From the NCBI GenBank assembly GCA_016868355.1, contig VGHB01000002.1:1-64000 (forward strand): DNA of 64,000 nucleotides, written 5' to 3'. The DNA comes from Betaproteobacteria bacterium (GTDB lineage Bacteria; Pseudomonadota; Gammaproteobacteria; Burkholderiales; Burkholderiaceae_C). The notes beneath the pieces were generated by a model that had not been told where the DNA came from, searched no databases, and was given only the letters and a program-made list of their open reading frames with translations. The stretch's first letter is position 1; each line of letters starts with the position of its first letter. Positions 1 to 64,000 of the stretch are shown here, one piece after another. A program made the translations under genes and the position numbers.

Positions 1-2691
1 AAGCTGAGCAAGGCTATGCGCACCCACCCACATGCGTTGGGGGTACACACCGGCGTGGTGCAGGTTCAGCCGGCCGATACCCCTGGGGATGTACCCCTGG
101 GTTTTAGAGAGAGGGCGCTGTTCGATCGGCAGTTTGATCCGTGGGAACTGTTGGCGTGTAACCACCTGCCCATACATTCGGTGATGTTTGACGCCTCTAG
201 GGTCTGCGGGGCTGGTGTGCGCTTTGACGCCCAATTCGATGTGTTTGAGGATTGGGATTTTTGGTTACAGGTGCAGCGCGTGGGGGACCTGATTCATGTG
301 CCTGGGGTGTCGGCGCGGTACTGGATTCAGGCCGCCACCCCCGAGAGCACAATCCCGGGCCAGGACCTTGCCCAATCGGCCGCTCAGCTTGCGGCTCATG
401 GCAACGAGGCTTACTGGAAGTTATGGCACAAGTGGTGGCAAGAGGCGCCGCGCTGGTGGTGGGCAGAGCTTTTGGCATGTGCCCGCAATGCGAAAGACAA
501 GCAGGCTGATCTTGGAGGCCGCCTGCACGTCATGGCTCAACAACTTGAGCAGGCCCAGGCCTATCAGGCGCAGGCCCAGGCCTATCAGTCGGGCCTTGAA
601 GCCTTGCGTGACGAACTGCAGGACTTGTCTGCTCGCTTGCGCTCAGAGCTCGATGCGGTTCAGCTTGACCTCTCCAATACCCGCACCGGGCTGAGTGAGG
701 CCAATGCCAGGGTCCACAACCTGGCACTTGAACGGGAACAACTTCAGCTTCAGCGGCGTTCCTTGCAAAGGACTCAAGCCCAAGCCGAGCAGGCTTTGGC
801 CCAGTCTCAACAACAGGTCCGGCTGCTCCTGGGCTCCAGCAGTTGGCGGCTCACTCGGCCGCTGCGCGCCCTGAAGTCTGCTTGGCTGATGTTGAAGCAG
901 TTGCAAGATAGCGACCGACGCCAAGACCTGTGGTGGAAGATCAAGCATCGTTCGTTTCGGCGTACGCCCTTGCTGCGGTCCGTTTGGCCTGATCCATACG
1001 AAGCTTGGTGCGTGCGGGAACGCTCGCTAGACAAGGCATGCTGGGCCGAATCGCAAGATGGCCTCAAGAGTCTGAACGGCTTTGAGCTTGGGCATCCGAA
1101 GCGGCCTTTGTTGTCGGTGTTGATGCCCACCTACAACCCGCCCTTGGCGTTTTTGGATGCTGCTATTGAGAGCCTTCGGTCACAGTGGTACCCAGATTGG
1201 GAGCTGTGTATCGCCGACGATGCTTCAACGGCTGCGGGTGTGCTGGAGCATTTGAGGGCGTGGGCCCGGCGCGAGCCGCGTATTCGTCTGGTGACCCGCG
1301 CGGAAAACGGTCATATTTCGGCAGCGAGTAACTCGGCGCTGCAGGCCGCAGGCGGGCAATGGGTGGTGCTGATGGACCAGGACGACCTGCTCCCCCCCAA
1401 GGCCTTGTGGTGCGTCGTGCAAGCCATCAGCGAGCATCCAGAAGCCGGCCTGTTCTATTCCGATGAGGACAAGATTGACCAGAAGGGCCGGCGTTTTGGG
1501 CCCTACTTCAAGCCCGCCTTCGACCCCGACCTCTTGCGCGGGCAAAATTTGATTTCACATTTGGGTGTGTACCGGCGCGCGTTGGTTCTGAAAGCCGGGG
1601 GGTTCCGATTGGGCTATGAGGGGTCTCAGGACCACGATCTGGCTTTACGCTGTGTGGACCTGTTGCAAGCTGAGCAGGTCGTGCACATCCCCCAGGTGTT
1701 GTACCACTGGAGGGTGCATGAGCAGAGCACAGCCAGTGGTATCGAGGCCAAGCCCTATGCTATGGACGCTGGTCTCAGGGCGGTGCAGGACCACCTGGCT
1801 CGATCAGGTCTAACCGCCGACGTCCTCCCGCACCCGGCGATTCCACACCATATGGTGCTGCATCGCAGCCCCACAACGGGTGCGCCTACGCCTTCGACCA
1901 CGGCAGCACCGATGTGGCGGGTTCTGTGCTGGGGCTCACCCTCAATGCAGCCGCAGCGTTCGGATGACGCGCTGCATCAACCGGCCTCGGGGGGCCTTGC
2001 GCCCCTGGTGTTGGCGCTGCCAGGTCAAACCCCAGTGGTATCGGAGCCAATCTGGTTGCATGCCTGCAGCCGCGTGAAGCTCTGGGCGGCTGACGCAGAT
2101 CCGGACGGTCAAGACTTTGCCGTGTTGATGCACAGCCACGCCGCGAGGGCTGCCCACTGGTCTGGCGAACTGCTGGCGTGGTTGGCGCATACCGCTGAGT
2201 CTGGCGTGGGGGCGGTTGGGGTGTCACGCCGCGACCCAGAGGGACGTCTAAGGGATGCAGGTTGGTTGGTGGGTCGAGACGGCTCTTGTGCACCTATAGC
2301 CTGCGGCTCGGGTCTGGCAGCCCATGGCTACTATGGCCAGCTGTGTTTGGCACATGGGGTTTCAGCACTGCATGGCGCCGTCTTGGCCTTGCGCTTGCAA
2401 TCCATTGATCCCCATGCGCCGGGCTTAAGCTTGAAACCGGGTTGGCGCCTGGTGTGGACCCCGGTTGCCGCCGTGGCTGCCGACTGGGAAGCGTTTACCC
2501 CAAATCAACCCGCGCAAGACCGCGAATCACCGACCTTGGTGGTCAGTGCTGGCGCTGCCAGGGCTGCTTCATCTGCAACGGATGGATACTTAGACCCCTC
2601 CTACAGCCCACATCTGTGCCAACTGCACCGTGACCATCGGCTGGCAATCGACGGTGTTGCGCCCCAAACGGTCAAGGCCCGTACGCGCTAG
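1..2691 (+). CDS. Multidomain family 2 glycosyltransferase, 5' end outside window
   Basis: The frame is open from base 1 (the first ATG, at 16, is probably internal), so only the C-terminal part is seen. Residues about 1-110 (counted from the ATG at 16) look like the end of one GT2 domain (FEDWDFWLQV). Residues about 165-280 are rich in Gln, Leu and Ala and predicted coiled coil, ending in GSSSWRLTRPLRALKS, which often precedes a second glycosyltransferase domain. A complete GT-A fold follows from about 363 to 600: SVLMPTYNPP, ADDAST, the metal/nucleotide-sugar motif MDQDD, FYSDEDK and GSQDHDLALRC. The last ~280 residues have no motif I recognise. Such proteins extend O-antigen or capsule glycans at the inner membrane. 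It runs into the convergent rhamnose operon, which supports a surface polysaccharide role. Bases 550-588 hold a 21-bp duplication inside the coiled coil. Acceptor and donor sugars cannot be told. Confidence 0.85.
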   Translation, partial: KLSKAMRTHPHALGVHTGVVQVQPADTPGDVPLGFRERALFDRQFDPWELLACNHLPIHSVMFDASRVCGAGVRFDAQFDVFEDWDFWLQVQRVGDLIHVPGVSARYWIQAATPESTIPGQDLAQSAAQLAAHGNEAYWKLWHKWWQEAPRWWWAELLACARNAKDKQADLGGRLHVMAQQLEQAQAYQAQAQAYQSGLEALRDELQDLSARLRSELDAVQLDLSNTRTGLSEANARVHNLALEREQLQLQRRSLQRTQAQAEQALAQSQQQVRLLLGSSSWRLTRPLRALKSAWLMLKQLQDSDRRQDLWWKIKHRSFRRTPLLRSVWPDPYEAWCVRERSLDKACWAESQDGLKSLNGFELGHPKRPLLSVLMPTYNPPLAFLDAAIESLRSQWYPDWELCIADDASTAAGVLEHLRAWARREPRIRLVTRAENGHISAASNSALQAAGGQWVVLMDQDDLLPPKALWCVVQAISEHPEAGLFYSDEDKIDQKGRRFGPYFKPAFDPDLLRGQNLISHLGVYRRALVLKAGGFRLGYEGSQDHDLALRCVDLLQAEQVVHIPQVLYHWRVHEQSTASGIEAKPYAMDAGLRAVQDHLARSGLTADVLPHPAIPHHMVLHRSPTTGAPTPSTTAAPMWRVLCWGSPSMQPQRSDDALHQPASGGLAPLVLALPGQTPVVSEPIWLHACSRVKLWAADADPDGQDFAVLMHSHAARAAHWSGELLAWLAHTAESGVGAVGVSRRDPEGRLRDAGWLVGRDGSCAPIACGSGLAAHGYYGQLCLAHGVSALHGAVLALRLQSIDPHAPGLSLKPGWRLVWTPVAAVAADWEAFTPNQPAQDRESPTLVVSAGAARAASSATDGYLDPSYSPHLCQLHRDHRLAIDGVAPQTVKARTR

Positions 2692-2708
2692 CGGGGCCGT
2701 TCCCAACG

Positions 2709-2731
2709 CTTGCGCTTAAAGCTTGCGCAAG
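2709..2731. terminator. Weak inverted repeat between convergent glycosyltransferase genes
   Basis: CTTGCGC (2709-2715) pairs with GCGCAAG (2725-2731) around a 9-base AT-rich loop. It sits just past the plus-strand gene stop and overlaps the last codons of the minus-strand gene. There is no clear T tract on either side, so a terminator role is only possible. Confidence 0.25.
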
Positions 2732-3834
2732 ATCGCCGCAGCCACCAGCCCCAAATTGCCCAAGATGGTTTGGCGGTAGACACCGGCCAGCCACAAGCCA
2801 CTGACCCGGCTCCACAGGGTGCCGTGCCGCGAACGGTCGAAGTCGTTCAACACGCTGCGGCTGTCTGCGGTCAGCAGCGGGCGAATTCTTTCCAGGGCCC
2901 GCACGTTCTCGTCGGTCCAAGCCCGAAAACGCCCCTTGAGCAACAGGCGCAGCCGCACCAAGCGGGCACCCCAGCTGATATTGGCACCAACTTGGTTGTT
3001 GTCGTGTTGGCGGTAGCGCACCGTGGGGTAGGGGTCGTAGTGCACCCGGCCGCCGCAGCCGGTGATCACCATATAGGCCCACCAGTCATGGGCCACCACC
3101 TGCACCTGGTCACCAGCGCGGCGCAGCAGGTCGCGCGCGGCGCGGTTGAACACCATGGTGTTGCCGCCGGCCACGTTTTGGACCAAGGCGTTTTCAAAGC
3201 TGGGGCTGCGACCAAACAGCGGCGAATAACCGATGTACTGGTTGCGTTCATCCACCAGCTGCGTGCGTGAACCGTACAGGGCCGGGATGTGGCGCGGTAC
3301 CGTCTGCAGCCACTTCATGGCGCGTTCCAGTTTGTCGGCTTCCCAGATGTCGTCTTGGTCGGCGTAGGCAAAGAACTCGGTGTCGATGTCGGCCCGGCAT
3401 GTCAGCGACAAGAAGTTGGCCGTGGAGCCCACCGCAGGGCCGGTGTGAATCGACAGGCGGTCAACACCCCAATGTTCCTGGTAGTACTCCAGGATGGAGT
3501 GGGTGTGGTCGTCTGAACCGTCGTCGCTGGCCCAAATTTCCCAGTTGGGGTGGGTTTGGGTGGCGATCGAATTGAGTTGCTCGGCCAGAAAACGCTGCCC
3601 CTGCATGGTGCACATGAGCACCGCAACCTTGGGCGGTGTGGCCTCCAGGCTGAGCCGCGGGCGCAGCGGTACCAGCGGAATTACCTTACGGAACTCGTCC
3701 CAACTGTTTTCTTGTCGGAGCAACCGGCGGGAGACTTTGCGCGGGGCCAGACTCCACACATTGTGGTCGCGGCGCCTTTGGTTTTGGGGGTCTTGCGCAG
3801 CCATACTCGGTATTTTATGCAGGATCTTGATCAT
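2716..3834 (-). CDS. Family 2 glycosyltransferase, rhamnosyltransferase-like
   Basis: About 372 residues from the ATG at 3834, which lies 16 bases past the rfbC stop; an ATG at 3804 is an equally possible start, and neither has a good ribosome binding site. The open frame runs further upstream, but that part overlaps rfbC and is not credible as protein. The GT-A fold shows VAVLMCTMQGQRFL, the nucleotide motif ASDDGSDD and the metal-binding YADQDDIW. A region after VAGGNTMVFNRAA fits the acceptor-side half of RfbN/WbbL-like enzymes. It is the last gene of the rfbBDAC run, so transfer of rhamnose from dTDP-rhamnose to a lipid-linked glycan is the natural guess; this is inference from position and general similarity. 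Confidence 0.8.
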   Translation of the reverse strand: MIKILHKIPSMAAQDPQNQRRRDHNVWSLAPRKVSRRLLRQENSWDEFRKVIPLVPLRPRLSLEATPPKVAVLMCTMQGQRFLAEQLNSIATQTHPNWEIWASDDGSDDHTHSILEYYQEHWGVDRLSIHTGPAVGSTANFLSLTCRADIDTEFFAYADQDDIWEADKLERAMKWLQTVPRHIPALYGSRTQLVDERNQYIGYSPLFGRSPSFENALVQNVAGGNTMVFNRAARDLLRRAGDQVQVVAHDWWAYMVITGCGGRVHYDPYPTVRYRQHDNNQVGANISWGARLVRLRLLLKGRFRAWTDENVRALERIRPLLTADSRSVLNDFDRSRHGTLWSRVSGLWLAGVYRQTILGNLGLVAAAILRKL

Positions 3835-3850
3835 CCTGCAGCAAGACGGC

Positions 3851-4417
3851 TCAGATGTGTTGCGCCTGCGCAAGTAGGGGCGCTGCGGCGTCTTTGGGGG
3901 CCAAGGCGGGTGGTAGGCCCTCCGCCGGCCAGGCGATGCGCAACTGGGGGTCATCCCAACGTATAGCCCGTTCGCAGTCTTTGGCATATACACCGGTGGT
4001 TTTGTACAAAAACTCGGTGTCGTCTTCCAAGCTCAAAAAGCCGTGGGCAAAGCCTTCGGGAATCCACAACTGGCGGTGGTTGGCTTGGCTCAGCTCCAGC
4101 CCTACCCACCGCCCAAAGGTGGGGCTGCCCTTGCGAATGTCCACCGCCACATCCCAGACTCGGCCCCGTACCACCCGCACCAACTTGCCCTGTGGGTGGG
4201 GGGGCAGTTGGTAGTGCAGCCCGCGCAGGACCCCGGTAGCCGACCTGGAATGGTTGTCTTGCACGAAGGGGCGCGGCGTGGGCAGACCCAGTTCGCGCAG
4301 CCCGGCGTGAAACTTCGGCTCGTTGAAACTTTCGTAGAACCAGCCCCGATCGTCGCCAAAGACGGTAGGCTCCACGATCACCACGCCGGGCAGTTCGGTG
4401 GGCGTGAACTTCATCAA
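3851..4417 (-). CDS. rfbC: dTDP-4-dehydrorhamnose 3,5-epimerase
   Basis: 188 residues, the normal length. RfbC/RmlC inverts C3 and C5 of dTDP-4-dehydro-6-deoxyglucose, the third step to dTDP-L-rhamnose. The cupin protein begins [16 protein letters not shown], then [13 protein letters not shown], the active-site stretch [16 protein letters not shown] with the catalytic His, and [13 protein letters not shown]. The start ATG overlaps the rfbA stop by 4 bases, so translation is probably coupled. Confidence 0.97.
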
Positions 4418-5316
4418 TACACCGTTTCGCGCAGCACCTTCATCAGGTACTGCCCGTAGCCGTTTTTCAGCATCGGTTGGGCCTGGGCTTCCAATTGCTG
4501 GGCGGTGATCCAGCCCCGGCGGAAGGCGATCTCTTCAATGCAGGCCACTTTCAGGCCCTGGCGCTTTTCCAGGGTGGCAATGAACTGGCCAGCTTCCATT
4601 AGGCTGTCATGGGTACCGGTGTCCAGCCAGGCATAGCCGCGGCCCATGATCTCCACATCAAGCTGTTGCTGGCGCAGGTAATGAGCATTCACCTCGGTGA
4701 TTTCCAGTTCGCCGCGCGCGCTGGGCTTGATGGCCGCGGCAACGTCGCACACCTGCTTGTCATAGAAGTACAGGCCGGTGACGGCATAGCTACTCTTGGG
4801 GGCAATAGGCTTTTCTTCGATCGACAGCGCCCGCTTGTGCTGGTCGAAGGTCACCACGCCGTAACGTTCAGGGTCGGTCACGTGATAGGCGAACACCGTG
4901 GCCCCGGTTGGCTGTTCATGGGCGCGGTGCAGGAGTTGGGCGAAATCGTGCCCGTAGAAGATGTTGTCGCCCAAAACCAGTGCACTGGGCTGGCCGCCTA
5001 TGAAGTGCTTACCCAAAATGAAGGCCTGCGCTAAGCCATCGGGGCTGGGCTGCACACAGTACTGCAGGTTCAAGCCCCAGTTTGACCCATCGCCCAACAG
5101 GTGCTGAAAGCGCGGGGTATCTTGCGGGGTGCTGATCACCAAGATGTCGCGGATGCCCGAGAGCATCAGGGTACTCAAGGGGTAGTACACCATGGGCTTG
5201 TCGTAAACCGGCAGCAACTGCTTGCTCATGGACAAGGTGGCCGGATGCAGCCGGGTGCCAGAGCCCCCCGCCAAGATGATGCCGCGGCGCGGGCTTTTGG
5301 TCTGAGGTAGGTTCAT
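4414..5316 (-). CDS. rfbA: Glucose-1-phosphate thymidylyltransferase
   Basis: 300 residues, full length. RfbA/RmlA joins dTTP and glucose 1-phosphate to dTDP-glucose, the entry step to dTDP-L-rhamnose. It carries the nucleotidyltransferase signature [13 protein letters not shown], then [18 protein letters not shown], and the product-binding [11 protein letters not shown] and [15 protein letters not shown]. The C-terminal part contains [17 protein letters not shown], typical of the family. It overlaps both neighbours by 4 bases, inside one operon. RmlA enzymes are usually inhibited by dTDP-rhamnose; nothing here argues otherwise. Confidence 0.97.
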
Positions 5317-6206
5317 GGTGTGAGGATCTCGTCCAACATTCGATTCACCCCCAGGGTCCAGTGCGGCAGCGTCAACCTGAAGGTACGCCGAATCTTTTCG
5401 GTGGATAACCGGGAGTTAAAAGGGCGCGCCGCTGCCGTGGCGTATTCGCTGCTGGGTATGGCCCGCACGGCGTCGGGCTTCACGCGCACCGTCAGCCCTC
5501 GGGCCCGCGCCGTTGCGATCACGTGCTGCGCATAGCCATGCCAACTGGTTTCGCCGTCGGCCACCGCGTTGTACAGCCCGCTGAGCGCTGGATTGGCCAT
5601 GGTGTGTCGGATCATGTGGGCGCTGAGGTCGGCCAGCAATTCTGCGCTGGTGGGGGCACCCACCTGGTCGGACACCACTTTGATCTCATCACGCTCCTGC
5701 GCCAAGCGCAACATGGTCTTGGCGAAGTTACCGCCGCGCGCGCCATACACCCAACTGGTGCGCAGAATAAGGTGCGCGCAGCCGCTGGTTTCGATTGAGA
5801 AGTCGCCTGCGGCCTTGCTTTGACCATAGATGCTCTCGGCGCCTGGCCTGGCTTCTTCGTCACGCGGTTCGTGGCCACTGCCGTCGAACACATAGTCGCT
5901 GCTGTAGTGCACCAAGAGTGCGCCGGTTTCGCGGGCCACCATGGCCAGTGCGGCCGGCGCACCCGCGTTCACGTCCATGCAGCGTTCCTGTTCAGCCGGG
6001 TCCTCGGCTCTGTCCACCGCGGTGTAGGCCGCCGCATTGACGATCACCTGGGCGCCCGATTCATACACCAGCTCGGTCAGGTCACCGATCTGGCTCAGGT
6101 CAGCGCGCTCCTCGCGCCCCGGTGCCCACACCTGGCCTAGCGGCGCCAGGGCGCGCTGCAGTTCCCAGCCCAGTTGGCCGTTCTTGCCCAGCAACAAAAT
6201 TTTCAT
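5313..6206 (-). CDS. rfbD: dTDP-4-dehydrorhamnose reductase
   Basis: 297 residues from the ATG at 6206. A longer open frame extends to 6377 but would overlap rfbB, and [16 protein letters not shown] is the usual beginning. RfbD/RmlD reduces the epimerised 4-keto sugar with NAD(P)H to give dTDP-L-rhamnose. Visible are the nucleotide-binding [20 protein letters not shown], the YSSDYVFDG stretch and the catalytic YGQSKAAGD (Tyr-x-x-x-Lys). It starts 13 bases after the rfbB stop and overlaps rfbA by 4. Confidence 0.97.
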
Positions 6207-6219
6207 GTGGTTCGCGTGC

Positions 6220-7275
6220 TCATTGGTACTGCTGTTGCACCCAATCCCGGTAGGCGCCGCTTTGCACCCGCAGCACCCATTCGGGATGGTCGAGGTACCA
6301 CTGAATGGTTTTACGAATGCCGCTTTCAAAGGTCTCGGCTGGCCGCCAACCCAGTTCACGCTCAATCTTGCGGGCATCGATGGCGTAGCGGCGATCGTGG
6401 CCGGGGCGGTCTTTAACGAAGGTGATCAGGCGTGTGTACGAACCGGCCGCGCTGGGGCGTAGTTCATCAAGCAGTGCACATACGGTATGGACGATTTCGA
6501 TATTGGGCTTTTCGTTTAAGCCACCCACGTTATAGGTTTCACCCAATCGCCCGCTGGCCAACACCGTGCGGATCGCACTGCAATGATCTTTCACATAAAG
6601 CCAGTCGCGCACCTGCTGGCCGTCACCGTAAACGGGCAGCGGCTTGCCGGCCAGGGCGTTGACGATCATCAGAGGGATGAGCTTTTCAGGGAAGTGAAAC
6701 GGCCCGTAGTTGTTGCTGCAGTTGGTGGTCAGCACTGGCAGGCCATAGGTGTGGCACCAGGCGCGTACCAGGTGATCGCTGGCGGCCTTGCTGGCGCTGT
6801 AGGGGCTGTTGGGCTCGTAGGGGTTCGTCTCGGCGAACGGGGGATCATTCGGGCCCAGGCTACCGTAGACCTCATCGGTACTTACATGCAGGAAACGAAA
6901 GGCGTCCTTCTCCGGCCCATTCAGGGTTGCCCAATAGGCACGCGCAGCTTCCAGCAGGGTGAAGGTGCCCTCGATATTGGTCTTCATGAAGGCGCCGGGT
7001 CCGTGTATCGATCGGTCGACATGGCTTTCGGCGGCGAAATGCAGCACCGCGCGCGGCCGATGGGTGGCCAACAACTGTTCGACCAGAGCGTGATCGCAGA
7101 TATTGCCGTGCACGAACACATGGCCCGCATCGCCCTGCAGCGCAGCCAGGTTTTCCCGGTTGCCCGCATAGGTGAGGGCGTCCAGATTGACCACCCCTTC
7201 GCTCATTTGGGCCGCGCGCCAGTCCAGCACAAAGTTGCTGCCGATGAAGCCGGCTCCGCCAGTAACCAGGATCAT
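6220..7275 (-). CDS. rfbB: dTDP-glucose 4,6-dehydratase
   Basis: 351 residues from the ATG at 7275 ([15 protein letters not shown]). An in-frame ATG exists at 7314 but would add residues unlike the family. RfbB/RmlB oxidises and dehydrates dTDP-glucose using a bound NAD. The extended SDR features are all present: GGAGFIGS at the N terminus, [22 protein letters not shown] with the catalytic Asp-Glu pair and [10 protein letters not shown]. First gene of the rhamnose operon; its promoter must lie in the 177-bp gap shared with the divergent helicase gene. Confidence 0.97.
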
Positions 7276-7452
7276 TTTGTTCGCCAAAAAATGGGGTTTT
7301 GTCCCACTTTTCATCAACTGCAAAGGCCGAGATTGTCTCCGTTTTGGCCAGCTCCACGGCAGTGTCTGTGGGTGCGGGTTCAGGAGGCCAGCCTTGCTGC
7401 ACCTTGCATCGGATCCCGCATGGCGCTGGCTTCTGGGGATAATACGAGCTTC

Positions 7453-9006
7453 ATGAATGATTCCCTAGCCCCCGCGTTGGGCTTAACTGACGCGCCGTCC
7501 GTTGACGCTGCCCTCGCGACCTCCGCCCGCTTCGATGCCCTGCCGCTAGACCCCAAGCTCTTGCGCGCTGTAGCCGACCAAGGCTACGCCACCATGACGC
7601 CCATTCAGGCCAAAGCGATTCCCATCGTGTTGGCAGGCCGTGATGTGATGGGCGCGGCGCAAACCGGTACCGGCAAAACGGCGGCCTTTTCCATTCCGCT
7701 GCTGCACCGCATGCTCAAGCATGAAAACGCCAGCATGTCGCCGGCGCGCCATCCGGTACGTGCCCTCGTGCTGGCCCCCACGCGCGAGCTGGCCGACCAA
7801 GTGGCGGCCAATGTGAAGGCCTACGCCCAGCACACCTTGCTGCGCAGCACCGTGGTGTTTGGCGGCATCGACATGAAGCCCCAAACCGCCGAGCTTAAGA
7901 AGGGCGTGGAGGTGCTGATCGCCACCCCGGGCCGGCTTTTGGACCACATTGAGGCCAAGAACTGCGCGCTCAACCAGGTCGAGTATGTGGTGCTCGACGA
8001 AGCCGACCGCATGCTGGACATCGGCTTCCTGCCCGACCTACAGCGCATCTTGAGCTACCTGCCGCGCCAGCGGCAGACCCTGTTGTTTTCGGCCACCTTC
8101 AGCTCAGAAATCAAGAAGCTGGCGGCCAGCTACTTGCAAGACCCTTTGCTGGTGGAAGTGGCACGGCCCAATGCCACCGCGTCGACGGTGGAACAGCTGT
8201 TCTACAGCGTGGCTGAAGACGACAAGCGCCGCGTGATCCGCCAGATTCTGCGTGACCGCTCCATTGGCCAGGCTATCGTGTTTGGCAACTCCAAGCTGGG
8301 CGTGGCCCGCCTGGCCCGCTCTTTTGAACGGGACGGCCTGCGCACTGCAGCCTTGCACGGTGACAAATCCCAAGACGAGCGCCTGAAGTCGCTGGCTGCC
8401 TTCAAGGCCGGTGAAGTGGCCCTTCTGGTGGCCACCGACGTGGCCGCGCGCGGCCTGGACATCGTTGACCTTCCGGCTGTTTTCAACTTCGATGTTCCCT
8501 TCAACGCCGAAGACTATGTGCACCGCATCGGCCGCACCGGCCGCGCGGGTGCATCGGGCATTGCGGTGACCTTGGTCACGCGCGACGACACCCGACTGAC
8601 CGGAGAGATCGAAAAGCTCATCAAGAAGAAGATCGACCTGCAGGCCTTCGAGCTCGAAGACGACCGCCCGCGCCTGCGGCGTTACGAGCGGGAAGATGAA
8701 GGGCGGTATGAGGGGCGGTATGAGGCGCGGCACGGTGATCGCAGTGAAGCGCGCAACGATGGGCGAAATGAGCCCCGCGATCGGGGCCGCGAAAGCACTG
8801 AGCGCAGCTACCGCGCCACGCCGCGCCCGCCGCAGCGCTCAAGCGACCCCTTCTTTGACCGGCCCTACGAGCCGCTGGCCACCGACCAAAAGCCTGCCTG
8901 GGAAACTGAAGCACCGGCCAAGCCCGCTGCGGGTGTATCGCGCAACATCAAGCCGCGTCGCAAGGTGGCCACGCTGCTGGGTGGCGTGGTGACGCCAACA
9001 GATTGA
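7453..9006 (+). CDS. rhlE: RhlE-type DEAD-box RNA helicase
   Basis: 517 residues from the ATG at 7453. The frame is open much further upstream, through rfbB, but that is a GC-rich shadow; [10 protein letters not shown] followed closely by the Q motif is the sensible start. Motifs in order: Q motif ([13 protein letters not shown]), motif I AQTGTGKT near residue 69, [13 protein letters not shown], motif II DEAD near 182, motif [15 protein letters not shown] and motif [10 protein letters not shown] near 357. These ATP-dependent helicases remodel RNA in ribosome assembly and decay. The C-terminal ~100 residues are Arg-rich and repetitive ([13 protein letters not shown]), a disordered RNA-binding tail. 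The stop codon lies between twin hairpins. Confidence 0.93.
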
Positions 9007-9043
9007 GGCTGAGGGCGTAATGACGCCAACGGGTTGCGGCTGG
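8983..9043. repeat. Imperfect 30-bp tandem duplication forming two hairpins at the rhlE stop
   Basis: Bases 8983-9013 and 9014-9043 match at about 24 of 30 positions. Each copy begins with a small perfect hairpin, GGCGT-4 bases-ACGCC (8983-8996 and 9014-9027). The rhlE stop codon (9004-9006) is in the first copy. No T tract follows, so this is not a standard intrinsic terminator; a 3'-end RNA stability element or an old duplication is possible. Confidence 0.6.
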
Positions 9044-9047
9044 CCCG

Positions 9048-9788
9048 CTAGGCCAAGAAGCCAAACACCGCCGGCAGGCCTTTTTCAAACGCGGGCGGGT
9101 TCTGGCGCCACTGTTGCACCGTGTGGGTGCGGCACCAACCCTGGGGCAGGGTCAAGCCACAGGCCACGCTCACCCGCGTGTGGGGCTTGAGGTGCTGCAG
9201 CAACGCTGTCATCACCGCTTCATTGCGGTAAGGCGTTTCGATCAGCAGCTGGGTTTGGTTGTCGCGCTGCGACCGGGCCTGCAGGTCGCGCAGGCGCGCT
9301 GCGCGCAGGGTGGTGTCTTGGGGCAGATAGCCCACAAAAGCAAAGCTTTGGCCCTGCAGGCCGCTGGCGGCCAGTGCCAAGACCATGGAATTCGGTCCGC
9401 TCAGCGGCACCACAGTAGCGCCCAAGCGGTGGGCCTGCGCCACCACCAGGCTGCCCGGGTCGGCCACGGCGGGCAGCCCCGCTTCGGACATCAGCCCCAT
9501 GTCGTGGCCCTGCTGCAAGGCCTGCAACAGCGGCTCAACGCTTGGGGCCGCCCGCCCGTCCTTTGGAGGCTTGGGCAGCACCTGGATGCTCAATGACTGC
9601 AAGGGTTTGCACAGCGGCTCCTGTTCATTTACCCGCTTGAGGAAGGCGCGCGCCGATTTCGCGTCTTCGGCCACCCAGTATTCGAGTTGTGCGGCTTGTT
9701 TGATCACGCCCTGCGGCAGCACCTCATCCAACGCAACCGGTTCACAGCCCAGGTCCAGGGTGTTGGGCATCAGCAGCAGGCGTGGCAT
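9048..9788 (-). CDS. SAM-dependent methyltransferase, tetrapyrrole methylase fold (RsmI paralog)
   Basis: 246 residues. The protein resembles RsmI, which 2'-O-methylates C1402 of 16S rRNA, but is shorter and lacks the classic RsmI N terminus. It keeps the fold's core: LMSEAGLPAVADPGSLVV, GPNSMVLALAASGL, FAFVGYLPQD and LLIETPYRNEAV. Burkholderiales often carry this form as a second member besides true RsmI; its substrate is not established, so I do not call it rsmI. Its start lies one base past the yceF stop (9790-9792), so the two are co-transcribed. Confidence 0.8.
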   Translation of the reverse strand: MPRLLLMPNTLDLGCEPVALDEVLPQGVIKQAAQLEYWVAEDAKSARAFLKRVNEQEPLCKPLQSLSIQVLPKPPKDGRAAPSVEPLLQALQQGHDMGLMSEAGLPAVADPGSLVVAQAHRLGATVVPLSGPNSMVLALAASGLQGQSFAFVGYLPQDTTLRAARLRDLQARSQRDNQTQLLIETPYRNEAVMTALLQHLKPHTRVSVACGLTLPQGWCRTHTVQQWRQNPPAFEKGLPAVFGFLA

Positions 9789-9789
9789 G

Positions 9790-10440
9790 TCAGGTCCCGC
9801 GGCCGATCAGCGACGGGTGTGGGTTTGCGCTCACTTCACCTGCGACTCCATCGGTGAGTGGGTCCAGCCCGGCCAGCCGCATCAGCTCGCACACGGTGGT
9901 CAGCGGCAGACCAATCAGCGCGGTGGGGTCGCTTGACTGCACGCTGTGCAACAAGGTGATGCCCAGGCCTTCGCTCTTGGCGCTGCCGGCGCAGTCATAG
10001 GGCTGTTCGCGCCGCAAATAGTTTTCGATTTCCGTATCGCTGAGCCCCCGAAAGCGCACCACCACCGGGCTCAGGCGCACCTCAGCGATACCGCTGGCTT
10101 GGCGCACCACCGCCACCGCGGTTTGGAACACGACGCTGTGCCCGCTCATGGCGCGCAGCTGTTGCACCGCGCGCTCGTGGGTAAGCGGCTTGCCGATGGC
10201 CTGGCCGTTCAGGTCGGCCACTTGATCAGAGCCGATCACCACCGCCGTGGGGTGGCGCTGAGCCACCGCGTGGGCCTTTTGCAGGGCCAGGCGCTGCGCC
10301 AGCGCGGCTGGGGTTTCGCCCGCCGGCAGGGGTGTTTCGTCCACGCCTGGAGCTTCTACTGCGAATGGCACCTGCAGCCGCTCCAGCAGTTCACGCCGAT
10401 AGCGCGAGGTGGAGGCCAGGATCAGTGCGGGCGCCGTCAT
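9790..10440 (-). CDS. yceF: Maf-family nucleotide pyrophosphatase, YceF type
   Basis: 216 residues from the ATG at 10440; the open frame continues upstream but would overlap the divergent yceD start. Maf proteins hydrolyse modified or non-canonical nucleoside triphosphates; the YceF branch prefers 7-methyl-GTP. Diagnostic pieces are LILASTSRYRRELLE, the central VIGSDQVADLNG, the GKPLT motif and YDCAGSAKSEGLGI. The Asp in GSDQ is the expected catalytic base. It forms a pair with the downstream methyltransferase. Confidence 0.93.
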   Translation of the reverse strand: MTAPALILASTSRYRRELLERLQVPFAVEAPGVDETPLPAGETPAALAQRLALQKAHAVAQRHPTAVVIGSDQVADLNGQAIGKPLTHERAVQQLRAMSGHSVVFQTAVAVVRQASGIAEVRLSPVVVRFRGLSDTEIENYLRREQPYDCAGSAKSEGLGITLLHSVQSSDPTALIGLPLTTVCELMRLAGLDPLTDGVAGEVSANPHPSLIGRGT

Positions 10441-10487
10441 GTGTGAATTGTGGCTCAGGGCTACACTGAAACCCTTCGGTACGCAGC

Positions 10488-11081
10488 ATGCCCCGCAGCC
10501 CACGTCCCTCCGCGGCGAAAGCCCTCAACCCCCTGCGCCTGGACTTGGCGGCCGTTGCAGACCGGGGTGAGCCTCTCACGGGTGAGTGGCCCTTAGGACA
10601 GTTTGTTCGCCTGCAGGAAGTGGGCGAGCCGACCCAGCCGGCGGAGGCCCAGCTGCATTGGCACGCTACCGCCGAATACCGCCCCGTGCGTGGCGGCCAG
10701 CCCGAGCTGTGGCTGCACCTGACCCTGAACACCACCGTGCAGCGCACCTGCCAGCGTTGCCTGCAGCCGGTGGCCTTATCCCTGGCGCTTGAGCGTGACT
10801 TCCTGTTTGCCCCCACTGAAGCCCAGGCCCAAGCCTGGGATGCCGAGCGCGACGACGCCGATGTGCTGGTGCTGAGCCCATCGCTGAACCTGCTCGAGTT
10901 GGCCGAAGACGAGATCTTGTTGGCCTTGCCCCTGGTACCCCGGCACGATATCTGTCCCCAGCCGCTGGTGGCGCCCACGGGTGAGCCCAGAGCGCAGGGC
11001 CAAGGCGCTCAATTGTCGCCGGTAGGGGCCAAAAGTGACAATCCCTTCGCCATCCTGGCCCAACTCAAGCGCCGGCACTGA
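10488..11081 (+). CDS. yceD: YceD family protein (DUF177), large-subunit rRNA accumulation protein
   Basis: 197 residues. YceD sits immediately upstream of rpmF in most bacteria, and E. coli YceD is needed for normal 23S rRNA accumulation. The conserved piece TVQRTCQRCLQPV, with its CxxC, is present near residue 85, followed by an acidic segment and the conserved EDEILLALPLVPRH. The C-terminal PFAILAQLKRR is typical. The ATG at 10488 lies 47 bases from the divergent yceF start, so both promoters must be packed in or overlap the genes. Linked to rpmF and plsX downstream. Confidence 0.92.
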   Translation: MPRSPRPSAAKALNPLRLDLAAVADRGEPLTGEWPLGQFVRLQEVGEPTQPAEAQLHWHATAEYRPVRGGQPELWLHLTLNTTVQRTCQRCLQPVALSLALERDFLFAPTEAQAQAWDAERDDADVLVLSPSLNLLELAEDEILLALPLVPRHDICPQPLVAPTGEPRAQGQGAQLSPVGAKSDNPFAILAQLKRRH

Positions 11082-11174
11082 GCCCGATGGGCTTGCCGGC
11101 TCGCACCCAAGCCCCCCTGCACTACAATCAGAGGCTTTTCGCCAACCGGGTTTTCCGGTCCACCTGGAGCAATC

Positions 11175-11357
11175 ATGGCCGTTCAGCAAAACAAGAAGTC
11201 GCCCTCCAAGCGCGGCATGCACCGTTCGCATAACGCGCTGGGTTTGCCAGGCACCGCCATCGAGCCCACCACGGGCGAGGTGCATCTGCGCCACCACATT
11301 AGCCCCACGGGCTTCTACCGCGGCCGCAAGGTGCTCAAGTCCAAGGCTGACGCCTGA
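11175..11357 (+). CDS. rpmF: 50S ribosomal protein L32
   Basis: 60 residues, standard size. The sequence [19 protein letters not shown] is the unmistakable L32 start. This is the zinc-free form: the C-terminal cysteines of the zinc-binding type are absent. A spaced ribosome binding site (ACCTGGAG, about 11157-11170) precedes the ATG. A TACAAT element at 11123-11128 could be a -10 box, but no good -35 is in register. The yceD-rpmF-plsX-fab order is conserved widely. Confidence 0.97.
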
Positions 11358-11408
11358 GGTTTCGCCCGTTCCGCTCGTGAGCGTGAACCGAAACCAATGA
11401 ACTGACCC

Positions 11409-12593
11409 GTGTCGAGCGCGCAACCGCTGGACACCGTCCGCCTGTCGGTGGACGTCATGGGAGGTGACCACGGACCGTCGGTCACCCTACCCGCCTGCCG
11501 GTCTTTTCTAGACCGCCACCCCAAGGCTGAGCTGATTTTGGTGGGAACCGAGTCGGCACTGGCCATCGCCCGTGCCTGGCCCCGAACCACCTGTGTGGCG
11601 GCTACCGAAGTGGTGACCATGGAAGACTCGGTGGAGGTGGCGTTGCGCAAAAAGCGCGATTCTTCGATGCGCGTGGCTATCAGCCAAGTTAAGGCCGGCC
11701 CAGGGGAAGAGGGCGCCGCCCAAGGGCCTGTTGCACCGGCGGCTCACGCCTGCGTTTCGGCCGGCAACACGGGTGCGTTGATGGCCGTGGCCCGATATGT
11801 GTTGAAAACCCTGGAGGGCATCGACCGCCCGGCCATTGCCGCGGTGATGCCCACGCAAGCCGACGGCTACACCACGGTGCTCGACCTGGGCGCCAATGTC
11901 GACTGCAGTGCTGAACACTTGCTGCAATTCGCCCTGATGGGCAGCGCCCTGGTCACCGCCACCCAGGGCACGGCGCAACCCACCGTGGGCCTGCTCAACA
12001 TCGGCGAAGAGGCGATCAAGGGCAGCGAGGTGATCAAGGAAGCGGCTGAGCGGCTGCGCTCAGCGCACGCAGCAGGCCACCTGAACTTCCATGGCAATGT
12101 GGAAGGCAACGACATCTACAAAGGCACCACCGATGTGGTGGTGTGCGACGGTTTCGTGGGCAATGTGCTGCTCAAAACCTCTGAAGGGCTGGCGGCGATG
12201 TTGAGCCAGTTCATCAAACAAGAATTCACCCGCAACGCCTACAGCAAGCTGGCCGCGCTGATTGCGCTGCCGGTGCTCAATCACTTCAAGCGCCGCGTGG
12301 ACCATCGCCGCTACAACGGCGCGGCCCTGTTGGGCTTGCGCGGCCTGGTGTTCAAGAGCCACGGCTCGGCCGACGCCTATGCCTTTGAGCATGCCTTGCG
12401 CCGCGCGCATGACGCGGCGCGCAACCAATTGCTGCAGCGTGTGGAGGCGGGTATTGCCGCTGCCGTGACGCAAGCTGCGGCTGCTTCAGGCGCTGCCTCG
12501 GCTGTGGTGAACGCGGCGGTCATCGCTGCCGCCCCGGCAGCATCGGCTGCTGCAGCTTCTGTGGCCTCTCCTGCGGCAGCCAGCGCCGGATGA
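11409..12593 (+). CDS. plsX: Phosphate acyltransferase PlsX
   Basis: 394 residues from a GTG start at 11409. PlsX makes acyl-phosphate from acyl-ACP, feeding PlsY in phospholipid synthesis. Signature stretches are [13 protein letters not shown] at the N terminus, [22 protein letters not shown] and [17 protein letters not shown]. Length is 40-50 residues above the family norm because of an Ala-rich tail (about residues 350-394: runs of Ala with Ser, Val, Pro) with no known role. The stop overlaps the fabH start by 4 bases. Confidence 0.95.
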
Positions 12594-13657
12594 CCTTGCC
12601 CGTGAACGCTCCCCGCACAAGCCGTATAACCGGCACCGGCGGCTACCTGCCCCCGCGCCGCTTGAGCAACGCTGAGCTGGCCACGCAACTGGCGCAGCAG
12701 GGCATTGAAACGTCAGACGAGTGGATCGCCGCGCGCACCGGCATTCGGGCCCGTCACTTCGTTGACGACGGCGTGGTGTGCAGCGACCTGGCCGAACAAG
12801 CTGCTCGCCGTGCCCTGCAGGCCGCCAGCGTGGGCCCGCAAGACATTGACCTCATCATCGTGGCCACCTCCACGCCCGATATGGTGTTTCCGTCCACGGC
12901 GTCCATCCTGCAGGGCAAGCTGGGCATCACCAGTGGCGCGCCGGCCTTTGATGTGCAGGCGGTTTGCTCGGGTTTTGTCTACGCGCTCACCGTGGCTGAT
13001 TCGCTGATCCGCACCGGCACCGCGCGCCGCGCGCTGGTGATCGGCGCCGAGGTGTTCTCGCGCATCCTCGACTTTAAGGACCGCACCACCTGCGTGCTCT
13101 TTGGCGATGGCGCAGGTGCGGTGGTGCTGGAAGCCGTGGACGCTGCGGCGGCCCCGTCCCCAGGTGCAGCCGGTGGCCATACAGCACCCGCAGGCGCCGA
13201 CGCCGGGCCCCGCGTGGGCATCCTGTCCACCGACTTGCATGCCGACGGCCGCCATGTGGGCATCCTGTGCACCCCGGGCACTGTTAGCTGTGGCCAGGTG
13301 CTGGGCGACCCCACCCTCAAGATGGACGGCCAGGCGGTCTACAAGATGGCGGTGAGGGTGCTGGAAGAAGCCGCGCGCGCGGCCCTGGACAAAGCTGGTG
13401 CCACCGAGGCCGACATCGACTTCCTCATACCGCACCAGGCCAACATCCGCATCATGCAAAGCACCGCGCGCAAACTCAAGCTCGGTGAAGACCGTGTGAT
13501 CGTCACCGTAGACCAGCATGGCAACACCAGCGCGGCCTCCATTCCCCTGGCCCTGGACGTGGCGGTGCGCGATGGCCGCATTCAGCGCGGCCACCGCCTG
13601 ATGCTCGAAGGCGTGGGCGGCGGCTTCACCTGGGGCGCGGTGTACCTTGTTTTTTGA
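12590..13657 (+). CDS. fabH: Beta-ketoacyl-ACP synthase III
   Basis: 355 residues. FabH condenses acetyl-CoA with malonyl-ACP to begin fatty acid synthesis. The Cys-His-Asn active site is present: Cys in [13 protein letters not shown], His in PHQANIRIM, Asn in GNTSAASIP. The C-terminal [13 protein letters not shown] is typical. Compared with the ~317-residue E. coli enzyme it has a loose Ala/Pro/Gly insertion near residues 183-206, just before [12 protein letters not shown], probably a surface loop. It overlaps plsX by 4 bases and is 3 bases from fabD. Confidence 0.96.
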
Positions 13658-13660
13658 ACC

Positions 13661-14599
13661 ATGAAACCATTTGCTTTCGTTTTTCCGGGGCAGGGCTCGC
13701 AGTCGGTGGGCATGCTCGATGCCTGGGGCGACCACCCCGCGGTGGCCCAAACCCTGGTCGAGGCCTCAGAGGCGTTGAATGAAGATATCGGCGTGCTGAT
13801 CAAGGCCGGCCCCAAGGAACAGCTCGACCTTACCGCCAACACCCAACCGGTGATGCTGGCGGCGGCCGTTGCCTGCTACCGCGCTTGGCGTGCCGAAGGC
13901 GGCGAAGCGCCGCAAGCCGTGGCCGGGCACTCGCTGGGCGAATATTCCGCCCTGGTGGCCGCAGGGGCCCTGACCCTGGCGCAGGCCGTGCCTTTGGTGC
14001 GCCTGCGCGCGCAGGCCATGCAGGAAGCCGTACCGGTGGGTGTGGGTGCCATGGCCGCCATTTTGGGTTTGGACGCGGCCGTGGTGGTGGAAGGCTGTCG
14101 TGAAGCGGCCGCTGCCAGCGGCGAGGTGGTGGAGGCCGCCAACTTCAACGACCCCGAGCAGATCGTCATTGCGGGCACCAAGTCGGCCGTAGACGCTGCC
14201 TGTGAGGTGCTCAAGGCCAAAGGCGCCAAGCGTGCGCTGCCCCTGGCGGTGTCGGCGCCCTTTCATTCCAGCCTGATGAAGCCCGCTGCCGAACGTTTGA
14301 AGGTGGCCCTCGATGGGGTGGCCCTTCAGAGCCCGGCCATCGCGGTGGTCAACAACATCGACGTGTCCGCCCCCACGGGGGTGGCCGAGATCAAAGATGC
14401 CCTATACCGTCAGGCTTTTGGTCCGGTGCGCTGGACAGAGGTGGTCGGTGCCCTCAAGGCCCGCGGCTTGCTGCATATCGTGGAATGCGGCCCGGGCAAG
14501 GTGCTCGCCGGCATGGTCAAGCGCATCGACGCCGACCTGCAGTCGGCCACCCTGCTTGATCCGGCCACCTTGCAGACGACGAAGGAACTTCTGGCATGA
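13661..14599 (+). CDS. fabD: Malonyl-CoA:ACP transacylase
   Basis: 312 residues, normal. FabD moves malonyl groups from CoA to ACP. Motifs: VFPGQGSQSVGM near the N terminus, the nucleophile elbow AGHSLGEYSAL (catalytic Ser), Arg in LVRLRAQAMQ, and the catalytic His in SAPFHSSLMKPA. GPGKVLAGMVKRI closes the domain. It overlaps fabG by 4 bases in the fab operon. Confidence 0.97.
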   Translation: MKPFAFVFPGQGSQSVGMLDAWGDHPAVAQTLVEASEALNEDIGVLIKAGPKEQLDLTANTQPVMLAAAVACYRAWRAEGGEAPQAVAGHSLGEYSALVAAGALTLAQAVPLVRLRAQAMQEAVPVGVGAMAAILGLDAAVVVEGCREAAAASGEVVEAANFNDPEQIVIAGTKSAVDAACEVLKAKGAKRALPLAVSAPFHSSLMKPAAERLKVALDGVALQSPAIAVVNNIDVSAPTGVAEIKDALYRQAFGPVRWTEVVGALKARGLLHIVECGPGKVLAGMVKRIDADLQSATLLDPATLQTTKELLA

Positions 14600-15417
14600 G
14601 CGACGCCACCCCCTGTTATGAGGGGCAGATTGCCCTGGTCACCGGCGCCACCCGCGGCATTGGCCGCGCCATTGCGCTGGAATTGGCCAGGCGCGGCGTG
14701 ACGGTCGTGGGTACGGCCACCACTGAAGCCGGGGCGGCTTCTATCAGCCAGGCGTTGGCGGTGGTGGCCGGTGCGGGAGCGGATGCGCCACAAGGGCTGG
14801 GCCGCCAGGGCGGCCAGGGCGGCCAGGGCGGCCAGGGTGGCCAGGGCATTTGCCTGAACGTCACCGACGGCGCCGCGCTCGACGCTGCCATCCAGGGCGT
14901 CGTCACGCAGCATGGCGCCCTGCACATTCTGGTCAATAACGCCGGCATCACCCGCGACATGCTGGCCATGCGCCTCAAAGATGAAGACTGGGAAGCGGTG
15001 ATCGACACCAACCTCAAGGCGGTGTTCCGCGCCAGCCGCGCGGTGATGCGCCCCATGATGAAGCAGCGCTATGGCCGCATCGTCAACATCACCTCGGTGG
15101 TGGGCGCCGCGGGCAACCCGGGCCAGGCCAACTACGCCGCGGCCAAGGCCGGCGTGGCCGGCATGACCCGCGCCCTGGCCCGTGAATTGGGCAGTCGCAA
15201 CATCACCGTCAATTGCGTGGCCCCGGGTTTCATCGCCACCGACATGACCGACGCGCTCACGCAAGACCAGAAAAAGGCCCTATTGGCCGGTGTGCCATTG
15301 GGCCGCTTGGGCTCGACCGAAGACGTCGCCGCCGCGGTGGCCTTTTTGGCTTCGCCGCAGGCGGGCTACATCACCGGCACTGAACTGCATGTCAATGGCG
15401 GCATGTTCATGAACTGA
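14596..15417 (+). CDS. fabG: 3-oxoacyl-ACP reductase with a repeat insertion
   Basis: 273 residues; FabG is usually 244-250. It reduces beta-ketoacyl-ACP with NADPH. Short-chain dehydrogenase motifs are intact: VTGATRGIGRAIA for cofactor, NNAGITRD, the catalytic Ser in VNITSVVGAAG and Tyr/Lys in NYAAAKAGVAG, ending ITGTELHVNGGMFMN. The extra length lies between the second helix and the strand before LNVTD (about residues 58-86) and includes five copies of a 9-nt unit coding Gly-Gln-Gly. Since catalytic parts are intact the enzyme should be active, and the enzyme is normally essential. Confidence 0.95.
   Translation: MSDATPCYEGQIALVTGATRGIGRAIALELARRGVTVVGTATTEAGAASISQALAVVAGAGADAPQGLGRQGGQGGQGGQGGQGICLNVTDGAALDAAIQGVVTQHGALHILVNNAGITRDMLAMRLKDEDWEAVIDTNLKAVFRASRAVMRPMMKQRYGRIVNITSVVGAAGNPGQANYAAAKAGVAGMTRALARELGSRNITVNCVAPGFIATDMTDALTQDQKKALLAGVPLGRLGSTEDVAAAVAFLASPQAGYITGTELHVNGGMFMN
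14803..14847 (+). repeat. Five 9-bp tandem repeats inside fabG
   Basis: Five consecutive 9-bp units, consensus GGCCAGGGC (first unit starts CGC, fourth ends in T), in frame with fabG. They encode Arg-Gln-Gly then four Gly-Gln-Gly. A 9-bp unit allows copy-number change by slippage without breaking the frame. Confidence 0.9.
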
Positions 15418-15512
15418 AGCAAGGCCCCGGGCCAGGCCCGACCGGTCGTCGCCCCAGGGGGCATCGTAGAATCCGGGCCAGTCTTTGAACTATCCCATCC
15501 ATTGGGGGACAC

Positions 15513-15752
15513 ATGAGCGACATCGAAGCACGCGTCAAGAAAATCATCGCCGAACAACTGGGTGTTCCCGAAGAGGATGTCGCCAACGAAAAGGCCTTCG
15601 TGGCTGATCTGGGTGCCGACTCGCTGGACACCGTGGAGCTGGTGATGGCGCTTGAGGACGAGTTCGGCATCGAGATTCCGGATGAAGAGGCCGAGAAGAT
15701 CACCACAGTGCAACTGGCCATCGACTACGCGGTCAAGCACCAGAAGGCCTGA
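15513..15752 (+). CDS. acpP: Acyl carrier protein
   Basis: 79 residues, acidic, four-helix carrier. The Ser in [12 protein letters not shown] takes the 4'-phosphopantetheine arm, added by the AcpS encoded at 27127. The start [17 protein letters not shown] is typical. A strong ribosome binding site (TGGGGGACAC) ends 1 base before the ATG, as expected for a highly expressed protein. A TAGAAT element at 15467-15472 could be a -10 box for a dedicated acpP promoter; the -35 is poor. Confidence 0.98.
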
Positions 15753-15760
15753 TTGTTCGC

Positions 15761-17005
15761 ATGAGCCGCCGCCGAGTGGTTGTCACCGGGTTGGGGCACA
15801 TCAGCCCGGTGGGCAACACGGTTGCCGAAGGCTGGGCCAACCTCACGGCGGGCCGCTCGGGCATCGGCAATATCACGCGTTTTGACGCCTCAGCCTGGGC
15901 TTGCCGCTTTGCCGGCGAGGTCAAGGGCTTCGACATCGCCCAGTACATCCCGGCCAAAGAAGCGCGCCACATGGACACCTTCATCCATTACGGCATGGCG
16001 GCGTCCATACAGGCGGTGCGCGACGCGGGTTTGCCGGGCAAAGACGAACTCAACGAAGAGCAGGCCGAACGCATCGGCGTGATGGTGGGCTCGGGCATCG
16101 GCGGCTTGCCAATGATCGAACAGACGCAGAAGGACTGCCTCGAGCGGGGCCCCCGCCGTATTTCGCCCTTTTTCGTGCCAGCTTCGATCATCAACATGAT
16201 CTCGGGTCATGTGTCTATTCACCATGGCTTTACCGGCCCGAACCTGGCGGTGGTCACGGCCTGTACCACGGGCCTGCACTGCATTGGTCAGGCCGCACGC
16301 ATGATCGAGTACGGCGACGCCGACGTGATGGTGGCCGGGGGCGCTGAAAGCACCGTCTCCCCCTTGGGCATCGGCGGCTTTGCAGCCGCGCGCGCGCTGT
16401 CCACCCGAAACGAAGACCCGGCCACCGCGTCCCGCCCCTGGGACAAAGACCGTGACGGCTTCGTGCTGGGCGAGGGCGCAGGCGTGCTGGTGCTCGAAGA
16501 GTATGAACACGCCAAGGCCCGCGGCGCCAAGATCTACGCGGAACTGGCGGGCTTTGGCATGGGCAGCGACGCCTTCCACATGACCGCGCCCAATGTAGAC
16601 GGCCCCAAACGCGCCATCAAGGCCGCGCTGCGCAACGCCGGTATCAACGCCGACCAGGTTCAGTATGTGAACGCGCACGGCACGTCCACCCCGCTGGGCG
16701 ACGTGAACGAAACCAACGCCATCAAGTTGGCCCTGGGCGACCACGCGCTTCGTGTGGTGGTGAATTCCACCAAATCGATGACCGGCCACCTCTTGGGTGG
16801 CGCCGGTGGCATCGAATCGGTGTTCACCGTGTTGGCGTTGCACCATCATGTTTCGCCCCCCACCATCAACATCTTCAACCAGGACCCCGAATGCGACCTG
16901 GACTACTGCGCCGGCACGGCGCGGGACATGAAGATCGATGTGGCGATGAAGAATAACTTCGGCTTCGGCGGCACCAACGGCACTCTGGTGTTCCGCCGCA
17001 TCTGA
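15761..17005 (+). CDS. fabF: Beta-ketoacyl-ACP synthase II
   Basis: 414 residues, normal. FabF elongates acyl-ACP with malonyl-ACP and is the enzyme active on palmitoleoyl-ACP. The Cys-His-His active site is visible: Cys in VVTACTTGLHCIG, His in NAHGTSTPLGD, His in TKSMTGHLLGGAGG. It begins MSRRRVVVTGLGHISPVGN and ends NNFGFGGTNGTLVFRR. Eight bases separate it from acpP. Confidence 0.97.
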   Translation: MSRRRVVVTGLGHISPVGNTVAEGWANLTAGRSGIGNITRFDASAWACRFAGEVKGFDIAQYIPAKEARHMDTFIHYGMAASIQAVRDAGLPGKDELNEEQAERIGVMVGSGIGGLPMIEQTQKDCLERGPRRISPFFVPASIINMISGHVSIHHGFTGPNLAVVTACTTGLHCIGQAARMIEYGDADVMVAGGAESTVSPLGIGGFAAARALSTRNEDPATASRPWDKDRDGFVLGEGAGVLVLEEYEHAKARGAKIYAELAGFGMGSDAFHMTAPNVDGPKRAIKAALRNAGINADQVQYVNAHGTSTPLGDVNETNAIKLALGDHALRVVVNSTKSMTGHLLGGAGGIESVFTVLALHHHVSPPTINIFNQDPECDLDYCAGTARDMKIDVAMKNNFGFGGTNGTLVFRRI

Positions 17006-17024
17006 ACCCAGCACCCAACGGGTC

Positions 17025-17558
17025 GTGAGGCGGCCCCCCACCCTTGAATGGCAGGTTCCACCGGAGCCTATTCCCTATTGGGCTGCGCGAAGCTTGCCGG
17101 CCGCGGCCCTGGCCCTGCTGCTGCACACCGCCTTGGCCTGGTGGTGGGCGTGTAATGAATCCACCCCGGCGGCGCCATGGCTTTGGGCCTTGGAAATTGG
17201 CTGCATTACTGTAGCTGCTTGCCTGTGCATCTGGGGCTGCACCCGCCGCGGTGTACCCGCTTGGGGCCTACGCTTTGACGGTGAGCACTGGCACTGGTGG
17301 CGCACTGCGGCACCGGGAAGCGCGCCAGATGCAAGTGGGGCGGTCTTGGGTACCTGCGGCAGCGGCCAGCTGCGCCTGGCGCTGGCCTGCGGCCCTTGGT
17401 ATTTGCTGCGCGCACAGGCAGCGGGGCAGGGGCGGCCGGTGTGGATTTGGCTGCGCCCCACAGCCCTGCGCGCACCCACGGCCCCCCATGTACCCGCCCG
17501 CCTTCAGGTGCAAGAACGCCTTGCCGCGCAGTTGCGCACGCTGCTGAACTGGTCATGA
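17025..17558 (+). CDS. Uncharacterised membrane-anchored protein between fabF and rpoE
   Basis: 177 residues from a GTG start; not recognised as a named family. Two hydrophobic segments near residues 25-45 (LPAAALALLLHTALAWWWA) and 50-72 (WLWALEIGCITVAACLCIW) suggest two membrane helices with a soluble C-terminal part rich in Trp and Arg. That layout resembles short YgfX/CptA-like membrane proteins, but I see no decisive motif. Its stop codon overlaps the rpoE ATG, so it is translationally coupled to the sigma factor. The frame is well supported by its tight fit between two certain genes. Start choice is uncertain. Confidence 0.7.
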   Translation: MRRPPTLEWQVPPEPIPYWAARSLPAAALALLLHTALAWWWACNESTPAAPWLWALEIGCITVAACLCIWGCTRRGVPAWGLRFDGEHWHWWRTAAPGSAPDASGAVLGTCGSGQLRLALACGPWYLLRAQAAGQGRPVWIWLRPTALRAPTAPHVPARLQVQERLAAQLRTLLNWS

Positions 17559-18175
17559 GCCAAACGCCGGCCAACGACAGCGACCTGGCGCTCGTGCAGC
17601 GGGTGCAGCGAGGCGATGTGCGCGCTTTCGATCTGCTGGTCAGCAAATACCAGCGCCGCGTGGAGCGCCTGATTGGCCGCTTCGTGCGCGACACCGACCT
17701 GGTGCAAGACCTGGCCCAAGAGGCCTTCATCCGTGCCTACAGGGCGCTGCCCGAGTTTCGTGGCGAAAGCGCCTTTTACACCTGGCTGTACCGCATTGCG
17801 GTAAACACCGCCAAAAAGCAGCTGATGGTCTTGGGGCGCGACCCGGTCATCACCGAATCGGCCCTGGCCGAGCGGCGCGAGCGGGAGGATGAAACTTCCG
17901 CGCCGCCGCTGGAACAAAGAGATGAGGAGACTCCCGAAGCGGTGCTCGCCGGCAAGGAAGTGGCGCGGGTGGTCAACGAGGCGATCCAAGCCCTGTCTGA
18001 AGACTTGCGCCAAGCCCTGGTGCTGCGAGAGATCGAAGGTTTGAGTTACGAAGAGATTGCCCAGGTGATGAACTGCCCTGTGGGTACGGTGCGATCGCGC
18101 ATCTTCCGTGCACGCGAGGCCATTGCGCAACGTTTGCGCCCGGTGCTCGACCGGCGTGGCGGTGGGCGTTGGTAA
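17555..18175 (+). CDS. rpoE: RNA polymerase sigma factor RpoE (ECF)
   Basis: 206 residues from the ATG at 17555, overlapping the upstream stop; the longer open frame upstream is an artefact. RpoE directs the envelope stress response. Region 2 shows DLLVSKYQRRVERLIGRFV, DLVQDLAQEAFIRAYRAL and FRGESAFYTWLYRIAVNTAK; region 4 shows LREIEGLSYEEIAQVMNCP-type helix-turn-helix and GTVRSRIFRAREAI. The acidic linker (about residues 105-135) is typical of the betaproteobacterial RpoE. Followed 15 bases later by its anti-sigma gene. Confidence 0.96.
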   Translation: MSQTPANDSDLALVQRVQRGDVRAFDLLVSKYQRRVERLIGRFVRDTDLVQDLAQEAFIRAYRALPEFRGESAFYTWLYRIAVNTAKKQLMVLGRDPVITESALAERREREDETSAPPLEQRDEETPEAVLAGKEVARVVNEAIQALSEDLRQALVLREIEGLSYEEIAQVMNCPVGTVRSRIFRAREAIAQRLRPVLDRRGGGRW

Positions 18176-18190
18176 GAAAGCGAGATCCCG

Positions 18191-18997
18191 ATGAACCCCA
18201 CAGACGACGAGGCCCGAAGGGCGCGGCTATCCGCGGTCATGGACGGGCAGGCCAGCGAGGCCGAGTTACAGCGCTGGCTGTCGTCAGACGCACCACAGCC
18301 CGCCGTGCGCCAGGATTGGCACGCCTACCACCTGGTGGGTGATGCGATGCGTTCGGCAGACCTGGTATCGGACACAGCGCATGACCAGCGGCTGCTGAGC
18401 GCGGTGCGCGCGGCCATCGCCCAAGAGCCGGCGATGCTGGCACCCAAGACCTTGCAAGGCAGCGAGCACCAGCTCAGTCGTGCGCCGCGGGCCCGCTGGC
18501 GGCTGTGGGCCGGCGCGGCTGCTGCCTTGGGCGGGGTGGCGGTCGTGTTGTCAGCCTATGTAGTCACCCGCGTCGACCCGGTGACCTGGGGTGCTGTGGT
18601 GGCTAAGGTCATCGAGCCCATTGGTGATGTGCGCCGCGCTTCGACGGGCGCAGCCTCGTGGTCGGGCGCGCCCGGCGCGCAGGCCGGGGCCGCAGGCGGC
18701 TCGACGGCTGAGGCTGTGGCGATGCCGGCTGCTGGGTTTCGTGAAATTCTGCGATTGCCGCGCGGCCTAGCGGGCAAGCCCCCGGAGTCGGTGCAGGTCT
18801 TGTATTCCAACGGTTCAGCCACCATTTCCGTGTTGGTAGAGCCCTTCAAGGCCGGTGAGCATGTGCCGCACACCGAAAGCTCGGAACGGCTCAACACCCT
18901 AACCGTGCAACGGCAAGGCAACTGGCTTACTCTATCGGGCAACGTGCCATTGAGCACACTACAGCAGATAGCCTCGACGGTGCCGCCCCACCCTTGA
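18191..18997 (+). CDS. rseA: Sigma-E factor negative regulatory protein
   Basis: 268 residues. The N-terminal cytoplasmic domain (about 1-95) matches RseA/MucA: RLSAVMDGQASEAELQRWL and WHAYHLVGDAMRS. One membrane helix follows near residues 104-126 (WAGAAAALGGVAVVLSAYVV), then a periplasmic segment that proteases would cut to free RpoE. The last ~100 residues (PRGLAGKPPESVQVLYSNG, ISVLVEPFKAGE) look like the C-terminal domain of RseB/MucB proteins (sigma-E regulator C-terminal type), so part of RseB's role may be built in. This last point is inference and would need a profile search. Ribosome binding site GAGATCCCG upstream. Confidence 0.85.
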   Translation: MNPTDDEARRARLSAVMDGQASEAELQRWLSSDAPQPAVRQDWHAYHLVGDAMRSADLVSDTAHDQRLLSAVRAAIAQEPAMLAPKTLQGSEHQLSRAPRARWRLWAGAAAALGGVAVVLSAYVVTRVDPVTWGAVVAKVIEPIGDVRRASTGAASWSGAPGAQAGAAGGSTAEAVAMPAAGFREILRLPRGLAGKPPESVQVLYSNGSATISVLVEPFKAGEHVPHTESSERLNTLTVQRQGNWLTLSGNVPLSTLQQIASTVPPHP

Positions 18998-19019
18998 TCC
19001 TACTTTTTGAGTGCCGCCC

Positions 19020-20576
19020 ATGTTCGCTAGACGCAGCAACTCCGACCCGGTTTCCCGTGGTTACCTTCGTGCGACCCGTTTCGCACCAGCATCCATCGCC
19101 CGGTGCCGCCTGCAGGGGGCCCTGGGCGCCCTGAGCCTGAGCCTGGCAACAGCGGCCGCAACGGGCGCGGCGGCCGTCGGCGCGGTCTGGCCCGTGCAGG
19201 TCCAAGCCCAGGCCCTCAGTGGCCTGCCCGACTTTACCGATTTGGTCGAGCGAGTCGGCCCCAGCGTGGTCAACATCCGCACCACGGAGCGCCCCAACCG
19301 CGGCAGCCGCGGCGAGATGGACCCGCAGATGGAAGAGTTCTTCCGGAGATTTGGCATCCCAATGCCCGGCATGCCCAACCCAAATCCGGGCCGCCGCGGC
19401 TCACCTCGAGGCGGCGAAGACGAGCAGCCCCAACAGCGCGGGGTGGGCTCGGGCTTCATGCTCACTGCTGATGGCTTCATCATGACCAACGCCCACGTGG
19501 TGGACGGTGCCGACGAGGTGCTGGTGACCCTGCCGGACAAGCGCGAATTCAAGGCCCGCATCGTCGGGGCCGATACCCGCACCGACGTGGCGGTGGTGAA
19601 GATTGAGGCCGCTGGGCTGCCTGCGGTCAAAATCGGCGACACCAATCGCCTGAGAGTGGGCGAATGGGTGATGGCCATTGGTTCGCCCTTTGGCCTGGAA
19701 AACAGCGTCACCGCCGGTATTGTCAGCGCCAAGCAGCGCGACACCGGTGACTTTCTGCCCTTCATCCAAACCGATGTGGCCATCAATCCGGGCAACTCGG
19801 GCGGCCCGCTCATCAACCTGCGCGGCGAGGTGGTGGGCATCAACTCGCAGATCTACAGCCGCTCGGGCGGCTTCATGGGCATTTCCTTTGCCATCCCCAT
19901 TGACGAAGCCATGCGCGTGGCCGACCAGCTGCGCGTCAGCGGCCGCGTGATCCGTGGGCGCATCGGTGTGAGCCTCGGCGGGCAGGTGAGCAAGGAAGTG
20001 GCCGAATCGCTGGGCCTGGGCAAGCCCACCGGTGCACTGGTGCAAGGGGTGGAGTCGGGCAGTCCGGCCGACAAGGCCGGCGTGGAGCCGGGTGACATCA
20101 TCTTGAAGGTCGATGGAAAGCCGGTGGAAAAGGCGGGTGACCTGCCGCGCCTGATCGGTGCAGCCAAGCCGGGTTCGCGCACCACCTTGCAGGTGCTGCG
20201 CAGGGGTGCCACGCGCGACGTCGCGGTGACGGTCGGTGAATTTGAACCCGAGCGCCCACGCCGCGCTGCGTCCGGTGCAGAGCCGCGCGACAGCGCGACC
20301 TCCAAGCTGCCCTTTGGCCTCACCTTGGCCGATACCACCGAAGCCCAGCGCAAGGAACTGCGCATACGCGGTGGCGTGCGGGTGGAGGCGGTGGAAGGCC
20401 CAGCCGCGCGTGCAGGCTTGCGCGAAGGCGACGTCATCGTGGCCTTCGACAACCAAGAAGTGGCCGATGTCAAGCAGGTTGCGGCGCTGGTGAAGAAGGC
20501 CGAGGGCAGCCGGGCCGTACCGCTGGTGGTCAACCGCGGGGGGTCCACCAATCTGTTGGTCCTTCGGTCGCGATAG
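19020..20576 (+). CDS. mucD: Periplasmic serine protease, DegP/MucD family
   Basis: 518 residues from the ATG at 19020; a GTG at 19011 is an alternative. A long N-terminal signal region (hydrophobic from about 33 to 60, then VQVQAQA) directs export. The trypsin-like triad is His159 in TNAHVVDG, Asp189 in RTDVAVVKI and Ser260 in PGNSGGPLI. Two PDZ domains follow, the first with GALVQGVESGSPADKAGVEPGD, the second with GPAARAGLREGDVIV. It degrades misfolded envelope proteins and can act on the sigma-E pathway. It sits directly behind rseA; the rseB gene usually found between is absent. Confidence 0.93.
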   Translation: MFARRSNSDPVSRGYLRATRFAPASIARCRLQGALGALSLSLATAAATGAAAVGAVWPVQVQAQALSGLPDFTDLVERVGPSVVNIRTTERPNRGSRGEMDPQMEEFFRRFGIPMPGMPNPNPGRRGSPRGGEDEQPQQRGVGSGFMLTADGFIMTNAHVVDGADEVLVTLPDKREFKARIVGADTRTDVAVVKIEAAGLPAVKIGDTNRLRVGEWVMAIGSPFGLENSVTAGIVSAKQRDTGDFLPFIQTDVAINPGNSGGPLINLRGEVVGINSQIYSRSGGFMGISFAIPIDEAMRVADQLRVSGRVIRGRIGVSLGGQVSKEVAESLGLGKPTGALVQGVESGSPADKAGVEPGDIILKVDGKPVEKAGDLPRLIGAAKPGSRTTLQVLRRGATRDVAVTVGEFEPERPRRAASGAEPRDSATSKLPFGLTLADTTEAQRKELRIRGGVRVEAVEGPAARAGLREGDVIVAFDNQEVADVKQVAALVKKAEGSRAVPLVVNRGGSTNLLVLRSR

Positions 20577-20916
20577 GCCGGGGGGGCGCCCTGGCCTAAA
20601 GCCCAGTGCTTATGTGGGGTTTTCAGAGGGCCGCTGTGATGCCCACAAAGATGGCCAAGGTGATGTAAGTATTCGCTCACTTGAAACCCTGACAACCGGG
20701 ATGCCGGTACCGCGCCCGTTACAATGCATTGCGGGTGCAAAACCAAGCCTGTTTGGCCCCGTTTCCCACCATTTCGGTGGTGTTGTGGTGGCCTGATGGC
20801 ACGGGCCTTGACAGCAGAATGTCTTCGTTCCGGGCCTCTTCTCGGCTTGTGGATAACCTGTTTACAACTTTTGGTGTTGGAACACCGCAACGGCGCTATC
20901 CCCAATGTTGGCGCGG
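20577..20916. other. Intergenic region between mucD and lepA, mostly unassigned
   Basis: About 340 bases without a credible gene. It contains a perfect DnaA-box match, TGTGGATAA (20848-20856), and a palindrome GGTGTT-GG-AACACC (20873-20886). A minus-strand stretch near 20624-20677 would encode a short hydrophobic peptide but has no start codon in frame. No convincing promoter pair is visible before 20917. Confidence 0.5.
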
Positions 20917-20944
20917 TTTCCAGCAAGGCGCTTTTCGCTAGAAT
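20917..20944 (+). promoter_or_regulatory. Candidate promoter for the lepA leader RNA
   Basis: TTTCCA (20917-20922) and TAGAAT (20939-20944) are spaced 16 bases apart and resemble sigma-70 boxes (4 of 6 and 5 of 6 matches). Transcription would begin near 20951, exactly at the first hairpin of the leader. The match is moderate, so this is a prediction. Confidence 0.45.
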
Positions 20945-20950
20945 GAAAGC

Positions 20951-21014
20951 CCAACAAGCAGTTGCCATACGTTTTGTTGGAAGGCGCGTCATCATTTCGA
21001 CGCGCCTTTTTTTT
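20951..21014 (+). ncRNA. Short structured leader or small RNA ending at an intrinsic terminator before lepA
   Basis: Two hairpins back to back. The first pairs CCAACAA (20951-20957) with TTGTTGG (20974-20980) around a 16-base loop. The second is a 10-bp perfect stem, AAGGCGCGTC (20981-20990) with GACGCGCCTT (20999-21008), followed by a T8 tract (21007-21014): a textbook intrinsic terminator. The lepA ATG begins only 5 bases later. Transcript from the promoter above would be about 64 bases. It could be a free small RNA, or an attenuator controlling the lepA-lepB-rnc-era run. I do not recognise a named RNA family. Confidence 0.6.
20981..21014 (+). terminator. Intrinsic terminator immediately upstream of lepA
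   Basis: Ten perfect base pairs, 8-base loop, eight T residues. It is the clearest intrinsic terminator in the window and sits between the mucD gene and lepA, ending 5 bases before the lepA ATG. Confidence 0.85.
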
Positions 21015-21019
21015 AGTCC

Positions 21020-22824
<1,805 letters not shown>

Positions 22825-22828
<4 letters not shown>

Positions 22829-23805
22829 TGGGCAGCCTGATGAATCCCCTGGCTGCGGTGCTGTACGCCGTGCTGGCCCTCTACCTGGGCGGCTGGTGGC
22901 TGGGCCAATGGGCCGGCAATTTTTCGCTGTTGCTGTTTCTGATGTCCCTGGCCACCCTGGTCTTTTGGTTGGCTGAGCGTTGGTACTTTCGCCCCGCGCG
23001 CGAAGCCGCGGCCCGTGCCCTGGAACAGGAGGCCGTGCGCCGCCGCTCCGAGCTTCAAAAACTGGGCATAGCCCAGGTGGACGACCGGCTTGAAGAAGCC
23101 CAGGCCGCAGCCCTTGCCCCGCCGTCTTGGGTGGAGTGGACTGCCGGCCTGTTCCCGCTGATCCTGGCCATCTTCTTGCTGCGCTCCTTTTTCTTCGAGC
23201 CCTTCAAGATTCCATCGGGCTCCATGATCCCTACGCTGGCCGTGGGTGACTTGATCCTGGTGAATAAGTACCACTACGGGATCCGGCTGCCGGTGCTCAA
23301 CACCAAGGTGGTCGAGCTCAACGCCGTCAAGCGTGGCGATGTGGCGGTATTTCGCTATCCCGTGGACCCACGTGCCGACTACATCAAGCGCGTGGTGGGT
23401 CTGCCTGGCGACACGGTGGCCTACCTGAACAAGCGCCTGTCAATCAACGGCCAGCCGGTACCCACCAGCGCCTTGCCTGACTACTACGACGAAGACAGCA
23501 TGCGCTATGCGCAGCAGTGGCAAGAGCTGCTGGGTGACAAGCCGTACCGCGTGTTGACCGACAAGGCGGCTCCGCCGTTCGTGCTGGGCACCTTCGATCA
23601 TCCCTACAGCAATGCCTGCAGCTTCACCGCTGAAGGTGTGCAGTGCACCGTGCCGGTGGGCCACTACTTTGTGATGGGCGACAACCGCGATAACTCGCAG
23701 GACAGCCGCTATTGGGGCTTCGTGCCTGACCAAAACCTGGTGGGTCGCGCCTTCTTCGTGTGGATGAACTTCGGCAACCTCAGCCGCATCGGCGGCTTCA
23801 ACTGA
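22825..23805 (+). CDS. lepB: Signal peptidase I
   Basis: 326 residues from the ATG at 22825, which overlaps the lepA stop and follows AGGTGG. LepB removes signal peptides at the periplasmic face of the inner membrane. Two N-terminal hydrophobic segments (about 8-50) and another at 108-125 ([15 protein letters not shown]) anchor it. The catalytic Ser is in PSGSMIPTL and the catalytic Lys in [29 protein letters not shown] is the C-terminal box. The region DDRLEEAQ (about 80-100) is a cytoplasmic linker. Coupled to lepA, as in E. coli. Confidence 0.95.
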
Positions 23806-23825
23806 AGCCCAGCACGGGTCGGCTC

Positions 23826-24518
23826 GTGAGCCCCACCGGCAACCCGGCCCTGGACCAGCTGCAGCAGCGGCTGGGCCACCGCTGGGTGAAGCCGGATTTG
23901 CTGCAACGCGCGCTCACCCACCGCAGCCATGGGTCTGACCATAACGAGCGTTTGGAATTCCTGGGCGACAGTGTCTTGAGCACCGCCGTTTCTCGCATGC
24001 TCTACAGCCGCTATGGCGACAGCGCCGAGGGCGACCTGACCCGCGTACGGGCCCACCTGGTGCGTGAAGACAGCCTGCACCGCCTGGCGCTTGAATTGGG
24101 TCTGCCGGACCTGCTGCAGCTGTCCGACGGTGAGGCCAAGGGTGGAGGTGCGCAGCGCCCGTCGATCTTGGCCGATGCCCTGGAAGCCTTGATCGGCGCG
24201 GTCTTCATCGACGCGGGCTATGAAGCCGCCGCCGCGGTGGTGCAGCGCCTGTTTGGCCCCCTCATCGACAGTGCCGACCTGAACCGCTGGGCCAAAGACG
24301 CCAAGACCGAACTGCAAGAGTGGCTGCAGGGCAGGCGCCTGCCGGTACCGGCCTACCGCATCGTCGCCACCCGCGGCCAGGCCCATGCGCAGACCTTCGA
24401 GGTCGAATGCGTGGTGCAGGCCCTGTCGCTGAGCGAGCGTGGCGAAGGCCGCTCGCGCCGCATCGCCGAGCAGGAAGCCGCGCGGCGCCTTCTTGATCAA
24501 GTCAAGGCCCAACCGTGA
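23826..24518 (+). CDS. rnc: Ribonuclease III
   Basis: 230 residues from a GTG start at 23826; the open frame upstream overlaps lepB and does not look like RNase III. It cleaves double-stranded RNA, including rRNA precursors. The catalytic signature [13 protein letters not shown] supplies the metal-binding Glu and Asp, with [16 protein letters not shown] adding the others. The dsRNA-binding domain covers about residues 158-226 ([34 protein letters not shown]). The stop overlaps the era start by 4 bases, so the two are translationally coupled as in many proteobacteria. Confidence 0.96.
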
Positions 24519-25480
24519 ACACACCTGTTTCCCACAGCCCTTTTGAAGGGCCTGGCCCCCAAGCGTCCCCCCCGGGGAACGGCGCCGCCCGCTGCGGCCT
24601 GGTGGCCATCGTGGGACGGCCCAATGTGGGTAAAAGCACCCTGCTCAACGCCCTAGTGGGCCAAAAGGTCAGCATCACCTCCAGCAAGGCTCAAACCACC
24701 CGCCACCGCATCACCGGCGTGCGCACCCTGACGGGAGAACAGCCGGGCACGGGCGCGCAGTTTGTGTTTGTTGACACCCCGGGCTTCCAGACCCGCCATG
24801 CCACCGCGCTCAACCGCAACCTCAACCGCACCGTGCAGTCGGTGCTGTCCGACGTGGACGCGGTGCTGTTCCTCGTGGAAGCCGGTAAGTTCACCTCTGA
24901 AGACGCCAAGGTGCTGGCCTTGTTGCCCGAGCATAAGCCGGCGATTTTGGTGGCCAACAAGCTTGACGCGGTGCAGCGCCGCGAATCGATGCTGCCGTGG
25001 TTGCAGCAGATGCAGGCACGGCGCGCCTTTACTGAATTCGTACCCATTTCGGCGCGCCGCGCGGCTGACGTGCAGCGCCTCTTGGGCATCGTTGAGCCCT
25101 TCCTGCCGGTGCAACCTTGGTTCTATGGGGAAGACGCGCTCACCGACCGCAGCGAGCGCTTCCTGGCCAGCGAAATCGTCCGTGAAAAGCTGTTTCGCCT
25201 GACTGGCGATGAGCTGCCCTACAGCTGTACCGTGGTGCTGGACAAGTACGAGGAAGAAGGGCGCTTGCGCCGTATCAGCGCCAGCATCGTGGTCGACCGG
25301 GACGCACTCAAGGGCATGATCATCGGCGCTCGCGGCGAGCGCCTCAAGCGCATCGGCAGCGAGGCCCGCCAAGACCTGGAGCGCCTGATGGACGCCAAGG
25401 TCTTCCTGGAATTGTGGGTGAAGGTGCGCTCAGGCTGGGCCGACAGCGAGGAGCACCTTCGGTCTTACGGTTATGAGTGA
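24515..25480 (+). CDS. era: GTPase Era
   Basis: 321 residues from GTG at 24515. Era binds the 3' end of 16S rRNA and helps 30S maturation. GTPase motifs: [12 protein letters not shown], the switch region with TTRHRI, DTPGFQ, NKLDAV and SARRA. The KH domain is at the C terminus, with [20 protein letters not shown]. The N-terminal ~28 residues before the P loop are longer than in E. coli and Pro/Gly rich. It overlaps rnc by 4 bases and recO by 8. Confidence 0.97.
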
Positions 25481-26270
25481 GCCACGCGCCCATGCCGCTC
25501 GCTCGCAGCCGGCCTATGTGCTGCACGCTTACGACTGGAGCGAGTCCAGCCTGATCCTGGACCTGTACACCCGCGAAGAGGGCCGGGTGGTGGCGGTGGC
25601 CAAGGGGGCCAAGCGGCCCTATTCCCAGCTGCGCGCCGTACTCCTGCCTTTTCAATGTGTGGCGGTGCAGCTCAGTCGGTCCAAGCGCCCGTACGCCGAG
25701 GACGAGGTTCGTACCCTGCGGTCGGCCGAATGGGCCGCGGGCTCGGCGGTCTTGCCTTCTTCAGCCCTCCTGGGCGCCTACTACCTCAATGAACTGCTGA
25801 TGAAATTCTTGCCGCGCGGCGCGGTGCAGTCTGACTTGTTCGGGCACTACCAAAACACCCTGAAGGCTTTGTCGGACCAGGGGCAAGACCTGCAGGCCGG
25901 GCTGCGTGCATTTGAGCTGCTGCTGCTCCAAGACCTGGGGCTCTTGCCCGACTTGGCGCAAGACGCTCTGGGTGGTGCGGTGCTGCAGCCCGACCGGGCC
26001 TACACCTGGCGGCCTGAGTTGGGCTTGATCCAGGCCGGCGCCAGTGATGAGTCGCTCTTGGGGGCGCAATGGATTGCCCTGCAGGCGGCTGTGATGGTGG
26101 GCTCACTGCAGGCTCTAAACCAAGCCTGCCAGGGTCCGCGATCGGCCCTGCGGGAGCTGCTGCGCGGCGCTTTAACGCATCATCTGGGCGGCACGCCCTT
26201 GCGCACCCGCGAACTCATGCAGTCTTTGCGCCGCCTGGGCGCTTGGTCCACCACAGGAGCCACCCCATGA
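25473..26270 (+). CDS. recO: DNA repair protein RecO
   Basis: 265 residues. RecO with RecR loads RecA on SSB-coated DNA. The N-terminal OB fold shows [34 protein letters not shown], and the middle has the conserved [14 protein letters not shown] with helical repeats after it. The zinc-finger cysteines of some RecO proteins are missing, as is usual in betaproteobacteria. It overlaps era by 8 bases and pdxJ by 4. No separate promoter is apparent. Confidence 0.92.
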
Positions 26271-27130
26271 ACCCCTTGATGCTGGACAGCGCTGTGGACC
26301 ACCGATCGGCGCTCACCGCCCTGTCGGTGAACGTGAACAAAGTGGCATTGCTGCGCAATTCGCGCCACCTGAGCATTCCCAGCGTGGTAAGGGCGGCCCA
26401 GTGCTGCCTGGAAGCCGGTTGCCAGGGCATTACCATTCACCCGCGACCCGATGAGCGCCACATCCGCGCTGCCGATGTGGGCGAGATCGCCGCGCTGATG
26501 AAGCAATGGCCCCAGGCCGAGTTCAACATCGAAGGCAACCCGTTTCACAACCTGATGGACTTGGTACGCACGGTGCGGCCCCACCAGGCCACTTTTGTAC
26601 CCGACTCGGTCGACCAGTTCACCAGCGACCACGGTTGGAACCTACCGGCTGACAGCCAGCGCCTGCGCCCCCTGATTGAGGAATGCCATGCCCTGGGTGT
26701 GCGCGTGAGCCTGTTCATGGACCCTTGGCCACAGGCCATGGTTCATGCCCGAGAGGTGGGGGCCGACCGGGTGGAGCTCTACACCGAAGGCTATGCGCGG
26801 GCGCATGCAGAGTCCTTGGGTGTGTCAGATGCTCCAGCGTTGGCGCAGAGCTTGGCAGCTTATGCCGCCGCTGCCCAGGCGGCCTTGCAGGCGGGTTTGG
26901 GGGTGAATGCCGGCCACGACCTCAACCGCGACAACCTCACCGAATTCCTGCGCGCCGTGCCCGGCGTGGCCGAAGTCAGCATAGGCCACGCGCTCGTGGC
27001 CGACGCCTTGGAGCTGGGTTATGCGGCCACGGTTCATGCCTTCCTGCAGGCCATTCGCGCGGCGACCAACGGCGTGGGTTCCTGGGGCGGCGGCGTATCG
27101 GGCGGTAGCGCATCAAGGGCCCGAACATGA
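26267..27130 (+). CDS. pdxJ: Pyridoxine 5'-phosphate synthase
   Basis: 287 residues from the ATG at 26267, preceded by ACAGGAG. PdxJ closes the pyridoxine ring from 1-deoxyxylulose 5-phosphate and 3-amino-2-oxopropyl phosphate. TIM-barrel signatures: [41 protein letters not shown] and [14 protein letters not shown]. The C-terminal 25 residues after FLQAIRA (Gly/Ser-rich) are an extension. The first open ATG-like codons upstream lie inside recO and were discarded. Overlaps acpS by 4 bases, as in E. coli where pdxJ and acpS also pair. Confidence 0.96.
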
Positions 27131-27546
27131 TCGTGGGCGTGGGCACCGACCTGTGCGATATCCGCCGCATTGCCTCCACCTTGGAGCGGCGCGGCGAGCG
27201 ATTTGCCGAAAAGGTCTTGGGCCCGCACGAGATCGGGGTGTTCCGCCAGCGGCTGTCCAAGGTAGAGTTGCGCGGTATCCACTACCTGGCCACGCGCTTT
27301 GCGGCCAAGGAAGCCTTCTCCAAGGCCATCGGCTTGGGCATGACCTGGCCCATGACCTGGCGCGCTTGTGAGACGGTCAAGGCCCACAGCGGACGGCCCC
27401 ATATCCGTTTGCACGGTGAACTGGCCACCTGGTTCGAAGCCCGCGGGTGGCAGGCGCATATCAGCGTCACCGATGAGCGCGACTACGCCTCGGCCTTTGT
27501 GGTCGTCGAGCAGCGCGCCAAGCCTTCAGCGGATTGCAGACCCTGA
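27127..27546 (+). CDS. acpS: Holo-ACP synthase
   Basis: 139 residues. AcpS transfers phosphopantetheine from CoA to AcpP (encoded at 15513). It begins [15 protein letters not shown] with the metal-binding Asp; the second signature is [17 protein letters not shown], with its Glu. The end [14 protein letters not shown] is typical. It overlaps the pdxJ stop by 4 bases. Confidence 0.96.
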
Positions 27547-27580
27547 CACGAAGCCCGCAGCGGGTGGGCACAATGGGCGT

Positions 27581-28663
27581 ATGAGCGCTCATGCCCCCAT
27601 CGTCCTGGACATCGCCGGCACCACCCTGAATGCGGAAGACCGCCGGCGCCTGAAGCACCCGCTGACCGGCGGCCTGATTTTCTTCGGCCGCAATTGGCAA
27701 GACCGGCGCCAGCTCACTGAACTCACCGCTGAAATCAAGTCCATTCGGCCCGATGTGCTGATTTGCGTGGACCATGAAGGCGGCCGCGTGCAGCGCTTCA
27801 AGACCGACGGCTTCACCCCCGTGCCACCGATGCGGGCGCTGGGCCAGCGTTGGATGCGTGACGCCCGCGGTGCGCCGGGCAGCGGCGCCTTGGCCGCCCT
27901 CAACGCGGCGGCGGCCTGCGGCTATGTGCTCGGTGCCGAACTGCGGGCCTGCGGGTTGGATTTGACCTTTGCGCCGGTGCTCGACCTTGATCACGGCGGC
28001 AGCACCGTCATTGGCGACCGGGCCCTCCACCGCGACCCGCGTGTGGTGAGCGCCTTGGCCCAAGCGGTGGCGCACGGCCTGCGCCGCGCTGGCATGCAGC
28101 ACTGCGGCAAACATTTCCCGGGGCACGGCTTTGTAAGGGCCGATAGTCATACCGACGTACCGGTTGATGGCCGCAGCCTCAAGGCCATCTTGGCCGATGA
28201 CGCCCTCCCATACGCGGCCCTGAGCGCCACCCTGAGCAGCGTGATGCCCGCGCACGTGATCTATCCCAAGGTCGACCGCCGGCCCGCCGGCTTTTCCAGC
28301 CGTTGGCTGCGCGACATTCTGCGCGGAGAAATGGGCTTTACCGGCGTCATCTTCAGCGACGACCTCAGTATGGAAGGCGCGCGCCACTTGGAAGGTGGCA
28401 CCCTGAGCTACGCACAGGCCGCGGCCCTGGCCCTGGAGGCGGGTTGTGATTTGGTGCTCTTGTGCAACCAAAGCCTGGATGGCGGTCAGGCCGTGGACGA
28501 GCTGCTCGAAGGCCTGAGCCGCGCGGCAGCCAGTGGCCGCTGGCGGCCCGACCCTGACAGCGAAAAGCGCCGCCTGAGCATGCTGCCTCACGAGCCGCCC
28601 CTGCCCTGGGACGAGCTTATGCGCCTGGCGGCTTATCAACATGCATTGGAGTTGCTGCCGTGA
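27581..28663 (+). CDS. nagZ: Beta-N-acetylhexosaminidase NagZ
   Basis: 360 residues from the ATG at 27581. NagZ, a cytoplasmic glycoside hydrolase family 3 enzyme, releases N-acetylglucosamine from imported muropeptides during cell wall recycling and can generate AmpC-inducing products. Features: FFGRNWQDRRQL, CVDHEGGRVQRF, TFAPVLDLDHG, the KHFPGHG followed by DSHTDVP (catalytic His/Asp loop), and the nucleophile Asp in GVIFSDDLSMEGA. It begins 34 bases after acpS. AnmK (42310) belongs to the same recycling route. Confidence 0.96.
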   Translation: MSAHAPIVLDIAGTTLNAEDRRRLKHPLTGGLIFFGRNWQDRRQLTELTAEIKSIRPDVLICVDHEGGRVQRFKTDGFTPVPPMRALGQRWMRDARGAPGSGALAALNAAAACGYVLGAELRACGLDLTFAPVLDLDHGGSTVIGDRALHRDPRVVSALAQAVAHGLRRAGMQHCGKHFPGHGFVRADSHTDVPVDGRSLKAILADDALPYAALSATLSSVMPAHVIYPKVDRRPAGFSSRWLRDILRGEMGFTGVIFSDDLSMEGARHLEGGTLSYAQAAALALEAGCDLVLLCNQSLDGGQAVDELLEGLSRAAASGRWRPDPDSEKRRLSMLPHEPPLPWDELMRLAAYQHALELLP

Positions 28664-28732
28664 AGACGGCGGCTGCTTGATTGTGTACCGCTGTCGGGCT
28701 GCACTGGGGTTTAACAAGATTTGAGTGCTCAG

Positions 28733-29683
28733 ATGAGGTTTGCGGTCTGCGGCGAAGCGTTGTTTGATGTGTTTGCCACCGCGCATACCCCCACGGGGAT
28801 CACCCTGGATGCACGCCTGGGCGGATCACCTTTCAATGTGGCCGTGGGCCTGCAGCGCCTGGGTCAGCAGGCGGCACTGGTGACCCCTTTGTCAACTGGA
28901 TTTTTGGGGCAGCGGCTGTCCCAGGCCTTGCAGGAAGAGGGGGTAGACCTCAGTCTGGCACCGGCCACGTCGAAGCCCACCACCTTGAGCCTGGTGGGCC
29001 TGGACCCGACGGGTCTGCCGTCTTACGCCTTTTACGGCCAGGGCTGTGCCGACCGGGTGTTGGGCCCAGCCATCCTGGACCGTTGGCCTGACGATGTGGA
29101 CGCCATCCACCTGGGCTCGTATGCGGCGGTGGTCGGTAAAACCGCGGACACCTTGCGCCAGTTGGTGGAACGCCAGCGCAGCCGCAGCCTGATTGCCTAC
29201 GACCCCAATGTACGGCTGAATATGCAGCCTTCGGTGAAGGTGTGGCGTGAGCAATTGCAGTGGATGTTGCAGCATGCCCATCTGGTGAAGGTCAGCGAAG
29301 AGGATTTGGAGCTGCTGTACCCTGGCCAGCCTTGGCAGACCTGGGTCGCACAGGCCGCGCAATCGGGCGTGGGGCTGGTGGTGGTCACCCGAGGCGAGAA
29401 AGGCGCCTATGCGCGAGCGGGCACCGTGACCGCGCAGGTGCCTCCCGAGCCGGTGCAGGTGGTCGACACTGTGGGCGCCGGCGACACCTTTCAAGCGGCG
29501 GTGTTGACGTGGCTGGCCGAGCACGGGCACCTGAGTGCTCGGGGCCTGGCCGGCCTGCAGGCCCAAGGCCTGCAGCAGATGCTCGGTTTTGCCGCGAGGG
29601 CTGCAGCGCTGACCTGCGGCCGGCGCGGTGCCGACTTGCCTCGACGCCATGAACTGGTGCAGGCGCCCATAAGCGGAGCTTAA
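28733..29683 (+). CDS. PfkB-family carbohydrate kinase, fructokinase-like
   Basis: 316 residues from the ATG at 28733 (a TTG at 28721 is the alternative). PfkB kinases phosphorylate sugars with ATP; the N-terminal GGSPFNVAVGLQRLG and the C-terminal VDTVGAGDTFQAAVL with the catalytic Asp are both present. The acceptor-side GEALFDVF and YGQGCADR fit fructokinases better than ribokinases. Directly behind it lies the remnant of an MFS sugar transporter, so it probably once served uptake of fructose or sucrose. Whether it still has a supply of substrate depends on other genes. Confidence 0.85.
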   Translation: MRFAVCGEALFDVFATAHTPTGITLDARLGGSPFNVAVGLQRLGQQAALVTPLSTGFLGQRLSQALQEEGVDLSLAPATSKPTTLSLVGLDPTGLPSYAFYGQGCADRVLGPAILDRWPDDVDAIHLGSYAAVVGKTADTLRQLVERQRSRSLIAYDPNVRLNMQPSVKVWREQLQWMLQHAHLVKVSEEDLELLYPGQPWQTWVAQAAQSGVGLVVVTRGEKGAYARAGTVTAQVPPEPVQVVDTVGAGDTFQAAVLTWLAEHGHLSARGLAGLQAQGLQQMLGFAARAAALTCGRRGADLPRRHELVQAPISGA

Positions 29684-29707
29684 GCCGCGCAGCAAAATCG
29701 AAGTCCC

Positions 29708-29916
29708 ATGTGTAAACCCAATCTCTCCCGGTCCCAGATCGTTCAGATGAATGTGGGATTCCTGGGCCTGCATTCAGCTTTGGGCTGCAGCAGAGCAACA
29801 AGGGCCCTGTCTACAAAGCCATGGTGCCGGCCGGCGCCTTGTCGCTGGCCGGTGGACTCCTCACGCTGTTGGTGAAGTTTTTGACCGGGCCAGCTTCACA
29901 GCCTGTGCGCGCCTAG
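29708..29916 (+). pseudogene. Remnant of an MFS sugar transporter (both ends, middle missing)
   Basis: From the ATG at 29708 the frame reads LSRSQIVQMNVGFLGLH, the beginning typical of MFS sugar:cation symporters (LSxxQIxxMNxGFxGxQFxFGLQQxN). One base is missing near 29771; reading on from 29773 in the shifted frame gives FSFGLQQSNKG, then YKAMVPAGALSLAGGLLTLLVKF and a stop at 29914-29916. That second piece looks like the last transmembrane helix of such a transporter. So the gene has lost some 400 codons between residues ~30 and the last helix and also carries a frameshift. It follows the sugar kinase, 24 bases after its stop. Family assignment is from memory of the motif. Confidence 0.7.
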
Positions 29917-29929
29917 GCGAGGCCTAGGC
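29911..29929. terminator. Perfect 8-bp hairpin between the transporter remnant and rne
   Basis: GCCTAGGC (29911-29918), a 3-base loop GAG, and GCCTAGGC (29922-29929). It lies just past the rne stop on the minus strand and covers the stop of the remnant on the plus strand. No T tract is present, so its role as terminator is only possible. Confidence 0.35.
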
Positions 29930-29934
29930 TTGCT

Positions 29935-32913
29935 TCAGGCCTGATCGAAGGGCATACGCACCTGGCTGAGGTCCTTGCGGGTTTCAACCAACACCAATGG
30001 GCCTTCGTCCACCACCACGCGCGCCTTGGGCTGACGCGGCACATGCGCCGGCTTGGGCGCCTGGGCGATGGCATCCTGTGCAGCCTGAACCTTTTGCGCG
30101 TCTGAGTGCACCCAGTGCAGTCCGGCCTCTGCGGCCAGGGCTTGCAGGGCGTCAATTGGCAGCACGAAGGGCTGCACCACCTTGGAGGCGACTGCCGTTG
30201 GATGCGGGTCCGGGCTGCTCGCCCAATCGGGCGCCGGTGCGGCGGTTGCCATACGGGATGTGGCCTCGGCCGGTGCTGTGGCTGTGCCCGCTGCAGCAAA
30301 CACCTCGCTTGGTGGCGCGACGGTTGAAACCGCAGCCGCTTCGGTCGCATACGGCGAGCCTGAGTCCGGGCCTGCCACCAATGGCATGCCCAGGCGGGAG
30401 TCCAAGCGGGAGTCCAGGCTGGTGTCTAGGCTGGTGTCTAGGCTGGTGTATGCGCCCTCAGCGCCCTCAGCGCCCTCGGCGCCCTCGGCACCATCGCGGC
30501 CACGGCCACGGCCCCCGCGGCGGCGGCGGCGACGGCCTTCGCCGCCCTCGGACCCTTCAGCGCTTTCGCTGCGCTCGTACCGACTGTCGCGATCGTCGTG
30601 TGCCAAGCCCTCCGCGGCCTGAACCATAAGCTCGCTGCTCAGATCAGGGTTTGAGCCTGCGCTGCGCGCGGTCTGCAGGGCCTGCTCATCGGCCGCGGCG
30701 GCGGTGCCTTCACCGCGGCGCTCACCTCGGCGGTCTCGACGTTCGCGGCGCTCGCCCGTGCGGTTGTCTTCGCCTTCACGCGGGCTGTCGGCTGCGCCGT
30801 CGCGGCGGTTATCGGCGCGCCCCTCGCGGTTGTCGCGACCGCCTTCGCGGCTTTCTCGCCGGTCGCGGCCCTCCCGACCCCCCTGTCCGTCGCCCTTGGC
30901 CTTACCGCCCTCGGCGGTGTCTGTGCGCGCATCGACTTTGGCTTCGCCCCGGCCTTCGCGCTGATCCCGCCCATCGCGTCCACCCCGGCGGCCGTCACCA
31001 CGGCCACCGCGACGGCCGTCTCGGCCCTCCCGGCGGTCCCGCCCAGTGCCGTTGGCAGCAGCGCTCTCAGCGGCGGCCGACGCCACACCCTTGCCCGCAC
31101 CGGTGCTGGCCGATGCTGGCGTGGCGGCCGGACTCCCGCCGCCGAACAGGCGCTTGACCCAGGCGAAGAAGCCGCTCGAGGCCGGTGCAGGGCGCGCGCC
31201 GGCCGTGCTCGGGGCACTGGGCTTACGCTTGGCTGCGGCGCCAGCAGCTTGTGAAGGGGCGGACGTGGCGGTTGAAGCCGCGGCCACCGGTGTGGGGGCG
31301 GGCTCATCCCGAATCACGCCCTTGATCACCGGCTCTTGCTTGGCCTTGGCCCCACCGTTGGCATCTCGGCGGCGGGTCACCGCCACCGCTTCCGATGGCT
31401 CCTCGATCATCGTATACGAGGCACGGAACGATTCCAAGCGCGGGTCGTCGTGGCGCAAGCGCTCCAGCCGGTAGTTTGGAGTTTGGAGATGCGGATTGGG
31501 AATCAGAAGCACGCTGACGCGCTGCTTGAGTTCAATGCGCGAAATCTCCTGGCGCTTCTCATTCAGCAGGAACGACACCACTTCCACTGGCACCTGCACA
31601 TGCACCGCTGCGGTGTTGTCCTTCATTGACTCTTCCTGCACCATGCGCAGGATCTGCAGGGCCGAGCTTTCCGTGTCGCGGATGTGACCCGTGCCTTGGC
31701 AGCGCGGACAGGTGATGTGAGAGCCTTCGCTCAAAGCGGGGCGCAGGCGTTGGCGCGACATTTCCAGCAAGCCGAACTTGCTGATGGTGGAGAACTGAAC
31801 CCGCGCGCGGTCTTGGCGCAGCGCGTCCTTCAGCCGTTGCTCCACGTCACGGCGGTTCTTGCTTTCCTCCATGTCGATGAAGTCGACGACGATCAGGCCA
31901 CCCAGGTCGCGCAGCCGCATTTGTCTTGCGATCTCATCGGCCGCTTCAAGGTTGGTGCGGGTGGCGGTCTCTTCAATATCGCCGCCGCGTGTGGCCCGCG
32001 CCGAGTTCACGTCGATCGATACCAACGCTTCGGTGTGGTCGATCACGATGGCGCCGCCCGAGAGCAGGTTCACCGTACGGCTGAAGGCCGTTTCGATCTG
32101 GTTTTCAATCTGGAAGCGGCTGAACAGCGGCGCGTCGTCCCGGTAGCGCTTCACACGATGCCCCTGGTCGGGCATCACGTGGTTCATGAATTGGTGGGCC
32201 TGCTCGAAGATGTCATCGGTGTCGATCAGGATCTCGCCGATGTCCGAGGTGAAGTAGTCGCGGATGGCGCGAATCACCAGGGAGCTTTCCTGGTAGATCA
32301 GGTAGGCACCTTTACCCGCCTTACCCGCTTCGTCAATGGCCGACCACAGCTTGAGCATGTAGTTCAGGTCCCACTGCAGTTCGGCGGCGCTGCGGCCGAT
32401 ACCGGCGGTGCGCGCGATCAGGCTCATCCCCTTGGGATAGTCGAGCTGATCCATGTTCTCCTTGAGCTCTTCCCGGTCGTCGCCCTCTATGCGGCGCGAA
32501 ACGCCACCGCCCCGGGGGTTGTTGGGCATGAGCACCAAGTAGCGGCCCGCCAGGGAAATGAAGGTGGTGAGTGCCGCGCCCTTATTCCCGCGCTCCTCCT
32601 TTTCCACCTGCACCAAGAGTTCGGCGCCGTTGGCAATGACGTCTTGGATCTTGGCGTCGCGTACTGAAACGCCCTGTTTGAAGTATTCCTTGGCGATTTC
32701 CTTAAAGGGCAAGAAGCCGTGGCGGTCTTCGCCGTAATCGACGAAACAGGCCTCCAGCGAGGGCTCCACCCGCGTGACCACGGCCTTGTAGATGTTGCCC
32801 TTGCGCTGCTCGCGCCCCTCAATTTCGGTTTCGAAGTCGAGGAGTTTTTGTCCTTCGACGATAGCCAGGCGCCGCTCTTCGGGCTGCGTGGCGTTGATCA
32901 ACATGCGCTTCAT
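29935..32913 (-). CDS. rne: Ribonuclease E
   Basis: 992 residues from the ATG at 32913 ([19 protein letters not shown]), preceded by GGGAG. The essential endonuclease for mRNA decay and rRNA/tRNA processing. S1 domain about 38-120, the 5'-sensor and RNase H-like parts, and the DNase I-like catalytic domain with DVNSARAT (catalytic Asp) and VVDFIDMEE (second Asp). The zinc link is [12 protein letters not shown] near 400. The C-terminal half is disordered, Arg/Asp/Gly-rich (many REGRDRRE-like stretches), the scaffold part that binds RNA and degradosome partners. Tandem repeats occur near residues 805-841. The tail ends [25 protein letters not shown], typical of the betaproteobacterial enzyme. 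Confidence 0.97.
30392..30451 (-). repeat. Five 12-bp tandem repeats in rne
   Basis: Five consecutive 12-bp units (plus-strand consensus AGGCTGGTGTCT or AGGCGGGAGTCC). In the rne frame each codes four residues, Leu-Asp-Thr-Ser or Leu-Asp-Ser-Arg. The two central units are identical. Confidence 0.9.
30452..30496 (-). repeat. 9-bp tandem repeats in rne, four close copies plus a diverged one
   Basis: Four near-identical units of plus-strand GCGCCCTCR followed by a diverged unit GCACCATCG, directly adjoining the 12-bp array. They code repeated Glu-Gly-Ala in the disordered C-terminal region of RNase E. Confidence 0.88.
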
Positions 32914-32923
32914 GTGCACTCCC

Positions 32924-32973
32924 GCAGTGCAAGGTCCCGAACCCGCCGTTGGCAGGGGCCGACCTTGCGCTGC
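32924..32973 (-). promoter_or_regulatory. rne: Hairpin abutting the rne ribosome binding site
   Basis: Plus-strand GCAGTGCAAGGTC (32924-32936) and GACCTTGCGCTGC (32961-32973) pair over 13 positions with a single non-Watson-Crick step. On the rne transcript the 3' side of the stem ends directly before GGGAG, the ribosome binding site, 10 bases from the ATG. RNase E is autoregulated through 5' leader hairpins in enterobacteria; here the analogous role is inferred. Confidence 0.6.
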
Positions 32974-33371
32974 ACACGCCGCGGCGGTCGATCAACCGAC
33001 CGCAGCGATGGTGGCCGCCATGCGCTTTGGGGGCATGCTCTGCATGACCTGCCCGCTGCGCGCGGTGACCGCTCGATGCACGAGCGACACGGAAAAACCC
33101 GAAAGGAATCGCCCTGTGCTGCGCTGTTGGGGCTTGGCCGTTTGGCCTAGACCTGACACGTCAGCGGCAGTGGGGCAGCGAGCGCCAGGAGGACGATGGC
33201 CCGTTCTGCCGGTTCAGCTGGGATTCCACCGCGTGCACCCCAATAGCCAAGCGCAGCAGACCCGATCGTCGAAGCCGCATCAGGCAGGTTCAACGGCCGG
33301 CGGCGCGTTGCAGGGGTGGCGGGGAACCGCAGGAGCAGCGGTGTGGTCATCAGGCTCTTGGGGCAGGGTGC

Positions 33372-33403
33372 CCGCCTGTTCGTTTGTAAACGATGACAGG
33401 CGG
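33372..33403. repeat. Long imperfect hairpin in the rne-rluC intergenic region
   Basis: CCGCCTGT-TCGTTT (33372-33385), a 2-base loop GT, AAACGA (33388-33393), a 2-base bulge, ACAGGCGG (33396-33403): 14 base pairs. It has no T tract on either side. It could be an operator, an RNA element of the rne leader, or a 3' end of an unseen transcript. Confidence 0.55.
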
Positions 33404-33678
33404 ACAACCGAAAACCTTGGTCGGTTGCGCAGAAGTGGAGCCGATGGCATCGGCGCCGCACCCGCGCAGGGTTCTTCTGTGGTGGCTCTTCCGCTGGTGG
33501 TTTTGCGCCGCCGGCTCACTTGGGAAGACGGCCCGCGCAGCGCCATCCGGCGTTGCATCACCCTTGTGGACTTGCGTCCCTTTGTCGCGTCTTGCGTGGG
33601 GGTGCCCGGTTAAAATCCCGGAAAATCAAGCACTTGCTTTTCACCCTTGCACCCACTTATAACCATCGGTACGCGGAC

Positions 33679-34725
33679 GTGACAGTGCGGAGTATAGGCC
33701 AAGCGGCCGTGTGCCAGGTGGTGGTCGACGAGGCTGGGGAGGGGCAGCGCTTGGACAACTTCCTGATGCGCCACCTCAAAGGCGTGCCCAAGACCCATGT
33801 GTACCGCATCATTCGATCGGGCCAGGTGCGGGTGAACATGGCGCGCGCGCAGGCTGAAACCCGTTTGGCCATTGCGGACACGGTGCGTATTCCCCCGGTG
33901 CGCACCGCGCAAGCCGTGCGCGCTGCGCAATCGGCGCAAGCTTCTGCACCCGGGGCTGATGCTCTGGCTCAAGCCGGGCACGCCCCGGCCCGCGAGTTTG
34001 CGGTGCTGTTCGAAGACGAGGCAGTGCTGGCCATCCACAAGCCTGCCGGCGTGGCGGTGCACGGGGGGTCTGGCGTGGCCCATGGCGTGATCGAGCAGCT
34101 GCGCCAGGCCAGGCCTGGCACGCGGTTCCTGGAACTGGTGCACCGGCTGGACAAAGAGACCTCGGGCGTGCTGCTGCTGGCTAAAAAGCGCAGTGCCCTG
34201 GTGCACTTGCAGGACCAGTTCCGGCGCAGCGCCGGCCAGGCCGGCGTGCATAAGGTGTACGCGGCGCTGGTGTGGGGCCAGTGGCCAGCCCGCCAGAAGG
34301 TGGTGGACTTGGCCCTTCGCAAGACCCTGGACGTTGCTGGTGAGCGCCATGTGCGGGTGGTGCAAGCGGACCACCCGCACGGGCGTCGCTCGATTTCCCT
34401 GGTCAAGGTGCAGCAGGCCTGGCCCAGCCCCGAAGGCACCGGTCCTGGGGTGAGCCTGGTGGAGGTGACCCTTAAAACTGGCCGTACCCACCAGATTCGG
34501 GTGCACCTGGCCCACCACGGCCACTCGATCGTGGGCGACCCGAAGTACGGTGACTTCGCGCTCAACCGCCAGTGGGCCCGCGGACCCCTGCGCTTTGGCC
34601 GCATGTTTTTGCATGCCCGCGAACTTGCCTTTGACCATCCGGTGTCGGGGCAGCGCCTGAGCTTGGAAGCGCCTTTGCCAGCTGAATGCGCGACACTGCT
34701 GTCCCGTCTGACCTCTGGCCCATGA
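33679..34725 (+). CDS. rluC: 23S rRNA pseudouridine synthase RluC
   Basis: 348 residues from a GTG at 33679; the start is uncertain because no ribosome binding site stands out, and a second GTG is at 33685. RluC modifies U955, U2504 and U2580 of 23S rRNA. An S4 RNA-binding domain spans about 17-75 (QRLDNFLMRHLKGVPKTHVYRIIRSGQVRVN). The catalytic motif is LVHRLDKETSGVLLLAK with the essential Asp; KTGRTHQIRVHLAHHGHSIVGDPKYGD follows. The pairing with divergent rne is the same as in E. coli. Overlaps the phosphatase gene by 4 bases. Confidence 0.95.
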   Translation: MTVRSIGQAAVCQVVVDEAGEGQRLDNFLMRHLKGVPKTHVYRIIRSGQVRVNMARAQAETRLAIADTVRIPPVRTAQAVRAAQSAQASAPGADALAQAGHAPAREFAVLFEDEAVLAIHKPAGVAVHGGSGVAHGVIEQLRQARPGTRFLELVHRLDKETSGVLLLAKKRSALVHLQDQFRRSAGQAGVHKVYAALVWGQWPARQKVVDLALRKTLDVAGERHVRVVQADHPHGRRSISLVKVQQAWPSPEGTGPGVSLVEVTLKTGRTHQIRVHLAHHGHSIVGDPKYGDFALNRQWARGPLRFGRMFLHARELAFDHPVSGQRLSLEAPLPAECATLLSRLTSGP

Positions 34726-35414
34726 CCCCTGCTGCTTCGCCCCCAAGTTCCGGGTTCCGACCCCAGCAATTTGACCTGATCGTCTTCGACTGGGACGGCA
34801 CCTTGTTCGACTCCACCGCCCTGATCGTGCGCTGCATCCAAAGTGCCTGCTTCGATCTGGGGGTGACCGTGCCCACCCAAACCCAGGCGGCATATGTGAT
34901 TGGTCTGGGCCTGCGCGATGCGCTGGAGCATGCCGTGCCCGACCTGCCGCTAGGGCGCTACGGTGAATTGGCCCAACGCTACCGTCACCACTATGTCAAC
35001 AGCCAACACGAGCTCAGCCTGTTTGCCGGCACGCTGGAAATGCTGCGCGAGCTCAAGGCACGCCACCACTGGTTGGCCGTTGCCACCGGCAAGGGCCGGC
35101 AGGGCCTGGACGACGCCTTGGCCCATGCCGACCTGGTGGGCATGTTCGACGGCACGCGAACCGCCGATGAAACCGCCTCGAAGCCGAACCCGCGCATGCT
35201 GATGGAGCTGATCGACCAGTTTGGCGTACGTGCCGAGCGCACCTTGATGATCGGCGACACCACGCACGACCTGCAGTTGGCCCAAAACGCCGGCACGGCC
35301 AGCCTAGGCGTGAGCTTCGGTGCCCACGACCACGCCGCCTTCGAGCCCTATGCGCCCCGCCATGTTGCACATTCCACCGCTGAGTTACACCAGTGGTTGC
35401 GGGAGCATGCGTGA
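34722..35414 (+). CDS. HAD-family phosphatase, Gph-like
   Basis: 230 residues from the ATG at 34722, overlapping the rluC stop. HAD motif I is VFDWDGTLFDST (nucleophile Asp), motif II VATGKGRQGL, the Lys in ASKPNPRML and motif IV GDTTHDLQLA. The helical cap between motifs I and II is of the phosphoglycolate/pyrophosphatase subclass. Burkholderiales annotate this rluC-linked gene as HAD-IA hydrolase; the substrate cannot be read from the sequence. Coupled to the Rieske gene by a 4-base overlap. Confidence 0.9.
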   Translation: MTPAASPPSSGFRPQQFDLIVFDWDGTLFDSTALIVRCIQSACFDLGVTVPTQTQAAYVIGLGLRDALEHAVPDLPLGRYGELAQRYRHHYVNSQHELSLFAGTLEMLRELKARHHWLAVATGKGRQGLDDALAHADLVGMFDGTRTADETASKPNPRMLMELIDQFGVRAERTLMIGDTTHDLQLAQNAGTASLGVSFGAHDHAAFEPYAPRHVAHSTAELHQWLREHA

Positions 35415-35785
35415 ACCCGGGCCCCATCGATCTGTGCGCCGCCGAAGACCTGAGTGAGCACGGACGTGCCTACACCTTCGACCTGATGTGGCAAGGCGAG
35501 TGCGTCAGCGCCTTTGCCCTGCGTTTTAAAGGCCGCGTGGTGGCCTACCTGAACCGCTGCGCCCACATGCCGGCTGAAATGGACTGGAACCCGGGCGAGT
35601 TTTTGGATGCCGACCGCAGCTTCATCTTGTGTTCGATCCACGGCGCTTCGTATGACCCGCGCAATGGGCAGTGCGCTGGTGGGCCCTGCGGCCGCGGTGC
35701 CTTGGTGGCCTTGGCGGTGAAGGAAGAAGGGGGCCGCGTCACTTGGTATCCTTCCGCTGGTTTTGAACCCTTGAGCTTCACATGA
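35411..35785 (+). CDS. Small Rieske [2Fe-2S] protein
   Basis: 124 residues from a GTG at 35411 that overlaps the phosphatase stop. The Rieske cluster ligands are seen as CAHM (Cys-x-His) and CSIH (Cys-x-x-His), about 20 residues apart. GASYDPRNGQCAGGPC follows, with two extra cysteines. No membrane anchor, so it is cytoplasmic and ferredoxin-like, not the cytochrome bc1 subunit. Its electron partner is unknown. Conserved next to sppA in related genomes as far as I recall; overlaps sppA by 4 bases. Confidence 0.88.
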   Translation: MNPGPIDLCAAEDLSEHGRAYTFDLMWQGECVSAFALRFKGRVVAYLNRCAHMPAEMDWNPGEFLDADRSFILCSIHGASYDPRNGQCAGGPCGRGALVALAVKEEGGRVTWYPSAGFEPLSFT

Positions 35786-36855
35786 ACAACAATCCACAGC
35801 CGCCCAATCCCTTGCTTGAGGCCGCATCGCCGGCGGCGCCGGGTCCAGCGGCCAACGCCGTACCTGAGCGCGCGAGCCACGACACGCGTAACGGCGAAGC
35901 CCGAAGCGGGGATGCCATGGAGCGCGTACTGACCGAGCTCGTTCGCGACCGCCGCGCCGAGCGACGTTGGCGTTCGCTGTTTCGCTTGGCGTGGCTGCTG
36001 GTGGCCGTTGCACTGATTTGGACAGTGACGCCCACACGTGGCTTGAGTACCGCACCTGCAGGCCCGCACACCGCCTTGGTGGACTTGCGAGGTGAAATCC
36101 AGGCTGAGGGTCTGGCCAGTGCCGACGCCCTGATGCTGCCGCTGCGCGATGCCTTTTCCAATACCAATGCCCGAGCGGTGGTGCTGCGCATCAACAGCCC
36201 AGGTGGTTCCCCTGTTCAGGCGGGCCTGGTGAACGACGAGATACGCAGGCTCAAGGCGCTCCACCAGAAGAAGGTGTACGCGGTGGTGGAAGAGATTTGT
36301 GCCTCCGGGGCTTACTACATCGCGGTGGCTGCCGATGAAATTTATGTAGACAAGGCCAGCCTGGTGGGCTCTATCGGGGTGCTCATGGAGGGATTTGGTT
36401 TTGTGGACCTCATGGGCAAGCTGGGTGTGGAGCGACGGCTGGTGACCGCAGGTGAAAACAAGGGCATGCTGGACCCCTTCACCCCACAGGGCGCCCGTGA
36501 GCGCGAGCACACTCAGGCCCTGATCAACCAGATTCACCAGCAGTTCATCAGCGTGGTCAAAGAAGGCCGCGGCGCTCGCCTAAAGGCTACGCCCGATACC
36601 TTCTCCGGGCTGTTCTGGAATGGCGAGGAGGCGGTACGCCTGGGCTTGGCCGATGCGGTGGGCAGCGTGGATTTTGTCGCCCGGGAAAAGGTACAAGCGC
36701 CCGATGTGGTGGACTACAGCCCCCGGGAAAACGTGGCAGAGCGGCTGGCCAAGCGCTTCGGGGCCTCTGTGGGCGCGGGCGCCTTGATGGCGCTCCGGGC
36801 CATGGGTACCGAGCCGCGATGGGGCGCTGGATCCATACCTGTGCCGGGGCGTTGA
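35782..36855 (+). CDS. sppA: Signal peptide peptidase SppA, S49 family
   Basis: 357 residues, the short (single-domain) form. The protein digests released signal peptides in the inner membrane, facing the periplasm. A Pro/Ala-rich N terminus is followed by an anchor near 66-82 (LFRLAWLLVAVALIWTV). The protease domain shows VVLRINSPGGSPVQAG, the catalytic Ser in EEICASGAYYIA and the Lys in RRLVTAGENKGML. It is linked to the Rieske gene upstream; the psd gene follows 11 bases on. Confidence 0.93.
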   Translation: MNNNPQPPNPLLEAASPAAPGPAANAVPERASHDTRNGEARSGDAMERVLTELVRDRRAERRWRSLFRLAWLLVAVALIWTVTPTRGLSTAPAGPHTALVDLRGEIQAEGLASADALMLPLRDAFSNTNARAVVLRINSPGGSPVQAGLVNDEIRRLKALHQKKVYAVVEEICASGAYYIAVAADEIYVDKASLVGSIGVLMEGFGFVDLMGKLGVERRLVTAGENKGMLDPFTPQGAREREHTQALINQIHQQFISVVKEGRGARLKATPDTFSGLFWNGEEAVRLGLADAVGSVDFVAREKVQAPDVVDYSPRENVAERLAKRFGASVGAGALMALRAMGTEPRWGAGSIPVPGR

Positions 36856-36866
36856 ACCAGCGGGCC

Positions 36867-37730
36867 ATGGCAGAGGGCTTGTTCGTCGCGCTGCAGCACC
36901 TGATACCCAAGCGCGCCCTGACCGAAATGATGGGCGCCTTGGCCCGTTCTCAAGGTGGGGCTATGACCACCGGGGTCATCCGTTGGTTTGTGGGCCGCTA
37001 CGGTGTGGACATGTCCGAGGCAGCCAACCCCGACGTCACCGCATACGCCAGCTTCAATGACTTCTTCACCCGCGCGCTCAAGCCGGAGGCGCGCCCTATG
37101 TCTAGCGCCGACTGGCTGTGCCCGGTCGACGGGGCCATCAGCCAGGTTGGGCCCATCGCGGGCGACCAGCTGTTTCAGGCCAAGGGTCACCACTACAGTA
37201 CCCGGGCGTTGGTGGGCGGAGACGCCAAATTGGCTGCACAGTTTCAAGACGGCTCTTTTGCCACGCTGTACCTTAGCCCAAGGGACTATCACCGCATACA
37301 CATGCCCTGTGCGGGCCGCTTGACCCGCATGCTTCACGTACCGGGCGACCTCTATTCGGTCAGCCCGGTGACCGCACGCGGTGTGCCGGGCCTGTTCGCG
37401 CGCAATGAACGGGTGGTGTGTGTGTTCGACACCGAATACGGCCCCTTTGTCTTGGTTTTGGTAGGCGCCACGATTGTGGGCAGCATGGCCACTGTTTGGC
37501 ATGGGGTGGTCAATCCCCCCAGGCCTGGGGTGGTGCGTGAGTGGCGCTACACAGACCAGCCGGTGGAATTGGCCCGGGGTGCTGAAATGGGGCGTTTTTT
37601 GCTGGGCTCCACCGTGGTGATGTTGTGGCCTCGCATGGCGCAGCCCTTGGCTTTCAACCCGCAATGGACGCCGGGTGGTGCCATTCGCATGGGTGGGGTC
37701 ATGGCTCAAAGAGGGGGCGTACGACCGTAG
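36867..37730 (+). CDS. psd: Phosphatidylserine decarboxylase
   Basis: 287 residues from the ATG at 36867 (MAEGLFVALQHLIPKRALT, like family starts); an earlier in-frame ATG at 36819 lies inside sppA. Psd makes phosphatidylethanolamine. The autocleavage site LGST is at FLLGSTVVML, where the Ser becomes the pyruvoyl group of the small subunit. The catalytic-base regions CPVDGAISQ and DYHRIHMPCAG are present. FNDFFTRALKPEARP is the standard N-terminal signature. Overall length is normal. Confidence 0.95.
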   Translation: MAEGLFVALQHLIPKRALTEMMGALARSQGGAMTTGVIRWFVGRYGVDMSEAANPDVTAYASFNDFFTRALKPEARPMSSADWLCPVDGAISQVGPIAGDQLFQAKGHHYSTRALVGGDAKLAAQFQDGSFATLYLSPRDYHRIHMPCAGRLTRMLHVPGDLYSVSPVTARGVPGLFARNERVVCVFDTEYGPFVLVLVGATIVGSMATVWHGVVNPPRPGVVREWRYTDQPVELARGAEMGRFLLGSTVVMLWPRMAQPLAFNPQWTPGGAIRMGGVMAQRGGVRP

Positions 37731-37756
37731 GATAAGGCTTCACTGGAGAGACGACC

Positions 37757-39391
37757 ATGTTCGGTTTGATGCAACAACAGCCCCTGCTGATTTCTTCCCT
37801 GCTCGTGCACGCCGAGCGGCACCACCCCGATCAGGAGATCGTCTCGCGGCGAGTCGAAGGCGATATCCACCGCTGCACCTACGAAGTCCTCGCAGCGCGC
37901 TCGCGTCGCATGGCGCGGGCCCTTCAGGCCTTGGGCATCCAGCCGTCCGACCGCGTGGCCACCCTGGCGTGGAACGGCTATCGGCATATGGAGCTGTATT
38001 TCGCGGTCTCGGGCATCGGCTCGGTCCTGCACACCGTCAACCCGCGCCTGCACCCCGATCAGGTGGTGTGGATTGCCGACCACTCCGAAGACCAGATCTT
38101 CTTCTTCGACCTGACCTTCCTGCCGTTGATTGCCGCAGTTGCCCCACGCACCAAGACAGTCAAGCATTGGGTGGCGATGACCGATCGGGCCCACCTGCCC
38201 GAAGCGGCCAAGGCCATCCCCAACCTGTTGCTATACGAAGATCTGGTGACGTCTGAGCCTGATGCGCCGATGAACTGGCCAGTGTTCGATGAGCAATCGG
38301 CCTCTTCGCTGTGTTACACGAGCGGCACCACGGGTAACCCCAAGGGCGTGCTCTACAGCCACCGATCAACCGTGCTGCACACCTTGGCTGCTGCCCTGCC
38401 TGACGCCCTGAACTGTTCAGCGCGCGACGTCATCCTGCCGGTGGTGCCGATGTTCCATGTAAACGCTTGGGGCCTGCCCTACGTGGCCTGCATGACAGGC
38501 GCCAAGATGGTGTTCCCAGGCGGAGCCTTGGACGGAAAGTCGCTATACGAATTATTCGAAAGCGAACAGGTCACGCTGTCAGCGGGTGTGCCCACGGTGT
38601 GGCAAGCCCTGTTGGCGCACGTGGGGGCCAACCAGCTGCAGTTCAGCTCCATGCGCCGCACGGTGATCGGTGGATCGGCCTGCCCGCCGGCGATGATTCG
38701 CACCTTCAAAGAGCAGTATGGCGTGGACGTGATCCACGCTTGGGGCATGACTGAAATGAGTCCTTTGGGTACGGCCTCGACCTTCAAGGCGCGGCACCTG
38801 GCGCTGTCGCAGGAAGACCGCTACAGCATCATGAACCGACAGGGCCGCACCATCTTCGGTGTGGACATGAAGGTGGTGGACGAAGAAGGCCAGGAGATCC
38901 CGTTCGGCACTGACAAGAGCGGTGACCTGTTGGTGCGTGGGCCTTGGATTTTGCAGCAGTACTTCAAGGGCGAGGGCGGCGATGTATTGCGTGATGGCTG
39001 GTTCCCCACGGGCGATGTGGCCAAGATCGACGCCGAGGGCTATATGCTCATCACCGACCGCACCAAGGATGTGATCAAGAGCGGTGGGGAGTGGATTGGC
39101 TCGATCGACCTGGAAAATATCGCGATGGCCCACCCGGCCGTGGCCATGGCCGCATGCATTGCGGCCCGGCACCCGAAGTGGGATGAGCGGCCCTTGCTGG
39201 TGGTGGTGAAGAAGCCCGGGGCCGAGGTGACGCGTGAAGAACTTATCGCCTTCTACGAGGGCAAGATCGCCAAGTGGTGGACGCCTGATGATGTGGCGTT
39301 CGTCGAGGCCATTCCGCTCGGCGCCACGGGCAAGATGCAGAAGAACAAGCTGCGGGAGCAGTTCAAGGATTACACGTTGCCGACGGCTTGA
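37757..39391 (+). CDS. Fatty-acyl-CoA ligase (AMP-binding)
   Basis: 544 residues with a good ribosome binding site (TGGAGAG, 8 bases from the ATG). Members activate medium or long carboxylic acids with ATP and CoA. The P-loop is YTSGTTGNPKGV, then WGMTEMSPLG, the adenylate-binding GWFPTGDVAKID and the C-terminal Lys in PLGATGKMQKNKL. Resembles FadD3/AlkK-type medium-chain ligases more than FadD. It lies 26 bases after psd, so may be co-transcribed. Substrate unknown. Confidence 0.9.
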   Translation: MFGLMQQQPLLISSLLVHAERHHPDQEIVSRRVEGDIHRCTYEVLAARSRRMARALQALGIQPSDRVATLAWNGYRHMELYFAVSGIGSVLHTVNPRLHPDQVVWIADHSEDQIFFFDLTFLPLIAAVAPRTKTVKHWVAMTDRAHLPEAAKAIPNLLLYEDLVTSEPDAPMNWPVFDEQSASSLCYTSGTTGNPKGVLYSHRSTVLHTLAAALPDALNCSARDVILPVVPMFHVNAWGLPYVACMTGAKMVFPGGALDGKSLYELFESEQVTLSAGVPTVWQALLAHVGANQLQFSSMRRTVIGGSACPPAMIRTFKEQYGVDVIHAWGMTEMSPLGTASTFKARHLALSQEDRYSIMNRQGRTIFGVDMKVVDEEGQEIPFGTDKSGDLLVRGPWILQQYFKGEGGDVLRDGWFPTGDVAKIDAEGYMLITDRTKDVIKSGGEWIGSIDLENIAMAHPAVAMAACIAARHPKWDERPLLVVVKKPGAEVTREELIAFYEGKIAKWWTPDDVAFVEAIPLGATGKMQKNKLREQFKDYTLPTA

Positions 39392-39393
39392 GG

Positions 39394-39440
39394 GCCGGGT
39401 GCGCAGAGGCGTTGCGCTGAAGCGCTGCTCCGCACCCGGC
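39394..39440. terminator. Large inverted repeat between convergent acyl-CoA ligase and SrkA-like genes
   Basis: GCCGGGTGCG (39394-39403) and CGCACCCGGC (39431-39440) pair perfectly over 10 bases; inside is a second stem GCGC-TGAA-GCGC (39414-39425). It starts just after the ligase stop and lies beyond the SrkA-like stop on the other strand, a placement fitting a bidirectional terminator, though there is no T tract. Confidence 0.45.
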
Positions 39441-39499
39441 AGGCCCGCAGCCCGGGCCACACCGCGTTTTTCCACCCTCAATAGGCCAGAACCCAGCGC

Positions 39500-40549
39500 C
39501 TATGCGCTGACCTGCTCCCGCAACTGCGTGGTCTGCTCGCTCCAATACGCTGCTGTCCCGAAGTGCGGAAACGCCCGTGGAAACGCCGGGTCTTCCCACC
39601 GTTGGGCAATCCACGCGCTGTGCTGGATCATGCGCAGCGTGCGCAGCGGCTCGATCAGGGCGAGTTCGGCATCGTCGAAGTCGCGCACCGTTTCATAGCC
39701 TTGCAGCAGCAGTTGCAGGCTGCGGGCTCTACCGGCGTCGTCGCCCGGCAGGAGCATCCACAGATCTTGCACCGCCGGCCCATTGCAGGCGTCGTCCAGG
39801 TCTACGACATGCGGACCTTCTTCGCGCCACAGGATATTGCCTAGGTGCGCGTCGCCGTGCAGCCGCAGGCTGATCACATGGCCGGTGGTCTCAAAGGCTT
39901 GAGCGGCGGCGTCCAGCGCGCGGTCTGAGGCGTCTTGCCAAGCTGCTTGCTCCCCGGGGCTGACCACCCTGTGCTGCAGCAGCCAGCGCTGGTTCGCGCG
40001 GCCCCAGGTCGCCGCGTTCAAGGTTCGGCGCTGGGCGAAGGGCCGGCGGGCGCCTACCTGGTGCAAGCGGGCCACGAAGCGGCCGATCCACTGCAGGGTC
40101 TGGGCATCGTCGATTTCCGGGGCCCGCCCAAATTTGCGGGGGCACACCGCAAAGCGCCAGTGTTGTTCGCCTTGGCTCCAATGGGCCAGGGTGTGGTGAG
40201 TGCCACTGAGGGCGACCGCCGCTGGGCCTTTGGCCTCGGTCAGTCCGCTTGAGGCCAGGCTCAAGGGTGCCACCACCGGGACCTCTTCATCTTGCAACTC
40301 CCAGGCAAAGTCGTGTTCTTCCAGAATCTGAGCATCGGACCAGCGGCCGGGCCGGTAGAACTTCGCCACCACCGCTTCGCCCGATTCCAGGAACACCTGG
40401 AACACCCGGTTTTCATAGGAATTGAGTTGTAAAAGCCGCCCGTCACCGCGCAGGCCGACCGTGTCCAGCGCGGTGAGCACATCGTGGGGTTGCAGGGCGG
40501 CAAAGCCAGTAACCCCTGGAACGTGCGGGAACTCGTTTGATTCGGACAT
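39500..40549 (-). CDS. srkA: Serine/threonine protein kinase, SrkA (YihE)-like
   Basis: 349 residues. E. coli SrkA/YihE, with a choline-kinase-like fold, protects cells from MazEF-linked stress death. Signatures: LLQLNSYENRVFQV, the Lys in AVVAKFYRPGRW, LRLHGDAHLGNILW with the catalytic Asp/Asn, and VVDLDDACNGPAVQDLWML for the metal-binding Asp. Length matches (E. coli 328). Divergent from rplM across 304 bases. Confidence 0.9.
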   Translation of the reverse strand: MSESNEFPHVPGVTGFAALQPHDVLTALDTVGLRGDGRLLQLNSYENRVFQVFLESGEAVVAKFYRPGRWSDAQILEEHDFAWELQDEEVPVVAPLSLASSGLTEAKGPAAVALSGTHHTLAHWSQGEQHWRFAVCPRKFGRAPEIDDAQTLQWIGRFVARLHQVGARRPFAQRRTLNAATWGRANQRWLLQHRVVSPGEQAAWQDASDRALDAAAQAFETTGHVISLRLHGDAHLGNILWREEGPHVVDLDDACNGPAVQDLWMLLPGDDAGRARSLQLLLQGYETVRDFDDAELALIEPLRTLRMIQHSAWIAQRWEDPAFPRAFPHFGTAAYWSEQTTQLREQVSA

Positions 40550-40631
40550 TGCGCATCGTACGCGCGCTCGGCGACGCGTCAGGCCGCAGGATGGCCGCAG
40601 GACAAGCCGGGCGGCTAGGACCGCTCGGGCT

Positions 40632-40659
40632 TTGCCCCAAAGGGGCTTTGCGCTATACT
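40632..40659 (+). promoter_or_regulatory. Promoter of rplM-rpsI
   Basis: TTGCCC (40632-40637) and TATACT (40654-40659), 16 bases apart, are the best sigma-70 match in this gap. Transcription would begin near 40666, leaving a leader of about 188 bases before rplM. Confidence 0.6.
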
Positions 40660-40665
40660 AGAAGA

Positions 40666-40853
40666 CTTTCCCGTTTGCAGCGGGGAATGGTTGCGTCTCG
40701 ATAAGGGTGCGTGTGGGGTGGCAAGTCCACCTGGCAGTCATTCCGACAGAGGGCCGCCGCTGAGAGGCCGAACAGCAGAATCGGCACCGAAGTGGGGCGC
40801 TTGTGCAGAGCCAACCGCCAAAAAACAGCTGCCGTTCCTAGAAAAAGACTCTC
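40666..40853 (+). promoter_or_regulatory. rplM: Structured 5' leader of rplM
   Basis: Unusually long for a ribosomal gene. Hairpins visible: TTCCCG with CGGGGAA (40668-40687, one bulge) and GGTGG-CAAGT-CCACC (40717-40731). No strong ribosome binding site precedes the rplM ATG. L13 represses its own mRNA in E. coli through the leader; a similar arrangement here is inference. Confidence 0.4.
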
Positions 40854-41282
40854 ATGAAGACCTTCAGCGCCAAGCCGGCCGAAGTGAAGCACGAGTGGTA
40901 TGTGATTGACGCCACCGACAAGGTGCTCGGACGTGTTGCCAGCGAAGTGGCACTCCGTTTACGCGGCAAGCACAAGGCCATTTACACGCCTCACGTCGAC
41001 ACCGGTGATTTCATCGTCGTCGTCAATGCTGACAAGCTTCGTGTCACCGGCAACAAAGCCGAAGACAAGGTGTACTACCGCCACTCGGGCTTTCCCGGCG
41101 GCATCTACGCCACGAAGTTCAAGGACATGCAAGCCAAGCACCCTGGCCGCGCGCTGCACAAGGCCGTCAAGGGCATGTTGCCCAAGGGTCCGCTGGGTTA
41201 CGCGATGGTCAAGAAGCTGAAGGTATATGCCGGTGCCTCGCACCCGCATACCGCCCAGCAACCCAAGACGCTTGAGATCTAA
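40854..41282 (+). CDS. rplM: 50S ribosomal protein L13
   Basis: 142 residues, standard. Starts [19 protein letters not shown], then [17 protein letters not shown] and [11 protein letters not shown], all conserved in L13. It sits 9 bases before rpsI, the universal L13-S9 pair. Confidence 0.98.
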
Positions 41283-41291
41283 GGAACGGCC

Positions 41292-41684
41292 ATGATCGGA
41301 AATTGGAACTACGGTACCGGCCGCCGCAAGAGCTCGGTGGCCCGTGTCTTCATCAAGAAGGGCACTGGCCAGATCACCGTCAACGGCAAGCCCGTTGAGC
41401 AGTACTTCGGCCGCCAGACGTCCATCATGATCGTCAAGCAGCCCCTGATGCAGACCAACAACGCCGAAGCCTTTGACATCAAGGTCAATGTGCACGGTGG
41501 CGGTGAATCGGGCCAAGCAGGCGCGGTGCGCCATGGCGTGACCCGCGCGCTGATCGACTACGATGCAGCTCTCAAGCCGGAACTCAGCCGTGCCGGCTTC
41601 GTCACCCGTGACGCCCGCGAGGTGGAGCGCAAGAAGGTCGGTCTGCACGGCGCTCGCCGCCGCAAGCAGTTCAGCAAGCGCTGA
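41292..41684 (+). CDS. rpsI: 30S ribosomal protein S9
   Basis: 130 residues, standard. [19 protein letters not shown] opens the protein and the C-terminal tail [10 protein letters not shown], which reaches the P-site tRNA, is intact. A ribosome binding site AAGGAAC lies 4 bases from the ATG. Ends the ribosomal pair; erpA begins 179 bases on. Confidence 0.98.
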
Positions 41685-41863
41685 TCGGCCTGAACAGGCG
41701 CCTGCGGCCCTCGGGTCAGGCGCTTGCCGAACAATCTCCGTGTGCGGTTCGCGCGCGGTGAGCTTATTTGCGGGGCGCGGCGCCCAAACACCCTTTGACG
41801 AGCAGGCCTTGCACGTACTGGGCCGCCCAGCGCCATAATCCAACGACCTTGGAGGAATTAGCC

Positions 41864-42238
41864 ATGAACGCTGTTGCTGATCAAGTCAACCTCACCACCG
41901 ACGGCATGCCCGCTCCGCTGGTCTTCACTGACAGCGCTGCGGCCAAAGTGGCCGACTTGGTGGCCGAAGAAGGTAATCCCGAACTCAAGCTGCGCGTGTT
42001 CGTGCAAGGCGGCGGCTGCTCGGGTTTCCAGTACGGGTTCACCTTTGACGAAGCCGTCAATGAAGATGACACGCAGATGCAAAAGAACGGCGTCACCCTG
42101 TTGATCGACGCCATGAGCTTGCAGTACCTGATGGGTGCTGAGATCGACTATAAAGAAGACCTGCAGGGCGCGCAGTTCGTGATCAAGAACCCGAATGCCA
42201 CCACCACCTGCGGTTGCGGCTCGTCGTTCTCGGTCTGA
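41864..42238 (+). CDS. erpA: Iron-sulfur cluster insertion protein ErpA
   Basis: 124 residues from the ATG at 41864, preceded by a strong GGAGGAATTA. ErpA is an A-type carrier delivering [4Fe-4S]/[2Fe-2S] clusters to target proteins. The three cluster-binding cysteines are in [11 protein letters not shown] and at the C terminus [16 protein letters not shown] element at 41834-41839 may be its -10 box, with TTGCAC 19 bases upstream as a poor -35. Confidence 0.95.
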
Positions 42239-42274
42239 GGCAGGTACGGTACGCCGGGGCTGGCCTTCCCGAGC

Positions 42275-42301
42275 GGCCCACCGGGCCCACCGGGCCCACC
42301 G
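42275..42301. repeat. Three perfect 9-bp tandem repeats between erpA and anmK
   Basis: GGCCCACCG three times in a row, in the 71-base gap between the convergent genes, just before the anmK stop. No function is evident. Confidence 0.8.
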
Positions 42302-42309
42302 GAAGGGGC

Positions 42310-43464
42310 TTAGCGACGGCTGGGGTACAGGGCTCCCAGCACCCGGGGTCCACGTGCCCCGGTGACCCGCACCACATTGCCCACCTGGCCTTGCAAGAAG
42401 CGCCGGGCCAGCCAGGCAAACGCGGCTGCCTCAACATCCAAAGGGCCCATTCCGGCAGCCTGTGTTGAAGACACGGTGGCCGTGGTTCCCAGGCGCAGGC
42501 GCAAACGGTGTTCCAAGCGCTGCATCACGGCACCATTGAACGTACCGCCCCCGCACACCCAAAGGTGTGCTGCGGAGGGCAGTTCGCGCGCCATATGATC
42601 GTCCACGCACCAGGCGCTGAGCTCGCACAAGGTTGCCTGCACATCCTGCGGCTGGTAGGCTGACAAATCAACCGCTTGCAGCCAGGCAGCGTTGAACAGG
42701 TCACGTCCGGTGCTCTTGGGGGGAGGTTTTGAAAAAAAGGCTTCGCCCTGCCAATGCTGCAGCAGGGCGGACTGCACCCGGCCGGTGGCCGCCCAGTGGC
42801 CCTGATCGTCATAGGCCCGTCCCAGGTGCTGATGCGCCCACAGGTCCATCAGCACATTGGCTGGCCCGCAATCAAAACCCCCGACGTCCCCGTGTGCAGG
42901 CAAGAGGGTCAGGTTGGCAATGCCGCCCAGGTTGAGCACCGCCACATCGCGTTCGGCCTCTTGGAACACATCCGCATGAAAGGCCGGCACCAGTGGCGCA
43001 CCCTGGCCCCCAGCGGCCACATCGCGGCTTCGAAAATCACAGACTACGTCGATGCTGCTGAGCTCCGCCAAGAGGCTGGCGTTGTGCAACTGCAGGGTGT
43101 AGCCCCGGCCGTCGAATTCGCCCGGTCGGTGCCGAACCGTCTGGCCGTGCAGGCCTATGGCAGCCACGTCCTGGGCCTGCACGCCGGCTTGTTGCAGCAA
43201 GCGCTGGACCACATCGGCCGCATCCACACTCATGCGGTTGGCAGCCAGAGCCGCGCGGTGCAACTCGTCGGGCCCCGAGGTGTTCAGGGACAGCAGTTCC
43301 GCTCGCAGCACAGGGTCAAAGTCTCCCCGGGCGCGTGAAAGGGTGTCAAACCGGTGGTCGCCGGCCCGCCAGCGCAGCAGCACACCGTCCAAGCCGTCCA
43401 GCGAGGTGCCAGACATCAGACCGATGGTCAGGGCTTGGGATTCGGGGGCGAGTGAAAGGGGCAC
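42310..43464 (-). CDS. anmK: Anhydro-N-acetylmuramic acid kinase
   Basis: 384 residues. AnmK phosphorylates and hydrolyses 1,6-anhydro-MurNAc to MurNAc-6-P in cell wall recycling. GLMSGTSLDGLDGVLL is the family's N-terminal signature; GLHGQTVRHRPGE, VLNLGGIANLTLLP and the Asp of GFDCGPANVLMDLW follow, and WVCGGGTFNGAVMQRL near the end closes the sugar kinase fold. It starts 20 bases after the M23 peptidase gene, so wall cutting and recycling are linked in one unit. Confidence 0.95.
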   Translation of the reverse strand: MPLSLAPESQALTIGLMSGTSLDGLDGVLLRWRAGDHRFDTLSRARGDFDPVLRAELLSLNTSGPDELHRAALAANRMSVDAADVVQRLLQQAGVQAQDVAAIGLHGQTVRHRPGEFDGRGYTLQLHNASLLAELSSIDVVCDFRSRDVAAGGQGAPLVPAFHADVFQEAERDVAVLNLGGIANLTLLPAHGDVGGFDCGPANVLMDLWAHQHLGRAYDDQGHWAATGRVQSALLQHWQGEAFFSKPPPKSTGRDLFNAAWLQAVDLSAYQPQDVQATLCELSAWCVDDHMARELPSAAHLWVCGGGTFNGAVMQRLEHRLRLRLGTTATVSSTQAAGMGPLDVEAAAFAWLARRFLQGQVGNVVRVTGARGPRVLGALYPSRR

Positions 43465-43484
43465 CGTGTGCTGCCCGGCGTGTG

Positions 43485-44867
43485 TCAGTCGCCGCGGCTC
43501 GAGTCGCCAGCAATGGTGGCTGCGACCTCCAGCTTGGTGCGCAGCAGCTCAGCCTGCGCTGTGAAGGCACCACGCGACTGCTCGGCCAGCGGAACTGGCG
43601 CGGCCATGCGCGCGGCCTTGAGCGGGTCGACATGGCGCCCGTTGACTCGGAATTCGTAGTGCAGATGCGGCCCGGTGGCGGTGCCTGTAGCCCCCACCGC
43701 GCCAATGCGCTGGCCCTGCTGAACACGTTCTCCACGGCGCACGTCAATGCGGCTGAGGTGGGCGTACAAGGTGGTCTTGTCGCCGCCGTGGCGCACCACT
43801 ACGGTGTTGCCATAGCCACCTTGCCAGCCGGCAAATTCAACTTTGCCCTCGGCCACGGTTCGCACCGGCGTACCCACAGGCGCGCCATAGTCCACACCGG
43901 TATGGGCCATCGTACGTTGGAAGATCGGGTGAAAGCGCATCGCAAAGCCCGAGGTGATGCGTGAAAACTCCATTGGGCTGGCCAGGAAGGCTCGGCGTTT
44001 GCTCTTGCCGCTAAAGTCGTAGTAACTGCCGCGTTGGGCGTCCTTGAACCACACCGCCTGGTGCACACGGCCGTTGTTGACAAACTCGGCGGCCAGCACC
44101 CGGCCGGCGGCCTGGTTCCAATTGATTGGTTCGCCGTCGGCCGTAAGGCTTTCGTACACCACGCTGAAGGAATCACCGCGCTTGAGTTCGCGGTGGAAGT
44201 CGATATCGCCCGAGAAGATTTCAGCCATCTGCGAGGCAATCGCGTCGGGCATTTGCGCTTCATCGGTGGCGGCGAACAGCGAAGAGCGGATAGTGCCGCT
44301 GCCGAACTGGACGCGCGATTGCAGTTCCACGGTTTCCAGGTCGGTGACCCAAGCTCCGTCCACACGGTTGAGCGTCAGGCGGTTGAAGTGGCTTTCCGAC
44401 AGGTTCCGCTGCTCTGCCGGGAAGCGCGCCACCAGTTCAATGAGCCGGCCGGCAGCATCGGCCTTGGCTCTGACCATCTTCTGTGGACGGCCCTCGAGGA
44501 GCATGCGGGCCTGGCGGTCTTGCCGGATGTAGGCTGCCGCATCGGGGTCGTTGACCCCCAGACGGCTTAGCAGCGACTCGGCGGTGTCTTGCTTGCGCGT
44601 CGTGTCGGAGCGGTATAGCTCCAGCGGCAGGTCGGCCAAGGCTTCCAACTGCTCAACCACGTTGGATGCCGGATGCAGCACCTGGGTGATGGTTTGCTGA
44701 GGCAGGTCGGCTGCATTGGGCGCCAAGGGAGCCAAACCGAAGGCGGTTGCTGCCAAGCCCGTCATGCCCAGCCCAAGGCCCCACATCAGCCGGCGGCGGT
44801 GCGTCTGGGCCCAGACGTGAACGGCGGTGACGAGCGCGTGGTGCTGCATGGAAAAAAGGACAAACAT
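43485..44867 (-). CDS. M23 family metallopeptidase (LytM domain)
   Basis: 460 residues from the ATG at 44867, which has GAGG at the right distance; ATG at 44849 lacks it. One N-terminal membrane segment (about 29-47, LMWGLGLGMTGLAATAFGL) anchors it, with the rest periplasmic. The middle holds an OapA/Csd3-like region (RELKRGDSFSVVYESL). The LytM domain near 325-415 has zinc ligands in HTGVDYGAPVGTP (His, Asp) and GPHLHYEFRVNG (HxH). Such proteins cut peptide cross-links; endopeptidase is the likely role, like MepM. Divergent from tyrS. Confidence 0.93.
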   Translation of the reverse strand: MFVLFSMQHHALVTAVHVWAQTHRRRLMWGLGLGMTGLAATAFGLAPLAPNAADLPQQTITQVLHPASNVVEQLEALADLPLELYRSDTTRKQDTAESLLSRLGVNDPDAAAYIRQDRQARMLLEGRPQKMVRAKADAAGRLIELVARFPAEQRNLSESHFNRLTLNRVDGAWVTDLETVELQSRVQFGSGTIRSSLFAATDEAQMPDAIASQMAEIFSGDIDFHRELKRGDSFSVVYESLTADGEPINWNQAAGRVLAAEFVNNGRVHQAVWFKDAQRGSYYDFSGKSKRRAFLASPMEFSRITSGFAMRFHPIFQRTMAHTGVDYGAPVGTPVRTVAEGKVEFAGWQGGYGNTVVVRHGGDKTTLYAHLSRIDVRRGERVQQGQRIGAVGATGTATGPHLHYEFRVNGRHVDPLKAARMAAPVPLAEQSRGAFTAQAELLRTKLEVAATIAGDSSRGD

Positions 44868-45064
44868 TTCGCCTCAGCCGACTGGGAAGTCGGCCTCAGC
44901 AGTGACCGGTAAACAGAACCCGATGGTGGCCCAACGCCGGAGCGGGCTCGAGCTTGGCCCAGGCGGTCGGTAGAATCCGGCTCGCATCTGAGACAGGCTG
45001 CAGGCTCTGTCAGAACGTCTTAAGTGTATCGGCAGATGTGAAAAATCAATCCTTTTTTGCATCC
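44868..45064. promoter_or_regulatory. Divergent region between M23 peptidase and tyrS
   Basis: 197 bases. A TAGAAT (44971-44976) within GTAGAATCCGG could be a -10 for tyrS; the same string precedes acpP at 15466-15476. The -35 region is weak in both. No T-box (unexpected in this phylum anyway) is seen. Confidence 0.35.
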
Positions 45065-46333
45065 ATGAAACACCCTGGGCAAGCCGCGATTTCTGATAAA
45101 GCAAGTACTCACTCACAAGCGGAGGATGAGGGTTCGGCTGCGGTGCGGGCGGCCTTGGCAGTGACGCTGCGGGGCTGTGAGGAACTCTTGCCCCGTGCGG
45201 ACTGGGTGCGCAAACTGCAGCGCAGCGAATCCACGCGCACGCCCCTGCGCATCAAGTTCGGCATGGACCCAACCGCCCCGGACCTGCACCTGGGCCACAC
45301 GGTGGTGCTCAACAAGATGCGTCAGTTGCAGGACCTGGGGCACCGTGTCATCCCCCTGATTGGTGACTTCACCACCATGATTGGCGACCCCTCGGGCCGC
45401 AACAGCACCCGACCGGCGCTCACGCGCGAACAAATCGAAAGCAATGCCAAGACTTATTTCGAGCAGGTCGGCTTGGTGATCAAGCTTGACGACGCCGAAG
45501 TGCGCTGGAACAGCGAGTGGAGCGACCCGCTGGGTGCGCGCGGCATCATCGGCCTGGCTTCGCGCTACACAGTGGCGCGGATGATGGAGCGCGACGACTT
45601 CACCAAGCGCTACAAGGCGGGCACCGCGATCAGCGTCCACGAGTTCCTGTATCCCCTCATGCAGGGCTATGACTCGGTAGCCCTCAAGAGCGACCTGGAG
45701 TTGGGCGGCACCGACCAGAAGTTCAACCTCCTCATGGGCCGCCACCTTCAAGAAGAGTTTGGCCAGGAACCGCAGTGCATCTTGACCATGCCCTTGCTCG
45801 AAGGGCTGGACGGCGTGGACAAGATGTCCAAGAGCAAGAACAACTACATCGGCATCACCGAGCCGGCCAATACGATGTTCGCCAAGGTGCTGTCGATTTC
45901 TGACGAGCTGATGTGGCGCTGGTTCACCCTGCTGTCGTTGAAGGCCGAATCGGAAATCCAAGCCCTGAAGGCCGAGGTGCAAGCCGGGCGCAATCCCAAG
46001 GAGGCCAAGGTTTTGCTGGCCCGCGAGATCACTGAGCGCTTCCACGGCCGTGCGGCTGCCCATGCGGCCGAGCAGGACTTTGTCAACCGGGCCCGTGGCG
46101 GTGTTCCGCAGGATATTCCCGAGGTGGCGCTGTCGGGTGTGCCTATGGGCATTGCCGCTCTGCTCAAGGCCGCTGGCTTGGCGCCGTCTTCGAGTGAGGC
46201 CAACCGTTTGATTGAGGGTGCGGGTGTGCGGGTGGACGGCAGCGTGATCAGTGACAAAGCCTTGAAGCTGCCCGCCGGTACCTTCGTGGTTCAGGTTGGT
46301 AAGCGCAAGTTTGCTCGGGTGAAGCTGAGCTGA
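45065..46333 (+). CDS. tyrS: Tyrosyl-tRNA synthetase
   Basis: 422 residues from the ATG at 45065 (MKHPGQAAISDKAS); the start is a guess since there is no ribosome binding site, and the frame is open further up. The class I signatures are DLHLGHTVVL (HIGH-like) and KMSKS. LIGDFTTMIGDPSGRN and the pattern of the catalytic half match the TyrZ-type enzyme. A C-terminal S4 domain (SSSEANRLIEGAGVRVDG) binds the tRNA. Confidence 0.95.
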   Translation: MKHPGQAAISDKASTHSQAEDEGSAAVRAALAVTLRGCEELLPRADWVRKLQRSESTRTPLRIKFGMDPTAPDLHLGHTVVLNKMRQLQDLGHRVIPLIGDFTTMIGDPSGRNSTRPALTREQIESNAKTYFEQVGLVIKLDDAEVRWNSEWSDPLGARGIIGLASRYTVARMMERDDFTKRYKAGTAISVHEFLYPLMQGYDSVALKSDLELGGTDQKFNLLMGRHLQEEFGQEPQCILTMPLLEGLDGVDKMSKSKNNYIGITEPANTMFAKVLSISDELMWRWFTLLSLKAESEIQALKAEVQAGRNPKEAKVLLAREITERFHGRAAAHAAEQDFVNRARGGVPQDIPEVALSGVPMGIAALLKAAGLAPSSSEANRLIEGAGVRVDGSVISDKALKLPAGTFVVQVGKRKFARVKLS

Positions 46334-46404
46334 ACCGGGCGCGGGCTATGGGGCCTGTTCCATGGCCTACGCCTACGGCGTGAGAAGTTGGAACGGAGCG
46401 TGCG

Positions 46405-47292
46405 ATGAAGAGCCTGTCGGTCAGCGCCTACCTCAAGCTGTCGGTGGCGGTGGCTTTGCTGACCGTTGCCTTGAAGACCGGCGCCTGGTGGCTAACCGAT
46501 TCGGTGAGCCTGTTGTCCGATGCGATGGAGTCCCTGGTCAACCTGGCGGGTGCCATGTTTGCTCTGGCCATGGTGACGGTGGCGCAGCAGCCCGCTGACG
46601 AAGACCACCCCTTTGGCCACCACAAGGCTGAATACTTCTCCAGCGGGTTCGAGGGGGTCTTGATCTTGGTGGCGGCACTGGCCATCATCGGCGCTGCGGT
46701 GCACCGCCTGCTGTATCCCCAGCCGATGCAGGCCTTGGGATTGGGCTTGGCGCTGTCAGTGTTGAGTTCAGCTCTCAATGGGCTGTTGGCCTGGGCGATG
46801 CTAAAGAAGGCGCGCGAGCATGGCTCGATAGCATTGGAGGCCGACGCGCGGCACCTGTACACCGATGTGTGGACATCGATAGGCGTGGTGGCGGCCCTGG
46901 TGCTGGTGGCCTACACCGGATGGGCCTGGCTCGACCCGGTGGTGGCCATTGCGGTGGCTCTGAACATCCTGCGCGAAGCCCTGCACCTGGTCAGGCGTTC
47001 AGCTGACGGGCTGATGGACCGGGCCTTGGAGCCGCCGCTGCGCGAAGAAATCGACCGTACATTGGCGCTGTTTGCCCACCAGGCCATCCGCTTTGACCAT
47101 GTGGTGACACGCCAGGCCGGTCAGCGCCGGTTTGTGGACCTGCACATGCACATGCCTGCGGGCTGGACCTTGGGCCGGGCAGCGGCGCTGCGCACCTCGG
47201 TGGAACAAGCGTTGATGAGCGCCGTACCTGGGCTTCGCGCCTCCATCCAGCTGCTGCCGATGGACGTGGAGGCTCATTTCAACGACCCGTAG
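46405..47292 (+). CDS. Cation diffusion facilitator family transporter
   Basis: 295 residues with ribosome binding site CGGAG. Six membrane helices, exporting divalent metal (Zn, Fe, Mn, Co) against protons. Metal-site residues are in TDSVSLLSDAMESLVN (TM2) and HLYTDVWTSIGV (TM5), with the cytoplasmic loop motif HPFGHHKAEYFSSGFEG. The C-terminal domain (about 205-290) has HMHMPAGW. Closest in shape to FieF, but the metal cannot be read. It stands alone, 71 bases after tyrS. Confidence 0.9.
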   Translation: MKSLSVSAYLKLSVAVALLTVALKTGAWWLTDSVSLLSDAMESLVNLAGAMFALAMVTVAQQPADEDHPFGHHKAEYFSSGFEGVLILVAALAIIGAAVHRLLYPQPMQALGLGLALSVLSSALNGLLAWAMLKKAREHGSIALEADARHLYTDVWTSIGVVAALVLVAYTGWAWLDPVVAIAVALNILREALHLVRRSADGLMDRALEPPLREEIDRTLALFAHQAIRFDHVVTRQAGQRRFVDLHMHMPAGWTLGRAAALRTSVEQALMSAVPGLRASIQLLPMDVEAHFNDP

Positions 47293-47318
47293 GATTTGAT
47301 CCAAGGCCGCCCAAACAA

Positions 47319-47340
47319 AACAGGGCCCGCAAGCCCCGTT
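47319..47340 (-). terminator. Terminator of the TctC/Bug gene
   Basis: On the minus strand, AACGGGGC pairs with GCCCTGTT (one mismatch) around a 6-base loop, then a T-rich run TTTTGTTT follows. It lies 50 bases past the tctC-like stop and also between that gene and the convergent transporter. Confidence 0.6.
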
Positions 47341-47390
47341 GTGAACGGCAGCTGACCGGCTGGGTCAGCCGAATGACTCAGCCGACACCG

Positions 47391-48374
47391 TCAGTCGGCG
47401 TACTGGCCTGCGGCCCTGATGACCGGGCCCCACTTGTTGGTTTCCGCGTCCACGAACTTGCGGTGTTCAGCGGGCGCCAGGCGCTCGTCGGTCACCACCA
47501 CCGCACCCAAATCTTGCTGGCGCTTGATGAACTCAGCGTCCTTCAGCGCGGTGCGCAGGGCGGCATTGACCTGGTCAAGCACCGGCTTGGGGGTGCCCTT
47601 GGGGGCATACAGGCCGTGCCAAATACTCACGTTGAAGCCCCTGAAGCCTAGTGAGTCCAGCGTGGGCAGTTTGGCCAGCGCCGGGGTGCTCAGGGGCTTG
47701 TTGGTGGACACGGCGAAGGCCTTGATCTTGCCGCCTTCGATCTGCGCTGTGGTGTTGGTGGTCTGGTCGCACATCAGGTCGACCTGGCCGCCGATCAGGT
47801 CGGTCATGGCCGGGCCGGTTCCCTTGTAGGGCACCGTGGTCATGGCCACCGCCAAACTCTGCTGAAACAGCAGGCCGCACAGGTGTGAGGCGGCACCCAG
47901 GCCTGCGTTGGCAAGGTTGATCTTGCCCCTGTTGGCGTCGATCCACTTGCGCAATTCGGCAAAGTTGTTGGCCGGCAGCGTGGTGCGGCCCACCAGGGTC
48001 ATGGGCACTTCATTGACCATGCCCAGAAACTCGAAGTCGCTCATCACGTTGTACGGCAAGTTGCGATAGAGCGCCGGCGCGGTGGCCATGCCGATGTGGT
48101 GCAGCAGCAAGGTGTAGCCATCGGGGGCAGCCTTGGCCACCTTGGCAGCGCCCAAGGTGCCACCGGCACCGCCAACATTTTCGATGACCACGCTTTGGTT
48201 GTTCAGGCTTTTGCGCAGCACCTCACCCAGGTCACGAGCCACCTTGTCGGTGGGCCCGCCGGCAGCGAAAGGCACCACGATGGTGATTGGCTTATCAGGG
48301 TAGGCAGCCAGTGCATTGGAGGCCAGGCCCACCGACAGGCTAAGGGCAGCTACAAGACTCAACAAACGCTTCAT
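47391..48374 (-). CDS. Bug/TctC-family tripartite tricarboxylate transporter binding protein
   Basis: 327 residues. The first 23 residues (MKRLLSLVAALSLSVGLASN then ALA) are a clear signal peptide. AYPDKPITIVVPFAAGGPTDKVARDLG is the hallmark of Bug proteins, periplasmic binders of organic acids, amino acids or nicotinate. Burkholderiales carry dozens of these; most, like this one, have no TctA/TctB membrane genes beside them. Ribosome binding site GAGGATT. The ligand is unknown. Confidence 0.93.
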   Translation of the reverse strand: MKRLLSLVAALSLSVGLASNALAAYPDKPITIVVPFAAGGPTDKVARDLGEVLRKSLNNQSVVIENVGGAGGTLGAAKVAKAAPDGYTLLLHHIGMATAPALYRNLPYNVMSDFEFLGMVNEVPMTLVGRTTLPANNFAELRKWIDANRGKINLANAGLGAASHLCGLLFQQSLAVAMTTVPYKGTGPAMTDLIGGQVDLMCDQTTNTTAQIEGGKIKAFAVSTNKPLSTPALAKLPTLDSLGFRGFNVSIWHGLYAPKGTPKPVLDQVNAALRTALKDAEFIKRQQDLGAVVVTDERLAPAEHRKFVDAETNKWGPVIRAAGQYAD

Positions 48375-48465
48375 GATAATCCTCGTTGAAGTGATGCAAA
48401 AACGAAAATGCCATCCCAGGGATACAAGCGAGCTTCGGCTCGGCGGAAATCAAGTGTCAACTTGC

Positions 48466-49734
48466 TCAAGTGTACTTTCGCGCGTCTTCTATGACCTTGC
48501 CATCGTTGGGGAGGCTGCCCGGCGCCACCACCTGGACCTGGTCAGCCCTCAGCTTGGTGATGTCCTTGATGGTGGCGGCCAGGGCCTGCTCCAGGCCGTC
48601 GGCAGGGCCGGAATGCTCGACCCGCACAATCATGCGGTCATTGGCCATTTCACCTTCGACCACCAAGCGTGCACGCTGCACACCGGCGTGTCGTTTGACG
48701 ATGTCGCCCACTTGGCTGGCATGCACGAACATGCCGCGCACCTTGGTAGTTTGGTCGGCGCGGCCCATCCAACCCTTGATTCGAAGGTTGGTGCGTCCGG
48801 TGGGGCAGGGTCCCGGTAACAAGGCCGACAGGTCGCCCGTACCGAAGCGCACCAGCGGGTAGTCGAGGTTGAAAACGCTGACCACAACCTCACCTACTTC
48901 ACCCTCGGGGACAGGGTCATCGGTGCCGGGACGCACAATTTCCAGCAGGATCCCTTCATCGACCACCAGACCCTGGCGTGCCTCGGTTTCGTAGGCAATC
49001 ACGCCCGCGTCGGCTGTGGCGTAGGCCTGGTAGCCCTGGATGCCGCGCTCGCTCAGCCAGTCGCGAAGCGACGGTGGAAAGGCCTCGCCGCTGAGCAGGG
49101 CCTTTTTAATCGAGGCTATCGACACGCTGGTTTCTGCAGCTTTTTCCATCAAGATACGAAGGAAACTGGGCGTGCCGCAATAGGCATCTGGCCGCAGTTC
49201 GGCTATTGCCTGCAGTTGCAGTTCGGTGTTGCCCACGCCACCCGGGAAAACGGTGCAGCCCAGGGCATGCGCGCCGGCTTCCATGATCCAGGCGCCCGGG
49301 GTGAGGTGGTAGCTGAAACTGTTGTGCACCAAGTCACCCGCACGCAAGCCGGCTGCGCGCAGGGCGCGCGCGGAGCGCCAGTAGTCAGGTGCCGCGCCCT
49401 CGGGTTCGTAGATTGGACCGGGTGACTGGTACACACGGTGTGCGCCGTGGCGGGCCATCGAACGCCAACCGATGGCGGAGAAGCCGCCGAAGGGGTCGGT
49501 GGCTCGCGAGGCGATTTGCCGCTGCAGCAGCTCGCCCTTGCGGGTGACAGGCACGCGAGCCAAGGCTTTACGGCTGGTCGTGGATTCAGGGTCTACCCCC
49601 CTGAGCCGTTCGCCCAGGGCGGGCAGTTGTTGCGCCGCACGCAGCAAGCCGGGCAGTGCACTGAACAGGGCGGCCTCGCGTTCGGCGCTGGAGCGCCATT
49701 CAAGGCTTTTGGGTGGGCCGCTAGGCTCAGTCAT
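48466..49734 (-). CDS. PaaK-like aryl-CoA ligase (phenylacetate-CoA ligase family)
   Basis: 422 residues from the ATG at 49734, which overlaps the upstream small gene; the open frame reaches 49791 but that lacks conserved sequence. It activates aromatic or related acids as CoA thioesters. Visible parts: HNSFSYHLTPGAWIMEAGAHAL, YCGTPSFLRIL, AYATADAGVIAYE and VRFGTGDLSAL with the adenylate Asp, followed by KGWMGRADQTTKVRGMFVHASQV, typical of PaaK. Last gene of the Liv operon. Substrate not certain: phenylacetate itself is only one option. Confidence 0.88.
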   Translation of the reverse strand: MTEPSGPPKSLEWRSSAEREAALFSALPGLLRAAQQLPALGERLRGVDPESTTSRKALARVPVTRKGELLQRQIASRATDPFGGFSAIGWRSMARHGAHRVYQSPGPIYEPEGAAPDYWRSARALRAAGLRAGDLVHNSFSYHLTPGAWIMEAGAHALGCTVFPGGVGNTELQLQAIAELRPDAYCGTPSFLRILMEKAAETSVSIASIKKALLSGEAFPPSLRDWLSERGIQGYQAYATADAGVIAYETEARQGLVVDEGILLEIVRPGTDDPVPEGEVGEVVVSVFNLDYPLVRFGTGDLSALLPGPCPTGRTNLRIKGWMGRADQTTKVRGMFVHASQVGDIVKRHAGVQRARLVVEGEMANDRMIVRVEHSGPADGLEQALAATIKDITKLRADQVQVVAPGSLPNDGKVIEDARKYT

Positions 49735-50029
49735 GCTCTTCGCTCCACTGGGCGAGCCGTTTCTTGAGATCACCGGTGAAGTCACGCACATCGGCGGACG
49801 ATTTCAGGCTGCACACGGCCCACTCCGGGGTGCTACGCGATGGTTTCTTCACCCGCCGCGCTTCGATCTCACCAGGCTGCAACGTCAGCTGCGCGATAAG
49901 CACGCCGCGTCGTTCCCAGCGCCCCTGGCGTTCTTGCAGGCCCAGGCCGCGCAGCTCACGCCGAAGGCGCTCCAAGGCGTCTCCAGCCTGGAAGGCTGGG
50001 GCTGCAAAGTCCCAGGTTTGATCGCTCAT
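49727..50029 (-). CDS. Uncharacterised 100-residue protein in the Liv operon
   Basis: 100 residues, highly charged, no membrane segment or signal. It sits between livF (9 bases) and the PaaK-like ligase (8-base overlap), inside an operon, so it is a real gene. I recognise no domain; the start TWDFAAPAFQAGDALERL and C-terminal DVRDFTGDLKKRLAQWSEEH suggest a helical soluble protein. A role as a regulator or partner of the ligase is a guess. Confidence 0.7.
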   Translation of the reverse strand: MSDQTWDFAAPAFQAGDALERLRRELRGLGLQERQGRWERRGVLIAQLTLQPGEIEARRVKKPSRSTPEWAVCSLKSSADVRDFTGDLKKRLAQWSEEHD

Positions 50030-50038
50030 GCACAGCCC

Positions 50039-50848
50039 TTAGGCCAACCAGCGCTTGCGGCGCTTGTAGCTCTTTACGTCCTTGAAGCTTTTGCGGTCGC
50101 CGCCGCCCATGCCCAGGTAGAACTCTTTGACATCTTCGTTTTCACGCAAATCCTTGGCAGCCCCGTCCATCACAATGCGGCCGTTCTCCAAGATGTAGCC
50201 ATAGTCCGAGTAGCGCAGGGCCATGTTGGTGTTCTGCTCGGCTAGCAGGAAGGTCACGCTTTCCTTGCTGTTGAGGTCCTTAACGATTTCGAATACCTCT
50301 TCCACGATCTGGGGCGCCAAGCCCATGGACGGCTCGTCCAACAAGACCATCTTGGGGTTGGCCATCAGTGCGCGGCCAATGGCGCACATTTGCTGCTCGC
50401 CGCCAGAGGTGTAGGCGGCCTGTGACCCACGCCGGATCTTCAGGCGCGGAAAGTAGTTGTAGACCTTCTCCAGAGTTTGATTAACTGCGGCCTTGCCGTC
50501 TTTACGGGTGTAGGCGCCAGTCATCAGGTTCTCTTCAATCGTTAAATGTGCGAAACAGTGACGGCCTTCCATTACCTGAATCACGCCGCGGTCGACCATG
50601 GCTGCCGTCGAAAGCTTTTCAATGCGTTCTCCGCGCAACTCAATAAAGCCTTTGGTGACTTCGCCACGCTCGCCGGCCAACAGGTTGCTCACCGCGCGCA
50701 GAGTGGTGGTTTTGCCAGCACCGTTGCCGCCCAGAAGGGCTACGACCGAGCCTTCGGGAACCTGCAGGGATACACCTTTGAGCACAAGGATCACGTGGTT
50801 GTAGATGACCTCGATGCCGCTAACGTTGAGAAAGGAAGGGGTGCTCAT
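50039..50848 (-). CDS. livF: Branched-chain amino acid-type ABC transporter ATPase LivF
   Basis: 269 residues from the ATG at 50848; the open frame continues upstream but MSTPSFLNVSGIEVIY is the natural start. Walker A GGNGAGKTTT, signature SGGEQQMCAIGRAL, Walker B VLLDEPSMGLAP and the His-free switch AEQNTNMAL are present. The C-terminal ~30 residues (KSFKDVKSYKRRKRWL) are basic and longer than usual LivF. In the Liv-type importer with LivG, LivH, LivM. Confidence 0.93.
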   Translation of the reverse strand: MSTPSFLNVSGIEVIYNHVILVLKGVSLQVPEGSVVALLGGNGAGKTTTLRAVSNLLAGERGEVTKGFIELRGERIEKLSTAAMVDRGVIQVMEGRHCFAHLTIEENLMTGAYTRKDGKAAVNQTLEKVYNYFPRLKIRRGSQAAYTSGGEQQMCAIGRALMANPKMVLLDEPSMGLAPQIVEEVFEIVKDLNSKESVTFLLAEQNTNMALRYSDYGYILENGRIVMDGAAKDLRENEDVKEFYLGMGGGDRKSFKDVKSYKRRKRWLA

Positions 50849-50961
50849 GAGGGGTCCTTCGGCCGCTCTTGGAAGCACCGTGCACAAAGGTTCAGCACGG
50901 CGCTTTGAACAGCAACCTGGGGTCACGCGCAGGGCCAAAGCCGTGCGCGTGACTGCGTTTC

Positions 50962-52293
50962 TTACGACTGGCAGTCGCTCGGGTCGCGGCGAGCGATCTT
51001 CTTCTCGGCGGCGTACTTGTCGGCCGCAGCCCTGATCATCGGTTTGATGATCGACTGATCGGCTTCATACCAATCCGAGGTGAAGTTCCACTTCTTTCCG
51101 TCCCAGGTGTGGACGCGGGCCACGGCTGCACCACGGTGGTCTTGGCAGGACGTGGAGATCGGGCGCATCACACCGGAAAAGCCTAGCGCGTCAAGCTTTT
51201 TCTGGTCCAAGGCCAGGTTCTCTAACCCCCATCGTGTCTGCTCGCCGGTCATATGCTTGCCCTTGCCGAAACGCTCCTGGGCTCGCCTGACACCCTCAGT
51301 GGACAGCATGGCGGCAACCAGACCGCGCACGTACAGCACCTGGCCCACTTCGTCCCTGGGGCCAGTACCCTGACCCTTACCATGCACTTCCTTGAGAATC
51401 TCTTGGGTGATCTTGGCGTTGGGCTCGGCGCCGTGCTGCAGTGCTAGCGCGTTGTAGCCGCGGGCACCGTCTCCCACGTCCTTGACATCAGGCTCTGCGC
51501 CGGCCCACCACACACCATACATCTTTTCGCGCGGATAGCCGATGGCCACGGCCTCTTTCAAGGAGGTGGAGTTCATCACACCCCAGCCCCAAAGGAAAAG
51601 GTAGTCCGGGCGTGACTGACGAATCCTGAGCCAGGTGGCTCTTTGTTCCACCCCCGGATGCGTGACGGGCAGCAACTCGAGCTCAAAGCCATGCATCTTG
51701 CTGCGCTCGGTCAGCTGCGGAATGGGCTCCTTGCCGTAGGGGCTGTCGTGATAGACCAGCGTGATCTTCTTTCCCTTGAGCTTGTCAGCGCCGCCCTCTT
51801 TGATCGCAATGTGTTGCACCAGGATGTCAGCGGCATCCCAGTAGGTGCCGGTCAGCGGAAAGTTCCACTTGAAGACCATGCCGTCGGTGGATTCACTACG
51901 GCCGTAGCCGGCGGTGATCAGCGGAATCTTGTCAACCGGGACCTTTTCGGTGAGGGCAAATGTAATGCCAGTGGATAGCGGATGAAACACCGTGGCGCCC
52001 TTGCCCTTCAGGCGCTCATAGCACTCCACGCCTTTGTCGGTGGCGTAGCCGGTTTCGCACTCTTCCCAGCTGACCTTTACCCCGTTGATGCCGCCCTTGG
52101 CATTGAGGTACTTCAGGTAGTCGACATAGCCATTGGCGAACGGCGTGCCGTTAGGTGCGTACGCGCCCGTGCGGTACACGAGCACGGGGAAAAACTGCTC
52201 TTTGGCCTGGGCGTGGGCCACGGGCATCGTGGCAACTGCTCCCAAGCCGGCCGTGGCTACGGCCGCAGCGGCGGCGAGTGATCTGAATTTCAT
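50962..52293 (-). CDS. Liv-type ABC transporter periplasmic binding protein
   Basis: 443 residues, longer than the 370-residue LivJ/LivK. Signal peptide: MKFRSLAAAAAVATAGLGAV and so on to AHAQA. The mature protein begins EQFFPVLVYRTGAYAPNG, which matches the ABC-transporter binding proteins found beside acyl-CoA synthetase genes in Burkholderiales, not amino acid LivJ. Possible ligands are aromatic or fatty acids or amide compounds; none can be shown. Ribosome binding site CTGGAG. The 191-base gap before it holds a hairpin (52339-52366). Confidence 0.9.
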   Translation of the reverse strand: MKFRSLAAAAAVATAGLGAVATMPVAHAQAKEQFFPVLVYRTGAYAPNGTPFANGYVDYLKYLNAKGGINGVKVSWEECETGYATDKGVECYERLKGKGATVFHPLSTGITFALTEKVPVDKIPLITAGYGRSESTDGMVFKWNFPLTGTYWDAADILVQHIAIKEGGADKLKGKKITLVYHDSPYGKEPIPQLTERSKMHGFELELLPVTHPGVEQRATWLRIRQSRPDYLFLWGWGVMNSTSLKEAVAIGYPREKMYGVWWAGAEPDVKDVGDGARGYNALALQHGAEPNAKITQEILKEVHGKGQGTGPRDEVGQVLYVRGLVAAMLSTEGVRRAQERFGKGKHMTGEQTRWGLENLALDQKKLDALGFSGVMRPISTSCQDHRGAAVARVHTWDGKKWNFTSDWYEADQSIIKPMIRAAADKYAAEKKIARRDPSDCQS

Positions 52294-52338
52294 GTTGCTT
52301 AACTCCAGAGGTTTAAAAACGCACGCGTCCGTGCAGCA

Positions 52339-52366
52339 TTGACTCGCCTTCAGGAGGCGGACTCAA
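52339..52366 (-). promoter_or_regulatory. Inverted repeat in the leader of the binding protein gene
   Basis: On the minus strand TTGAGTCCGCCT and AGGCGAGTCAA can pair over about 10 bases around a CCTGA loop, with one mismatch and one bulge. It lies 46 bases before the binding protein ATG, inside the operon. A nearby GCACG-CGTC-CGTGC (52321-52334) is a second hairpin. Such structures often raise or protect binding-protein mRNA relative to permease mRNA. Confidence 0.45.
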
Positions 52367-52484
52367 TTGGGTTGACCAGGACTCCATCGTCATGGCGGCT
52401 CGTCCTTAGATGTTCAGCGGCATAGCGGGTTCAATTGGACTGTTCAGGCTGTCAGAGTCGAAGGGCTTGAGCGGCATAAACCTA

Positions 52485-53543
52485 TCAATGCGGGAAGGGC
52501 CAAAGGCGCAGTTTTTCCTTGGCGACCGACCAGAGCCGGGCCAAGCCGTGCGGCTCAACAATGAGAAAGAAGATGATCAAGGTGCCGTAGATCATGAAGG
52601 TCAGGTGAGCGGCCAGCGCGACGTCAAAGCCCAAGCGCACACCCAGCAGATCCAGCGCAATGGGCAGCACCACAATAAAGGCCGCTCCAAAGAAGCTGCC
52701 CATGATTGAGCCAAGGCCGCCGATGATCACCATGAACAATAACTGAAACGAGCGGTCTATGGAGAATGCGGCGGGCTCCCAGGCACCCAAATACACAAAG
52801 CCCCACAAGGCGCCGGCAACGCCAACAAAGAAGGAGCTGACCGCAAACGCCGTGAGCTTGGCGTAAACCGGCCGGATGCCGATCACTGAGGCTGCAACGT
52901 CCATATCGCGTATGGCCATCCACTCGCGGCCTATATGGCTGCGCACGAGGTTTTTGGCAATCAGCGCGAAAACGACCACGAACCCCAAGCAGAAGAGGTA
53001 CTTGTCAGCAGGGGTGTCAATTGACCATCCCAGCAAGGACAGATTGGACACGTTGACCGAGCCAGATGCCGTATTCATGGTGAACCACTTGATGCGCAGA
53101 AAGGCCCAATCACAGAAAAACTGTGCAGCCAAGGTGGCTACTGCCAAATACAGGCCCTTGATACGCAATGACGGGATGCCAAAGAACACACCGACCACGG
53201 TGGCACACACCCCGCCCAGCAAAATGGCCAACACGGGGGGCATGCCCTCGATGCGCATGAGGAAGTTGTAGGCCCCATAGGCCCCCACGGCCATAAAGCC
53301 ACCCGTGCCGAGCGAAATCTGCCCACAGTAACCCACTAGGATGTTAAGCCCCAGTGCGGCCAGTGACAGGATCAGGAAGGGAATGAGGATGGCGCGAAAC
53401 AGGTATTCGCTGGCCAGATACGGCACCGCGATGAACGCCGCAGCGATGAGCGCCGCTATAAGCACCCGGTCCTGCATGATCGGAAAGATCTGCTGGTCGG
53501 CAGCGTAGCTAGTCTTGAACTGACCGTTTTCGCGGTAGAGCAT
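52485..53543 (-). CDS. livM: Branched-chain amino acid-type ABC permease LivM
   Basis: 352 residues with about 9 membrane helices. LivM signatures include ALGLNILVGYCGQISLGTGGFMAVGAYG, and the coupling helix DMDVAASVIGIRPVYAKLTAFAVSSF. FMVIIGGLGSIMGSFFGAAF is the conserved last part. Works with LivH in the same importer. It begins 5 bases after livH. Confidence 0.94.
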   Translation of the reverse strand: MLYRENGQFKTSYAADQQIFPIMQDRVLIAALIAAAFIAVPYLASEYLFRAILIPFLILSLAALGLNILVGYCGQISLGTGGFMAVGAYGAYNFLMRIEGMPPVLAILLGGVCATVVGVFFGIPSLRIKGLYLAVATLAAQFFCDWAFLRIKWFTMNTASGSVNVSNLSLLGWSIDTPADKYLFCLGFVVVFALIAKNLVRSHIGREWMAIRDMDVAASVIGIRPVYAKLTAFAVSSFFVGVAGALWGFVYLGAWEPAAFSIDRSFQLLFMVIIGGLGSIMGSFFGAAFIVVLPIALDLLGVRLGFDVALAAHLTFMIYGTLIIFFLIVEPHGLARLWSVAKEKLRLWPFPH

Positions 53544-53548
53544 GGTCT

Positions 53549-54478
53549 TTAAACTCGATCGATGATCTTCTCGCCGAACAAACCCTGCGGACGCATGAGC
53601 AGGAAGAACAGCGCCAGAACATAGGCAAACCAGATCTCGATTCCGCCGCCCAAGAAGGGCCCGAGGTAGACCTCGGAGAGTTTCTCACCCACCCCGATGA
53701 TCAGCCCGCCGACGATAGCCCCGGGCACTGAGGTGAGCCCGCCCAGAATCACCACGGGCAGGGCCTTGAGCGCCACCAAGGACAGCGAAAACTGCACGCC
53801 CAGCTTGGAGCCCCAAATGATGCCCGCCACCAGGGCCACAAAGCCGGCAACCGACCACACGATCACCCAAATGCGGTCCAGCGGGATACCGATGGACTGC
53901 GCGGCTTGGTGATCATCGGCCACAGCGCGAAGTGCACGCCCCGTGCTGGTGTACTGGAAAAACGCGGTCAACGAGGCAACCAGGGCTGCGGCCAGCAGTG
54001 CAGCCACCAGATCTTCTTGGTTGACGAGAATCCCACCTTGGAAAATATCGTCCAGCAGGAACATAGGGTCCTTGGGCATGCCCACGTCAATTTTGTATAT
54101 GTCTGAGCCGAAGACGGTTTGCCCGAAGCCGTCGAGGAAGTAGGTGACACCTAGCGTGGCCATCAGCAGGGCGACACCTTCTTGGTTCACCAGCTTGCCC
54201 AGCACGAGGCGTTCGACCAGCCAGGCCACCAGAACCATGACCGCTACGGCGCCAACAAAGGCCAGGAGATTGACCAAGAACTTGTTGTCGATGCCGCTGA
54301 GTTGAGGCAACCAGTCTGCGAAGCGCGCCATCGCCAGCGCAGCAAAAAGCACCATGGCGCCTTGTGCGAAGTTGAAGACGCCCGATGCCTTAAAAATGAG
54401 CACAAAGCCCAGCGCCACAAGCGAGTACAGCATGCCGGCCATCAGGCCGCCGAACGTCGCTTCAATGAAAAATCCCAT
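53549..54478 (-). CDS. livH: Branched-chain amino acid-type ABC permease LivH
   Basis: 309 residues with about 8 membrane helices. Typical LivH parts are GMLYSLVALGFVLIFKASGVFNFAQGAMV, the coupling helix RALRAVADDHQAAQSIGIPLDRI, and GGLTSVPGAIVGGLIIG. It starts 24 bases after livG. Confidence 0.94.
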   Translation of the reverse strand: MGFFIEATFGGLMAGMLYSLVALGFVLIFKASGVFNFAQGAMVLFAALAMARFADWLPQLSGIDNKFLVNLLAFVGAVAVMVLVAWLVERLVLGKLVNQEGVALLMATLGVTYFLDGFGQTVFGSDIYKIDVGMPKDPMFLLDDIFQGGILVNQEDLVAALLAAALVASLTAFFQYTSTGRALRAVADDHQAAQSIGIPLDRIWVIVWSVAGFVALVAGIIWGSKLGVQFSLSLVALKALPVVILGGLTSVPGAIVGGLIIGVGEKLSEVYLGPFLGGGIEIWFAYVLALFFLLMRPQGLFGEKIIDRV

Positions 54479-54502
54479 TGCTTGATCTCCTGGTGCGGAC
54501 CA

Positions 54503-55288
54503 TCAGTGAGAGGTGCCGAGGTAAGCGCTGATCACATCCTCGTTGCGGCGTACCTCGTCAGGCGTTCCGTCGCCGATCTTCTTGCCGTAGTCGAGCACGA
54601 CCACGCGGTCGGAGATATCCATGACCACCCCCATGTCGTGCTCGATCAAGACGATGGTGGTGCCGAATTCGTCGTTCACATCGAGCACGAAGCGGCTCAT
54701 ATCCTGCTTTTCCTCGACGTTCATGCCCGCCATTGGCTCGTCGAGCAAAAGCACTTGCGGCTCCATCGCCAAGGCGCGGCCTAAGTCCACTCGCTTTTGC
54801 AGGCCATAGGGCAAGCGTCCGACTGGCGTCTTGCGGTAAGCCTGTATCTCCAGGAAGTCAACGATGTGCTCAACAAACTCACGATGCACGGCCTCCTCTC
54901 GCGCTGCAGCGCCCAGCCGTATGGCCTGCTGGAAGATGTTGGTGGTCATCTTCAAGTTCCGTCCGGTCATGATGTTGTCTATAACGCTCATGCCCTTGAA
55001 CAGCGCCAGATTCTGAAAGGTGCGCGCCACCCCCATCTCGGCCACCTGACGCGAGTTCATGTGATCAAAGGTTTGGCCGCGAAAGGTGATCGTGCCCTGC
55101 TGAGGGGTGTACACGCCGTTGATGCAATTGAGCATCGAGCTCTTTCCCGCACCATTGGGGCCAATGATGGCGCGGACCTCATGTTCACGCACGTCGAAGC
55201 TGATGTCGGCCAGGGCTTTGACGCCCCCGAAACTCAGCGAGATGTTGTGGACGTCCAGAATCACGTCGCCAATGCGTTTTTCCGACAT
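54503..55288 (-). CDS. livG: Branched-chain amino acid-type ABC transporter ATPase LivG
   Basis: 261 residues. Walker A GPNGAGKSS, ABC signature LPYGLQKRVDLGRAL, Walker B VLLLDEPMAGM, and H-loop LIEHDMGVVM. The LivG-specific extended loop ARTFQNLALFKGMSVIDNIM is present. It begins 2 bases past the synthetase stop, so it is co-transcribed with it. Pairs with LivF as the other ATPase half. Confidence 0.95.
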   Translation of the reverse strand: MSEKRIGDVILDVHNISLSFGGVKALADISFDVREHEVRAIIGPNGAGKSSMLNCINGVYTPQQGTITFRGQTFDHMNSRQVAEMGVARTFQNLALFKGMSVIDNIMTGRNLKMTTNIFQQAIRLGAAAREEAVHREFVEHIVDFLEIQAYRKTPVGRLPYGLQKRVDLGRALAMEPQVLLLDEPMAGMNVEEKQDMSRFVLDVNDEFGTTIVLIEHDMGVVMDISDRVVVLDYGKKIGDGTPDEVRRNEDVISAYLGTSH

Positions 55289-55290
55289 GG

Positions 55291-57237
55291 TTATGCCGCC
55301 TTCTGCACCGAGGGGAAGGTCTTCACATCCGAGATCTTCAGCGTGGCCGAAACCTGACCGGTGCGACCGTCTTCAAACTTCACCTGCGTTTGGATGAACT
55401 GCTCAGACTTGTCGCTGTACAGGGCATCCACCAAGACCTGGTACTTGGTGTTGATATAACCGCGCTTGACCTTGCGGGTGCGAGTCATCTCGCCGTCGTC
55501 TGCATCGAGTTCCTTGTGCAGGATGAGGAATCGGCTGATTTGGCTGCCCGCCAACTTGTCGTCTTGGGCCAGGTCAGCATTGACCTTTTCCACGCATTGG
55601 CGGATGAGGTCTTGTGTTTCAGGCTTGGCCGCCAGATCGGTGTAGCCGGCATAAGGCAGGTTACGCTTTTCGGCCCAGTTACCCGCCGCCTCGAAATCGA
55701 TGTTGATAAAGGCGCACACCTTCTCGCGCCGATCACCAAAGGCTACCGCTTCCTTGATGAAGGGGAAGAACTTGAGCTTATTTTCCACATACTTCGGAGC
55801 AAATATGGCCCCGTCGTGCAGCCCCCCCATCAGGCGCCCCACGTCTTTGGCGCGATCGATGATCTTGAGATGACCCGAGTGGTCCAGGAATCCAGCGTCA
55901 CCCGTGTGGTACCAGCCGTCGGCTGACAGCACTTCCTGCGTGGCCGCTGGGTTCTTGTAGTACTCCTTGAGCAGGCCCGGTGACTTCACCAAGATCTCGC
56001 CCGAATCGGTGAGCTTGATCTCAACCCCTGCAATGGGCACGCCCACGGTATCGCTCTTGACTTCATGGTCGGGCTGCAGGCACACGAAAACTGCGGTTTC
56101 GGTGGAGCCGTACAACTGCTTAAGGTTCACACCAATGGCACGGTAAAAGTTGAACAGGTCAGGGCCGATGGCTTCGCCAGCCGTGTAGGCCACGCGCACC
56201 CTTGACAGCCCCAGCGTGTTGCGCAGGGGTCCGTAGATGCACAGGTCGCCTAGTTTGTAGAGCAGAGCATCGGCGGCCCCCACCGACTTGCCGTCCATGA
56301 GTTCGGGGCCCACGCGGCGCGCCACGTCCATGAAGTAATGGAACAGGCGGCGTTTGATCGCGCTGGCGTCTTCCATGCGGATCATCACGCTCGTCAGGAG
56401 CCCTTCGAAAATACGCGGCGGCGCAAAGTAGTAGGTGGGGCCGATTTCCTTGAGATCGATCGTGACGGTGGCTGCGCTCTCCGGGCAATTGACCACATAG
56501 CCGCAGGCCAGCCACTGCGCATAGCTAAAGATGTTCTGGCCAATCCACGCTGGGGGCAGGTAGGCCAGCACCTCTTCGTTGGCGAGCAGGCGGTCGAAGT
56601 CTGCACCGGCGCGCGCGCGGTCCAGTAGCGTGTGGTGTGTGTGCACCACACCCTTGGGGTTTCCGGTGGTGCCTGATGTGAAGAACATGGCTGCCACTTC
56701 GCTGACTTGGCCACTGCGGACCGTGGCCTCATAGGTACCAGGGTGCTGCGCGTGGTAAGCCTTGCCCGCCTCGATCAGCTGGTCGAGCGAAGTCAAGCCC
56801 GGCTCTTGGTAGTTGCGCAGGCCGCGCTCGTCGTCGAACCAAATGTGCGACAACTGCGGGCAGCTCTCACGCAGCTCCAGCAGCTTATCCACCTGTTCTT
56901 GGTTTTCGCCAATGGCATAGGCCACTTCGGCGTTGTTGATGGGGAAGGTGTATTCAGTGGCCGCCGCGTCTTGGTACAGCGGCACTGGAATGGCGCCCAG
57001 GGCTTGTGCAGCCAGCATGCTGGCGTACAGGCGCGGCCGGTTGTCGCCGATGACCACGATGTGTTGACCGCGCTGCAGCCCAGCAGCGGCCAGCCCACCG
57101 GCCAGTGCCTTGACAAGCTCAGCCAAAGCCGACCACGTCGTCGTCTGCCAAATGCCGTATTCCTTTACCCGCAAGGCCGGCGCATCGGGGCGCTGCGCAG
57201 CGTGTTTGAGCAAAAGTTGGACAAAGGTGGAAGACAC
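55291..57237 (-). CDS. Long AMP-dependent acyl-CoA synthetase, first gene of the Liv operon
   Basis: 648 residues. The P-loop MFFTSGTTGNPKGVVHTH, then YGSTETAVFVCLQP, the adenylate motif GWYHTGDAGFLD and the hinge Lys region; this is the long-chain acyl-CoA synthetase branch, with the extra insert LKFFPFIKEAVAFG. Such enzymes open Liv-type operons in many Burkholderiales, suggesting that imported acid is activated at once. It starts 29 bases from a divergent Crp/Fnr gene's first ATG, so the shared promoter region is short unless that gene starts later. Confidence 0.93.
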   Translation of the reverse strand: MSSTFVQLLLKHAAQRPDAPALRVKEYGIWQTTTWSALAELVKALAGGLAAAGLQRGQHIVVIGDNRPRLYASMLAAQALGAIPVPLYQDAAATEYTFPINNAEVAYAIGENQEQVDKLLELRESCPQLSHIWFDDERGLRNYQEPGLTSLDQLIEAGKAYHAQHPGTYEATVRSGQVSEVAAMFFTSGTTGNPKGVVHTHHTLLDRARAGADFDRLLANEEVLAYLPPAWIGQNIFSYAQWLACGYVVNCPESAATVTIDLKEIGPTYYFAPPRIFEGLLTSVMIRMEDASAIKRRLFHYFMDVARRVGPELMDGKSVGAADALLYKLGDLCIYGPLRNTLGLSRVRVAYTAGEAIGPDLFNFYRAIGVNLKQLYGSTETAVFVCLQPDHEVKSDTVGVPIAGVEIKLTDSGEILVKSPGLLKEYYKNPAATQEVLSADGWYHTGDAGFLDHSGHLKIIDRAKDVGRLMGGLHDGAIFAPKYVENKLKFFPFIKEAVAFGDRREKVCAFINIDFEAAGNWAEKRNLPYAGYTDLAAKPETQDLIRQCVEKVNADLAQDDKLAGSQISRFLILHKELDADDGEMTRTRKVKRGYINTKYQVLVDALYSDKSEQFIQTQVKFEDGRTGQVSATLKISDVKTFPSVQKAA

Positions 57238-57266
57238 CGGCGGACTCCTGAGTCACAAAGCTCCGA

Positions 57267-58118
57267 ATGCTAACCGCCTGTTTGACGCTTTGCTGTCATT
57301 TAGGCGACAATTACGCCGGTGTTTTCCTCGGACTTACCCTAGCTTGGCTTGATTTGGTCCAACAGCTCACTCAAACCCTGCAGCGCGGCGTGCACCTGCC
57401 CCTGATCGAGCGCGCCCGGCTGGTCGAGCAACGGGACTGGGCGGCCATTCCCTGGCTGCGCTGCTTGAGCCGTGAACAGCGCGAGCGCACCTTGGCCGAC
57501 CTGCGTGTGGTGGACACCCAGCCCGGGGACTTCATCTGCAAGATCGGCCGCCCGGCCAACCTGTGGTTTGGCGTGCTGGACGGCTTGATGAAGATGAGCA
57601 ACGATGCCTCAGTGGGCGTGTCCATCACCTTCACTGGTATCCCATCGGGGGCGTGGTTCGGCGAAGGCACGCTGCTCAAGCGCGAAAGTTACCGCTACAA
57701 CGTCGAGGCCTTGCGCCACACCGTGGTAGCCGGCTTGCCCGCCCACACCTTCCATTGGTTGCTGGAGAACAGCATCCCCTTCAACGCATATGTGATGAAC
57801 CAGCTCAACGAGCGCCTGGGGCAATTCATTGCTGCGCGTGAGGTGGACCGCATAAGCGACCCCGATGTGCGTGTGGCGCGTGGCCTGGCTGCTTTGTTCA
57901 ACCCGGTGCTTTACCCGTTGGTGGGTCAGCTGCTGCGCATTACGCAACAGGAACTGGCCTACCTGGTCGGACTGTCACGGCAACGGGTGAATGAGTCGCT
58001 GCGGGCCCTGGCGCAGCAGAACCTGATTCGGGTGGAGTATGGAGGCTTGCAGGTATTGGATCTGAATCGCCTGCGCAGCTTTGGCTCCGATCTGCTCTTG
58101 GGCTTGGGCCGGTCCTAA
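57267..58118 (+). CDS. Crp/Fnr-family transcriptional regulator
   Basis: 283 residues from the ATG at 57267. The true start may be later (TTG 57354 or GTG 57390 in frame) because the first ~30 codons look unlike the family and would leave only 29 bases for two divergent promoters. The cAMP-like binding domain spans about 75-165 (QPGDFICKIGRPANLWFGVLDG, IPSGAWFGEGTLLK), without the Fnr cysteine cluster. The helix-turn-helix near 232-258 is ITQQELAYLVGLSRQRVNESLRAL. Divergent to the Liv operon, which it probably controls; inference from position. Confidence 0.88.
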   Translation: MLTACLTLCCHLGDNYAGVFLGLTLAWLDLVQQLTQTLQRGVHLPLIERARLVEQRDWAAIPWLRCLSREQRERTLADLRVVDTQPGDFICKIGRPANLWFGVLDGLMKMSNDASVGVSITFTGIPSGAWFGEGTLLKRESYRYNVEALRHTVVAGLPAHTFHWLLENSIPFNAYVMNQLNERLGQFIAAREVDRISDPDVRVARGLAALFNPVLYPLVGQLLRITQQELAYLVGLSRQRVNESLRALAQQNLIRVEYGGLQVLDLNRLRSFGSDLLLGLGRS

Positions 58119-59029
58119 CTGCTGCTGGGGGCCGACGGTTCATTGGCCACGCCCGCAGCCACATGCCCGGCCGGCACATGCGCTGCGGCATTTTCGATGT
58201 GGCCGGTTTGGTCATCGAAAAATAAGTCGGGCTGAAACGCTCTGAGGAAGTCACCCTTGGGCAGACCGCCGAGGAAAAGGGCTTCATCAATGTCGACCTG
58301 CCACTCCATAAGGGTGCGGATGGCGCGTTCGTGCGCGGGCGCGCAGCGGGCGGTTACCAAGGCGGTGCGGATGCGGCCTTCGGTCTGCGGGAACTGCTGC
58401 AGCCGATGCAGGGCCTGCAGGAAAGGCTTGAACGGACCATCGGGAAGGGGCTGTGAGGCACGCGCCTGTTCGTGGGCCTGAAAGGCTCCAAGCCCACAGC
58501 TTCGATACACCCGCTCGGCTTCGTCGGAAAACAGCACCGCATCCCCATCGAAGGCAATGCGGACTTCGTCGGGGTGTTCGGCCGACGCCGGCGCTGATTC
58601 AGGCAGCACACGGGCCGCAGGCACACCAGCAGCCAAGGCCGAGCGCACGTCGGCCTCATGAGCCGACAGAAAAAGGTGTGGCCGTATGGAGTGCAAATAG
58701 CGCCAAGGGCTGCGCCCCCGGGTGAACACGCCCCGCTCAATGGGCAGGCCGTAGTGTTTGGCTGAACGAAACACCCGCAGCCCCGAGACGGGGTCGTTGC
58801 GCGACAGGATTACCACCTCCACCAAGGGCTGTGAGTCATTGAAGGCCAAGAGCTTGCGCACCAACGCAAAGGCCACACCAGGTGCTGCCGGTATATCCAG
58901 CCGTTGGCGCTGCAAGGCCTGGTAGGCCCCGTGGGCCTGTGCCTCAAAAACCCCATTCTCTTCTTCGAAGTTGAACAGGGCCCGCGAGGAAACGGCCACT
59001 ACCAGGCGCGCATCCAGATTCAAGCTCAT
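58115..59029 (-). CDS. Cytosolic 5'-nucleotidase I-like
   Basis: 304 residues. The N-terminal VVAVSSRALFNFEEENGVFE and FALVRKLLAFNDSQPLVEVVILSRNDP match the cytosolic 5'-nucleotidase I family, which hydrolyses AMP and IMP. The HAD-type catalytic Asp pair is not in the usual DxDx(T/V) form at the start (SSR replaces it); DGDAVLFSDEAERVY further in supplies the nearest candidate. The C-terminal FFDDQTGHIENAA is conserved in the family. It lies 13 bases downstream of gspF, on the same strand, so it may be co-transcribed. Confidence 0.8.
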   Translation of the reverse strand: MSLNLDARLVVAVSSRALFNFEEENGVFEAQAHGAYQALQRQRLDIPAAPGVAFALVRKLLAFNDSQPLVEVVILSRNDPVSGLRVFRSAKHYGLPIERGVFTRGRSPWRYLHSIRPHLFLSAHEADVRSALAAGVPAARVLPESAPASAEHPDEVRIAFDGDAVLFSDEAERVYRSCGLGAFQAHEQARASQPLPDGPFKPFLQALHRLQQFPQTEGRIRTALVTARCAPAHERAIRTLMEWQVDIDEALFLGGLPKGDFLRAFQPDLFFDDQTGHIENAAAHVPAGHVAAGVANEPSAPSSS

Positions 59030-59042
59030 GCCCGCGGCCTCC

Positions 59043-60260
59043 TCAGCGCACCCAGGCGTTGAGCTGGATGATGGGCAACAGAACCGCCAAGACGATCAGC
59101 ATCACCATGCCGCCCATGGCCACGATGAGCAGTGGCTCCAGGATGGTAGCCAGGGCCATCGCCCGGCGTTGCACCTCGCCGCCCAACTGCTGGGCCGCCC
59201 GCTGCAGCATCAGCGGCAGGCTGCCGGTTTGTTCGCCCAAACGCGCAAACATGGCCAACAGCCCTGGAAAGCGGCGCTTGTCGGCCAAGGCGCTGGCCAG
59301 CGGCGCGCCTTCGCGCACCTGCACCAGGGCCTTCAGGGCATCATCCTTCATGGCGCGGTTGGACAAGGTGTCGGCCGCAGCCTGCAGCGACTTCAGGATA
59401 GGTACGCCGGCACCGGCCAACATGGCCAGCGTGCCGGCAAACCGCGCGCTGTTGTAGCTACGCGCCAGGCGGCCCACCAGGGGCAATTCAAGCCAAGCCG
59501 CATCGACCTTCAGCGCCACTGCCGGCACCTTCAGTGCCAAATGCACCGCTGCCGCGGCTGCAGCCAGCAGGGCCAGCAACAGCCAACCTTGATGGCGGAT
59601 GAAGCCGCTGATGGCCAACATCATCACCGTCAGGCCTGGCAGCGAGCGCTTGGAGCCGGCGAAGACGCTGGCCACCTGGGGCACCACATAGGTCACCAGA
59701 AAGACCACGATCACCACCGACAGCAGAGAGACGATGCCCGGGTACAGGGTGGCCGCCAGCAGCTTGGCCTTCAGGGCCTGTTTCGCTTCGAGGTCATCAG
59801 CCAGTCGGTCCAGCACCTGACCCAAGGCTCCTGTCTGCTCTCCGGCCGCCACCACGGCCCGGTAGATCTCGTCGAATTCCCGTGGCGCCTGCAACAGGGC
59901 CACCGCCAAGGGTGCCCCGGCGTTGATCTCGCTGCGCAATTGGGCCAACAGCTCTTGTTGCCGGCGGTCTGGCGCTTCGTCCATCAGGGCTGTCAGTGCA
60001 CGCTCCAAGGGCAGACCCGCCAGCAAAAGACCCGACAGCTGCCGTGTCCACACGGTGCGCTCGGTGGGTGTGAACACCCGCGGTTGCAGCAGGCTGTGCG
60101 TGCTGCCATGCGGTGGGCCGGCGGCCACCATCGTCACCGACAAGGGCACCCATTGACGCGCGCGCAGTTGCTGTCGGGCCGCGCGCTCGCTGTCAGCCTC
60201 AATAAGGTCCTGCTGGGTGCGGCCCTGCGGGTCTAGGGCTTCAAAGCGGTAGGCCGGCAT
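59043..60260 (-). CDS. gspF: Type II secretion system inner-membrane protein GspF
   Basis: 405 residues, normal. Polytopic protein of the T2SS assembly platform. Two copies of the GspF domain: residues about 70-190 (RQLSGLLLAGLPLERAL) and about 270-395 (FAGTLAMLAGAGVPILKSL), each followed by membrane helices (IVVFLVTYVVPQVASVF and the C-terminal MVMLIVLAVLLPIIQLN). N-terminal MPAYRFEALDPQGRTQQDLIE is typical. It follows gspE by 13 bases. Confidence 0.95.
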   Translation of the reverse strand: MPAYRFEALDPQGRTQQDLIEADSERAARQQLRARQWVPLSVTMVAAGPPHGSTHSLLQPRVFTPTERTVWTRQLSGLLLAGLPLERALTALMDEAPDRRQQELLAQLRSEINAGAPLAVALLQAPREFDEIYRAVVAAGEQTGALGQVLDRLADDLEAKQALKAKLLAATLYPGIVSLLSVVIVVFLVTYVVPQVASVFAGSKRSLPGLTVMMLAISGFIRHQGWLLLALLAAAAAAVHLALKVPAVALKVDAAWLELPLVGRLARSYNSARFAGTLAMLAGAGVPILKSLQAAADTLSNRAMKDDALKALVQVREGAPLASALADKRRFPGLLAMFARLGEQTGSLPLMLQRAAQQLGGEVQRRAMALATILEPLLIVAMGGMVMLIVLAVLLPIIQLNAWVR

Positions 60261-60273
60261 GCACGGTTCCTGG

Positions 60274-61695
60274 CTACTCGCGCGTGACGCGCAGCACCTC
60301 TTCAGCTGATGTCAGCCCCACTCCCACCAGGCGTTGCCCATCTTCGCGCATGGGCACCAGCCCAGCGGCCACAGCGGCCTGCGCCAGTACGCTTTCGGCA
60401 GCGCGCTGATGGATCAGGCTGCGGATGTGCTCATCGGCACTCATGAGTTCGTACACGCCGGTACGCCCCTTGTAGCCGGTGTGGCCACAGGCCTCGCATC
60501 CCACCGGATGCCACAGGCCTTGGCTGTCTTGGCGCTTACAGGCCGGACACAGTTTGCGCACCAGACGCTGGGCTAACACACCGAGCAGTGAACTCGAAAG
60601 CAGGAAAGGCTCCACGCCCATATCGGTCAGGCGCGTGATGGCGCTGGGCGCGTCGTTGGTGTGCAGTGTGGCCAAGACCAGGTGGCCGGTGAGAGAGGCC
60701 TGGATTGCAATCTGCGCCGTTTCGAAGTCGCGGATCTCGCCAATCATGATCACATCGGGGTCTTGCCGCAGGATCGCGCGCAGTGCCTTGGCAAAACTCA
60801 GGTCGATCTTGGCGTTGACTTGCGTCTGTCCGATACCGGGCAGCTCATATTCGATGGGGTCTTCCACCGTCAGCACATTTGTGGTTCGGGTGTCCAGTGT
60901 TTGCAATGCGGCATACAGCGTGGTGGTCTTGCCGCTTCCTGTGGGACCGGTGACCAGCACGATGCCATGGGGTTGCTGCACCAGGCGCTGAAACGGGCCT
61001 AGCACCTGTTCGCTCATGCCCAGGGCTTGAAGGGTGAAGTGTGCGTCGCCTTTGTCCAGCAGGCGCAGCACCGCACGCTCGCCGTGTGCACTGGGCATGG
61101 TTGACACCCGTACATCCACTGCATGCCCTCCGATGCGCAAGGAGATGCGCCCGTCTTGGGGCAATCGCTTCTCGGCAATATCCAGTTCGGCCATGATCTT
61201 CAGGCGCGAAATCAGGGCTGCATGCAACGCCCGATTGGGCTGAACCACTTCGCGCAAGGTGCCGTCTACCCGAAAGCGGACCGAGCTGGCACGCTCATAG
61301 GGCTCGATGTGTATGTCGCTGGCGCCGTCTTTGGCGGCCTGGGTGAGCAGCGCGTTGAGCATGCGGATGATGGGTGCATCGTGCGCTGCTTCGAGCAGGT
61401 CTTCAACAGCCGGCAGGTCTTGCAACAGGCTGGACAGGTCCGCCGCACTTTCCACTTCGCCCACCACCGTGGCCGCATCGCCGTCACCGCCTGCATAGGC
61501 CTGGGCAATTCGGCGGTCCAAGGCCTGCTCGTCGATGACTTCCAGTGCACTCAGTCCATGCACCCGTTGCACTTCCGAGACGGCTGGCCAGGCGGTGCGC
61601 TCGGTGACCATCAGCGTGCGCCGATGCCCGTCGTACTCCAGCAGCAGCCGCTGGGTTTTGGCGAAGCTGTAGGGCAGCGAGAAGGGCCCAGCCAT
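60274..61695 (-). CDS. gspE: Type II secretion system ATPase GspE
   Basis: 473 residues. Cytoplasmic ATPase that powers pseudopilus assembly. GASDIHIEPYE, Walker A GPTGSGKTTTLYA, the Asp box EDPIEYELPGIGQ, Walker B IMIGEIRDFETAQIA and the His box GHLVLATLHTND. The tetracysteine zinc element is CPAC and CEAC, about 18 residues apart. Length and N terminus (the first ~90 residues bind GspL-like protein) are normal. It is 12 bases after gspD. Confidence 0.96.
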   Translation of the reverse strand: MAGPFSLPYSFAKTQRLLLEYDGHRRTLMVTERTAWPAVSEVQRVHGLSALEVIDEQALDRRIAQAYAGGDGDAATVVGEVESAADLSSLLQDLPAVEDLLEAAHDAPIIRMLNALLTQAAKDGASDIHIEPYERASSVRFRVDGTLREVVQPNRALHAALISRLKIMAELDIAEKRLPQDGRISLRIGGHAVDVRVSTMPSAHGERAVLRLLDKGDAHFTLQALGMSEQVLGPFQRLVQQPHGIVLVTGPTGSGKTTTLYAALQTLDTRTTNVLTVEDPIEYELPGIGQTQVNAKIDLSFAKALRAILRQDPDVIMIGEIRDFETAQIAIQASLTGHLVLATLHTNDAPSAITRLTDMGVEPFLLSSSLLGVLAQRLVRKLCPACKRQDSQGLWHPVGCEACGHTGYKGRTGVYELMSADEHIRSLIHQRAAESVLAQAAVAAGLVPMREDGQRLVGVGLTSAEEVLRVTRE

Positions 61696-61707
61696 TTCAC
61701 CGATCCC

Positions 61708-63975
61708 CTAGCGAACGGCCGCCGGTGCAGCCGGGCTTGTGGGGCTGTTGGGCTGCTGCGGTGCCGTGCCTGGAGCGGTGCTGGACGGCGCGGTGCGATC
61801 GCTGCGGCCACGCGCTGGCAGCACCGGAGCGCTGTCTTCACCCAAAACGCTGCCCTCCGGGGCTTGCAGCTGCAGTTGCTGCGCGCGGATGGCATCGTAT
61901 CGGTCGAGTGTGACGGAGTCGGCTGACTGTTGGGTGCGCAGCACCACAGGCCGCAAGAAGACCATCAGGTTGCTCTTGACCCGCCGCTTGTTTTCGCTTC
62001 GAAACAGGCTGCCCACCACGGGCAACGCGCCCAGGCCCGGCACGCGGTCCTCGCCGTCCACAAACTCTTCCTTGAGCAAGCCACCCAGCACAATGATTTG
62101 GCCATCGTCGACCACCACTGAGGTTTCAATTGAGCTCTTGTCGGTGGTGGGCCCTGCCGAGGTGGTTGCCCCGGGCACCACGCTGGAGTTTTCCTGAAAT
62201 ACCTGCATGCGCACCGTGCCGCCCTCGCCAATCTGGCTCTTGATGCGCAGGGTCAGGCCTACGTCGCGCCGCTCGATGGTTTGGAAGGGATTGACGGCTC
62301 CGGTGCCGCCCAAGGTGTTGGTGAAGCTGCCGGTGACAAAGGGCACGTTCTGGCCAATGACGATCTTGGCCTCTTCGTTGTCCAGGGCGACCAGGGTTGG
62401 CGTGGACAGCACATTGGCACCAGCTTGTGTTTCCAGAAAGCGCGCCAAGGAGGCCAGTGTGTAGACGCCGCCGGTCATGCGAATCAGACCCAGGTTCAGG
62501 CCTGCGCCGGGGGGCGTGGCGATGGTGCCGCTGGCCGCGCCGAGCTGTAAGTTGATGATGTTGTTGCCACCCGCGCCAAAGTTGGTGCCGCCAACGACGA
62601 TGTTACGGTCGCCCTTCTGGCCGACCACGCCCTGCCACTGGAGCCCAAACTCGGCGGCCTTGCTGGCATCGATCTTGACGATGAGCGACTCCACATAGAC
62701 CTGCGCACGGCGCGAATCAAGCTGATCAATCACCGCACGGATCTGGCGGTACAGCGGCTCGGCTGCTGTGATGATCAGCGCATTGCTGGCAGGGTCGGCC
62801 TGGATGAAGCCTCCGGTGGAGGGGGCCGCGCTGGGCTGAACCGGGCTGCTGGCCTGGGCACTGGCCGCACCACTGGTGGTGGCCGTGCCTGCACCCATAG
62901 CCATGGGCGCCATCGCTGCGGGCGTGCTGCCCGCAGTTGGCAGTCCTGGGGCGCCGGAGTTGGCACCGGTGCCCTGTAAGCTGCCTGTGGCCGCAAAGGC
63001 CGCACGCAGCACCGTGGCCAACCGCGTTGCATCGGCATTCTTGAGGTACACGACCCATATGTTGCCGCGCGAGGCCGCGCCTTCCAGCGGCCGGTCCAGG
63101 GCCTTGATGGCCGATTTGATCTGTCCCATGCGCGCTGCATTGGGTGCCCGCACGATGAGGCTGTTGGTACGGGGGTCGGCCAACACCGATACCCCGCTGC
63201 TGCCGGGCGCCTGTGTGCTGCCGGGGGCTGAACCCGCGGCGCCTTCAGACATGCGCAACACGATGGCCGCTAAGTCGCTGGCCACTGCATGACGCACCGC
63301 AATCACCTCCAAGTCGGTGGCCGCGGGTTGGTCCAGCGCGGCCACGATGCGGGCGATGCGCTGCAGGTTGTCGGCGTAATCGGTGATGACCAGGCTGTTG
63401 TGCCCAGGGCTGACGTTGATGGTGTTGTTGGGGCTGATCAGTGGGCGCAGAACCCCCACCAGGTTGTTGGCCTGTTCGTGGTTGAGGCGAAAGATTTGGG
63501 TCACGATCTGGTCGCCGCGCCTGTCGCCCTCATCCACCAACACCGTTCCCGCCTGCAGCTTGGCTTCGGCCTCGGGCAGTATCTTGAGCAGACCGCCAGA
63601 TTCCACCATCGAGAACCCCGCCCCTCGCAGCGCCGACAGGAAGTTCAGGTAGGCCTCGAAGACCGGCACGGGCCGCTCCGCGTAAAGCGTCATCGGTGCC
63701 TTGACGCGGGGGTCCACCACGATGGGTCTGTTGATCATCACGCTGATGGCGCGTGCCACCGATTCGATTTCGGCGTTCACGAAGTTCAGGGTCACCGGCT
63801 CTTGCGTGCGAGCAGCCGCAGTCGCCGGTGCGCCAGCCCCTGTCGCTTTGCCGCTTGTTGCGGTTTGCGCGCCGATCGGACCCGCACGCAGCATCAGGCT
63901 GCAGGCCATTGGGATAACGGTCATGAACAGCCGCAGGTATCGCGGGTCAAATCTAGGATTGAACAGGCTACTCAT
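61708..63975 (-). CDS. gspD: Type II secretion system secretin GspD
   Basis: 755 residues. Forms the outer-membrane channel. A signal peptide ends near residue 36 (PIGAQ). N0 domain (VTLNFVNAEIESVARAISVM), N1-N3 domains in series (e.g. TQIFRLNHEQANNLVGVLRP), then the secretin core (about 530-690: VESLIVKIDASKAAEFGLQW, IKSQIGEGGTVRMQVFQE, VVVDDGQIIVLGGLLKEEF, GLGALPVVGSLFRS). N3 contains a Gly/Ala/Ser/Pro-rich loop (about 325-400). The C terminus is Pro/Ala/Thr-rich. Nothing upstream can be seen. Confidence 0.96.
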   Translation of the reverse strand: MSSLFNPRFDPRYLRLFMTVIPMACSLMLRAGPIGAQTATSGKATGAGAPATAAARTQEPVTLNFVNAEIESVARAISVMINRPIVVDPRVKAPMTLYAERPVPVFEAYLNFLSALRGAGFSMVESGGLLKILPEAEAKLQAGTVLVDEGDRRGDQIVTQIFRLNHEQANNLVGVLRPLISPNNTINVSPGHNSLVITDYADNLQRIARIVAALDQPAATDLEVIAVRHAVASDLAAIVLRMSEGAAGSAPGSTQAPGSSGVSVLADPRTNSLIVRAPNAARMGQIKSAIKALDRPLEGAASRGNIWVVYLKNADATRLATVLRAAFAATGSLQGTGANSGAPGLPTAGSTPAAMAPMAMGAGTATTSGAASAQASSPVQPSAAPSTGGFIQADPASNALIITAAEPLYRQIRAVIDQLDSRRAQVYVESLIVKIDASKAAEFGLQWQGVVGQKGDRNIVVGGTNFGAGGNNIINLQLGAASGTIATPPGAGLNLGLIRMTGGVYTLASLARFLETQAGANVLSTPTLVALDNEEAKIVIGQNVPFVTGSFTNTLGGTGAVNPFQTIERRDVGLTLRIKSQIGEGGTVRMQVFQENSSVVPGATTSAGPTTDKSSIETSVVVDDGQIIVLGGLLKEEFVDGEDRVPGLGALPVVGSLFRSENKRRVKSNLMVFLRPVVLRTQQSADSVTLDRYDAIRAQQLQLQAPEGSVLGEDSAPVLPARGRSDRTAPSSTAPGTAPQQPNSPTSPAAPAAVR

Positions 63976-64000
63976 GTTGTGTCCATCATTGCGTTGCGGC

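Follow-up and report, generated by a model that had tools for sequence, protein, structure and literature searches.

A conserved predicted RNA encoded before lepA, with no match in Rfam, is a probable start-codon repressor of histone-like proteins

Introduction

What is the function of a short element that stacks a promoter-like pair, two hairpins and an intrinsic terminator directly before the start codon of lepA, the gene of elongation factor 4? The element was met in a Betaproteobacteria bacterium (GTDB family Burkholderiaceae_C, assembly GCA_016868355.1) on contig VGHB01000002.1, of which positions 1 to 64,000, the whole stretch of DNA analysed, are referred to as the window. An earlier note on this DNA had offered two readings. 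One was a gene for a short RNA (about 64 bases), lepA then depending on readthrough for its expression; the other was an attenuator governing the whole run of genes that begins with lepA.

Results

Structure of the lepA leader

The promoter-like pair, the 7-bp hairpin and the 10-bp terminator with T8 described in the earlier note were all found where it had placed them (Table 1). The -35-like word TTTCCA and the -10 box TAGAAT are separated by a spacer of 16 nt. The terminator arms are AAGGCGCGTC (20981-20990) and GACGCGCCTT (20999-21008), and the T8 tract spans 21007-21014, its first two T belonging to the paired arm; AGTCC then separates it from the lepA ATG at 21020, i.e. a gap of 5 nt. The ends given for the RNA are those predicted from the -10 box (5′ end near 20951) and from the T-run (3′ end). 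The mucD-like protease gene upstream lies on the same strand as lepA. The claim that lepA is not preceded by a ribosome binding site was correct, yet this is ordinary, with an SD-like word at -20 to -4 for only 6 of 150 lepA starts in the family.

Table 1. Coordinates and support of the features of the lepA leader and of the predicted target genes.
Feature	Position or locus	Strand	Length	Support or remark
Upstream Do-family serine protease gene (mucD-like)	19011..20576	+		TIGR02037, 481.6 bits
Exact DnaA-box consensus (TTATCCACA on minus strand)	20848..20856	-		Conserved offsets in relatives
Second DnaA-box-like word, 11 bp further	20859..20867	-		Two mismatches to TGTGNATAA
Inverted repeat GTTG-N7-GCAAC, possible operator	20876..20891	.		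Near-fixed distance to -10 box
-35-like TTTCCA	20917..20922	+		Similar word GGTTTCC common in clade 1
-10 box TAGAAT	20939..20944	+		TANAAT in 131/131 RNA-bearing loci
Small RNA gene (predicted)	20951..21014	+	~64 nt	Fold, model, conservation
5′ hairpin, CCAACAA (20951-20957) / TTGTTGG (20974-20980)	20951..20980	+		Fold, consensus fold
Loop seed GCAGUUGCCAU	20958..20968	+		All 11 nt complementary to AUGGCAACUGC, found at starts of histone-like genes
Intrinsic terminator, 10-bp stem and T8	20981..21014	+		Terminator scan, arm search
lepA (elongation factor 4)	21020..22828	+		TIGR01393, 959 bits
Predicted target 1, gene of SWIB-domain protein with lysine-alanine histone-like tail	L216		132 aa	PF02201
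Predicted target 2, gene of histone H1-like protein	L219		144 aa	PF07382, NF038053

Folding of positions 20949-21016 resulted in two hairpins with an energy of -28.1 kcal/mol (z = -6.2), and 0 of 200 shuffles were as good. The terminator arms with their spacing occurred only once in the window even with three mismatches allowed (expected 0.01), and this terminator was at the top of the list for the 19-kb region scanned. The totals of the scans did not exceed chance, with 16 terminators in 19 kb vs 14.9 in shuffles, and 2 promoter matches in 19 kb vs 2.4 expected for the promoter match by itself, and the case for an RNA therefore rests on conservation.

At the gathering score, zero Rfam matches were obtained across the whole window, and at weak thresholds nothing credible was returned for the RNA stretch. 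The candidates suhB/mmgR (RF00519, 20.7 bits vs a gathering cut-off of 41) and STnc390 (RF02056, 18.7 bits vs 50) were rejected.

Conservation in the family

The lepA loci of relatives were picked by the LepA protein and not by the RNA in 200 family genomes, and upstream regions were read for the 150 best LepA scores of the 200 (30 loci and 120 regions), the most distant quarter being left out. The pattern CCAAC..GUUGCC..GUUGG was found exactly within 450 nt upstream of lepA in 127 of these 150 loci, and with slight tolerance and a T-run in 131. In the 131 RNA-bearing loci, the -10 box reads TACAAT (125) or TAGAAT (6), and its start precedes the hairpin by 12 nt in 128 loci and by 13 nt in three; this TANAAT box, kept at fixed spacing, supports a promoter belonging to the RNA.

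Hardly any variation was seen in the loop word GUUGCC or in the stem CCAAC/GUUGG, and in the 30 closest loci GTTGCC and CCAAC/GTTGG do not vary at all. Hairpin and terminator are conserved together with the -10 box in the 131 loci. Covariation in the close set was weak, 2 of 19 pairs being changed on both sides, which is due to the near invariance of the outer stem. The consensus fold of the 30 closest sequences consisted of two separate hairpins. A MAFFT alignment of both clades was misaligned and was left out of the pair counts and of the model.

A covariance model of the 30 closest sequences matched 167 of 200 family genomes and 117 of 141 genera. In the source genome it gave one strong match; a second copy of the RNA was rejected there, the next best matches having 21.1 bits or lower.

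A scan of named genomes, which required the loop sequence and is therefore silent on loop invariance, returned at least 119 stretches, of which 80 were listed. Among the matches listed, the RNA was of two sequence types, the first in records of Roseateles, Rubrivivax, Aquabacterium, Leptothrix and Ideonella, and the second in those of Acidovorax, Variovorax, Comamonas, Rhodoferax, Limnohabitans and Polaromonas; the RNA of the window is of the first type. lepA was located within 400 nt behind the hairpin in 69 of the 80 listed loci, and five ended before lepA could show. Five of the 80 (L085, L093, L139, L145, L157) were chance matches without promoter or terminator. On a MAG contig (L096, 5747-5822) the RNA has a TATAAT box and no lepA in the following 2.2 kb.

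None of 80 lepA upstream regions read outside the family, 60 from other families and 20 from other orders, contained the RNA core. An order-wide model search, with strict filters that may lose weak matches, produced eight hits outside the family, all weak and without the core, which when read by eye were terminators. At six loci (L320, L323, L330, L339, L347, L349) the RNA sequence is lost, and TACAAT, a different hairpin and a terminator-like stretch remain by eye. In the open-licence PMC library, no paper was found on an sRNA upstream of lepA, or on lepA together with small RNAs of B. cenocepacia or Comamonadaceae, and lepA was not mentioned in the accessible part of a review of B. cepacia complex sRNAs.

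By sequence and conservation, the element has the traits of an sRNA gene, i.e. an own promoter, an intrinsic terminator with a U tail, an intergenic location, and a conserved exposed seed complementary to conserved distant translation starts.

Loop complement in the source genome

The seed complement TGGCAACTG is present at 31 sites in the genome (17+14) vs 29 (19+10) for the reversed pattern, hence without genome-wide enrichment against this control, and GGCAACTG was found at 4 sites in the window vs 5.2 expected. When 30 of the 31 sites were examined, leaving out the strand opposite the RNA gene, the sense sequence AUGGCAACUGC was identified in two copies, both at start codons, namely those of the SWIB-domain and histone H1-like protein genes of Table 1. 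Joint folding of the RNA with each target start predicted an 11-bp helix for which the 5′ stem opens (ddG -11.3 and -10.0 kcal/mol). Raw duplex energy does not single out the two targets, which rank at 4% and 8% among 298 other stretches. In the same genome, one further M-A-T-A-K-K start (G000:C6:3470) is spelled GCA-ACA-GCC, a spelling also found outside the family.

That a trans-acting RNA has other or additional main targets would be compatible with action on histone-like genes. A single short seed would need less conservation than is seen in the loop and the two strands of the stem, and the genome has 27 further TGGCAACTG sites, of which three (L221, L222, L228) are followed, 12-28 nt on, by a possible start ATG of a longer ORF. 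None of these other sites among the 30 carries the full sense AUGGCAACUGC, and we regard main targets elsewhere as unlikely.

Start-codon spelling in relatives

Starts coding for M-A-T-A-K-K were searched in the relatives with any synonymous codons, and were present in at least 188 of 200 family genomes; most of these genes were counted by their start alone, not individually classed as histone-like. Where the RNA model was present, GCA-ACT-GC was the spelling of 128 of 139 starts among the matches listed, with at least one such start in each of 64 genomes among the matches listed. Where the lepA locus was without the RNA core, it was found in 11 of 26 genes among the matches listed (16 genomes), and outside the family in 16 of 92 listed starts, the differences giving Fisher p = 3.7e-8 and 1.3e-32, respectively, with kinship ignored. 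Genomes without a model match and with the lepA locus outside the reading set had it in 13 of 17 starts among the matches listed. One genome counted as RNA-lacking (G095) has a weak covariance-model match. Counted by genus, at least one perfect site was found in 45 of 45 RNA-bearing vs 8 of 12 RNA-lacking genera (p = 0.0013, kinship again ignored). Perfect sites therefore persist without the RNA in those eight genera, and are not strictly tied to it.

There were 11 exceptions to this spelling in RNA-bearing genomes, and the three examined (L432, L448, L457) do not look histone-like. In 27 genes from RNA-bearing genomes, 19 histone-like and 8 SWIB, codons 2 and 3 were GCA and ACT without exception, when the wobble position of codon 4 and codons 5-12 varied, so that the constraint ends where the pairing with the loop ends. 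In one RNA-lacking genus, both the histone-like gene (L451) and the SWIB gene (L452) have changed codons 2-3. In some relatives a third type of lysine-rich gene, ending ..RALKKLKDAT (L436, L441), also starts with ATGGCAACTGC.

In four genes of the window, GCA makes up 16 of 181 Ala codons and ACT, the rarest Thr codon, 3 of 79 Thr codons. The third codon, Thr, was ACT in 130 of 139 RNA-bearing cases listed vs 29 of 92 outside the family. As a second codon, GCA also leads in the genes from other families and beyond (54/92), and part of the bias may thus be ordinary preference in the start region.

Readthrough and termination before lepA

In RNA-bearing family loci, the distance from the end of the T-run to the lepA ATG ranges from 0 to 186 nt. 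Loci of one sequence type mostly have 43-47 nt, those of the other mostly about 104-120 nt, and the window has 5 nt. At some loci the T-run touches the ATG. Neither at these zero-gap loci nor in the window would a promoter fit behind the T-run, and lepA is therefore probably reached by readthrough, from the promoter of the RNA or from one further upstream. The lack of room claimed in the earlier note accordingly holds in the genus of the window and at the zero-gap loci, and its first option, the short RNA gene with readthrough into lepA, gains support from these loci and from conservation. In clade 1, six loci (L004, L013, L018, L030, L031, L033) have a spacer of about 105 nt with hairpin-like repeats between the RNA and lepA; the window is without this spacer.

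Terminators before lepA were also found beyond the RNA. In other families of the order (60 of 117 loci, mostly best-scoring, from about 34 families by label count), a perfect-stem terminator was located within 140 nt of lepA in 35 of 60 loci, compared with five of 300 shuffled sequences and one of 59 control stretches. Of these 35, 25 start 13-25 nt past a -10-like word and 23 have GGGCAC in the stem. At the other-family loci (L353-L411) the terminator often lies 5-20 nt before the ATG. Within the family, a terminator was found within 250 nt of lepA in 140 of 150 loci vs 3 of 149 controls, and outside the order within 140 nt in 5 of 20. The layout with a terminator before lepA may therefore predate the conserved loop, and a role in cis may be the older one; alternatively, some of the other-family terminators are plain terminators of the upstream gene.

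The same observations bear on a leader that acts in cis only, in which the RNA would be a by-product of a terminator setting the lepA operon, and the loop would serve a protein or ligand that tunes termination. The frequent other-family terminators, often past a -10-like word, agree with it, as do the several lineages in which the RNA sequence is lost and a -10 box, another hairpin and a terminator are still seen by eye, and the leaders of the window genus and of the zero-gap loci, where a lepA promoter would not fit behind the terminator. It leaves unexplained the near-invariant loop and its exact complement at the histone-like starts, the distance from T-run to ATG varies over the full range given above, and no conserved antiterminator pairing or alternative fold, leader peptide or aptamer was seen by eye in the short leader; we consider a purely cis-acting leader quite unlikely. 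The leader may also be an attenuator governing the whole lepA run, the second option of the earlier note, and the terminator of the RNA probably gates lepA.

It is very unlikely that the terminator merely ends upstream transcription and that the histone match is codon preference at lysine-rich protein starts, as, despite the same-strand gene upstream and the general favour for GCA at codon 2, conservation extends jointly to the -10 box, the hairpin and the loop, with their spacing kept, and ACT at the third codon is far commoner beside the RNA than outside the family, though it is the rarest Thr codon in the four window genes.

Upstream DnaA boxes

The exact word TTATNCACA occurs 29 times in the 2.7-Mb genome (control 10), and one of these sits before the RNA promoter. 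Of 130 RNA-bearing loci, 105 have the inverted repeat GTTG-N7/8-GCAAC roughly 63 nt upstream of the -10 box, and 83 of these 105 have at least one exact TTATNCACA on either strand in the 150 nt upstream. Within one mismatch, TTATNCACA was present at two conserved offsets, spaced by 11 bp, with 99 loci for one and 74 for the other (69 with both, 104 with either), and at five shifted offsets in none.

Control of the RNA promoter by DnaA is offered as a suggestion only. It could be part of one device in which DnaA sets transcription of the RNA, the RNA silences the histone-like and SWIB starts, and readthrough sets lepA and the following genes. This coupling gained weight because the control with shifted offsets gave 0, and as a whole it is a tentative idea, somewhat doubtful to us. 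If true, the replication state of the chromosome, nucleoid packing and translation-related genes would be tuned together.

Discussion

Proposed mechanism

The predicted RNA, its conservation, its complementarity to start codons and the conservation of these starts at the level of codons, as read from the DNA, point to a trans-acting RNA of about 64 nt from the lepA leader. We think it probable that this RNA represses the mRNAs of nucleoid proteins at their start codons and that lepA is expressed by readthrough. The RNA would be transcribed from its own promoter, with the 5′ hairpin presenting GCAGUUGCCAU in its loop, and would end in the terminator with a U tail. In the cell, 10-11 nt of the loop would bind AUGGCAACUGC, which spans the start codon and codons 2-4, in the mRNAs of histone H1-like (HC2-type) proteins and histone-tailed SWIB-domain proteins. 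Such pairing would block the initiation of translation, repression being the inferred direction of the effect. Transcripts that read through the terminator would supply lepA and probably the genes behind it. Repression of histone-like genes at the start codon appears the likeliest main task of the RNA, and was invisible to the reader who had written the earlier note.

The locus thereby provides, for a large betaproteobacterial group, a concrete and conserved candidate for the regulation of histone-like proteins. That a terminator closely precedes lepA across many families of the order bears also on the cellular control of LepA/EF4.

Comparison with known small RNAs

Three systems were compared on the basis of the accessible parts of the cited papers. 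Bordetella S17, or Burkholderia bdhR1 (RF02278), is an sRNA conserved over Betaproteobacteria, and similarly has exposed sites that match sequences near ribosome binding sites (PMC11722255). S17S differs, being 67 nt long and processed from a 190-nt form, with a conserved 5′ end beside a C/U-rich loop (PMC11722255). Identity with RF02278 was rejected, as this family was absent even from the weak Rfam list for the RNA stretch.

In Escherichia coli, GraL is made from the greA leader, where about one third of transcripts read through for greA, and it is reported to act in cis and in trans, nudE being the most likely trans target (PMC6829880). By sequence, the layout is alike in the two leaders, each having a promoter, a very short RNA and an intrinsic terminator ahead of the downstream gene. 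The downstream gene (lepA) and the sequence are different, as are the targets, nudE for GraL vs the predicted histone-like mRNAs.

The closest likeness in mechanism is with IhtA of Chlamydia, which represses the histone-like HctA; it is 107 nt long with three stem-loops, and hctB is not repressed (PMC4355289, PMC3469542). IhtA binds the histone-like mRNA at its initiation codon with a hairpin loop towards the 5′ side, through a 7-nt region around the AUG, and it ends in an intrinsic terminator (PMC4355289, PMC3469542). In the predicted pairing the loop of the lepA-leader RNA likewise covers the AUG of a histone-like mRNA, and this RNA, too, would end in an intrinsic terminator. The likeness is one of mechanism, drawn from published descriptions. 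In contrast to IhtA, the RNA described here has about 64 nt, two hairpins, a match of 10-11 nt and a gene before lepA, and its predicted targets are an HC2-family protein and a SWIB protein. Because size, fold and place differ, it was not classed as IhtA. If the proposed mechanism is true, silencing of histone-like mRNAs at the start codon by an RNA loop occurs beyond Chlamydia.
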